DNA from: Oscillospiraceae bacterium
Lineage (GTDB): Bacteria; Bacillota; Clostridia; Oscillospirales; Ruminococcaceae
DNA: 39,428 nucleotides
Assembly: GCA_029267825.1 (NCBI GenBank)
Contig: JAJUHO010000005.1
Location: 1-39,428, forward strand
Direction of reading: 5' to 3'
Of this stretch, positions 1 to 39,428 are shown piece after piece. The first letter of the stretch is position 1; each line of letters opens with the position of its first letter. The notes beneath the pieces were generated by a model. The model worked only from the letters and a program-made list of their open reading frames with translations, did not search any database and was not told the origin of the DNA. A program made the position numbers and the translations under genes.

Positions 1-815
1 ACGGAAAATTTGAATATTATCGGTGTTTGATGGTTTATGTTCAGGTCTTTTACGGTTACATCAGAGATTTTGCTGCTTCCGTCTATAAACGTACCCTTTT
101 CGTTGACTGTAAGGGTTTTTAACAGTCCAAACTGATTAAGGCTGTTTCCCCACCAGTCCGGAGTAAACCTGCCGCGCCTGTTTCCATAATCCCCCGGGCT
201 TACCCAAAAGCCAAGGGGGATTCCGTTTATTGAAAAATGTATATCAGACGGGTAATCGTCGCAAACGCCCGGACATTCGGAGGCAATTTCAAATGAAAGC
301 TTAAATTCGCAAAGTTCCTCGCGCGGCTTTAAGCGGTTGGGAAGAGTATATTCTATAAATCCGCTTGCAAACCAAAGGATTGCGGCATTGTATCTTTGAG
401 GAAACGAAAAATATTTAGGGTCGTCAAGCTCCCCTATTATTTCTGTAACAGTCGCTATCCCACATGTAGGAGAAATCTTGTAGTTTGTAAAAAAACCTAT
501 TTCTATATCGTCGCAATAGCAAAGCTCCTCATTTTCAGGCGGAGCCAAGTTCACCGCAAGCATATCATGCAAAGGCTTGCATATTTTCATTGAGCCTCTT
601 TTTCCGGAAGTCGTGCGTATTTCTATAAGGCCTGCTTCTTCCAGCTGCTTTATGTGCATGGAAATAGCGCTGTTTGTAAGCCCAAGCTTTTGAGCAAGGT
701 CATTTAGGTTCATGTCCTTATTTCGGTAGAGCAATTCAAGTATTTGAATTCTTGCTGGTGCGCTGAGTGCCTTAAAGACCTCAATAGCATCCGCCATGTT
801 TTCAAAATGCAGCAT
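1..815 (-). CDS. ArsR-type winged-helix regulator with large C-terminal domain (3' end cut off)
   Basis: This gene is absent from the ORF track because it runs off the left edge; I translated it by hand (271 codons visible). It opens MLHFENMADAIEVFKALSAP and carries an ArsR-like winged helix at about residues 10-80, with the recognition helix in LTNSAISMHIKQLEEAGLI. ATG at 815 is preceded by AAAGGAG at good spacing. After residue 85 comes at least 185 residues of Trp/Phe/Pro-rich, beta-looking sequence (GFWVSPGDYGNRRGRF), far longer than a plain ArsR protein of about 100 residues. It resembles the two-domain ArsR-like regulators (possibly COG4189) found beside glycosidase genes. It is divergent from abfA, so it probably controls that gene; the C-terminal domain may sense a sugar, which is inference. 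No metal-binding Cys pair is seen in the HTH. Confidence 0.8.
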   Translation of the reverse strand, partial: MLHFENMADAIEVFKALSAPARIQILELLYRNKDMNLNDLAQKLGLTNSAISMHIKQLEEAGLIEIRTTSGKRGSMKICKPLHDMLAVNLAPPENEELCYCDDIEIGFFTNYKISPTCGIATVTEIIGELDDPKYFSFPQRYNAAILWFASGFIEYTLPNRLKPREELCEFKLSFEIASECPGVCDDYPSDIHFSINGIPLGFWVSPGDYGNRRGRFTPDWWGNSLNQFGLLKTLTVNEKGTFIDGSSKISDVTVKDLNINHQTPIIFKFS

Positions 816-846
816 AAAAGCTCCTTTAAAATTTTATTATACTTTA

Positions 847-874
847 ATTATATCCTGTTTTTTAATAAAGTCAA
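847..874 (-). promoter_or_regulatory. SigA promoter of the ArsR-type regulator
   Basis: On the minus strand TTGACT (869-874) and TATAAT (847-852) are separated by 16 bp, about 32 bp before the regulator's ATG. A near-palindrome at 878-893 sits immediately upstream of the -35. Confidence 0.65.
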
Positions 875-877
875 TGC

Positions 878-893
878 TTAATTACTAAATTAA
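878..893. promoter_or_regulatory. Imperfect palindrome upstream of the regulator promoter
   Basis: TTAATTACTAAATTAA reads almost the same on both strands. It lies between the two divergent promoters, next to the regulator's -35. It could be a weaker second operator for the ArsR-type protein, but AT-rich DNA produces such sequences by chance. Confidence 0.3.
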
Positions 894-920
894 AATGTGT
901 AATTTTAGCTGATTTTGCAC

Positions 921-949
921 TTGACAATGGGTAATTGCTGTGCTAAACT
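921..949 (+). promoter_or_regulatory. SigA promoter of abfA
   Basis: TTGACA (921-926), a 17-bp spacer and TAAACT (944-949) preceded by TGc form a near-consensus extended -10 promoter. Transcription should start near 956, giving a leader of about 60 nt before the abfA ATG. Confidence 0.75.
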
Positions 950-957
950 ACAATTAG

Positions 958-982
958 TTTAATAATATAGTGTATTATTAAA
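958..982. promoter_or_regulatory. Perfect 10-5-10 inverted repeat at the abfA start site, likely operator
   Basis: TTTAATAATA, five bases, then TATTATTAAA are exact reverse complements. The repeat begins within a few bases of the predicted abfA transcription start, an ideal position for a repressor. AT-rich palindromes of this size are typical ArsR-family targets, so the divergent regulator is the obvious candidate. The assignment is inference. Confidence 0.55.
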
Positions 983-1014
983 TAATTTACTTAAATAATA
1001 AAAGGAGTATTTTT

Positions 1015-2487
1015 ATGAGCAAGCTGGTCATCAACCCGCACAATAAAAAAGACCGTATCAGCAAAAACATATACGGACATTTTTCCGAACACCTTGGAAG
1101 ATGTATTTACCAAGGAATTTATGTCGGTGAAAATTCGCCGATACCAAATACAAACGGAATGAGAAATGACGTTGTAAAGGCTCTTAAAGAAATTAAAGTT
1201 CCCGTTTTGCGCTGGCCGGGAGGATGCTTTGCCGATGAGTACCATTGGAAAGACGGAATAGGCCCTAAGGAAAAGCGTAAAAAAATGATAAATACCCACT
1301 GGGGCGGAGTCGTTGAGGACAATAGCTTTGGCACACATGAGTTTATGGAACTTTGTGAACAAATCGGTTGCGAGCCTTACATAAACGGCAATGTGGGAAG
1401 CGGCACCGTTCAGGAAATGTCTGAATGGATGGAATACATGACTTTTGACGGTGTGTCGCCGATGGCTCAGCTCAGGGCTGAAAATGGAAGAAAAGCTCCT
1501 TGGAAGGTAAAATATTTTGGCGTCGGAAATGAAAACTGGGGCTGTGGAGGAAACATGCGCCCTGAATTTTATGCTGATTTGTATAGACGTTTTCAGACAT
1601 ATGTCCGCAATTACGGCGACAACAGGGTTTATAAAATTGCCTGTGGCGCAAATTCAGAGGATTACAACTGGACGGACGTAGTAATGAAAAATGCCGCTCC
1701 GTTTATGGATGCAATTTCTCTGCATTACTATACAATTACACATACATGGCAGAATAAAGGCAGCGCTACCGGATTTAATGAGCATGAATGGTACCTTTGC
1801 CTTAACAAAACTCTTAAAATGGACGAAATCGTGACAAGACATATTGAGGTTATGGACAAATACGACCCCGAACACAGGATTGCCCTTATAGTTGACGAAT
1901 GGGGTACATGGTTTGACGTTGAACCCGGTACAAATCCCGGTTTCCTTTATCAGCAGAATACAATGCGTGATGCTCTTGTTGCGGCTATAAATCTCAACAT
2001 CTTCAATAAGCATTGCGACAGGGTAAGAATGGCAAATATCGCCCAAATGGTCAACGTTCTGCAATCGGTAATTCTTACTGAAGGCGAAAAAATGGTGCTT
2101 ACTCCGACATACCATGTATTCAATATGTATAAGGCTCATCAGGATGCAACCTTGATTGACAGCTATATTGAAACCAAAGAAATTGAGCATGAGGATGTTA
2201 AGATACCAAACCTCCATGAGTCCTGTTCTGTTGACGAGAACGGCAGAATTACGGTTACTGTTGCAAACCTTTCTACAAAGGACAGCTATGATATTGACAG
2301 CATAATTGTGGATACAAAGATAAATAAGGTGACCGGAACAATTCTTACAAACGAAATGGGCGCACACAACACATTTGACAAACCTGATGTCGTAAAGCCC
2401 GTAGAATTTAAAGATTTCAAGGTTACAGAAAAGGGTATTGACTTTAAAATTCCTCCTTGCAGCGTAATTTCGCTCACGATTGAATAA
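1015..2487 (+). CDS. abfA: Alpha-L-arabinofuranosidase, GH51
   Basis: The 490-residue enzyme releases terminal alpha-L-arabinofuranosyl units from arabino-oligosaccharides. It has the GH51 layout: a (beta/alpha)8 barrel with the acid/base Glu at about residue 173 in [11 protein letters not shown] and the nucleophile Glu at about 295 in IVDEWGTWF, then a C-terminal beta domain from about residue 385. These positions match well-studied GH51 enzymes of about 500 residues. There is no signal peptide, so it acts in the cytoplasm on imported oligosaccharides. ATG at 1015 follows AAAGGAG. It has its own promoter and palindromic operator and is divergent from an ArsR-type regulator. It feeds L-arabinose to the araBAD products encoded just downstream. 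Confidence 0.95.
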
Positions 2488-2488
2488 A

Positions 2489-2740
2489 ATGGAATCCTAT
2501 TGCAGAAAGTGTCTTTTAAAGGATATTTCAAAGGAAGAATACTTTAAAAATGTCTATGAGTATATAAAAAGCCTTGATGAGGAAATTAAAACTCCCGACG
2601 GTGAATATGAAAGAAGGCTTGGAATTTGCAAAGAATGCGACAAGCTTATAAATGGAATGTGCGCCGTATGCGGGTGCTTTGTCGAGGTAAGGGCAGCAAA
2701 AAAAATAAATTACTGCCCCGATGTCAATAGGAAATGGTAA
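2489..2740 (+). CDS. Small cysteine-rich DUF6171-like protein
   Basis: The protein has 83 residues (MESYCRKC...). The ORF-track start at 2480 is a TTG inside abfA; ATG at 2489, one base after the abfA stop, is more likely and implies translational coupling, although the ribosome site is weak. Cysteines occur as CRKC near the N-terminus and later CKEC, CAVCGC and a final C before the end, a zinc-ribbon-like arrangement. The order of motifs (RKCLL, YEYIKSLDEEIK, RLGICKECD, LINGMCAVCGCFVEVRAA) matches my memory of the DUF6171 family of Clostridia. Function is unknown. A strong terminator follows, so abfA and this gene form one operon. Its link to arabinose metabolism may be only positional. Confidence 0.75.
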   Translation: MESYCRKCLLKDISKEEYFKNVYEYIKSLDEEIKTPDGEYERRLGICKECDKLINGMCAVCGCFVEVRAAKKINYCPDVNRKW

Positions 2741-2780
2741 AAAGCGCCGGACAAAAAGTCCGGCGCTTTGCGTATTTTTT
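2741..2780 (+). terminator. Intrinsic terminator of the abfA operon
   Basis: AAAGCGCCGGAC pairs perfectly with GTCCGGCGCTTT (12 bp) across an AAAAA loop, followed by gcgtatttttttg. It separates abfA from araBAD. Confidence 0.9.
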
Positions 2781-2800
2781 TGTCCAATAAAGGGAATAAT

Positions 2801-2814
2801 AATGTCCGTACATT
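2801..2814. promoter_or_regulatory. Probable distal AraR operator
   Basis: AATGTCCGTACATT has 5-bp inverted arms around CCGT and resembles Bacillus AraR sites, which centre on GTCCGTAC or GTACGTAC. It lies 98 bp centre to centre upstream of the operator at 2901 and about 50 bp upstream of the araB -35. A distal site of this kind could support DNA looping, as at the B. subtilis ara operon. This rests on motif recognition only. Confidence 0.5.
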
Positions 2815-2857
2815 TTTCTTGCCTTAAATATTTTTAACAAAAAATCAAGCGGGACTA

Positions 2858-2886
2858 TTGCAAAAATAAATAGAATGTGCTATAAT
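2858..2886 (+). promoter_or_regulatory. SigA promoter of araBAD
   Basis: TTGCAA (2858-2863), exactly 17 bp, then TATAAT (2881-2886) with an extended TGc. The start site is expected near 2893, giving a leader of about 80 nt to the araB ATG at 2972. Confidence 0.8.
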
Positions 2887-2896
2887 AAATGACAAA

Positions 2897-2926
2897 GTTG
2901 TATGTACATATTTCAAAAAGTACAAA
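2897..2926. promoter_or_regulatory. Probable proximal AraR operator plus half-site
   Basis: TTGTATGTACATATTT contains the perfect palindrome TATGTACATA (2901-2910), followed 16 bp on by the half-site AAAAGTACAAAC. It begins just after the predicted araB start, where a bound repressor would block initiation. The core fits the TTGTACGTACAA-type AraR recognition sequence, and araR lies at the end of the same gene cluster. Confidence 0.6.
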
Positions 2927-2971
2927 CAAAAGTATTAACATATTAAAACAATTACCATAGGAGTGATTTTG

Positions 2972-4633
2972 ATGAGCAAATACACCATAGGCGTTGACTA
3001 CGGCTCATTGTCTGGCCGCGCGGTTTTGGTTGAAACATCTACGGGAAAGGAAATCGCATCTGCGGTTTATGAATATCCCCATGCGGTGATGGACAAAACC
3101 CTCCCCGACGGAACTCCCCTTGGACATGACTGGGCATTGCAGCATCCTCAGGATTATATTGACGTGCTTGCAAAAACAATTCCGGAGGTACTTAAAAAAT
3201 CCGGAGTGGACCCCGCTGATGTGATTGGAATAGGTACTGACTTTACCGCCTGCACGGTGCTGCCTGTTAAAAAGGATGGTACCCCGCTTTGCTTTTTGGA
3301 TGAATATAAAAGCAATCCTCATGCTTATGTAAAGCTTTGGAAGCATCATGCCGCACAAGATAAGGCAAACAAGCTTAATGAAATTGCCGAAAAAAGAGGC
3401 GAGGCATGGCTTAAAAACTACGGTGGAAAAATTTCATCGGAATGGGCTATACCAAAGATTTGGCAGGTTCTTGACGAGGCCCCCGAAATTTACAATGCAA
3501 TGGATAGATGGATAGAGGCCGCTGACTGGATTATATGGCAGCTTACCGGCGTGGAAACAAGGAACTCCTGCACAGCCGGATATAAGGCAATCTGGAACAA
3601 GAGAACCGGATACCCTTCAAAAGAATTCTTTAAGGCTCTTGACCCGAGGCTTGAAAATGTTGTGGAAGAAAAGCTTGGTACGGTTATTGTTCCTCTTGGC
3701 GACAAGGCTGGGGAACTTACCGAAAAGATGGCAAAGCTTACCGGACTTAAAGCCGGAACACCAGTTGCGGTTGGAAACGTGGATGCTCATGTATGTGTTC
3801 CTGCGGTTGGAATTGACGGCCCGGGCAAAATGCTTGCAATCATGGGAACCTCCACTTGCCATATCATGATGGGCACAGAGGAACATCAGGTTCCGGGAAT
3901 GTGCGGAGTGGTAGAGGATGGAGTAATGCCGGGATATTTTGGCTATGAGGCCGGGCAATCCTGCGTCGGCGACCATTTTGCATGGTTTGTTGAAAACTGC
4001 TGTCCTGCGTCTTATTTTGAGGATGCAAAGGCAAAGGGCATGAACATACACAAGTATTTGAGGGAAAAAGCTCAAAAGCTTAAGGTGGGCCAAAGCGGAC
4101 TTGTTGCTCTTGATTGGTGGAATGGAAACCGTTCAGTGCTTGTTGACGTTGATTTGACGGGAATGATTCTCGGCATGACGCTGCAAACCACTCCTGAGGA
4201 GATTTACAGGGCACTTATAGAAGCTACAGCTTTCGGCACAAGGATGATTGTGGAAAATTACCGTGAGCATGGAGTGCCTGTTGAGGAATTTTTTGCTTCC
4301 GGAGGAATAAGCCAAAAAGACCCGCTTATGATGCAAATTTATTCTGATGTGCTCAATATGCCGATAAAGATAGCCGGTTCCGAACAGGGCCCTGCGCTTG
4401 GAAGCGCAATTTTTGCGGCGGTGGCTGCAGGCAAGGCTGCCGGCGGATACGACGATGTATTTGAGGCCGCACGCGTGATGGGTAATGTAAAGGATGTAGT
4501 GTATACTCCTATTCCGGAAAATGTAAAGGTATATGATAAACTTTTTGCTGAATACCGCAAGTTGCATGATTATTTCGGCAGGGGCGCAAACGATGTGATG
4601 AAGCGCCTTAAAGAAATAAAGAAAAGCGTTTGA
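2972..4633 (+). CDS. araB: L-ribulokinase
   Basis: AraB phosphorylates L-ribulose to L-ribulose 5-phosphate with ATP. The ORF-track start at 2963 is a GTG overlapping the ribosome site TAGGAG; ATG at 2972 ([12 protein letters not shown]) is correctly spaced and gives 553 residues, close to the usual 550-570. FGGY-kinase features are visible: the N-terminal phosphate-binding [30 protein letters not shown] in the middle, and the C-terminal [21 protein letters not shown] and [15 protein letters not shown] nucleotide-site segments. It is the first gene of araB-araA-araD and lies downstream of a near-consensus promoter with putative AraR operators. The protein is cytoplasmic. Confidence 0.95.
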
Positions 4634-4661
4634 TTTATAAAAATGAAAAGGAGAAATTGCC

Positions 4662-6137
4662 ATGTCAATGAAAAATTATGAATTTTGGTTTGTTGTCGGT
4701 TCGCAGGATTTGTATGGGGATGAAACCCTGAAACAGGTTGCGGAGCATGCGAAAATAATAGCGGATGGCTTTGATAAGGCTCCTGAAATTCCTTGCAAGG
4801 TTGTTTACAAGCCGATAGTTCTTACTCCAAATTCCATTGAAAGAACCGTTATTGAAGCAAATTACGATGAAAAGTGCGCTGGAATAATCACTTGGATGCA
4901 CACATTTTCACCCAGTAAAATGTGGATAGCAGGACTTTCAAAGCTTCAAAAGCCGATGCTCCACCTTAACACCCAGTTTAACAGGGATATTCCGTGGAAT
5001 GAAATAGATATGGATTTCATGAACCTTAACCAGTCTGCCCACGGCGACAGGGAACATGGATTTATCGGCGCAAGGCTCAGACTTCCCAGAAAGATTGTTT
5101 CGGGATACTGGGAGGATGCAAAGGTTCGTGACCGCATAGGCAACTGGATGAGAGCGGCCGTTGGTGCTTATGAAAGCCGCAGGCTTAAAGTTTGCCGCTT
5201 TGGTGATAACATGAGGGAGGTTGCCGTTACCGAAGGCGATAAGGTTGAGGCTCAAATTAAGCTTGGCTGGCAGGTTAACGGATACGGCGTAGGCGATTTG
5301 ATAAAGAGGATAAACGCTGTTACCGAGGCGCAAATTGATGCAAAAATGGAAGAATACAAGAGCAGGTATGACATAAAGACCGATAATATAGATGCAATCC
5401 GCTATCAGGCAAGAGAGGAAATTGCTCTTAGGCAGTTCCTTGAAGACGGAGGTTTTGGTGCGTTCACCGATACATTCCAAGATTTGCAGGAAATACGCCA
5501 GCTCCCCGGACTTGCTGTACAAAACCTTATGAAGGACGGATACGGATTTGGCGGCGAGGGCGACTGGAAAACCGCTGCGCTTGACAGAGTTATGAAACTT
5601 ATGGCACAGGGCCTTGCAGGCGGAACTGCTTTTATGGAGGACTATACTTATCATATGGAACCCGGCAGAGAAGCAATTCTTGGTGCGCATATGCTTGAAG
5701 TTGACCCGAGCATTTCGGTTACAAGGCCGCAGATTGAAGTGCATCCGCTGGGAATAGGCGACAGAGAGCCGCCCGCAAGACTTACTTTCCAGACAGGTGA
5801 TGGCCCGGCAATAGTTGCTACTCTTATTGATATGGGCGACCGCTTCAGAATGATTGTAAATGACATTGAAGCTTGCTCTCCGTATGAAGATATGCCAAAA
5901 CTTCCTGTGGCAAGGGTTATGTGGAAGCCTCTTCCGGACCTTTCAACTTCTGCCGAGGCATGGATTCTTGCCGGCGGAGCGCACCATACGGTTATGAGCT
6001 ATCAGCTTAATGCTGAACATATGAGGGATTTCTGTGAAATCATGGGTATTGAATTTATCCATATAAACAAGGATACAACCATTCCTCAGCTTTCAAAAGA
6101 ACTTATTTGGAACGATATTGTTTGGAAGCTTAAGTAA
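4662..6137 (+). CDS. araA: L-arabinose isomerase
   Basis: AraA interconverts L-arabinose and L-ribulose, the first step of the pathway, using Mn2+. The 491 residues are typical. Visible landmarks are the N-terminal FWFVVGSQDLYGDETL and the metal/active-site residues that align by position with those of E. coli AraA: Glu at about 299 in GFGGEGDWKT, Glu at about 326 in FMEDYTYHME, His at about 343 in GAHMLEVDP, and the HH pair at about 441 in GGAHHTV. ATG at 4662 follows AAAAGGAG. The gap to araB is 28 bp and to araD 15 bp, so the three genes are cotranscribed. Confidence 0.97.
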   Translation: MSMKNYEFWFVVGSQDLYGDETLKQVAEHAKIIADGFDKAPEIPCKVVYKPIVLTPNSIERTVIEANYDEKCAGIITWMHTFSPSKMWIAGLSKLQKPMLHLNTQFNRDIPWNEIDMDFMNLNQSAHGDREHGFIGARLRLPRKIVSGYWEDAKVRDRIGNWMRAAVGAYESRRLKVCRFGDNMREVAVTEGDKVEAQIKLGWQVNGYGVGDLIKRINAVTEAQIDAKMEEYKSRYDIKTDNIDAIRYQAREEIALRQFLEDGGFGAFTDTFQDLQEIRQLPGLAVQNLMKDGYGFGGEGDWKTAALDRVMKLMAQGLAGGTAFMEDYTYHMEPGREAILGAHMLEVDPSISVTRPQIEVHPLGIGDREPPARLTFQTGDGPAIVATLIDMGDRFRMIVNDIEACSPYEDMPKLPVARVMWKPLPDLSTSAEAWILAGGAHHTVMSYQLNAEHMRDFCEIMGIEFIHINKDTTIPQLSKELIWNDIVWKLK

Positions 6138-6152
6138 TCCGGAGGGACAAAA

Positions 6153-6863
6153 ATGCTTGAAGAACTTAAACAGCAGGTATACGAAGCTAATATGCAGCTT
6201 CCAAAGCATGGCCTTGTAGTGTTTACATGGGGCAATGTTTCCGGTATAGACAGAGAAAAAGGGCTTTTTGTAATAAAGCCCTCCGGCGTGCCGTATGAGG
6301 ATTTAAAGCCGGAGGATATGGTTGTTGTGGACCTTGAAGGCAAAAAGGTTGAGGGCAAGCTTAATCCTTCCTCAGACACCCCGACACATGCCGAGCTTTA
6401 CAGAAAATTTACTTCAATCGGCGGAGTGGTTCACACCCATTCAAGGTGGGCGACTATATGGAGTCAAGCCGGCAGGGATATTCCCCCTTACGGCACGACA
6501 CATGCCGATTATATATATGGCCCCGTTCCATGCACAAGGGAGCTTTCGCAAAAAGAGGTTGAGGGCGATTATGAGCTTGAAACCGGAAAGGTTATTGTGG
6601 AGCGTTTTGAAAAAGACGGGATAAATCCGCTTTATGTTCCGGCGGTTTTGGTAAAATCCCATGGTCCTTTTGCATGGGGCAAAAATGCCGCCGATGCGGT
6701 ATATAATTCGGTAGTGCTTGAAGAGGTAGCTATGATGGCATGGCATACCGAAATGCTTGCCCTTTCGCAGACAAGGCCTGATATGCCTTCTTATCTTAAA
6801 GAAAAGCATTTTATGCGCAAGCATGGGCCTAATGCCTATTATGGACAGGGCAAACATTCTTAA
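6153..6863 (+). CDS. araD: L-ribulose-5-phosphate 4-epimerase
   Basis: AraD converts L-ribulose 5-phosphate to D-xylulose 5-phosphate, which enters the pentose phosphate pathway. At 236 residues it matches class II aldolase/epimerase members such as E. coli AraD (231). The zinc ligands are in VVHTHSRWA (His94, His96) and KSHGPFAWG (His170), and Asp75 in NPSSDTPTH matches the catalytic Asp. ATG at 6153 follows CCGGAGGG. It is the last enzyme gene of the operon; araR follows 191 bp later behind its own promoter. Confidence 0.96.
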
Positions 6864-6950
6864 AAGTCAGATATTAAAGTCTGGCAAATTTCAGGGCAAA
6901 AATGTTTAAATACATTTTTTAACAGTGCTATAACTTCTTCCTTAAATTTA

Positions 6951-6991
6951 TTTCCCCCTGCAAGCGCCAAAGTGTGTAAAGCAGGGGGAAA
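6951..6991. terminator. Long hairpin between araD and araR, possible araBAD terminator
   Basis: TTTCCCCCTGC and GCAGGGGGAAA are exact complements (11 bp) separated by 19 nt. The following sequence is gctttattg, a poor U-tract, so it would be a weak terminator. It stands directly before the araR -35, where it could also be a protein-binding site. Confidence 0.45.
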
Positions 6992-6997
6992 GCTTTA

Positions 6998-7025
6998 TTG
7001 ACAGAAAAATTTATGATGATATAAT
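6998..7025 (+). promoter_or_regulatory. SigA promoter of araR
   Basis: TTGACA (6998-7003) and TATAAT (7020-7025) with a 16-bp spacer. The leader to the araR ATG is only about 23 nt. No AraR-like GTAC palindrome is seen here, so autoregulation is not evident. Confidence 0.75.
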
Positions 7026-7054
7026 TATTACAGCTTTTGCTGTGGGAGGTATTG

Positions 7055-8110
7055 ATGGAAAATTTGCCTAAATACAGACTTCTTGCCGATTTGCTTAGGC
7101 AGGAGATATCCTCCGGAAAATACAAATATCTTGACAGGCTTTTAACGGAAAACGAGCTTGCGCAGAAATACAATATGAGCCGCCAGACGGTGCGTCAGGC
7201 CATAGGGCTTCTTGAAAAGGAAGGCATCATAACAAGACGCCGCGGCAGCGGGACTTATATAAGCAAGCCCGGAAAAGCACGCCAAAAGACAATGACCGTG
7301 GGGGTAATTTCAACTTATATAACTGAATATATTTTCCCGTCAATTGTCCGCGGAATAGAGGGCGTGCTTACTGAAAACGGCTATTCGCTTTTGCTTTCGG
7401 CAACAAGAAATAGAGTTGACAATGAAAGGAAGCTGCTGCTGGACTGCATTCAAAAAAATGTTGACGGACTTATTGTCGAGGGAACAAAAACCACACTTCC
7501 AAACCCTAATATATCGCTTTATAGGGAAATAAGGGATATGGGTGTGCCGATAGTTTTTATAAACGGATTTTATCCGGAAATGACGGATTCGGTTTATGTG
7601 GTTATGGATGATTTTGGTGGAGGGCTTGAGGCCGTAAGACGGTTGCTTTCGTGCGGACATTCAAATGTTGCCGGAATTTTCAAGAGCGATGACATGCAGG
7701 GGCATAAGCGCTATGCCGGATTTACAAGGGGACTTATTGAGGCGGGAATTCCGCTTGCCGACGATTCTGTGGTATGGTACGGCACTGAAACCATTGATAT
7801 GATTTTTGAGGAAGGCGAAAACTCCCCCGTTTCAAAAGCCATTAAAAATGCGGATGGGGTCGTTTGCTATAATGACCTTATAGCCGTTCGGCTGATTGAT
7901 TTTATTCAAAAAAACGGAAAGAGGGTTCCTGAGGATATTAAGATTGTCAGCTTTGATAACAGCCATTATTCAGAACTTGGGATTGTGAAAATAATTTCGC
8001 TTAACCACCCGAAAGAGGAACTTGGAAAGCTTGCCGCCCAAAAGCTTTTGAATATGATAAACGGCAGAAATGAAAGGCCGTCGGTGCTTCCATGGGGCCT
8101 TGATGAATAG
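7055..8110 (+). CDS. araR: GntR/LacI-type arabinose repressor AraR
   Basis: The 351-residue protein joins an N-terminal GntR winged helix (residues 1-75: LTENELAQKYNMSRQTVRQA, then RRRGSGTYI) to a LacI-type periplasmic-binding-protein fold (about 85-345, from TVGVISTYI), the arrangement of B. subtilis AraR (about 360 residues). The family represses arabinose genes and is released by L-arabinose. The ORF-track start at 7037 is a TTG before the ribosome site; GTGGGAGG correctly serves ATG at 7055. It ends the ara cluster, and AraR-like palindromes occur upstream of araB. It has its own promoter. No other function seems likely. Confidence 0.93.
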   Translation: MENLPKYRLLADLLRQEISSGKYKYLDRLLTENELAQKYNMSRQTVRQAIGLLEKEGIITRRRGSGTYISKPGKARQKTMTVGVISTYITEYIFPSIVRGIEGVLTENGYSLLLSATRNRVDNERKLLLDCIQKNVDGLIVEGTKTTLPNPNISLYREIRDMGVPIVFINGFYPEMTDSVYVVMDDFGGGLEAVRRLLSCGHSNVAGIFKSDDMQGHKRYAGFTRGLIEAGIPLADDSVVWYGTETIDMIFEEGENSPVSKAIKNADGVVCYNDLIAVRLIDFIQKNGKRVPEDIKIVSFDNSHYSELGIVKIISLNHPKEELGKLAAQKLLNMINGRNERPSVLPWGLDE

Positions 8111-8132
8111 CGTGCTTTTTTTCGTGTCCTTA

Positions 8133-8161
8133 TTGACATGTTCGCGCAGGAATGTTATTAT
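8133..8161 (+). promoter_or_regulatory. Promoter of the MFS gene after araR
   Basis: TTGACA (8133-8138), 17 bp, TATTAT (8156-8161). The 10-mer TTTTTCGTGT occurs both upstream (8118-8127) and downstream (8183-8192) of it, a possible regulator repeat. Confidence 0.6.
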
Positions 8162-8219
8162 AATCTTGCTTGTTTTTTGACCTTTTTCGTGTTTATTTTT
8201 TGAAAGGCAAGGTTTTTTA

Positions 8220-9428
8220 ATGCAAACAGATTATTTGGCAAGGACTAAAAGATGCAACATAGCCTTTGGAGGCATGCAGGGACTTTATTATGCCGCAAAC
8301 TGCATATTTTTTGGATTTTTGATTTCATACCTTTCGTATAAAGGTTATTCATACATTGTGCTTGGGATGGTTTCAACGGTCATAGCCGCATCAACAATGA
8401 TATTTCAGCCTGTTTTGGGATATGTTATGGATAGTTTCATCACTCCAAAAAAGCTGCTTGTGGGTATGGTGATAGTTTCTCTGCCGGTTTCGGTCATATT
8501 TTTTGCCGTTGATGAAAGCAGGACTGCAGCGTTTTTGATAATTGCGCTCATGTCTTTTTTGCAAAATACCCTTGCCGCTGTGATTGATAGCTGGTGTGTA
8601 AGGTTGAGGGAAAGCGGTCTTGATATAAATTATCCCGTCACACGCTCAATGGGGTCGATTTTTTACAGCTTTTCCGCCCTTTTGGTTGGATTTTTAATTT
8701 CATGGACAGGATATCTGGTAATTGCTCCCGGATATATAATAGCAAGCGTGCTTTTTCTTGTTTTTGTTTTTATGGCTGATGATGTTGAATGCAAAAACAA
8801 GTCGGAGGGGCAAAACGTGCAAACACAGAGGATAAGCCTGCCAAAGGCGTTTAAAATCCTCATGGGGAATTTTGATTATAGGATTTTTATAATAAGCTAC
8901 TTTTTTTACAGCATAAGCATGAGGGTGGTTTGCACCTTTATTGCAAATATTATTTCGGAACGCGGCGGAACTTCTGCGCATCTTGGTGCAGCACTTTTTA
9001 TAGCGGCATTTTTTGAGCTTCCTTTGCTGTTGGTGTTTTCAAAGTATGCAAAGCGCATGAGACTGCCTCTTGTCTATATAGCGGCACTTTTGCTTGGCCT
9101 TGTGCGCGTGGTTAGTCTTAATATCTTTCCGACACTTGGCATGGCAATGTTTTCACAGTTTTTTCAAGGCTTTTCGTTTGGGCTTTGCATACCTTTTGTG
9201 GTGGAGTATGTGAACGAAAAGATTGACGAAAATCTTAAAGCTACGGCTATAACCATAGCAATGGCGGTCGCCATGGGTGCTGCTTTGATTATAGGAAATT
9301 CACTTGGCGGAGTGATAATTGACCGCTTTGGAATGACTGGGTTCGGCGTTTTTGTGGTTTTTTGCATGATTGTTGCGCTTGTCGTTTTTGGGGTTCCTTA
9401 TTTGCTTAATAAAAAACAAAAAGAATAA
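8220..9428 (+). CDS. MFS transporter, LacY/nucleoside-symporter-like
   Basis: This 402-residue protein has about 12 hydrophobic segments in two halves of six with a polar central loop (about 190-205, DDVECKNKSEGQNVQTQ), the major facilitator pattern. The N-terminal stretch MQGLYYAANCIFFGFLISYL resembles the MFS_1_like group (LacY and nucleoside/sugar symporters). It probably moves a small sugar or nucleoside across the cytoplasmic membrane. It follows araR by 109 bp with its own promoter, and no other arabinose importer is in the window, so arabinose or arabino-oligosaccharide uptake is a reasonable but unproven role. ATG at 8220 has a modest AAGG site. A terminator follows. Confidence 0.75.
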   Translation: MQTDYLARTKRCNIAFGGMQGLYYAANCIFFGFLISYLSYKGYSYIVLGMVSTVIAASTMIFQPVLGYVMDSFITPKKLLVGMVIVSLPVSVIFFAVDESRTAAFLIIALMSFLQNTLAAVIDSWCVRLRESGLDINYPVTRSMGSIFYSFSALLVGFLISWTGYLVIAPGYIIASVLFLVFVFMADDVECKNKSEGQNVQTQRISLPKAFKILMGNFDYRIFIISYFFYSISMRVVCTFIANIISERGGTSAHLGAALFIAAFFELPLLLVFSKYAKRMRLPLVYIAALLLGLVRVVSLNIFPTLGMAMFSQFFQGFSFGLCIPFVVEYVNEKIDENLKATAITIAMAVAMGAALIIGNSLGGVIIDRFGMTGFGVFVVFCMIVALVVFGVPYLLNKKQKE

Positions 9429-9432
9429 ATTG

Positions 9433-9467
9433 CGGCGGGCGTAAAATCGCCTTGCCGTTTTGTTTTT
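9433..9467 (+). terminator. Terminator after the MFS gene
   Basis: CGGCgGGCG, loop TAAAAT, then CGCCttGCCG and TTTTGTTTTT. The stem is bulged but ends in a good U-tract. There is no room for a promoter between it and the ABC genes at 9498, so partial read-through from the MFS gene is possible. Confidence 0.7.
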
Positions 9468-9497
9468 ATAAATGTTTAAAAAAGAGCAGGTGGATAA

Positions 9498-11234
9498 ATG
9501 AAACTGATTTTAAAATATCTTTTTAAGGATTATAAAAAAGAGGCTATTCTCGGCCCGGCTTTTAAGCTTTTGGAAGCTATTTTTGAACTTATAGTGCCCT
9601 TGGTCATGGCAAATATAATAGATATTGGGATAAAAAATAAAGACAGTGCTTATATTTTAAAATCAGGCGGGATAATGGTTTTACTTGGGATATGCGGCTT
9701 TTGCTCGACACTTGTGTGCCAGTATATGGCGTCAGTTGCCGCACAAGGAGTGGGAACAAATCTCCGCAGTGCACTTTTTAGGCATATAAATTCCTTCTCC
9801 TATGCCGAGGTTGATAAATTTGGCGTGCCGTCGCTTGTCACAAGAATAACCAATGATGCAAACCAAGTACAGACTGCGGTGGCAATGATGATAAGGCTTG
9901 CAATAAGAGCACCTTTTCTTGTTATAGGCGCAACGGTTATGGCCGTAATGCTGGATTTAAGGCTTTCGCTGATATTTTTTGCCGTGATTCCGGTCGTTTC
10001 GGGGATACTTTATTTTATTATGAGCCGTTCGGTGCCTTTTTACAGGATAATTCAAAGCAAGCTTGACAAACTTTCGCGCATAACAAGGGAAAATCTTGAA
10101 GGGGCAAGGGTAATAAGGGCTTTTTCAAAACAAGAAAAGGAAGAAAAGCGTTTTGAGCAGGCAAATTCGGACCTTACCTCAACTGCCGTTTTTGTCGGAA
10201 GAATTTCGGCGCTGCTAAATCCCCTAACCTATGCCGTCATAAATTTGGCAATAGCCGCAATCATATGGTTTGGTGGAATAAGAGTTGATTCAGGCGAGCT
10301 TACCCAAGGACAGGTAATAGCCCTTGTAAACTATATGACGCAAATTTCGCTTGCACTGGTTGTTGTGGCAAATCTTGTGGTTCTTTTTACAAAAGCCTCT
10401 GCCTGCGCAATTAGGATAGAAGAGGTGTTTTCTCAAAAGCCGTCGGTAAAAGAGCCTTTGGAAGGAGATGCAAAAGAAAACCCCCTTGCTCCTGCGGTGG
10501 AATTTAAAGATGTATTCTTTTCCTACCATAAAAACAATGAGTATGCCCTTTCGGGAATATCATTTAAGATAAACCATGGAGAAACGGTCGGCATAATCGG
10601 AGGCACCGGCAGCGGAAAAACTACTCTTGTAAACCTTATCCCGCGTTTTTACGATGCTGATAAGGGAGAGATTTTTGTAAACGGAGCGAATGTTAAAGAA
10701 TATAAATTTAAAACTTTAAGAAATAAGATAAAAATTGCTCCGCAGACGCCGGAACTTTTTTCGGGAACTGTGGAGGAAAATATAAAATGGGGCAGACCGG
10801 ACGCAAACGGCGAAGATATTGAGAAAGCCCTTTCAACGGCACAGGCCGAGGATTTTGTAAAAAATCTTCCCGATGGAACTGGCAGCAAGGTAATGCAAGG
10901 CGGGAAAAATTTTTCCGGAGGGCAAAAACAGCGCCTTTCAATAGCAAGGGCTCTTGCCGGAAAGCCGGAAATACTTATACTTGACGATTCTGCAAGCGCA
11001 CTTGATTATTCCACCGAGGCCGCCCTCAGGAGCGAAATAAGAAGCCGTACGGAAGGAATTACGGTAATCATAGTTTCCCAAAGAGTAAATTCAATAAGGC
11101 ATGCCGATAAAATAATCGTTCTTGACGAAGGTGAAATTGCCGGAATGGGCACTCATAGCGAACTTTTTGAAAATTGCGGCATTTACCGCGAAATCTGTCT
11201 TTCACAGCTCAGCGAAGAGGAGGCGCGGAAATGA
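9498..11234 (+). CDS. ABC exporter half-transporter, degenerate-site subunit
   Basis: The 578-residue protein has six membrane segments (about residues 15-290) fused to an ATPase domain (about 325-578), the type IV multidrug/lipid exporter design (BmrC, LmrC, TM287 type). Walker A is GGTGSGKTT (about 368), the signature is FSGGQ (about 471) and Walker B is ILILDD (about 492). The residue after the Walker B Asp, normally the catalytic Glu, is Asp (LDDSASALD), and the switch His is Gln (VSQRVNS). This subunit therefore supplies the non-hydrolytic half of a heterodimer. Its stop overlaps the start of the partner gene (ATGA). Substrate is unknown. Confidence 0.9.
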   Translation: MKLILKYLFKDYKKEAILGPAFKLLEAIFELIVPLVMANIIDIGIKNKDSAYILKSGGIMVLLGICGFCSTLVCQYMASVAAQGVGTNLRSALFRHINSFSYAEVDKFGVPSLVTRITNDANQVQTAVAMMIRLAIRAPFLVIGATVMAVMLDLRLSLIFFAVIPVVSGILYFIMSRSVPFYRIIQSKLDKLSRITRENLEGARVIRAFSKQEKEEKRFEQANSDLTSTAVFVGRISALLNPLTYAVINLAIAAIIWFGGIRVDSGELTQGQVIALVNYMTQISLALVVVANLVVLFTKASACAIRIEEVFSQKPSVKEPLEGDAKENPLAPAVEFKDVFFSYHKNNEYALSGISFKINHGETVGIIGGTGSGKTTLVNLIPRFYDADKGEIFVNGANVKEYKFKTLRNKIKIAPQTPELFSGTVEENIKWGRPDANGEDIEKALSTAQAEDFVKNLPDGTGSKVMQGGKNFSGGQKQRLSIARALAGKPEILILDDSASALDYSTEAALRSEIRSRTEGITVIIVSQRVNSIRHADKIIVLDEGEIAGMGTHSELFENCGIYREICLSQLSEEEARK

Positions 11235-12961
11235 AAAATTTTATTTTAAAAAGACTTTTTGTCTATATAAAACCATATAAGGCCTATGCAATAACAGGTT
11301 TTTTATGCGCTATAGCGGGAATAGCGCTTTCGCTTTATGCTCCCGTTGTTTCAGGACGGGCAATAGATAAAATAATCGGCAAGGGAAATGTAAATTTTTC
11401 GGGCGTTTTTTCCGATTTGCTGATTTTTATTGCGGCAATGGTTTTAAGCGCTGTTTTTCAATGGATTCTTTCTTTTTGTGCAAATAAAGTTACTTACGGA
11501 ACTATTAAAGGACTTAGGCAAGACGCTTTTAAAAAGCTTGGCAAGCTTCCTTTAAAGCATATAGATTCAAATCCTCACGGCGATATGATAAGCAGGGTGG
11601 CAAACGATACCGACCAGCTTTCAGACGGGCTTTTGCAGTTTTTTACCCAGTTTTTCACCGGTACAGTGACAATTTTGGGAACATTGGCATTCATGTTTTC
11701 CGTAAATTATATCGTTGCATTTGTGGTTGTGCTGCTGACTCCGCTTTCGCTTTTTGCCGCTTCTTTTATAGCAAAGCATTCGTTTAAAATGTTCAGCGAG
11801 CAGTCTGCAATAAAAGGCGAGCTTAGCGGCTGTGCGGAGGAAATGATAGGCGGATTGAAAACGGTAAAAGCATTCTGCTACGAGGAAAAGGCTGCGGAAA
11901 GATTTGATGAGATAAACGCAAGACTTCATAAATGTGGAATAAAAGCCCAGTTTTATTCATCTCTCACAAACCCGTCGACAAGGCTTATAAACGGATTTGT
12001 CTATGCCGCAACTGGAGTTGCGGGCGCTTTGCTTGCAATAAACGGCAGAATGAGCATAGGCCAGATTTCATGCTTTCTCTCCTATGCCGGACAATATACA
12101 AAGCCTTTTAATGAAATTACTGCGGTAATAACCGAAATGCAGAATGCCTTTGCTTGTGCTCAAAGGGTTTTTGCACTGCTTGACGCAAATGAAGAAATTG
12201 ATGACGGCGGAGAGGAAATTGAAAACTGCAAGGGATATGTTGAATTTTCCGAAGTGAATTTCGGGTATGACCCTCAAAAACAAATCATAAAGGATTTCAG
12301 CCTTTTTGCAAAACCGGGCGAAAGGGTGGCAATAGTTGGCCCGACAGGCTGCGGAAAAACCACACTGATAAATCTTCTCATGAGGTTTTATGAAACTTCC
12401 TCAGGCGAAATAAAAATTGACGGCAAAGATATAAAATCTCTTTCCAAAAACAGCCTGCGCCGCCTTTTTGGAATGGTTTTGCAGGATACATGGCTTTTTT
12501 CCGGAACGATAAAGGAAAATATAGCTTACGGCAGAGAGGATGCATCTTTTGAGGAAATAGTTGAGGCGGCAAAGAAAGCCCATGCCCATGGATTTATAAA
12601 AAGACTTGAAAAAGGATATGACACGGTTGTTTCCGAAGATGGAGGCGGCATTTCGCAAGGGCAAAGACAGCTTTTGTGCATAGCAAGAGCAATGCTTGCA
12701 ATGCCTCCAATGCTGATACTTGATGAAGCAACTTCAAGCATTGATACGAGAACCGAAATAAGCGTGCAAAAGGCTTTTTCTGAAATAATGAAGGGCAGGA
12801 CAAGCTTTGTTGTTGCCCATAGGCTTTCGACCATAAAAGAAGCGGATACGATAATTGTAATGCGTTCCGGAAGAATAGCCGAAAAAGGAACCCATGAAGA
12901 ACTTTTAGTGAAAAATGGTTTTTATGCAAAGCTTTATAAAAGCCAATTTGGAGGTGGATAA
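11231..12961 (+). CDS. ABC exporter half-transporter, catalytic partner
   Basis: This 576-residue half-transporter pairs with the preceding one. The ORF-track start at 11174 lies inside the upstream gene; ATG at 11231, in a 4-bp ATGA overlap and preceded by GAGGAGG, is the likely start. Six membrane segments (about 15-300) precede an ATPase domain with Walker A GPTGCGKTT (about 369), Walker B MLILDEATSSID (about 493, catalytic Glu present) and switch His in VAHRLST. Its signature is altered to ISQGQ instead of LSGGQ, so the site it shares with its partner's Walker motifs is degenerate on both sides, as in BmrCD and TM287/288. Drug, lipid or peptide export is the family role; nothing local identifies a substrate. 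Confidence 0.9.
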   Translation: MKNFILKRLFVYIKPYKAYAITGFLCAIAGIALSLYAPVVSGRAIDKIIGKGNVNFSGVFSDLLIFIAAMVLSAVFQWILSFCANKVTYGTIKGLRQDAFKKLGKLPLKHIDSNPHGDMISRVANDTDQLSDGLLQFFTQFFTGTVTILGTLAFMFSVNYIVAFVVVLLTPLSLFAASFIAKHSFKMFSEQSAIKGELSGCAEEMIGGLKTVKAFCYEEKAAERFDEINARLHKCGIKAQFYSSLTNPSTRLINGFVYAATGVAGALLAINGRMSIGQISCFLSYAGQYTKPFNEITAVITEMQNAFACAQRVFALLDANEEIDDGGEEIENCKGYVEFSEVNFGYDPQKQIIKDFSLFAKPGERVAIVGPTGCGKTTLINLLMRFYETSSGEIKIDGKDIKSLSKNSLRRLFGMVLQDTWLFSGTIKENIAYGREDASFEEIVEAAKKAHAHGFIKRLEKGYDTVVSEDGGGISQGQRQLLCIARAMLAMPPMLILDEATSSIDTRTEISVQKAFSEIMKGRTSFVVAHRLSTIKEADTIIVMRSGRIAEKGTHEELLVKNGFYAKLYKSQFGGG

Positions 12962-13027
12962 GCTAATTAAAATAATAAGTTTTTAGAACTTGTTTTTATG
13001 AAGCAAGAAACGAGAATGTTTTTAATT

Positions 13028-13543
13028 TTATTGAATTTCATATTTTAAGTTTATTGATTGTAGTCCCCATTCGTCTTGGTTTGCAATTCTAAATGCTTTA
13101 ATTTTTATGGGATACAGAGCAAATGCAGTTTCAACAATTATTCCTTTATCAAATTCAGATTTTGAAATATTGCCAATGGGAGTATCTTGAACTTCAAAAT
13201 AATATATTTTCCCAACTTCTAATTTAGATGCTATTTCTTCGCCCGGAAAGATTAAAAATGGTTCTGATTGAAAGCATGTAAGCATTACAGTATTTGGAGT
13301 GGAATCGTCCAAGCAATAGTCAGGGCCTATCCAGCGTACCGTTGCACAAAAAGAACCTGTGATTTTAGCATTAACGGCATTGATGTCAGAATTGCTTAAT
13401 GATTCTTTTGGCTTTTCGATTTCTGTTGTCGCATTGACAGTTTTACCATCAGAAATGTCTTGAAAATTACATCCGGTAAAGATGATGACAAAAAATATGC
13501 ATGTAATTGTTACTGCAATAAATTTTGAAAAAGTATTAAACAT
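13028..13543 (-). CDS. Unknown lipoprotein
   Basis: The protein has 171 residues and an N-terminal hydrophobic segment ending in a lipobox, IFTGC, so it should be processed at Cys25 and anchored outside the membrane. A short Lys/Glu/Ser linker is followed by a compact, probably beta-rich domain (about 60-171) with three further cysteines (SFCATV, YCLDD, LTCFQ) and the segment LEVGKIYYFEVQDTP, which looks like an OB- or barrel-like strand pattern. I do not recognise a family. The gene appears more AT-rich than its neighbours. It is convergent with the ABC pair, with only weak hairpins between them, and has a promoter embedded in the upstream hairpin at 13575-13620. Confidence 0.75.
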   Translation of the reverse strand: MFNTFSKFIAVTITCIFFVIIFTGCNFQDISDGKTVNATTEIEKPKESLSNSDINAVNAKITGSFCATVRWIGPDYCLDDSTPNTVMLTCFQSEPFLIFPGEEIASKLEVGKIYYFEVQDTPIGNISKSEFDKGIIVETAFALYPIKIKAFRIANQDEWGLQSINLKYEIQ

Positions 13544-13574
13544 AAAAAATCACCTTTCAAAATAATTTTAAAAT

Positions 13575-13620
13575 AAAAGCTTCCAATTATGTTTTATTTT
13601 ACAACATTTTGGAAGCTTTT
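13575..13620 (-). terminator. Terminator of the RpiR gene
   Basis: AAAAGCTTCCAA and TTGGAAGCTTTT are exact 12-bp complements around a 22-nt loop that itself can pair (ATGTT/AACAT). On the minus strand it ends in a T-rich run 28 bp after the rpiR-type gene's stop. The next gene's promoter -10 lies in its loop. Confidence 0.7.
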
Positions 13621-13624
13621 TCAA
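13596..13624 (-). promoter_or_regulatory. Promoter of the lipoprotein gene, inside the terminator hairpin
   Basis: On the minus strand TTGAAA (13619-13624), 17 bp, TAAAAT (13596-13601). Start would fall near 13589 in the hairpin loop, so the new transcript would contain only one hairpin arm. The arms flank the -10 and could equally be a repressor site. Confidence 0.55.
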
Positions 13625-13648
13625 TATCTATAAAGAAGTTATAATTAT

Positions 13649-14476
13649 TTATCTTGGTATATCTTCTTTATATTTTTCTTTTAAATTATATAGCTTTGAA
13701 AGGTTTTCAAGAGCGCTGTCACCAAGAGATTTTGCCAAAAGTACGGTTATTGCATCAATAAGTGCGGCCGGAGCAGCCATGGAGTGATATTCCTTTGGTT
13801 CTCCTCGATAGACGAAAAGATTTATGTCGGCATGCTTGTTTTCGTTGCTTAAAAGCATTCCGCTGAAAAGAATTGTTTTAAAGCCTGCCTTTTTTGAGTA
13901 GTCAAGTATCACTTTTGCCTCACGGGGGATTTTTTGGAATCCAAATACTATTGCCAAATCTCCTTCGCCGGCATGGACAAGCCCCTCGAAAAGTTCAGAA
14001 CCGCCTGAAGGAAGTATTCTTGTCGATTTGCCAAGCCTTGAAAGCCTGAATGAGAAAAGTTCGGCAAGAGCAAAACTTGCTCCTTTTCCATAAAGATAAA
14101 TGTTTTTTGCTGCTTTAATTTCGTCAACCGTCTTTTTCACTTCATCTTCGGAAAGATGAAGCATAGTTTTTTCAATGCAAAGCCTTTGATATTCAAGCAT
14201 TTCAAAGACTCCTGATTTTTCTGCAAGAGTTCCCGTCATTTTTTCAGCCGGAGTTTCATATTTTTCAGCTATTGCGGCTTTAAGTTCTTTAAAGCTTTTA
14301 AATCCTGCGCTTTTTGCAAAGCGTGAAAGCGTTGCTTCACTCAATCCGAGCTTTTGCGAAAGTTTTCCTATTGATAGAAATGGTATCAAGTCAATATTTT
14401 GATAAAAATAATCGATTATTTTTTCTTCGGTTTGCGTGTATCCCGAAATTTTTTCTGGGAATTTAAAATTTGTCAT
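13649..14476 (-). CDS. RpiR-family regulator (HTH plus SIS domain)
   Basis: The 275-residue protein has an RpiR-type HTH (about 1-75, IGKLSQKLGLSEATLSRFAKSAGFKSFKELK) and a SIS sugar-phosphate-binding domain (about 105-240, KNIYLYGKGASFALAELFSFRLSRLG). Family members respond to phosphosugars or amino-sugar phosphates and control sugar catabolism. The ORF-track GTG at 14485 abuts the ribosome site; ATG at 14476 (MTNFKFPEK) lies 8 nt after AAAGGAG and is preferred. A possible promoter (TTGGCA-17-TATTTT) lies just upstream. The neighbour is a secreted GH5 enzyme with its own terminator, so this is a single-gene unit whose target is not obvious from context. Confidence 0.9.
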   Translation of the reverse strand: MTNFKFPEKISGYTQTEEKIIDYFYQNIDLIPFLSIGKLSQKLGLSEATLSRFAKSAGFKSFKELKAAIAEKYETPAEKMTGTLAEKSGVFEMLEYQRLCIEKTMLHLSEDEVKKTVDEIKAAKNIYLYGKGASFALAELFSFRLSRLGKSTRILPSGGSELFEGLVHAGEGDLAIVFGFQKIPREAKVILDYSKKAGFKTILFSGMLLSNENKHADINLFVYRGEPKEYHSMAAPAALIDAITVLLAKSLGDSALENLSKLYNLKEKYKEDIPR

Positions 14477-14544
14477 CTGGCACACTCCTTTTCTAAAATA
14501 ATAAAGGAAAAATGTTTTGCCAAAATCAAATTTTTGTAAAATAT

Positions 14545-14568
14545 AAAAAAGCCGCCTAAAGAGGCGGC
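14545..14568 (-). terminator. Terminator of the GH5 gene
   Basis: On the minus strand GCCGCCT, loop CTTT, AGGCGGC, then TTTTTT. It lies a few bases after the GH5 stop. Confidence 0.92.
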
Positions 14569-14575
14569 CATTTTG

Positions 14576-15856
14576 TCAGTTGCAGTATTTTATTATGGCA
14601 TCCTTTATTTCTGGATATTTCCATGTAAGAGTTCTTCTGTCGAAAAGTCCAAAGTTTTCGCCGCTGCCGGAAAAAGCGTTGTTATCCCACCAGCAGCAGG
14701 TGATTCCGTTTGCGCGGGCATATGCGACATAATATGCTGAAAAATCAATTCTTGCCTGCGTGTTTGAGTTTTTATCCCTTGCGCCAAATTCGCCTATTAC
14801 GACCGGAATTCCTTTGCTTACAAATTTTTGATAAAGGCCATCGATAAAGCTTGTTATTTCGGCGGTATCTGATGAATTGGAGGCTTTAAAATCGGATTTG
14901 CTGCCGCTTTCATTCGCAGCTTGCAGCGCAAAATTATATGGCGTGTAGGCATGAACAGAAACTATGAGCCTGTTTTGGACACTGTCTTTTGGAAGCTTGA
15001 ATTCATCCATAAGAGCCGAACTTGGCGACGCCGAATATCCGGGACACATTAAATAGCGTGAAGCGTTGTTGCCGCCGGATGCGCGCACCGTATCCACAAA
15101 AAGCTGGTTAAGTTCGTTTATGCAGTTTACAGCGTCAATGCACTGGGCGTTGTTTTTGTCAAGCCACCATTCGTAATTTGTACCAACAAGGCGGGGTTCA
15201 TTTACGGCTTCAAAAATAAGACGGTTGTCATAATCACCGAATTTCTTGCAAAGTTGAGTCCATATTGAGGAAACGTATTTCTTGGAATTTTCAAGATATT
15301 CGCTTGACGGATAGTAATATGCTTTGTCTATGTCGTGGTGGATGTTGATTATTGCATACATATCGTTGCTCATTGCGTAATCTACGACTTCTTTTACTCT
15401 GTCAAGCCATTTTTGACTTATTGTGAAGTTGTTGTCAGTAAGGTGATTGTGCCATGAAACGGGAATGCGTACCGTATTAAAGCCGGCTTTTTTAATTTCG
15501 TCTATCATTTGTTTTGTAGTTGCAATGCCGCACCATGAGGATTCAATTTTCATTTCAGTTGCCTCATTATAGCCACCGTCGGAAACTGCGTCAAATGTGT
15601 TTCCAAGATTCCATCCTGCTTTCATTGTGTTTACAAAAGCGATTGCTTCGTTTTCGGGCAGAGTTTTCTTTTGCAGGTTTATTTCGGGAATCGAAAAGGC
15701 GACTTTGGCGGTTCCTTGCGATGATGCAGCAGAAGTTTCGCTTTCAGTTTTTGAAGTTTCAGCTTGAACCGTAATTTCAGATGATTTTGCGGAGTTTGAG
15801 CAGCCGCTTAAAACAAAGGAAAGGATAATTGCGGACAAAACAACACTTTTTTTCAT
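14576..15856 (-). CDS. Surface-anchored GH5 glycosidase (endoglucanase-like lipoprotein)
   Basis: The 426-residue protein begins MKKSVVLSAIILSFVLSGC, a lipoprotein signal with Cys19, followed by a Ser/Thr/Glu-rich linker to about residue 60. The GH5 barrel covers about 70-425: GWNLGNTFDA, TVRIPVSWH, NIHHD, acid/base Glu220 in EAVNEPR, VHAYTP, and nucleophile Glu356 in VIGEFGAR. The GWNLGNT motif suggests subfamily GH5_4 or a close relative (cellulase, xyloglucanase or mannanase); the substrate cannot be fixed by eye. The ORF-track start at 16042 is wrong because it translates a tRNA; ATG at 15856 follows GGAGG. The gene has its own terminator and lies behind tRNA-Arg. Confidence 0.9.
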   Translation of the reverse strand: MKKSVVLSAIILSFVLSGCSNSAKSSEITVQAETSKTESETSAASSQGTAKVAFSIPEINLQKKTLPENEAIAFVNTMKAGWNLGNTFDAVSDGGYNEATEMKIESSWCGIATTKQMIDEIKKAGFNTVRIPVSWHNHLTDNNFTISQKWLDRVKEVVDYAMSNDMYAIINIHHDIDKAYYYPSSEYLENSKKYVSSIWTQLCKKFGDYDNRLIFEAVNEPRLVGTNYEWWLDKNNAQCIDAVNCINELNQLFVDTVRASGGNNASRYLMCPGYSASPSSALMDEFKLPKDSVQNRLIVSVHAYTPYNFALQAANESGSKSDFKASNSSDTAEITSFIDGLYQKFVSKGIPVVIGEFGARDKNSNTQARIDFSAYYVAYARANGITCCWWDNNAFSGSGENFGLFDRRTLTWKYPEIKDAIIKYCN

Positions 15857-15874
15857 TTTAAAAGCCTCCGTTTC

Positions 15875-15903
15875 ATTGTAATCGTATTCAAACAACAATG
15901 CAA
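15875..15903 (-). promoter_or_regulatory. Possible GH5 promoter overlapping the tRNA terminator tail
   Basis: On the minus strand TTGCAT, 17 bp, TACAAT. Start would be near 15868, only about 12 nt from the ATG and inside the ribosome site, so either the start is shifted or this is not the real promoter. Confidence 0.3.
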
Positions 15904-15932
15904 AAAATGCCGAACCTAAAACAAGTTCGGCA
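15902..15932 (-). terminator. Terminator of tRNA-Arg
   Basis: On the minus strand TGCCGAAC, nine-nt loop, GTTCGGCA, then TTTTTT, directly after the tRNA 3' end. Confidence 0.88.
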
Positions 15933-15938
15933 TAGCGT

Positions 15939-16015
15939 TGGCGCGCCAGAAGGGACTCGAACCCCTGACCTACTGGTTCGTAGCCAGTTACTCTATCCGA
16001 CTGAGCTACTGGCGC
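15939..16015 (-). tRNA. tRNA-Arg(ACG)
   Basis: The minus strand gives a full cloverleaf: acceptor GCGCCAG/CTGGCGC, D arm GTAGCTCAGTCGGATAGAGTA, anticodon stem ACTGG/CCAGT with loop CTACGAA (anticodon ACG), T arm GGGGTTCGAGTCCC, discriminator G and an encoded CCA. ACG needs adenosine-to-inosine editing at position 34 to read CGU, CGC and CGA. It has its own promoter and terminator. Confidence 0.97.
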
Positions 16016-16032
16016 AAACTTAACGCTTATAT

Positions 16033-16061
16033 AGTTTATCATATTAGCAATCTAATGTCAA
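16033..16061 (-). promoter_or_regulatory. Promoter of tRNA-Arg
   Basis: On the minus strand TTGACA, 17 bp, TAAACT with an extended TGa; it ends 17 bp before the tRNA. It begins within 20 bp of the upstream MFS stop, and no terminator is visible between them. Confidence 0.78.
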
Positions 16062-16076
16062 GTCTTTTTTTAAATT

Positions 16077-17255
16077 TTATGTTGGCTCTTTATTTGCCCT
16101 AACCGATTTGTTTAACATTTCGGATGCAAGAAGCATGAGAAATGCAAATAAAATCAAGTATGCTGGATAAAGGCCTATGCTTATTTTGTCGGCAATAAAT
16201 CCGAATATTGGAGGCATAAAGGTGCTTCCAAGATAAGCGCTTGCCATTTGGACGCCTATTACTGCCTGCGAATTTTCTTCGCCGAAATTTGCCGGTGTTG
16301 AGTGTATTATTGCCGGATAAATAGGTGCGCAGCCAAGACCGATTACTACAAGCCCTGCCAGAGCTGATGTTCCGCTTTTTTCAGGCAAAATCAATAAAAC
16401 CATTCCAAACATCAGCACACCTATTCCAAGCCGGATGAGAGGCTTGTCGCCCATTTTATCGGCAATAAATCCAGAAAGGAATCTGCCGAAGGTTATTCCC
16501 AAAAAGAAAAGCGAAGCGAATTTTGCCGCGGTTTCGGAATCAATTCCGCGAGATTTTACAAGATAACTGCTTGCCCAAAGTCCGGCTGTGGATTCAAGGG
16601 CGCAATAGCAAAAAAATGCAGAGAGCACAAACTTTACGCCGCTTATTTTAAAAATTTGCATAAGGCGTGGCGCGGAATTTTTGCGGACGCCGCCATCTTC
16701 TGCCGGCTTTTCCTTTTTCCAAAGCGGCAGGCTGATGAAGAGTATTGCCGTCAATATGATTTGCAAAAAGGAAACCGACCTGTATCCGCTGTGCCATCCA
16801 AAGCCTCTTGTCAGGCAATAGCTCATTATGTATGGACTGATTGAAGCCCCCACGCCCCAAAAGCAGTGCAGCCAGCTCATATGGCGAGAAGCATAATGCA
16901 AGGCAACATAATTGTTTAAAGCCGCATCAACAGCTCCTGCACCAAGCCCATATGGAATTGCCCAAAGGCAAAGCAGCAAAAAGTGGTTTGATATTGAGAA
17001 TCCAAATAAGGCTAAAGCGGTCATCATTACGCTGATTGCGGTAACAAGACCTGCACCCAGCCTGCTGGTGAGCTTGTACGACATCAGGCTGGATATTATG
17101 GTCCCTCCGGCAATTATCATGGTGACAATTCCGGCATATGACATGGGCACTCCAAGCTGGGGATACATAACAGGCCATGCCGAGCCGAGTAGTGAGTCAG
17201 GCAAGCCAAGACTTATAAATGCTAGGTATATGATTGCAAGCAGTAATGAGTACAT
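16077..17255 (-). CDS. MFS transporter (FucP/sugar-type major facilitator)
   Basis: The 392-residue protein begins MYSLLLAIIYLAFISLGLPDSLLGSAWP; this opening and the later PYGLGAGAVDAALNNYVA and GCAPIYPAIIHSTP stretches are typical of the FucP-like MFS subgroup common in Firmicutes. About 12 membrane segments are visible with a central polar loop (KKEKPAEDGGVRKNS). The ORF-track start at 17288 is a TTG; ATG at 17255 follows CGGAGGA and is preferred. It lies 19 bp after the SulP gene and is probably cotranscribed with it. The substrate is unknown; sugar or another small solute is likely. Confidence 0.8.
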   Translation of the reverse strand: MYSLLLAIIYLAFISLGLPDSLLGSAWPVMYPQLGVPMSYAGIVTMIIAGGTIISSLMSYKLTSRLGAGLVTAISVMMTALALFGFSISNHFLLLCLWAIPYGLGAGAVDAALNNYVALHYASRHMSWLHCFWGVGASISPYIMSYCLTRGFGWHSGYRSVSFLQIILTAILFISLPLWKKEKPAEDGGVRKNSAPRLMQIFKISGVKFVLSAFFCYCALESTAGLWASSYLVKSRGIDSETAAKFASLFFLGITFGRFLSGFIADKMGDKPLIRLGIGVLMFGMVLLILPEKSGTSALAGLVVIGLGCAPIYPAIIHSTPANFGEENSQAVIGVQMASAYLGSTFMPPIFGFIADKISIGLYPAYLILFAFLMLLASEMLNKSVRANKEPT

Positions 17256-17274
17256 ATAAAAATCCTCCGAAGAT

Positions 17275-18900
17275 TTAAATTGAGGCAAGTGCTTTGTCAG
17301 TGCTCCAAAAGAACATATCCTTGCCGATATTTTCGGTCATTCCGCAGCGTTCAAACATTTCCATTACATTTGGCTGCACACAGGTGAAATAAACAGAGAT
17401 ATTTTGTTCAGAAAGCTTTTCGCATAATTCTTCAAGCGCCTTTACTCCTGAAATATCCGCCATTGTAATGCCTCTCATTGAAAATATAATGGCATCTTTG
17501 TTGTTTATGTGGGAAACAGCTTCTTCAAGCTTTCCGGATGTTCCAAAATACAGCGGGCCGGAAAGGTAAACAACTGAAGTCTTTTTATGCTTTTCGTTGT
17601 ATTTGGTATCATCTTTAAATTTTTGCGGGTCAACATCGCTTATGGTTATTTGCATATCAGAAACCCTTACCACAAACATTGCAATTGAGAAAAGAACTCC
17701 GACCGCTATGGCAATTGTAAGGTCAAAAATTACTGTTGCCGCCATAGTTATAAGGAATTGCGAAATGGCGGTCTTTATTTTTTTGCCGAAAAATTCGTTT
17801 ATCATGTGCCATTCGTTCATTCGCCATGCGGTTACTATGAGCACTCCTGCAAGCGCTGAAAGCGGGATAGCAGACATTACTCCTCCAAGCGCAAACATGG
17901 AGAGTAAAAGTACAATGGCGTGTATGATTCCAGTAAGCCTTGTGATTCCGCCGGATTTTATGGCAACGCTTGTGCGGGCTATTGCTGCGGTTGCGGGAAC
18001 TCCACCGAAAAACGGAATAATCATGTTCCCAATGCCTTGAGCTATAAGCTCTTGGTCGGCATCAAGCTTTTCGTTTTTCATTCTTCCGGCGCAGGCTCCA
18101 CATAAAAGGCTTTCAATCAAGCCAAGGGCCGCAATGCTTATTGAAGGAAGTATTAAGCCTTTAATTTGCTCAAAGCTTATGTCTGAAAATTTAAGCCTTT
18201 GGTCAAGAAAAATGGTTTTTGGAATTTCGCCCACATTGCTTACCGGAAAGTTAAAAATCATATTTGCCGCAGTGGCGATTATTATTGCCGCAAGCGATGA
18301 CGGGCAGTATTTACCCCATTTTTTAGGATATAGGAACATAAATGCTATTACAAAAAGTCCTATCAAAAGTGCCGAAAGATTTATTTCCTGATGTATTTTA
18401 AAATAGCTTGCAAGCTTTTCGAGCGTTGTAAGTCCTTCTGATTTAAGCCCCGTAAGGTTGTTTATTTGACCGAGAGCGATAATTACTGCTATTCCGGATG
18501 TAAATCCCGTTATAACCGGAACAGGAATGAATGAAACCAGCGTTCCAAGACGTAAAAATCCCGCCAAAAGGAGGACAATTCCTGAGATAAAACAAGCAAT
18601 AAAAACACCTTGAAGCTTGTACTGTGCTACAAGCGAAACAAGAATTGCCGTCATTGCTCCGGTAGGTCCGGAAATTTGATAAGATGCCCCTGACAGAGCA
18701 CTTATTATAAATCCGGCAATGACTGCGGTTATCATTCCAGAAGCGGCGCTTGCTCCTGAACTTACCCCAAACGCAAGCGCAAGCGGAAGCGCTACTGCGG
18801 CAACCGTTATTCCGGCAAGCAGGTCTTTTCCGAATTTTTTTCCGTCATAGCCTTTAAATTCGGCTTTCAGCATTGAAGTGTACCTTTTTGCATGAAGCAT
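17275..18900 (-). CDS. SulP-family anion transporter with STAS domain
   Basis: This 541-residue membrane protein begins with a SulP transmembrane core (about 15-420): DLLAGITVAAVALPLALAFGVSSGASAASG, SGPTGAMTAILVSL and GGVPATAAIARTSVAIKSGG. A cytoplasmic STAS domain covers about 440-541 (VVYLSGPLYFGTSGKLEEAV, DAIIFSMRGITMADISGVKALEEL). The family moves sulfate, bicarbonate, chloride or dicarboxylates with Na+ or H+; the substrate cannot be told here, and no sulfate-assimilation gene is nearby. ATG at 18900 follows GAGGG at slightly long spacing. It probably forms a two-gene operon with the MFS gene downstream. No clear promoter was found between it and the ispE terminator. Confidence 0.88.
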   Translation of the reverse strand: MLHAKRYTSMLKAEFKGYDGKKFGKDLLAGITVAAVALPLALAFGVSSGASAASGMITAVIAGFIISALSGASYQISGPTGAMTAILVSLVAQYKLQGVFIACFISGIVLLLAGFLRLGTLVSFIPVPVITGFTSGIAVIIALGQINNLTGLKSEGLTTLEKLASYFKIHQEINLSALLIGLFVIAFMFLYPKKWGKYCPSSLAAIIIATAANMIFNFPVSNVGEIPKTIFLDQRLKFSDISFEQIKGLILPSISIAALGLIESLLCGACAGRMKNEKLDADQELIAQGIGNMIIPFFGGVPATAAIARTSVAIKSGGITRLTGIIHAIVLLLSMFALGGVMSAIPLSALAGVLIVTAWRMNEWHMINEFFGKKIKTAISQFLITMAATVIFDLTIAIAVGVLFSIAMFVVRVSDMQITISDVDPQKFKDDTKYNEKHKKTSVVYLSGPLYFGTSGKLEEAVSHINNKDAIIFSMRGITMADISGVKALEELCEKLSEQNISVYFTCVQPNVMEMFERCGMTENIGKDMFFWSTDKALASI

Positions 18901-18933
18901 TTTGTTAATCCCTCTTTTTTGTTGATTGACATG

Positions 18934-18963
18934 AAAAAAGGCGCATCATAGATATGCGCCTTT
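18934..18963 (-). terminator. Terminator of the Lrp-aminotransferase-ispE operon
   Basis: AAAGGCGCAT pairs with ATGCGCCTTT (10 bp, 7-nt loop). On the minus strand it ends in TTTTTT. It lies about 75 bp after ispE; the rest of the 139-bp gap is AT-rich with nothing else recognised. Confidence 0.88.
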
Positions 18964-19039
18964 AAAACAATTTAATTTTATAACTAAAATTTTAATTTTT
19001 AAAGATTTTAAAGTAAATATTTTAAAAATGCAAGCTGCT

Positions 19040-19918
19040 TCACTTTATGATTTCAGCTCCGGATTCAATCGGCGTGCAAAGCTTTGCAAAGTCTGCAAGC
19101 CCGTCAAGCTCATCAAGGCAGGCAAGTGCGTGTTTTTTCTTTGAGAAAATCCCATATACCGCCGAACCGCTTCCCGTCATTACAGAACAAAGAGCGCCGC
19201 AGTCAAGCATAGTCTTTTTTATCATTGCAATATCCGGGATATCCGCAGCGGCTTCAAGTACATTCATGCAAAGCTCGCCGACCCTTTTGATATTTCCAAC
19301 CGCAAGGGCGACAACCATTTCATCGCAATCCGGATGTTCTTTTATTATAAGGCTGTCGTACTTTTTAAAAGCCTGTGCAGTTGAGATTCCTTCTTTTCCC
19401 TTTGCAATAACTATGCTGCATTCCGGCAAGGCGGGCAGGGGAGTCATGATTTCCCCGATTCCCTCAGCAAGTGCTGTTCCGCCCGTAATGCAAAAAGGCA
19501 CATCCGCACCAACTTTTACACCTATTTCACAAAGCTGATGCAGAGAAAGCTCTGTTTCAAAAAGCTCGTTTAAAGCGACTATAACTCCGGCGGCATTTGC
19601 GCTTCCCCCTGCAAGGCCTGCCTGCATGGGTATGTTTTTTTCAATTGAAATGCCAAGACCGCACGGCTTTAATTTTGTATATTCAAAAAAAGCCGATGCC
19701 GCTTTATGTACAATGTTCCTTTCATCAAGCGGGACGTTTTCGTCATCGCAAGAGATTTCAATTCCGTCTTCATCTTTAAGCTCAACAGAAACAATGTCAC
19801 AGATTGAAACGGATTGCATGACCGTTTTCATAAAGTGGTAACCATCCGAACGTTTTCCTACAATATCTAAAGTCAAATTTATTTTCGCTGGCGTTCGGAC
19901 GGCGACTGAACTATCCAT
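19040..19918 (-). CDS. ispE: 4-(cytidine 5'-diphospho)-2-C-methyl-D-erythritol kinase
   Basis: IspE phosphorylates CDP-methylerythritol, the fourth step of the MEP isoprenoid pathway. At 292 residues it is the usual length. It has the GHMP-kinase layout: TPAKINLTLDIVGKRSDGYHFMKTVMQS at the N-terminus, the phosphate loop IPMQAGLAGGSANAA (about 92-106; the family form is often GLGGGSSDAA) and the C-terminal MTGSGSAVYGIF. It is 58 bp after the aminotransferase and likely in the same operon, but has a GGAGG site of its own with rather long spacing to ATG at 19918. It is essential in MEP-pathway bacteria. The gene pairing with Lrp/aminotransferase has no evident metabolic meaning. Confidence 0.94.
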   Translation of the reverse strand: MDSSVAVRTPAKINLTLDIVGKRSDGYHFMKTVMQSVSICDIVSVELKDEDGIEISCDDENVPLDERNIVHKAASAFFEYTKLKPCGLGISIEKNIPMQAGLAGGSANAAGVIVALNELFETELSLHQLCEIGVKVGADVPFCITGGTALAEGIGEIMTPLPALPECSIVIAKGKEGISTAQAFKKYDSLIIKEHPDCDEMVVALAVGNIKRVGELCMNVLEAAADIPDIAMIKKTMLDCGALCSVMTGSGSAVYGIFSKKKHALACLDELDGLADFAKLCTPIESGAEIIK

Positions 19919-19976
19919 ATTAAATATATTTCCTCCATATGCAAGGGCATTTTGCCCGTAATATCCAAAAGGATTT

Positions 19977-21149
19977 TTATTTTTTCAGGTTTTCAATAAA
20001 CATTTCTATTCTCTTTAATGCTTCAATTATATGCTTTATTGAATAGGCATATGAAACCCTGACATAGCCTTCTCCGCTTTTCCCGAATGCATTTCCCGGA
20101 ACGACTGCAACCTTGTATTCATTTACAAGCCTTGTGCAGAATTCTTCGCTTGAAAGCCCCGTGCTCTTTATTGATGGGAAAACATAAAATGCTCCCTCAG
20201 GATTAAAACACGAAAGTCCCATGCGGTTAAAGCTGTCAACGCAAAGCTTTCTTCTCAAATCGTATTCGGCGGCCATTTTTTTGACCTCATCGTCACATTC
20301 GTTCAAAGCCGTAATTGCCGCATATTGACTGACAGTCGGCGAACACATTATAGCATATTGATGCAATTTCAGCATTTGAGATATGATTGGAACCGGCCCT
20401 GCCACATACCCAAGCCTCCAACCGGTCATGGCATATGATTTTGAAAATCCGTTTATGTGCAAGGTGCGTTCCCTCATGCCGTCAAGAGAGGCGATTGAAG
20501 TATGTTCAAAGCCGTATGTCAGTTCGCAGTAAATTTCATCGGAAATAACGATTATGTTTGTATCTCTTAAAACCTCTGCAATTGGTTCAAGGTCTTCCTT
20601 TTTCATAACCGCTCCGGTGGGGTTGTTAGGGTATGGCAGAATTAAAATCTTTGTTTTTTCGGTGATTTTTTCTTTAAGCGCCTTTGCGGTAAGCTTGAAA
20701 TTATCCTCTTCCTTTGTCTCAATCGTAACAGGAATTCCTCCGACAAGCTCAACAAGCGGACTGTAGCATACAAAACAAGGTTCAACAATCAAAACTTCGT
20801 CGCCCGGACGTATGAGAGCGCGTATGCCAAGGTCTATTGCCTCAGAGCCGCCGACGGTTACGATTATTTCGTTTTTGGGATTATATTCAAGCTTAAACCG
20901 GCGATTAAGGTATCCGCTTATGGCCTGCCTTAATTCTATAAGCCCCGAATTTGCCGTATAAACCGTTTTCCCTTTTTCAAGGGTCTTTATTGCCGTTTTG
21001 CGCACCGACCATGGGGTAGGGAAATCCGGTTCGCCCACGCCGAGGGAAATTACCCCTTCCAATTCGGAGGCAATATCAAAAAACCTTCTTATGCCGGAAG
21101 GTTTTATTCCCTTTACCACGTCGGGAATAATTTTATCATAATCAATCAC
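19977..21149 (-). CDS. PLP-dependent aminotransferase, class I/II fold
   Basis: The 390-residue enzyme transfers amino groups between an amino acid and a keto acid. The PLP lysine is Lys237 in NGFSKSYAMTGWRLGY; LPYPNNPTGAV (Asn176), ISDEIYCEL (Asp204, Tyr207) and a C-terminal RVSYA arginine are the other cofactor and substrate contacts. It is closest to the PatA/AspC-like branch; aromatic, aspartate or branched substrates are possible. The start is GTG at 21149, overlapping the Lrp stop in GTGA, and no in-frame ATG is nearby, so translation is probably coupled. The linked Lrp-type gene suggests control by an amino acid. Confidence 0.9.
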   Translation of the reverse strand: MIDYDKIIPDVVKGIKPSGIRRFFDIASELEGVISLGVGEPDFPTPWSVRKTAIKTLEKGKTVYTANSGLIELRQAISGYLNRRFKLEYNPKNEIIVTVGGSEAIDLGIRALIRPGDEVLIVEPCFVCYSPLVELVGGIPVTIETKEEDNFKLTAKALKEKITEKTKILILPYPNNPTGAVMKKEDLEPIAEVLRDTNIIVISDEIYCELTYGFEHTSIASLDGMRERTLHINGFSKSYAMTGWRLGYVAGPVPIISQMLKLHQYAIMCSPTVSQYAAITALNECDDEVKKMAAEYDLRRKLCVDSFNRMGLSCFNPEGAFYVFPSIKSTGLSSEEFCTRLVNEYKVAVVPGNAFGKSGEGYVRVSYAYSIKHIIEALKRIEMFIENLKK

Positions 21150-21625
21150 GGGGAAACAAAGCCCCTTTCGTCAGCAGCCTCAGCACCTATAAAAATCCCT
21201 TTTTCTTTGTATCTTTTAAGAACGAAATGGGTGGCGGTGGAAAGAACGCCGTCAATAGTGGAAAGCCTTTGTGCAACAAACAAAGCAATTTCCTTTAAAT
21301 TTGTTCCGCTTACCGTAACGGCAAGGTCATATGCTCCGGACATAAGCGCGACTGATTCGACCTCGTCATACATCATAACCGTTCTGGCTATTTCGTCAAA
21401 GCCAAATTCCGGCTGTGGAGTTACTTTAAGCTCAATAAAAGCAGTTACAAGATCCTTGTCGGCTTTTTCATCGTCAAGGATAACGCTGTAACCCTTGATA
21501 ATTCCCGCCTTTTCATACTCCTCAATCTTGGCGGCGACTTCATCCTCCGTCATTGAAAGCATTGCCGCAAGCTGTGCGTTTGAAAGCCTTGCGTTTTGCT
21601 TTAAAAGGCCGAGCAGCGTGTCCAT
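21146..21625 (-). CDS. Lrp/AsnC-family regulator
   Basis: The 159-residue protein has an AsnC-type HTH (about 1-55, LLKQNARLSNAQLAAMLSMTEDEVAAKIEEYEKAGII) and an RAM/AsnC ligand-binding domain (about 65-145, VTAFIELKVTP, VALMSGAYDLAVTVSGTNLKEI). Such proteins respond to amino acids as dimers or octamers. The ORF-track start at 21646 is a TTG; ATG at 21625 lies 7 nt after AGGAGGT and is correct. It overlaps the downstream aminotransferase by 4 bp and is first in the operon, so it probably regulates it and itself. Confidence 0.92.
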   Translation of the reverse strand: MDTLLGLLKQNARLSNAQLAAMLSMTEDEVAAKIEEYEKAGIIKGYSVILDDEKADKDLVTAFIELKVTPQPEFGFDEIARTVMMYDEVESVALMSGAYDLAVTVSGTNLKEIALFVAQRLSTIDGVLSTATHFVLKRYKEKGIFIGAEAADERGFVSP

Positions 21626-21675
21626 AGCATTTACCTCCTGTTTCAAAAATTCTTGGCATTTAGCATACCGAATTT

Positions 21676-21704
21676 ATTATACTATATTTTTAAAAAATTG
21701 TCTA
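21676..21704 (-). promoter_or_regulatory. Promoter of the Lrp-aminotransferase-ispE operon
   Basis: On the minus strand TAGACA, 17 bp, TATAAT, about 50 bp before the lrp-type ATG. Confidence 0.72.
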
Positions 21705-21735
21705 CAAAAAAAGCAAATGCTTTGCCGGTGATTTT

Positions 21736-21764
21736 TTAACATTTTTCCAACCTGGCGATATAAT
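21736..21764 (+). promoter_or_regulatory. Promoter of the Ca2+/H+ antiporter gene
   Basis: TTAACA, 17 bp, TATAAT. The short palindrome CCGGTTttAACCGG (21775-21788) begins a few bases after the expected start and may be an operator or leader hairpin. Confidence 0.72.
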
Positions 21765-21813
21765 GGATAGTAAGCCGGTTTTAACCGGAAAGTTTTGGAC
21801 ATAGGGGGAGCAC

Positions 21814-22866
21814 ATGAAGTACATTAAATATATGCTTGTTTTTATTCCGCTCAGTATTGCGGGGCGTTTTTTGGGGTGGAATGCGGCTGCGGTATTTTTT
21901 ATGACCTGCCTTGCCGTTGTTCCGCTTGCCGGTTATCTTGGCATGGCGACAGAAGAAATTGCCGCTTATTCCGGCCCAAAACTTGGCGGTTTTTTAAACG
22001 CCACACTTGGAAATGCGACAGAACTTATAATTGCTTTTTTTGCGCTTAAAGCCGGAATGCTTGACGTGGTAAAAGCATCCCTTGCAGGTTCTGTTTTGGG
22101 AAATATCCTGTTGGTTTTGGGATGCAGCATTTTTATAGGCGGGCTTAAAAATAGGGAGCTTAATTTTGATGCCAGGGGAGGGGCATTTACATCAACGATG
22201 CTGCTTTTTGCGGTTGTTGGGCTTGCAATTCCCGCGGTGTTTTTCTTTTCACATTCCGTTCCGGAAGGCGACATAACGGGGAAATACGGTGGACTTAGCA
22301 TAATCACCAGCGCCATAATGCTTGTTATTTACATTGTGGGGCTTATTTACTCCTTTAAAACAAAAGAAGACCTTTATGGTGTTGAGCATGCCGAGGATAT
22401 AGACGCAAAATGGAGTTTTCCTGTCAGCCTGATAATCCTTTGCGTTTCGGCTGTGCTTATTGCAGTTGAATCCGAGCTTTTGGTTGAAAGTATTGAACCT
22501 ATGACGGAAATCATAGAAATACCTAAAATGTTCATAGGGCTTATACTTATCCCGACGGTTGGAAATGCCGCTGAAAACAGTACGGCAATGATGATGGCGC
22601 TTAAAAATAAAATGGACATTACCATTGAGATTTCGGTTGGTTCAAGCTTGCAGGTCGCATTGTTCGTGATACCTCTGCTTGTGCTTTTAAGCCTTTTCTT
22701 TACTCCTATGAGCATAGTTTTCAAGCCGGTGGAGCTTTTTATCTTTGGCGCAAGCGTACTTATTGCAAACCAGATTGTTTCCTCTGGCAAAACGAATTGG
22801 ATGGAAGGATTAAAGCTTCTTTCGGTTTATATTATAGTTGCGGTGGGATTTTTTATAATCGGATAA
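21814..22866 (+). CDS. Calcium/proton antiporter (CaCA superfamily, Cax type)
   Basis: The 350-residue membrane protein expels Ca2+ in exchange for protons. It has about 11 hydrophobic segments and the two inverted CaCA repeats: GGFLNATLGNATELIIAFFALKAG (about 62-85) and GLILIPTVGNAAENSTAMMMALKNK (about 242-266), each with the GNA(T/A)E core that binds the cation. A charged loop (KTKEDLYGVEHAEDIDAK) separates the halves. The length and these motifs point to the Cax/ChaA group, not to a Na+/Ca2+ exchanger. ATG at 21814 follows AGGGGGAG. It is a single-gene unit with its own promoter and a strong two-way terminator. Confidence 0.92.
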   Translation: MKYIKYMLVFIPLSIAGRFLGWNAAAVFFMTCLAVVPLAGYLGMATEEIAAYSGPKLGGFLNATLGNATELIIAFFALKAGMLDVVKASLAGSVLGNILLVLGCSIFIGGLKNRELNFDARGGAFTSTMLLFAVVGLAIPAVFFFSHSVPEGDITGKYGGLSIITSAIMLVIYIVGLIYSFKTKEDLYGVEHAEDIDAKWSFPVSLIILCVSAVLIAVESELLVESIEPMTEIIEIPKMFIGLILIPTVGNAAENSTAMMMALKNKMDITIEISVGSSLQVALFVIPLLVLLSLFFTPMSIVFKPVELFIFGASVLIANQIVSSGKTNWMEGLKLLSVYIIVAVGFFIIG

Positions 22867-22869
22867 AAG

Positions 22870-22908
22870 GAAAATCCGCAGGCGGCTTTTGGCTGCCTGC
22901 GGATTTTC
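22870..22908. terminator. Two-way terminator between the antiporter and the 78-residue gene
   Basis: AAAATCCGCAGGC and GCCTGCGGATTTT are exact 13-bp complements around a GC-rich tip. It serves both convergent genes, which end at 22866 and 22927. Confidence 0.93.
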
Positions 22909-22926
22909 AGTGGGAAAGCATGGATT

Positions 22927-23163
22927 CTATTTAAATATAGATAAAAACAAATCCTTTGCCTTTGCGGCGTCTCCTTTTTTGCATAAGATTTTAAAAGACT
23001 CGTACACAATGTCGCGTTCTTCTTGTGAAACGCTTGAAGGATATGCAGAAAGCCCCAGCTCCATAAGGTTTCTTGCACATCTTTCCGGCGAATGCCTCAT
23101 GCTTTTTAGTGTAATGTCCGCGGCAAGACTGAGTGCGGCATGTTTTAGCTTTGATTCCGACAT
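22927..23163 (-). CDS. Small helical protein of unknown function
   Basis: The protein has 78 residues (MSESKLKHAALSLAADITLKSM...). ATG at 23163 lies 6 nt after GAGGTG; the ORF-track GTG at 23172 overlaps that site. The composition is Ala/Leu/Lys/Glu-rich and almost wholly helical by eye, with two cysteines (PERCARNL, KILCKKG) and no membrane segment. The closing KKGDAAKAKDLFLSIFK suggests a TPR-like or four-helix fold, but I recognise no family. It is divergent from the Pip/YhgE gene across a shared inverted-repeat region, so co-regulation is possible. A good ribosome site, a two-way terminator and an intact frame support it as real. Confidence 0.7.
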   Translation of the reverse strand: MSESKLKHAALSLAADITLKSMRHSPERCARNLMELGLSAYPSSVSQEERDIVYESFKILCKKGDAAKAKDLFLSIFK

Positions 23164-23211
23164 TGTGAACACCTCTTTGATTTTATTTTACATCAGTACG
23201 TTTTTTTTTCC

Positions 23212-23256
23212 ATAGACAAAATTGTCTTGTTGTCTAAAAACAAGACAATTTTTTTT
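23212..23256. promoter_or_regulatory. Nested inverted-repeat cluster in the divergent intergenic region
   Basis: AAAATTGTCTTGTT (23218-23231) and AACAAGACAATTTT (23239-23252) are exact 14-bp complements, followed by a run of T. Overlapping it is a second palindrome, AGACAAaaTTGTCT (23214-23227), and the unit TTGTCT/AGACAA occurs four times. It could be a terminator or attenuator on the plus strand, but no upstream plus-strand gene needs one; overlapping sites for a TetR-like regulator are equally plausible. Confidence 0.55.
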
Positions 23257-23294
23257 CGGTGTAATTTATTTTGACAACGAATTATCAAAGTCTA

Positions 23295-23323
23295 ATTACA
23301 AAAGCGGCTTTGAATGCTATACT
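23295..23323 (+). promoter_or_regulatory. Likely promoter of the Pip/YhgE gene
   Basis: ATTACA, 17 bp, TATACT with an extended TGc. It is downstream of the inverted-repeat cluster. TTGACA at 23271-23276 is an alternative -35 without a good -10. Confidence 0.5.
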
Positions 23324-23351
23324 TTGTCGTGAAAGAGAGGTAATGACTTTT

Positions 23352-25172
23352 ATGGCAAAGAAAATTTTCACCAAAAACAACATAATAAAAATTGCCGTAA
23401 TCATAGGGGTTGTAATAATCCCGCTTATGTACAGCTTTTTTTATTTAAGCGCATTCTGGGACCCGTATTCAAAACTTGAAAGTCTTCCGGTGGCAGTGGT
23501 AAACAATGATGCCGGTGCAGAAATCAACAGCGAGCAAAGGAATTTAGGAAACGAATTCTGTGACAAGCTCAAAGAGGACGGCAGTTTCAAATTCTCATTT
23601 ACTGACGAAGACGATGCAAAAAAAGGCACCGAGGATAAAAAATACTATGCAATGATAAAAATTCCTGAAAATTTTTCACAATGCATAGCAAGTGCCGATG
23701 AAAAGGATAAGCAAACAGCCGAAATAGTATTTTCGGCAAACGAAAAGAGAAATTACCTTGCAGGACAGATTTTAAGCCGTGCGGTGCTTGAAATGGAAAA
23801 ATCCCTCAGAGAATCCATTACTAAGGAAATGGTTGATACTCTTGCCGACCAGGTAAACGGCATGCCGGGAAAGCTTGATGAGCTTTCTGATGGGCTTGGT
23901 GAGCTTTCGGACGGAACTTCAAAGCTTTCCGACGGGGCAAAATCGCTGGGAGATGGAACTTCACAGCTTTCAACAGGCATAGGAGAACTTAAAAAAGGAA
24001 TGGATTCCCTGCAAGCCGGTTCACAAACGGCAAGCACATCCGCACAAGCTCTTGCCTCCGGTGCCTCCGCTTTAAATAACGGCATTTCTTCATATGTATC
24101 CGGAGTCAATAGCTTGATATCGAGCGTAAATGAAACATCATCATTTATAGGAGCTTATGTAAAGGCACATCCCGAACTGCTTTCCGACCCTCAGTTTGCG
24201 GCGTTCATTCAAAAGCTTTCAAATCCGCAGAATGCGGCGGCGGTATCTTCGCTGCAAAGTGCGGGGGCGCAGCTTTCTGCTGCATCATCACAGCTTTCTG
24301 ACGGCGCATCAAAACTTGCCGCAGGCGCAAAGAGCCTTGAACAAGGCATAAAAACGGCAAATGGCGGAGCAGCAAAGCTTGAGTCCGCCTCCGGTCAGAT
24401 AGTTTCCGGCGCACAAAGCCTTGCTTCCGGTGCATCTGAGCTTGACAGCGCGGTAAAGACAGCAAAGGAAAAGCTTGACTCATCAGTTGATGACAGCAAA
24501 AAACAGCTTGAGGCCATTGACGGGCTTGGTGATTTTGTAAGCAAATCTGTTGAGATAAAAAGCGAACCTATAAATCCGATAGACAATTATGGAACCTATT
24601 TTTCGCCTTACTTTATGTCACTTTCGCTTTGGGTTGGCGCTTTGATAATCTTTTTTGGAATATACTTTGATATTGACGGAAGATTTTCCTTCCTTTCAAG
24701 AAACAGCGGCCACAAAATTGCAAGGAGCTTTGCTTATTTGCTCATAGGCTTTGCACAGGCAATTTTGCTTGGAATAGTACTTACAAGCTGTCTTGGACTT
24801 GAACCGAAGCATATTGGAATGTACTTTATTTCGCTTTGTCTTGTATCACTTGTGTCGATTTCAATAGTACAGTTTTGCATAGTGCACCTTGGAAATCTTG
24901 GCAAGTTCATTGCAATTGCATTGCTTATTCTTCAGCTTACGTCTTGCGGAGGAACATTCCCGATGGAAACCGTGCCGAAGTTCTTTAATGCCCTTTATCC
25001 GTTTATGCCGATGACATATGCGGTGTCGATATTTAAAGAAACCATAAGCGGAGACATAAACTCCGGCTACTGGCAGAATATGCTGACGCTTGTAATCATT
25101 CTTGTTGTTTTTGTTGCGGCAACGGATATTCTTTCTAAATTCAAAAAAGAAAAAGCTGCAATTGCTGAATAA
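23352..25172 (+). CDS. YhgE/Pip-family membrane protein
   Basis: The 606-residue protein has an N-terminal membrane helix (about 10-32, KIAVIIGVVIIPLMYSFFYLSAFWDPY), a large outside region and about five C-terminal helices (from about 430, YFMSLSLWVGALIIFFGIYFD) resembling the ABC-2 permease fold. The outside region has LPVAVVNNDAG, a Pip/YhgE hallmark, and then repeats of LSDG, LASGA and LAAGAKSLEQG in an alanine-serine-rich coiled coil (about 180-400). Relatives include phage-infection protein Pip and EsaA-type secretion components; export of cell-envelope molecules is possible. Starts at 23343 and 23352 are both possible given AGAGAGG at 23334-23340; 23352 is chosen on spacing. The ORF-track start at 23271 falls on the promoter. 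Confidence 0.88.
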   Translation: MAKKIFTKNNIIKIAVIIGVVIIPLMYSFFYLSAFWDPYSKLESLPVAVVNNDAGAEINSEQRNLGNEFCDKLKEDGSFKFSFTDEDDAKKGTEDKKYYAMIKIPENFSQCIASADEKDKQTAEIVFSANEKRNYLAGQILSRAVLEMEKSLRESITKEMVDTLADQVNGMPGKLDELSDGLGELSDGTSKLSDGAKSLGDGTSQLSTGIGELKKGMDSLQAGSQTASTSAQALASGASALNNGISSYVSGVNSLISSVNETSSFIGAYVKAHPELLSDPQFAAFIQKLSNPQNAAAVSSLQSAGAQLSAASSQLSDGASKLAAGAKSLEQGIKTANGGAAKLESASGQIVSGAQSLASGASELDSAVKTAKEKLDSSVDDSKKQLEAIDGLGDFVSKSVEIKSEPINPIDNYGTYFSPYFMSLSLWVGALIIFFGIYFDIDGRFSFLSRNSGHKIARSFAYLLIGFAQAILLGIVLTSCLGLEPKHIGMYFISLCLVSLVSISIVQFCIVHLGNLGKFIAIALLILQLTSCGGTFPMETVPKFFNALYPFMPMTYAVSIFKETISGDINSGYWQNMLTLVIILVVFVAATDILSKFKKEKAAIAE

Positions 25173-25174
25173 AA

Positions 25175-25219
25175 CAATAAACCCGCCTGAAAGCTTTGGT
25201 TTTCAGACGGGTTTTATTA
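25175..25219. terminator. Two-way terminator between Pip/YhgE and VanY-like genes
   Basis: AATAAACCCGcCTGAAA pairs with TTTCAGaCGGGTTTTATT with one mismatch. It covers the stop of the minus-strand gene and serves both convergent genes. Confidence 0.88.
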
Positions 25220-26131
25220 TTGATTTGTTTTTTGCTGTTCCATATATTCTTCAAGGCATAATCCGCTGTCTTTAATTTTCTTTGCATGATACAGTCCGAC
25301 GAAGCGGTAATGCCAAGGCTCATAATTTATTCCTGTAATATCTGTTTTTTCTTTTGGGTAGCGCAAAATAAACCCATATTTATATGCGTTTTCATTGAGC
25401 CATGCAAAAGCCTTGGTATTTTCAAATTTTTCAGAAAGCGTAGGACATTCGTCAGATAAAATATCCGCAGCCAATCCTGTGGCATGTTCACTTTGTCCCG
25501 GGATTGCAACATTTTTTGAAGTCATTGCATATGCATCCTCATAGCTGTATCCTTGCGCCTGGTAAGATTTTACGTCGCTGTCAAAAATGGATTTTTGTTT
25601 TTCATAACTGCGGTAAGCTGAGCAAATAATTAAAGAAATCCCGTCTTTTTTTGCATCAGAAATCATTTGTATCATATAATCTGCAATACGGCTGTCCATT
25701 TTGAATTTCATGTAGCTTTCGTAAACTGTTTTGGTTTCTATTGAATAATCTTGCGGCAGGGGATTGTTTTGATTAACTAAAAACAGCGCCCATTCGTGGT
25801 CAATTTCCCCGTTTTCTGGCAATGATAAATCAACTGTTGCCTGAGTTGTACCGGAAGTATCTGAGGTTTCGACGCTGCTTTTTGATGTTTGTTTTTGGGT
25901 AGAGGATGATATTTGGGGACTTGTCAAGGCAGTTGAAGCCGTAGTTGATTCTGAAAGAGCAGTTTCACTGCTTGATGTTTTTGTACTTGTTGTTTCCGTT
26001 AAGCTAAAAGAAGTATATGTTGAGGTTTCTGTATCAGAAATTTCTGTAGTTTCGATTTTTTTACACGCATGCATAAAACATGCAGATATTATAAAACAAG
26101 CTAAAAAAAGCCGGTTTATTTTTTTGCTCAT
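25217..26131 (-). CDS. VanY-type D-alanyl-D-alanine carboxypeptidase lipoprotein (M15B)
   Basis: The 304-residue protein has a lipoprotein signal (lipobox FMHAC, Cys23), an 80-residue Ser/Thr linker (about 25-105) and an M15B peptidase domain (about 120-295). Zinc ligands and catalytic residues are visible: SAYRSYEKQ (Arg174), SEHATGLAADI (His216, Asp223) and EPWHYRFVG (Glu271, His274). Such enzymes trim the last D-Ala from peptidoglycan stem peptides outside the cell. No van resistance genes are nearby, so a cell-wall remodelling role is more likely than glycopeptide resistance. ATG at 26131 follows AAGGAGA. Its leader holds a strong hairpin. Confidence 0.92.
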   Translation of the reverse strand: MSKKINRLFLACFIISACFMHACKKIETTEISDTETSTYTSFSLTETTSTKTSSSETALSESTTASTALTSPQISSSTQKQTSKSSVETSDTSGTTQATVDLSLPENGEIDHEWALFLVNQNNPLPQDYSIETKTVYESYMKFKMDSRIADYMIQMISDAKKDGISLIICSAYRSYEKQKSIFDSDVKSYQAQGYSYEDAYAMTSKNVAIPGQSEHATGLAADILSDECPTLSEKFENTKAFAWLNENAYKYGFILRYPKEKTDITGINYEPWHYRFVGLYHAKKIKDSGLCLEEYMEQQKTNQ

Positions 26132-26154
26132 GTTACTATCTCCTTAATCAATAT

Positions 26155-26188
26155 AATAGTCAGGCAACTTAAAAATTGCCTGACTATT
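26155..26188 (-). promoter_or_regulatory. 13-bp hairpin in the VanY-type leader
   Basis: AATAGTCAGGCAA and TTGCCTGACTATT are exact complements with an 8-nt loop. It lies about 24 nt after the predicted start and ends 11 nt before the ribosome site, without a proper U-tract, so it is more likely an mRNA-stability, translation-control or protein-binding element than a terminator. Confidence 0.6.
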
Positions 26189-26217
26189 TTACAATTCATC
26201 CTATTTTTTACATCTTA

Positions 26218-26245
26218 ATTATAGCATGTTATTTGTAAATGTCAA
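26218..26245 (-). promoter_or_regulatory. Promoter of the VanY-type gene
   Basis: On the minus strand TTGACA, 16 bp, TATAAT with an extended TGc; predicted start near 26211. Confidence 0.78.
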
Positions 26246-26280
26246 TAATTTAAAAAATATTTTTAGAATTTTGTTGTTTT

Positions 26281-26321
26281 AAGTAAACAAATCCCCGGTC
26301 ACATTTCTGTGAGCCGGGGAT
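26281..26321 (-). terminator. Terminator of the chemoreceptor gene
   Basis: ATCCCCGGtCAC pairs with GTGaGCCGGGGAT with one bulge; on the minus strand it is followed by TTTGTTTACTT. It begins 5 bp after the stop. Confidence 0.82.
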
Positions 26322-26325
26322 AGCT

Positions 26326-28086
26326 TTAATATTTGTCATTGAATTGGAATTCCATGTCTGGTTCTTTGCTTTCCGTATAATCATCAAGGTTTATTTGAGT
26401 AGATGAGGGTTGTGATTCATTGTTTTTGAGCTTAAAAGTGGATATTTGTTCTTTAAGTATGTTTGCCTGCGAGGAAAGCTCTTCGCTTGAAGCAGCACTT
26501 TCTTCGGCTGTTGCGGAATTTGTCTGAACTACTGAGGAAATTTGCTCTATGCCGCGGTTGATTTGCTCAATAGCCTCAGCTTGTTCGGTCGAGGCATTTG
26601 AAATATCCTGCATTGCTTTTGAAACAAGCATAGTCTTTTCTTCAATTTCAGAAAGGGAAGAAGCGGTTTGTTCGGCAATTTGAGAGCCGTTTTGTACGAT
26701 TTGGATTGAATTTTCAATAAGGGATGTTGTTTGCTTTGCCGCATCCGCACTTTTTGAGGCAAGGTTGCGTACCTCGTCGGCAACGACTGCAAAGCCTTTT
26801 CCAGCGGCTCCGGCTCGTGCAGCTTCTACTGCGGCGTTAAGGGCAAGTATATTGGTCTGGAAAGCAATATCGTCTATAACCTTGATTATTTTTGATATTT
26901 CGTTTGAGGAATTGCCTATTTCCGACATGGCGGAAAGCATGTTGCGCATTTGCTCCATTCCGCGGACCACACCTTCACCGGCATCATTTGCGTATTGCGC
27001 GGCAAGTGAAACATTTTTTGCATTTTCGGTAATTTGAGAAGAAATCTGCATAATTGATGCGGAAAGCTCCTCAATTGAGCTTGCTTGTTCAGTTGAGCCT
27101 TGCGACAGCGACTGCGCTCCGCTTGATACCTGCTGCGCTCCAAGTGAAACTTGCTCGGCGGCATGATTTATTTCTGCAAACATATTGTTTAGCTGTTCAA
27201 CCGTGCCCTTTAAAGCAATTCCCATTACATCTTTTTCGGAACGCGGTTCGATTTCAATGCTCAAATCCCCTTGGGCAAGCGCCAGTACGACTGTAACTTG
27301 CTCTTTTATACCTTCAATCATCCTGTGAAATGCCTCTGCAAGCATTCCGGTTTCATCACGGCTTTCAATTTCTATTTGTACTTCCGTATTTCCAAGGGCA
27401 ATTTCATTTGCCGCCTCAACCATTTTGTTTATTGGCTTGCTGATTATCCTTGAAATGTATCTTGCCAAAAGTATTGATGCTAAAAGTCCCAAAACAACAA
27501 CGCTGAAAAGCACTATTGAAAGGATTAGGAAAAGCCTGTCGTTTGAATCGCTTGTAGCTTTTGCGTTTGAGAATCTGTTATCTATGCATTGACTGTAATC
27601 TGCAAACATTTTGTCTATTGATTTGCTTGCACTTTCAATGGAAGCTTCAGCTCCGCTTGAATTTCCCGATTTTAAAAGCGAAAAAACTTTTTGCGATAAA
27701 GTAAGAAATTCATTGTTAAAAATATTTTGAGCCTCATCAAACAATGCTTTGCTTTGCGAACTTGCTATACTGCTTTCATATTTTTCAGCAGCTTCTTTAT
27801 ATGAAGAAACAAGGCTATTAAAATCGTCCTCATAATTTTTAAGTGAATTTAAATCTTCTGAATTAAGGGTTGCAGAAAGCAAATCAGCCCTCATTTTGTA
27901 AAGGTTCGTTGTAATGGTAAACATATCGCTTAACGGCTTTGTCTGTTTTTCATAAAGCTTTGTATCTGCCGAATCGATGGCAAACATTCCCGCAATTCCG
28001 ACGGCACCTATAATTGTTGCGATAATTGATATCACCAAAAATCCTGCCGCAAGCTTTTTTGAAATTTTCATGTCTTTGAGTTTCAT
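26326..28086 (-). CDS. Methyl-accepting chemotaxis protein
   Basis: The 586-residue chemoreceptor has TM1 (about 12-34), an outside four-helix-type sensor (about 35-184), TM2 (about 185-207), a HAMP domain (about 208-262), a second HAMP-like segment (about 265-315, [20 protein letters not shown]) and the MA signalling coiled coil (about 320-570). The kinase-contact tip [23 protein letters not shown] is intact. There is no C-terminal methylation-enzyme docking pentapeptide. It signals to CheA/CheW; the ligand is unknown. The ORF-track start at 28317 is a TTG; ATG at 28086 ([12 protein letters not shown]) follows CGGAGGA and gives a standard MCP opening. The leader carries two large hairpins. 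Confidence 0.93.
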
Positions 28087-28147
28087 ATAAATTCCTCCGT
28101 TTGATGTCTTTATTTTAATTTTGCTTTGGAACCGGGAAAAAAATTCA

Positions 28148-28186
28148 GAACAACAGCCATGGCGCATAGCGTCATGGCTGTTGTTC
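28148..28186 (-). promoter_or_regulatory. Terminator-like hairpin in the chemoreceptor leader
   Basis: GAACAACAGCCATG and CATGGCTGTTGTTC are exact 14-bp complements; the tip continues with CGC/GCG, giving a stem of about 18 bp with one G-U or A-C position. On the minus strand it is followed four bases later by TTTTTTT, about 65 bp before the receptor ribosome site. The form is that of a transcription attenuator upstream of the gene. Confidence 0.6.
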
Positions 28187-28223
28187 AGAGGTTTTTCAGC
28201 TAAGGTAAACAAAGTATAGGACA

Positions 28224-28259
28224 ACTTAAATTTCATAGCAAATAGCCATGGGTTTAAGT
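28224..28259 (-). promoter_or_regulatory. Upstream leader hairpin that may compete with the attenuator
   Basis: In minus-strand RNA ACUUAAA pairs with UUUAAGU and, inside it, CAUGGC with GCUAUG (with a G-U pair that exists only in minus-strand RNA). Its strand CCAUGGCUAUU can instead pair with AACAGCCAUG, the first arm of the terminator-like hairpin, at 9 of 10 positions, which is what an antiterminator would do. Confidence 0.4.
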
Positions 28260-28407
28260 ATTTAACTGTGGTTGGTTGAAAGACTTTTGTTTTGTTTTTC
28301 AAGGTACATTTCAACAAATTTTCATAAAAATCAACAAAAAACGACTGTTAAGCAGCAAAAAAATAAAGTATTTTAATATATATTCTACCTTGCCCTTTGC
28401 TTTTAAT

Positions 28408-28443
28408 AGATAATTTTTGCAAATATTTTTGCAAAAATTATCT
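28408..28443. repeat. Perfect 16-4-16 inverted repeat between the chemoreceptor and XRE genes
   Basis: AGATAATTTTTGCAAA and TTTGCAAAAATTATCT are exact complements separated by four bases, and TTTTTGCAAA is also repeated directly. No U-tract follows, so it is not a terminator. It ends 9 bp before a plus-strand promoter. The rest of 28260-28590 is AT-rich and shows no gene. Confidence 0.6.
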
Positions 28444-28452
28444 TATTGCTTG

Positions 28453-28481
28453 TTGTTGCATAATTATAACAATGGTATAAT
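28453..28481 (+). promoter_or_regulatory. Possible distal promoter of the XRE gene
   Basis: TTGTTG, 17 bp, TATAAT. A transcript from here would have a leader of about 170 nt before the XRE ATG, running through both palindromes at 28597-28641. Confidence 0.45.
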
Positions 28482-28591
28482 TAAAATGAGTTTCTATACC
28501 CAAAATATTCATTTTTAATATTGATTAAATTCAAAAAAATTTTGATGATAAAATTAAAATAATTTTTGTTTTTTTATTTTTTCAAACATAT

Positions 28592-28641
28592 TATAATTGG
28601 AAATTTCCAAAATGTCAATAGAAAATTTGGAATTTTCCAAA
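28592..28641 (+). promoter_or_regulatory. XRE promoter -10 with two palindromic operators
   Basis: TATAAT (28592-28597) is followed by the perfect palindrome TTGGAAATTTCCAA (28597-28610) and the near-perfect TTTGGAATTTTCCAAA (28626-28641). Their centres are 30 bp apart, about three helical turns, so two dimers could bind the same face. No good -35 is seen 17 bp upstream of this TATAAT. Autorepression by the XRE product is the simplest reading. Confidence 0.6.
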
Positions 28642-28658
28642 AAAGTGAGGATAAAATT

Positions 28659-28973
28659 ATGATTTGCCGTATACAATATCTTATGGAACAAAATAATATA
28701 ACTCCGTCTAAATTATGTTCTGATTTAGGACTTGCAAAAAGCTCGATAACGGATTGGAAAAAAGGAAAGGCAAAGCCTTCGGTAGAAGCTTTGGTTAAAA
28801 TAAGCGAATATTTTAATGTTTCCCTTGATTGGCTTATAACAGGAAAAGAATATAAAAAAGAAATCACAGAAGATGAAGAGGAAATTTTAAAAATGTATAG
28901 CCAGTTGGATTTTGAAAAAAAGGCCGAGGTTCGCGGATTTTTAAAAGGACTTTTGTCACTTCAAACAGTGTAA
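28659..28973 (+). CDS. XRE-family repressor-like protein
   Basis: The 104-residue protein has a Cro/C1-type HTH (about 5-60: LMEQNNITPSKLCSDLGLAKSSITDWKKGKAKPSVEALVKISEYFNVSLDWLITG), with the common closing motif of phage-like and SinR-like repressors, and a short C-terminal helical region (about 70-104, DEEEILKMYSQLDFEKKAEVRGFLKGL) that probably dimerises. The ORF-track start at 28566 translates the promoter and operators; ATG at 28659 follows GTGAGGAT. Two strong palindromes lie just upstream, pointing to autoregulation. No phage or toxin genes are nearby, so it is a stand-alone regulator or a relic; its other targets are unknown. Confidence 0.9.
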   Translation: MICRIQYLMEQNNITPSKLCSDLGLAKSSITDWKKGKAKPSVEALVKISEYFNVSLDWLITGKEYKKEITEDEEEILKMYSQLDFEKKAEVRGFLKGLLSLQTV

Positions 28974-29029
28974 TTTTATTACATATTTTGTGTATGATGT
29001 TGATTTTAATTTATTTTTACAAAAAAGAA

Positions 29030-29073
29030 TAAAAAAATAAAAATCCACCTTGTAAAATTCAAGGTGGATTTTT
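29030..29073. terminator. Terminator of the tRNA-Gln pair, also usable by the XRE gene
   Basis: AAAAATCCACCTTG and CAAGGTGGATTTTT are exact 14-bp complements with a 7-nt loop. On the minus strand, after the tRNAs, it is followed by a long T-run; on the plus strand it lies 65 bp after the XRE stop. Confidence 0.9.
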
Positions 29074-29081
29074 ATTAACAT

Positions 29082-29157
29082 TGGCTGGGGTGCTAGGATT
29101 CGAACCTAGGGAATGGTGGAGTCAGAGTCCACTGCCTTACCGCTTGGCGACACCCCA
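29082..29157 (-). tRNA. tRNA-Gln(CTG)
   Basis: The minus strand gives acceptor TGGGGTG/CACCCCA, anticodon stem GTGGA/TCCAC with loop CTCTGAC (anticodon CTG), T arm TAGGTTCGAATCCTA, discriminator G and encoded CCA. The U1-A72 first pair is usual for tRNA-Gln. Confidence 0.96.
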
Positions 29158-29166
29158 ATGTTTATT

Positions 29167-29242
29167 TGGTTGGGATAGATGGATTCGAACCATCGGAATG
29201 ACGGAGTCAAAGTCCGTTGCCTTACCTCTTGGCTATATCCCA
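29167..29242 (-). tRNA. tRNA-Gln(TTG)
   Basis: The minus strand gives acceptor TGGGATA/TATCCCA, anticodon stem ACGGA/TCCGT with loop CTTTGAC (anticodon TTG), T arm GATGGTTCGAATCCATC, discriminator A and encoded CCA. It precedes tRNA-Gln(CTG) by 9 bp, and the two share a promoter and terminator. Confidence 0.96.
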
Positions 29243-29290
29243 TCGTAATTCCTTGTCGGCATCACGGACTCTTACCGCTGCGACTTGTAT

Positions 29291-29319
29291 ATTATATCAA
29301 AATGGAAGAATGATTTCAA
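29291..29319 (-). promoter_or_regulatory. Promoter of the tRNA-Gln pair
   Basis: On the minus strand TTGAAA, 17 bp, TATAAT, about 50 bp before the first tRNA. The remaining 200 bp up to the speD promoter are AT-rich with no feature I can support. Confidence 0.75.
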
Positions 29320-29517
29320 GTATTTTTTTAAAAATAGTCAATATGCACATAATAGCTTTTGGATTTAAAATTTAAGGTATTCAATGTGACCATACATAAT
29401 ATTTTAAGCTAAAATGTATAAAATATATAATGCAGTATGAGTAAATTAAAGGAAATCTTTAAAAAAAGGAACAAATTAAATATATTGAAATATATCTGTT
29501 AAAATCAATAAAATCCC

Positions 29518-29546
29518 TTGACATTTGAGGAAATATGCCGTATTAT
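29518..29546 (+). promoter_or_regulatory. Promoter of the polyamine operon
   Basis: TTGACA, 17 bp, TATTAT; start expected near 29553, giving a leader of about 50 nt. Confidence 0.75.
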
Positions 29547-29602
29547 TCAAGTGTTTGCAATTATTTTGCCGACAGGAAATTTTATTTTTGGGATTGGATG
29601 TG

Positions 29603-30421
29603 ATGATAGGGTTGAACGATAAGCTTAAGCTTTATGGTTTTAACAACCTTACAAAAACACTTAGTTTTAACATTTATGATGTCTGTTATGCAAAAACCGA
29701 AAGGGAGCAGAAGGATTATATAAACTACATTGACGAGCAGTACAACAGCGACAGGCTTACTAAAATCCTCTGCGACGTAACCGAAATGATAGGCGCCCAT
29801 GTGCTTAATATTTCAAAACAGGATTACGACCCTCAAGGGGCAAGCGTGAATCTGCTCATCTCAGAGCGCAAGGTGACCGAGGATATGATAGACCGCTCAT
29901 GCAACCTTGGAAATTATTCTTCGGTGCTGGAAAAGCGTGAGAGCCTTTTGGGACATCTTGATAAATCGCATCTTACGGTTCATACCTATCCTGAATTCCA
30001 CCCTGACAATGAAATAACTACTTTCAGGGTTGACATAGATGTTTCCACTTGCGGGAAAATATCCCCTCTTAATGTGCTGGATTATCTTATAGGCAGCTTC
30101 GATTCTGACATAATAACCATAGACTATCGTGTAAGAGGCTTTACAAGGGAGATAACCGGCAAAAAATGCTTTATAGACCATGATATTACGTCCATACAGA
30201 ATTATATAGACCCTAAAACTCTGCTTAAATATGATGTTATGGATGTAAACGTGTACCAGTCGAATATTTTCCATACAAGAATGATGATAAAGGATATCGT
30301 TTTGCAGAATTATCTGTTCAATATTGACGCATATGAGCTTTCTCCAAAAAGAAGGCTTGAAATTGTTGACAGCCTTAGAAAAGAAATGATAGAAATTTTC
30401 AGCGGCATGAATATATATTAG
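29603..30421 (+). CDS. speD: S-adenosylmethionine decarboxylase proenzyme (E. coli-like class)
   Basis: SpeD makes decarboxylated AdoMet, the aminopropyl donor for spermidine. The proenzyme cuts itself before Ser122 in LDKSHLTVHTYPE, turning that serine into the pyruvoyl cofactor; His127 and Cys150 (STCGKISPLNVLDYLI) are the other processing/catalytic residues. With 272 residues it belongs to the longer E. coli-like class, not the roughly 125-residue Bacillus class. ATG at 29603 (MIGLNDKLKLYGFNNLTKTLSF) fits the family start; the ORF-track start at 29525 would begin upstream of the predicted transcription start. The ribosome site is weak (GGGATTGGA). It heads the operon with a decarboxylase and speE. 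Confidence 0.95.
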   Translation: MIGLNDKLKLYGFNNLTKTLSFNIYDVCYAKTEREQKDYINYIDEQYNSDRLTKILCDVTEMIGAHVLNISKQDYDPQGASVNLLISERKVTEDMIDRSCNLGNYSSVLEKRESLLGHLDKSHLTVHTYPEFHPDNEITTFRVDIDVSTCGKISPLNVLDYLIGSFDSDIITIDYRVRGFTREITGKKCFIDHDITSIQNYIDPKTLLKYDVMDVNVYQSNIFHTRMMIKDIVLQNYLFNIDAYELSPKRRLEIVDSLRKEMIEIFSGMNIY

Positions 30422-30436
30422 GCTGGAGGAATGGAA

Positions 30437-31897
30437 ATGACGGTTCTTTCGCAGGAAATGGCGCCGATTTATGAGGCGCTTAAAAGATACAGAAGCGCAA
30501 GGATAGTTCCTTTTGACGTTCCCGGACACAAGCAGGGGAAGGGAAATCCTGAGCTTGTCGAATTTTTGGGGAAACAATGCCTTTCAGTCGATGTAAATTC
30601 AATGAAACCGCTTGACAATCTGTGCCATCCTGTTTCGGTCATAAAAGAGGCTGAAGAGCTTGCCGCCGAGGCTTTTGGCGCCGAGCATGTTTTTTTTATG
30701 GTAAACGGAACAACTTCGGCAGTGCAGGCAATGATTTTGTCGGTCTGCAAGGCCGGGGATAAGATAATCATGCCAAGAAATGTACACCGCAGCGCAATAA
30801 ACAGCTTGATACTTTGCGGGGCAGTGCCGGTGTATGTCAATCCTGATGTTGAAAAAAAGCTTGGTATTCCGCTGGGAATGCGGGTTTCAGATGTGGAAAA
30901 GGCAATTCTTGAAAACCCGGACGCAAAGGCTGTTTTTGTAAATAATCCTACATATTATGGAATATGTTCGGATTTAAGGTCGATTGTAAAACTTGCCCAT
31001 GAGCATGGAATGTTAGTGCTTGTGGATGAGGCGCACGGTACACATTTTTATTTTGGAGAAAATCTTCCTGTTTCAGCTATGGCGGCGGGCGCGGATATGG
31101 CGGCGGTCAGCATGCACAAAACAGGAGGTTCTCTTACACAAAGCAGTTTTGTGCTGCTTGGCAAGGGCATTTCAGAAGGGCATGTGCGCTCTGTAATAAA
31201 CCTTACGCAAACCACAAGCGGTTCATATTTGCTGCTTTCTTCGCTTGATATTTCAAGAAGGAACCTTGCTTTAAGGGGAAAAGAGATATTTAAAAGAGTG
31301 GTTGAGCTTGCCGAATATGCAAGGTCTGAAATTTCTTCAATCGGCGGATATTACGCATTTTCAAAGGAACTCATAAACGGCGACAGCATTTTTGATTTTG
31401 ACATAACAAAGCTTTCGATTTTCACAAGGGACATAGGTCTTGCCGGAATTGAGGTTTACGATATTTTAAGGGACAATTACGATATACAGATTGAATTTGG
31501 GGACATAGGCAACATACTTGCAATAATTTCCGTTGGCGACAATGAAATGGCAATGGAAAGGCTTGTGGCATCGCTTTTTGAAATAAAAAGATTATACTCA
31601 AAGGATAAAAGCGGAATGTTTGACCATGAGTATATAAATCCTGTGGTAAAAATTTCTCCGCAAAAAGCATTTTATGCAAAGAAGAAAACCCTTGACATAA
31701 CCAAAAGCAGCGGATATATAAGCGGTGAATTTGTAATGTGCTATCCGCCCGGGATTCCTATTGTTGCTCCGGGAGAACTTATAACTGACGAGATACTGGA
31801 TTATATAGCTTACTCCAAGGACAGAGGCTGCTTTATGACCGGAACGGAAGATATGAAGATTGAAAAAATCAATGTCGTTGTCGGGGAGGAAGAATAG
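30437..31897 (+). CDS. Orn/Lys/Arg decarboxylase, short PLP fold-I type (SpeA-like)
   Basis: The 486-residue enzyme removes CO2 from a basic amino acid to give a polyamine precursor. It has the AAT-fold decarboxylase layout: PFDVPGHKQGKG at the N-terminus, VNGTTSAVQAMI (PLP phosphate), NNPTYYGICSDL, DEAHGTHFYFGE (Asp197, His200) and the PLP lysine Lys228 in SMHKTGGSLTQSS. It lacks the N-terminal receiver-like wing of the inducible E. coli enzymes and matches the length of B. subtilis SpeA. ATG at 30437 is preferred to 30431 because CTGGAGG lies only one base before the latter. Product could be agmatine, putrescine or cadaverine. It lies 15 bp after speD and 2 bp before speE. Confidence 0.92.
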   Translation: MTVLSQEMAPIYEALKRYRSARIVPFDVPGHKQGKGNPELVEFLGKQCLSVDVNSMKPLDNLCHPVSVIKEAEELAAEAFGAEHVFFMVNGTTSAVQAMILSVCKAGDKIIMPRNVHRSAINSLILCGAVPVYVNPDVEKKLGIPLGMRVSDVEKAILENPDAKAVFVNNPTYYGICSDLRSIVKLAHEHGMLVLVDEAHGTHFYFGENLPVSAMAAGADMAAVSMHKTGGSLTQSSFVLLGKGISEGHVRSVINLTQTTSGSYLLLSSLDISRRNLALRGKEIFKRVVELAEYARSEISSIGGYYAFSKELINGDSIFDFDITKLSIFTRDIGLAGIEVYDILRDNYDIQIEFGDIGNILAIISVGDNEMAMERLVASLFEIKRLYSKDKSGMFDHEYINPVVKISPQKAFYAKKKTLDITKSSGYISGEFVMCYPPGIPIVAPGELITDEILDYIAYSKDRGCFMTGTEDMKIEKINVVVGEEE

Positions 31898-31899
31898 AA

Positions 31900-32754
31900 A
31901 TGGAGCTTTGGTTTACTGAAAATCATACCCCAAATGTGCGCTTTTCAATAAAAGTGGACAAGCAGCTTTGCACAAAAACGAGCCGCTTTCAGCGCATTGA
32001 CGTCTTTGAAAGCCCGGAATTCGGGCGTTTTTTAACGCTTGACGGAATAATGATGCTGACAGAAAAGGACGAGTTTATTTATCACGAAATGATTGTCCAT
32101 GTGGCAATGGCGACCAATCCGGACATTGAAAATGTGCTTGTTATAGGTGCTGGCGATGGCGGCACGGTCAGGGAACTTTCAAGGTACGATTCGATTAAAA
32201 ATATCGATATGGTTGAAATTGATGAGGAAGTTGTACAAATTTGCAAGCAATATCTTCCGCAGACCGCATGCAGACTTGACGACCCGAGGGTAAATATACT
32301 TTATCTTGACGGACTTAAATATGTCAGAACAAAAACAAACGAGTACGACCTTATAATAGTTGACAGCACAGACCCATTTGGCCCGGGCGAAGGGCTTTTT
32401 ACAAAGGAATTTTACGGCAACTGCTTTAATGCTTTAAAGCACGACGGAATACTTGTCAATCAGCATGAAAGCCCTTATTATGAGCAGGACCGCATATCCA
32501 TGATGCGCGCACATAAGAGGATAAGGGAGTTTTTTTCGGTTTGCAAGGTTTATCAGGTGCATATTCCTACTTATCCATCCGGACATTGGCTTTTTGGCTT
32601 TGCTTCAAAGAAATATAATCCCCTTGAATTTGACCCGTCAAGGTGGGAGGCTCTGGGCATAAAGACGAAATATTACAATACAGACCTGCATAAAGGATGT
32701 TTTGCCATTCCGACATATGTAAAGGAAATGCTTGAAAATGCTGATGCTGTTTAA
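31900..32754 (+). CDS. speE: Spermidine synthase (polyamine aminopropyltransferase)
   Basis: SpeE transfers the aminopropyl group from decarboxylated AdoMet to putrescine or a similar diamine. The 284-residue protein has the N-terminal beta region (MELWFTENHTPNVRFSIKV), the Rossmann loop VIGAGDGGTVREL (about 86-98), the acidic EIDEEVV and the catalytic DSTDPFGPGEGLF (about 151-163), all diagnostic of the family. ATG at 31900 follows GGGGAGG. It lies 2 bp after the decarboxylase stop in a tight speD-decarboxylase-speE operon. Substrate choice (putrescine or cadaverine) cannot be told by eye. Confidence 0.96.
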   Translation: MELWFTENHTPNVRFSIKVDKQLCTKTSRFQRIDVFESPEFGRFLTLDGIMMLTEKDEFIYHEMIVHVAMATNPDIENVLVIGAGDGGTVRELSRYDSIKNIDMVEIDEEVVQICKQYLPQTACRLDDPRVNILYLDGLKYVRTKTNEYDLIIVDSTDPFGPGEGLFTKEFYGNCFNALKHDGILVNQHESPYYEQDRISMMRAHKRIREFFSVCKVYQVHIPTYPSGHWLFGFASKKYNPLEFDPSRWEALGIKTKYYNTDLHKGCFAIPTYVKEMLENADAV

Positions 32755-32838
32755 GATTTTACAAAATAAAGCAATTAAAAATTGTCGAAAATCGGGCATA
32801 ATTGTAATGAAAATTTTTTTTGAGGGGATTTATTAATT

Positions 32839-33591
32839 ATGCTTAAAAAAATAATAATGCTTTTTTCGGCAATATTGGTTTTTTCATCCTGTGCAAGGAA
32901 TATTCCAAATGAATCGGAAGAAACGGGAACAAGTTTCTCGGAGACTGAAACCACTCAAATTGTGGATACTACTTTGCCACAGACAACATCCGCTTCAAGC
33001 GCCCTGCCGTCTTCAACGGCAATAACTCCTGCAAGGACTCAAGCGCTGGTGACTTCGCCGCCTGTCCAGACCACGGTTCCAACAACGGCGGCAACTGTGC
33101 AGACCACTGTTCAGACGACGATTACTATTCCGCCCCAGACATTTCTGCCGCCGCAAACAACTACTTTGCCGCAGACCCAAACAGTTCCGCAGACTGTACC
33201 ATCCGCATCGGCAGATTTTAAACAGGCGGTTGTGGACCTTGTAAATGCCGAGCGTGCAAAAGCGGGAGTCGGAGCGCTTGCCGTTTTGCCATCTGTTGAG
33301 GAGGCAGCCCAGATACGTGCCGGCGAGCTTATAATAAGCTTTTCTCATACAAGGCCCAACGGCACGTCTTGCTTTACGGTTTTAAGCGAGCTTGGAGTGG
33401 GATATTCTGCAAGTGGAGAAAACATTGCCGCCGGACAGAAAACTCCGGAGGCTGTTATGGAAAGCTGGATGAATTCAAGCGGTCATAAGGCAAATATTTT
33501 AAATCCTGATTTTACGCATATAGGGATTGGCTATGCGGAAGGCGGAAATTACGGTACCAATTGGGTGCAGCTTTTTGTAAAAACCAAATAG
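32839..33591 (+). CDS. CAP/SCP-domain lipoprotein
   Basis: The 250-residue protein has a lipoprotein signal with lipobox FSSC (Cys18), a 105-residue low-complexity linker rich in Thr, Pro, Gln and Ser (repeats such as PQTTTLPQTQTVPQTVP) and a CAP domain (about 128-250). The CAP motifs are present: VDLVNAERAKAGVGAL, IISFSHTRPNGTSCF, GENIAAGQKTPEAVMESWMNSSGHKANIL and HIGIGYAEGG. Bacterial members (YkwD-like) sit outside the cell; their activity is mostly unknown. ATG at 32839 follows GAGGGG with slightly long spacing. It is 84 bp after speE with no clear terminator between them, so it could be read from the polyamine operon. Confidence 0.9.
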   Translation: MLKKIIMLFSAILVFSSCARNIPNESEETGTSFSETETTQIVDTTLPQTTSASSALPSSTAITPARTQALVTSPPVQTTVPTTAATVQTTVQTTITIPPQTFLPPQTTTLPQTQTVPQTVPSASADFKQAVVDLVNAERAKAGVGALAVLPSVEEAAQIRAGELIISFSHTRPNGTSCFTVLSELGVGYSASGENIAAGQKTPEAVMESWMNSSGHKANILNPDFTHIGIGYAEGGNYGTNWVQLFVKTK

Positions 33592-33732
33592 CAAAAACTT
33601 TTTTATGAAAGTTATACTCCTTTAAATTTCATTTATATTTTTGTATGGATGGTAGAATCTATAATTTGAAAATTTAAAAAAATAAGAATTATGTTCATTA
33701 TATTGATTTTTTGAATTTTTTTAAAGAAATAC

Positions 33733-33761
33733 TTTCAAAATTAAAGGAAATATGATAAAAT
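33733..33761 (+). promoter_or_regulatory. Likely promoter of gltBD
   Basis: TAAAAT preceded by TGa forms an extended -10, with a weak TTTCAA 17 bp upstream. The 210-bp gap before gltB is otherwise AT-rich; a weak hairpin AACTTT/AAAGTT at 33597-33614 may end the CAP transcript. I see no T-box or known glutamine riboswitch. Confidence 0.5.
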
Positions 33762-33800
33762 AGAAAGCACATATTAAATTACATTCGAGGGTGTGTAATA

Positions 33801-36800
33801 ATGTTAAAAAATGGATTGCCAATGGCGCAGGGACTTTACGATCCTGCATTTGAGCATGATGCTTGCGGAATGGGCTTTGTTGTTAATATAAACGGCGAGT
33901 CCTCCCATGATATCGTGGACAACGCGCTTACCGTTTTGGAAAATTTAAGCCATAGGGGAGCAAGCGGCGCTGATGAAAACACCGGCGACGGGGCCGGCAT
34001 ACTTGTTCAGATACCGCATGAGTTCTTTAAGAGGGAATGCTCCGTTTTGGGTTTTGAGCTTCCGGAAAAAGGGCATTATGCCGTGGGCATGATATTTGCG
34101 CATAAGTATGATGAATTCAGAAAAACGCAGATGGAAATGTTTGAAAAGATTGTTAAGGAAGAAGGACAGAAAGTACTTGGATGGAGAGAAGTCCCCATTG
34201 ACAAGACAATGGTCGGGGAAACGGCAAAATCTGTTATTCCAAGATTTATTCAGGTTTTTATCGGAAAGAGCGATGACGTTTCCGAAGGAATGGACTTTGA
34301 AAGAAAGCTTTATGTTATAAGAAAGCGCGCCGAAAAGGCAATTGTTCCTTTGAGCGAGGAAAAAGGCGGAACTTTTTATGTTTCAAGCCTTTCTTCAAAG
34401 ACGATAGTTTATAAGGGAATGCTTACTGCCGAACAGCTTAGGAATTTTTATCTTGACCTTTCGGACCTTGATTTTGTTTCGGCCCTTGCAATGGTTCATT
34501 CAAGGTTCAGCACAAACACATTCCCAAGCTGGGAAAGGGCGCATCCTAACAGATACCTTGTGCATAATGGGGAAATAAACACGATAAGAGGAAACGTAAA
34601 CTGGATGAGGGCAAGGCAAAAGACCCTTGATTCCGATTTGTTTGCGGATATTTCTCAGGTTTACCCTATTATTGACGAAACCGGAAGCGACTCGTCAATG
34701 TTTGACAACAGCCTTGAATTCCTTTACCTTACTGGAAAACCGCTTCCGCTTGCCATGATGATGATGGTTCCGGAGCCTTGGGAAAAGAACGATATCATGC
34801 CGGAGGAAAAGAAGAATTTTTACAAATTCCAGAATTTTGTAATGGAGCCTTGGGACGGACCGGCTGCAATGGGCTTTACCGACGGCGAGGTAATCGGTGC
34901 AATGCTTGACAGAAACGGACTTCGCCCGTCAAGGTATTATGTGACAAAAGACGGAATGGTTGTGCTTGCGTCGGAAGTCGGAGTAGTAGATGTAAAGCCT
35001 GAAAACGTAAAATATAAGGGCAGACTTGAACCGGGAAGAATGTTGCTTATAGATACAAAGCAGAAGCGTATTATTTCCGATGAGGAAATCAAGTCTACTT
35101 ATGCAAAACAGCTTCCGTATGCCGAAATGATTAAAAAGCACATTTTTTCTTTGGAAGATTTTGCATCCGGCGCAAAAGCGGACTGCAAGCCTTATTCCGA
35201 GGATGAACTTGTAAAGCAGCAGAAAGCATTCGGATATACTTATGAAGATATAAATAAAGTAATTCTGCCAATGGCTAAAAACGGCGAGGACCCGGTAGGA
35301 GCAATGGGAATGGATGCTCCTTTGGCAGTGCTTTCCGAAAAGCCGCAGATGCTTTATATGTATTTCAAGCAGCTTTTTGCGCAGGTTACAAACCCTCCGA
35401 TTGACGGCATTAGGGAAGAAATCGTAACATCGAGCAGTATTTTGCTTGGAAATGCCGGAAATCTTTTAAATCCTGACAAGGAAAAGACCGCAAGCATTTT
35501 CCTTGAGCACCCTATCCTTACAAACGAACAGATGGCTGAAATCAAGGCACTTGATAATGAAAACTTCAAAGCTGTAACTATTTCCATGCTCTATAAGGTT
35601 TCCGAGGGAGCAAGCGGAATGAAAAAAGCGCTTTCAAGGATATTTAAGGAAGCGGATAAGGCAATTAAGAACGGCGCAAATATCATTGTCCTTACTGATA
35701 GGGGCATTGATGCTGAAAATGCAGCAGTTCCTGCACTTCTTGCATCGTCAGGCCTGCACCACCACCTTATAAGACATGAAATCCGCACAAATGTAGGCAT
35801 TGTGCTTGAATCGGGCGAGCCGAGAGAAGTGCATCATTTCTGCACCCTTATAGGATACGGTGTTACTGCAATAAATCCATATATTGCATATGAAACCATA
35901 AAGGATTTGACAAGCAAGGGGCTTTTGGGAGAGGAAAGCTGTGAGGATGCTATTGCCCATTACATCAAGGCAAGCGTAAAGGGAATTCTTAAAGTGCTTA
36001 CCAAGATGGGCATTTCCACAATCAGAAGCTATCATGGAGCTCAGATTTTTGAGGCTGTCGGCATTAGAAAGGATGTAATAGATAAGTACTTTACATCCAC
36101 TCCTTCAAGATTGGAAGGAATCGGACTTGAAGAAATCGCCAAAGAAAATGAAATGAGGCATGACAGCGCATTTAATGAAGCTTCGCCTTATGCAGATACA
36201 CTTGAATCAGGCGGACTCTTCCAGTGCAAGGACGACGGGGAAGTGCATATGTACAATCCCGAAACCATTTATCTCCTTCAAAGGGCTTGCAGGGAAGGCA
36301 ATTATGAGCTTTACAAACAATTTTCCGCAAAAATCAACGAGGAAAATATCATAACAATAAGAAATCTTTTTGACTTTAACTTCAATGCAGGCGAAAATAT
36401 TCCGATTGAAGAGGTTGAATCCGTTGACTCCATTGTAAAAAGATTTAAAACGGGAGCTATGTCTTATGGCTCAATAAGCAAGGAAGCGCATGAGTGCCTT
36501 GCAATTGCCATGAACAGGCTTGGAGGAAAAAGTAATACCGGTGAGGGCGGCGAGGATAGCGAACGCTTTAAGCCCATGGAAAACGGAGATTCAAAGAGGA
36601 GCGCAATCAAGCAGGTTGCTTCCGGCCGTTTTGGAGTAACTTCAAACTATCTTGCAAATTCGGACGAAATTCAAATAAAGATGGCTCAGGGCGCAAAGCC
36701 GGGCGAGGGTGGACAGCTTCCCGGAAGCAAGGTTTATCCGAGCATAGCCAAGGTAAGACATTCAACCCCGGGCGTTGACCTTATTTCACCTCCGCCGCAC

Positions 36801-38369
36801 CATGACATTTATTCGATTGAGGATTTGGCCGAACTCATTCATGACCTTAAAAACGCAAACAAGGATGCAAGGATAAATGTAAAGCTTGTTTCCGAAGTTG
36901 GAGTAGGAACCATTGCAGCGGGCGTTGCCAAGGGCAAGGCTGACGTTATCCTCATAAGCGGCTATGACGGAGGAACTGGTGCATCTCCGCTTACCAGCAT
37001 TAAGCATGCCGGACTTCCGTGGGAACTTGGACTTGCCGAAACACATCAGACACTTGTGCTCAATAAACTGCGTGACCGCGTTGTGCTTGAAACTGACGGA
37101 AAGCTTCTTACGGGACGTGACGTTGCGGTTGCCGCAATGCTTGGCGCAGAGGAATTCGGATTTGCGACAACTCCGCTTATTGCGCTTGGCTGCGTGATGA
37201 TGAGAGTCTGCAACCTCAACACTTGTCCGGTTGGAATTGCAACACAGGATGAAGAACTCAGGAAGTGCTTTACTGGAAAGCCTGAGTATGTCGTAAACAT
37301 GATGAGGTTTATTGCGCAGGAAATGCGTGAAATAATGGCAAAATTGGGCATAAGAACGGTAAATGAACTTGTTGGCCGTACTGATAAGCTTAAAGTAAAA
37401 GAGAATATAGACAACTGGAAGGCTTCAAAGCTTGACCTTTCAAGGATTCTTTATCAGCCGTATGCCGATGCAAGCGTTGGAAGATATAATACCTGCGCTC
37501 AGAACCATATGCTTGAAAACAGCCTTGGCATGAAGAAACTGCTTAGAATGTGCAAGCCTGCACTTGAAAATAAGAAAGCCATAAGGGCAAAGCTTGCTAT
37601 AAGGAATACTGATAGAGTTGTGGGAACCCTTATCGGCAGCGAAATTTCAAAGAGATATGGCGAGGAAGGACTTCCGGAGGATACAATCAAGCTTGCTTTT
37701 GCAGGTTCTGCGGGACAGAGCTTTGGTGCATTCATACCGAAGGGAATGACGCTTGAGCTTGAAGGCGACGCAAACGACTACCTCGGCAAGGGACTTTCTG
37801 GAGGAAAGATTATTGTTTATCCGCCTAAGGCTTCCGACTTTGAGCCGGAAAAGAATATCCTCATAGGCAACGTTGCCTTCTATGGAGCAACCAGCGGAGA
37901 GGCTTATATCAACGGTATAGCAGGCGAAAGATTCTGCGTGCGCAACAGCGGAATAAAGGCAGTTGTCGAGGGCGTGGGAGACCACGGCTGCGAATACATG
38001 ACCGGCGGAAAGGTTGTAATCCTTGGCAAAACCGGAAGAAACTTTGCAGCGGGAATGTCCGGCGGAATTGCTTATATCCTTGATTTTGACCCGGTTTACT
38101 GCAATAAGTCGATAGTTTTGCTTGAAAATATAGAATCTGATGAAGAGCTTCTTGAAGTAAAGGGCATGATTGAAAAGCACGTTGAGTATACTCAAAGCCC
38201 GCTTGGCAAAAAGATTCTCTCCGATTGGGACAATTATTCCAAGAGGTTCACAAAAGTTATTCCAAAGGCTTATAAGAAGATGATGGAAAACATTGCTCAG
38301 GCTTACAAGGAAGGGCTTACGGGCGAAGTTGCAATCATGACCGCTTTTACAAGAAGCATTAAAAAATAA
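33801..38369 (+). CDS. gltB: Glutamate synthase large subunit
   Basis: GltB makes two glutamates from glutamine and 2-oxoglutarate with GltD supplying electrons. The 1522 residues are standard. Domain order is a class II glutamine amidotransferase whose nucleophile Cys22 (HDACGMGF) is exposed by removal of a 21-residue propeptide, a central domain, an FMN-binding TIM barrel (about 850-1200, [34 protein letters not shown]) with a 3Fe-4S cluster at Cys1131, Cys1137 and Cys1142 ([12 protein letters not shown]), and a C-terminal beta-helix with GXXGG repeats. ATG at 33801 follows GAGGGTG. gltD starts 21 bp downstream, so the two are cotranscribed. No dedicated LysR regulator lies beside it. Confidence 0.97.
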
Positions 38370-38390
38370 TCGGAATTAAGGTGAAATGCA

Positions 38391-39428
38391 ATGGGTAAAG
38401 CTACCGGATTTTTGGAATATAAAAGAACTGAAGCAAAAAAACGTCCTCCCGAGGAAAGGCTTAAAGACTGGGATGAAATACGCCTTGGCCACGATGAGGA
38501 AACAATAAAAATTCAAGCTGCAAGATGTATGAACTGCGGAATACCCTTTTGTCATGGGGGAGCGCTTTTAAACGGAATGACTTCCGGGTGTCCTGTAAAA
38601 AACCTCATTCCCGAATGGAATGACTTGGTTTATAAGGGACAATGGAAAGAAGCGTATAAAAGGCTTTCAAGGACAAATCCATTTCCGGAATTTACCGGAA
38701 GGGTTTGTCCGGCTCCGTGCGAAGGCTCTTGCACAGAGGGTTACCATATGGAATCGGTGACCATAAGCAGCATTGAGTATGAAATAATCGAAAGGGCATT
38801 CAGGGAAGGCTGGGTTGAAATTAAAAAAGCCCCCTCCACAGGCAAAAGGGTTGCCGTTGTAGGTTCAGGCCCTGCTGGACTTGCTGCGGCGCACTATCTC
38901 AACATTGCCGGACATGAGGTTACTGTTTATGAAAGAAACGACCGTGCCGGCGGACTTCTTATGTACGGAATCCCTAACATGAAACTTGATAAGGCGGTTG
39001 TTCAGAGAAGAATTGACCTTATGGAGAAAGCGGGCGTAAAGTTTGTACTTAACACGGAAGTCGGAAAGACAATAAGCGCACAAAAGCTTGTTGAGGAGTA
39101 TGACGCAGTTGTTCTTTGCGCCGGTGCAACAAAGCCGCGCGGACTTTCCGTTGAGGGCAAGGATTTGAAGGGTGTTTATTTCGCTGTGGATTTCCTTACC
39201 GAAAATACTAAGGCTGTTTTGAATAAGACGGAAAGCAAAATAAGTGCAAAGGGCAAGAATGTAATTATAATCGGCGGAGGAGATACGGGAACCGACTGCG
39301 TGGCTACTTCAATTCGTCAAGGCTGTGAAAGCGTTGCGCAGTTTGAAATCATGCCGGAGCCTGCCCATAAGAGGGATGAGGTTTCCAATCCGTGGCCGGA
39401 ATGGCCCAAAAAGCTTAAAGTTGATTAT
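38391..39428 (+). CDS. gltD: Glutamate synthase small subunit (3' end cut off)
   Basis: GltD passes electrons from NAD(P)H through FAD and two 4Fe-4S clusters to GltB. It is not in the ORF track because it runs off the right edge; 346 codons are visible of an expected 470-490. The N-terminal cluster cysteines are present ([32 protein letters not shown]), followed by the FAD-binding [15 protein letters not shown] (about 157) and the NAD(P)H-binding [12 protein letters not shown] (about 297). ATG at 38391 ([12 protein letters not shown]) follows AAGGTG. The frame is open to the last base of the window. Confidence 0.96.

Follow-up and report, generated by a model that had tools for sequence, protein, structure and literature searches.

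Intrinsic-terminator attenuators located in 5' untranslated regions (5' UTRs) act by premature termination (PMC7815308). The leader of a chemoreceptor gene in the 39,428-nt stretch of DNA analysed here (the window, a contig in the 2.14-Mb draft genome of a gut Oscillospiraceae bacterium, G000) resembles them in having a GC-rich stem and a U-tract between promoter and gene but differs from them in that no leader peptide with a fair ribosome-binding site (RBS), no aptamer and no convincing antiterminator were identified in it. The c-di-GMP-I (GEMM-I) riboswitch (RF01051), for which at least one match is present in 38 of the 149 genomes of the family searched, is also found on genes for methyl-accepting chemotaxis proteins. 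A receptor gene of another genus (L063 in genome G034), whose product is 51% identical to the window receptor, is preceded by a c-di-GMP-I aptamer (75.3 bits, L063:1340-1423) with its own terminator, in the same position before the gene as the window leader hairpin. The two leaders are alike in that a terminator stands before the RBS of a chemoreceptor gene of the same bacterial family, and unlike in that the window leader lacks the aptamer. The targets of ANTAR and BglG/LicT-type antiterminators likewise combine a terminator with another conserved element before it, but differ in that the window leader has no Rfam match to them. Paired hexaloops and the RAT sequence, features of these targets, were not recognised in the leader by eye. 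Literature searches found no published description of this leader.

Rfam covariance-model searches of the window at gathering score found tRNAs only and no cis-regulatory class, and the corresponding leader of the second species has no credible match. These searches bear out the sequence-only reading, which had seen neither a c-di-GMP-I core nor any other known class. No RF01051 match is present in the leader, either at gathering score or at E<=5, or in either genome of the genus, and no c-di-GMP-II (RF01786) match was found in the leader or in either genome in a genome search that included no positive control genome. A degenerate c-di-GMP riboswitch was therefore rejected, although both genomes encode GGDEF proteins. 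Low-score Rfam matches, to microRNA models among others, were set aside as generic hairpin matches. No short open reading frame with a fair Shine-Dalgarno sequence upstream of the terminator, as a leader-peptide attenuator would have, is common to both species, and the sole shared short frame with such a sequence starts inside the terminator hairpin.

The chemoreceptor gene (26326-28086, minus strand) encodes a methyl-accepting chemotaxis protein of 586 residues with a four-helix-bundle sensor domain (4HB_MCP_1), a HAMP domain and a signalling domain (MCPsignal) assigned by Pfam. Its ATG start codon lies at 28086 and its RBS, GGAGG, at 28098-28094, and this RBS is conserved in the only other genome of the genus available for comparison (G001), in which the receptor counterpart is 79% identical. 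A small Cro/C1-type helix-turn-helix (HTH) regulator, likewise assigned by Pfam, is encoded divergently from the receptor at 28659-28973 on the plus strand, and a protein that is 82% identical occupies the same place in G001. Beyond the HTH gene lie two minus-strand tRNA genes with a terminator of their own at 29076-29036, and G001 shows the same gene order from the tRNAs through the HTH gene to the receptor gene.

The lower of two hairpins in the leader is formed by the minus-strand RNA from 28186 to 28148, GAACAACAGCCAUGACGC-UAU-GCGCCAUGGCUGUUGUUC, in which UAU is the loop. The stem has 17 pairs in 18 positions, arranged as 14 and 3 pairs on the two sides of an A.C mismatch between 28172 and 28162, and beyond a U.U mismatch at its base two more pairs are followed by pairing of an A-tract with a U-tract. 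The seven U at 28143-28137, which become UUUUUGUUU in G001, begin about 1 nt past the extended stem and 4-5 nt from the core stem alone. The hairpin of about 18 bp with seven T before the receptor RBS, and the mismatch near its tip, are thus as the sequence-only reading had described them. The 126-nt segment 28135-28260 folds with -42.7 kcal/mol compared with -17.6 +/- 2.8 kcal/mol for its shuffles (z = -8.9), none of 200 shuffles is as stable, and the stability of the lower hairpin far exceeds chance. When the basal extension is included, the stable hairpin is followed by a U-rich tract within about 2 nt in both species, as expected of an intrinsic terminator.

The lower hairpin of G001 has AUA in place of UAU as its loop and an A-U pair in place of the A.C mismatch, so that all 18 positions are paired; one U-A pair of the basal extension is U-G there, and the tail is rearranged but still U-rich. 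Because of the A.C mismatch, which is a G-U pair on the plus strand, the minus-strand form of the window hairpin is weaker than the plus-strand form (-31.6 versus -38.2 kcal/mol), whereas in G001 the two strands are about equal (-38.2 minus versus -37.3 plus) and the U-G basal pair fits minus-strand RNA. The upper hairpin at 28259-28224 is the second nested hairpin proposed earlier, with 7 and 6 pairs, and it contains one G-U pair and folds with -10.6 kcal/mol on the minus strand compared with -8.6 kcal/mol on the plus strand. A hairpin as stable as this one is present in 3% of shuffled leaders. The argument that the G-U pair points to function in minus-strand RNA holds for the upper hairpin, but the lower hairpin of the window folds better on the plus strand, which leaves the choice of strand ambiguous.

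The G001 leader can be aligned with that of the window from one end of the intergenic region to the other, and identity is about 80-88% over most of it. A DNA search of 299 genomes of the family gave no comparable leader beyond this congeneric one, the other matches being short and at chance level, and a protein-based scan of contigs added L065, which carries the same leader as G001, and L066, a 48% relative without the leader. A pattern scan of viral contigs for the leader gave no match, and a second copy is absent from its own genome, so a dispersed repeat was rejected. The leader is a modest, genus-restricted and unclassified element. A block of 75 nt at 28243-28169 is identical in both species, while nearby intergenic DNA is about 83% identical; since the chance of 75 identical nucleotides at that background is about 1e-6 per start position by our own arithmetic, the block is constrained. 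A candidate leader peptide of 23 letters matching the invariant block has no ribosome site and shows no synonymous change, and its frame continues into the receptor in the window and stops in G001; it was rejected, and the conservation was judged to be a nucleotide-level constraint. The three G001 changes in the upper hairpin all fall at unpaired positions, in its internal and terminal loops, leaving the stem unaffected, and both hairpins are kept in this leader, the only comparable one in the collections searched. With two sequences compared, no covariation is seen, as no pair is changed on both sides, so the conservation is of structure without compensatory change. The pattern is better explained by conservation of each hairpin for its own sake than by competition between them.

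A consensus promoter, P1 (28618-28590; TTGACA-17-TATAAT, 12/12), faces the receptor gene, is identical in G001 and is matched by none of 200 shuffles. A candidate promoter, P2 (28241-28213; TTGCTA-17-TATACT, 9/12, start at about 28206), is not significant alone but is conserved, lying within the invariant block in both species and overlapping the upper hairpin, which forms a dyad over its -35 box. A start at P1 (about 28583) would place both hairpins in the transcript and a start at P2 only the lower one, if these candidate promoters are used. A late start, which the sequence-only reading named as refuting its proposal if it fell downstream of 28148, may in part apply, as P2 would start transcription below the upper hairpin and P1 above it. 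Neither species has a promoter match of at least 9/12 between the lower hairpin and the RBS. Transcripts from either candidate promoter must therefore pass the lower hairpin. Two palindromes, TTTGGAAAWTTCCAA (28597-28611 and 28627-28641), lie at P1, in the interval that separates the HTH gene from the consensus promoter divergent to it, and neither genome of the genus has a further exact copy. They are probably private operators of the regulator, the HTH protein encoded divergently being the obvious candidate to bind them. A second highly conserved stretch at about 28513-28412 holds a 16-bp A/T-rich palindrome, GATAATTTTTGCAAA...TTTGCAAAAATTATC (28408-28443), followed by no real T-run on either strand, which is likely to be another operator. 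A dyad search for ACTTAAA...TTTAAGT gave fewer matches than the reversed control and was rejected.

From the hairpin, its U-tract, their conservation and their placement before the receptor RBS, we infer that the 5' leader carries an intrinsic terminator close to the promoter, which may limit transcription into the chemoreceptor gene, a reading that we put forward tentatively. A terminator-based attenuator, whether conditional or leaky, is the best and most economical reading, and attenuation in this broad sense is likely, judging from the sequence. RNA polymerase would start at P1, at P2 or at both, P1 probably being controlled by the divergent HTH regulator, and a large share of the polymerase would stop at the U-tract near 28137. 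Full-length receptor mRNA would then arise by readthrough, which could be simply leaky or could be raised by a factor; the target of such a factor could be the 39-nt linker (28223-28185), which is invariant and precedes the hairpin. The terminator reading is favored by the stability of the hairpin together with the U-tract, by their retention in G001 with 75 identical nucleotides, and by the lack of a promoter between the hairpin and the RBS. It is also favored because the minus strand has no upstream protein gene to be terminated, while the tRNAs, which lie about 900 nt away, are served by a separate terminator. In the 48% relative L066, and in the receptor paralogs with placeable starts in the two genomes, inspected by eye, the interval from promoter to gene contains no such hairpin, whereas L063 has an aptamer and a terminator in this place, providing a precedent close by for leader-terminator control of such receptors. 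The reading is weakened by the 4-5 nt that separate the U-tract from the core stem if the imperfect extension at its base is not formed, by the A.C mismatch in the window hairpin and by the fact that two sequences give no covariation. If termination is conditional, the cell would decide at the RNA level whether one chemoreceptor is made, in parallel with the supposed role of c-di-GMP riboswitches in the expression of a related receptor of this bacterial family, and the kind of leader control over one receptor family would differ between lineages. If termination is merely leaky, it would be ordinary.

Another reading, somewhat unlikely but the strongest of the alternatives to the leader terminator, is that the upper hairpin is a DNA dyad over the -35 box of P2 bound by a regulator, with transcription starting at about 28206 and giving a leader of about 120 nt that contains only the lower hairpin. 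The presence of TTGCTA-17-TATACT in the invariant block of both species is consistent with this, as is the position of the paralog promoters recognisable by eye, which sit roughly 60-90 nt before the start codon. However, chance alone would give about 4 matches of 9/12 in this region, and a 12/12 promoter, P1, is present upstream. Moreover, RNA is the better fit for two features of the upper hairpin: the inner spacing of its half-sites is unequal (2 and 3 nt) in both species, and its G-U pair does not contribute to symmetry at the DNA level.

The hairpin may instead end an independent noncoding RNA of about 440 nt that is transcribed from P1 under HTH control, the receptor being expressed through leak or from an unrecognised promoter. 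We consider this improbable. P1, a 12/12 match identical in G001 with palindromes unique to the site, would suit such an RNA, and above the hairpin the fold of the minus-strand leader is somewhat more stable than those of column shuffles (z -2.9); but on the plus strand the fold of this stretch is even more stable (z -4.8), which fits DNA palindromes, and no promoter was found after the hairpin. It is quite improbable that the hairpin is a 5'-UTR stabiliser or processing site rather than a terminator. The gap between the core stem and the U-tract points in this direction, and a leader hairpin, though one without a U-tract, is also present in front of the vanY-like gene nearby; that hairpin, however, is absent in G001, whereas the receptor hairpin and its U-rich tail are kept. 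A rare genus-restricted RNA that senses a ligand or protein and controls antitermination of the chemoreceptor gene, with the invariant 39-nt linker as the sensor in a lineage without c-di-GMP-I, is distinctly improbable.

The sequence-only reading had proposed a riboswitch or attenuator in which CAUGGCUAUU (28250-28241) pairs with the first arm of the terminator (28182-28173) in a structure exclusive of the two hairpins. The two segments are indeed complementary at 9 of 10 positions, but this is not unusual, as shuffling gives a match as good in 118 of 1000 trials for the 100 nt upstream and in 127 of 300 for the 384-nt leader (12-42%). The energy of the best duplex is rarer than the match count, reached by a fraction of 0.019 of the shuffles, because CAUGGC is GC-rich. 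The forced alternative fold has -19.3 compared with -42.7 kcal/mol, about 23 kcal/mol weaker, and even in a transcript in which the second arm has yet to be made it is still not preferred (-13.6 versus -15.2). G001 has C in place of U at 28244, which breaks one of the nine alternative pairs and leaves the stem of the upper hairpin intact, and a conserved pairing of these segments that competes with the terminator is not supported. Although both hairpins are conserved with changes in their loops and the duplex energy is among the best 2% of shuffles, the chance-level match, the energetic disadvantage, the weaker pairing in G001 and the lack of an Rfam class make a true switch of this kind very improbable. 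What stands of the attenuator claim is the conserved terminator-like hairpin, with no alternative promoter found downstream of it; the specific switch is unsupported.

Two further features of the locus were observed. For the vanY-like gene, a 12/12 promoter lies at 26245-26218 and the leader hairpin, of 15 bp, at 26188-26155. In the window, unlike in G001, the receptor frame continues across the leader without a stop as far as 28317 (28317-28086), and an annotation program could call the receptor start too far upstream.
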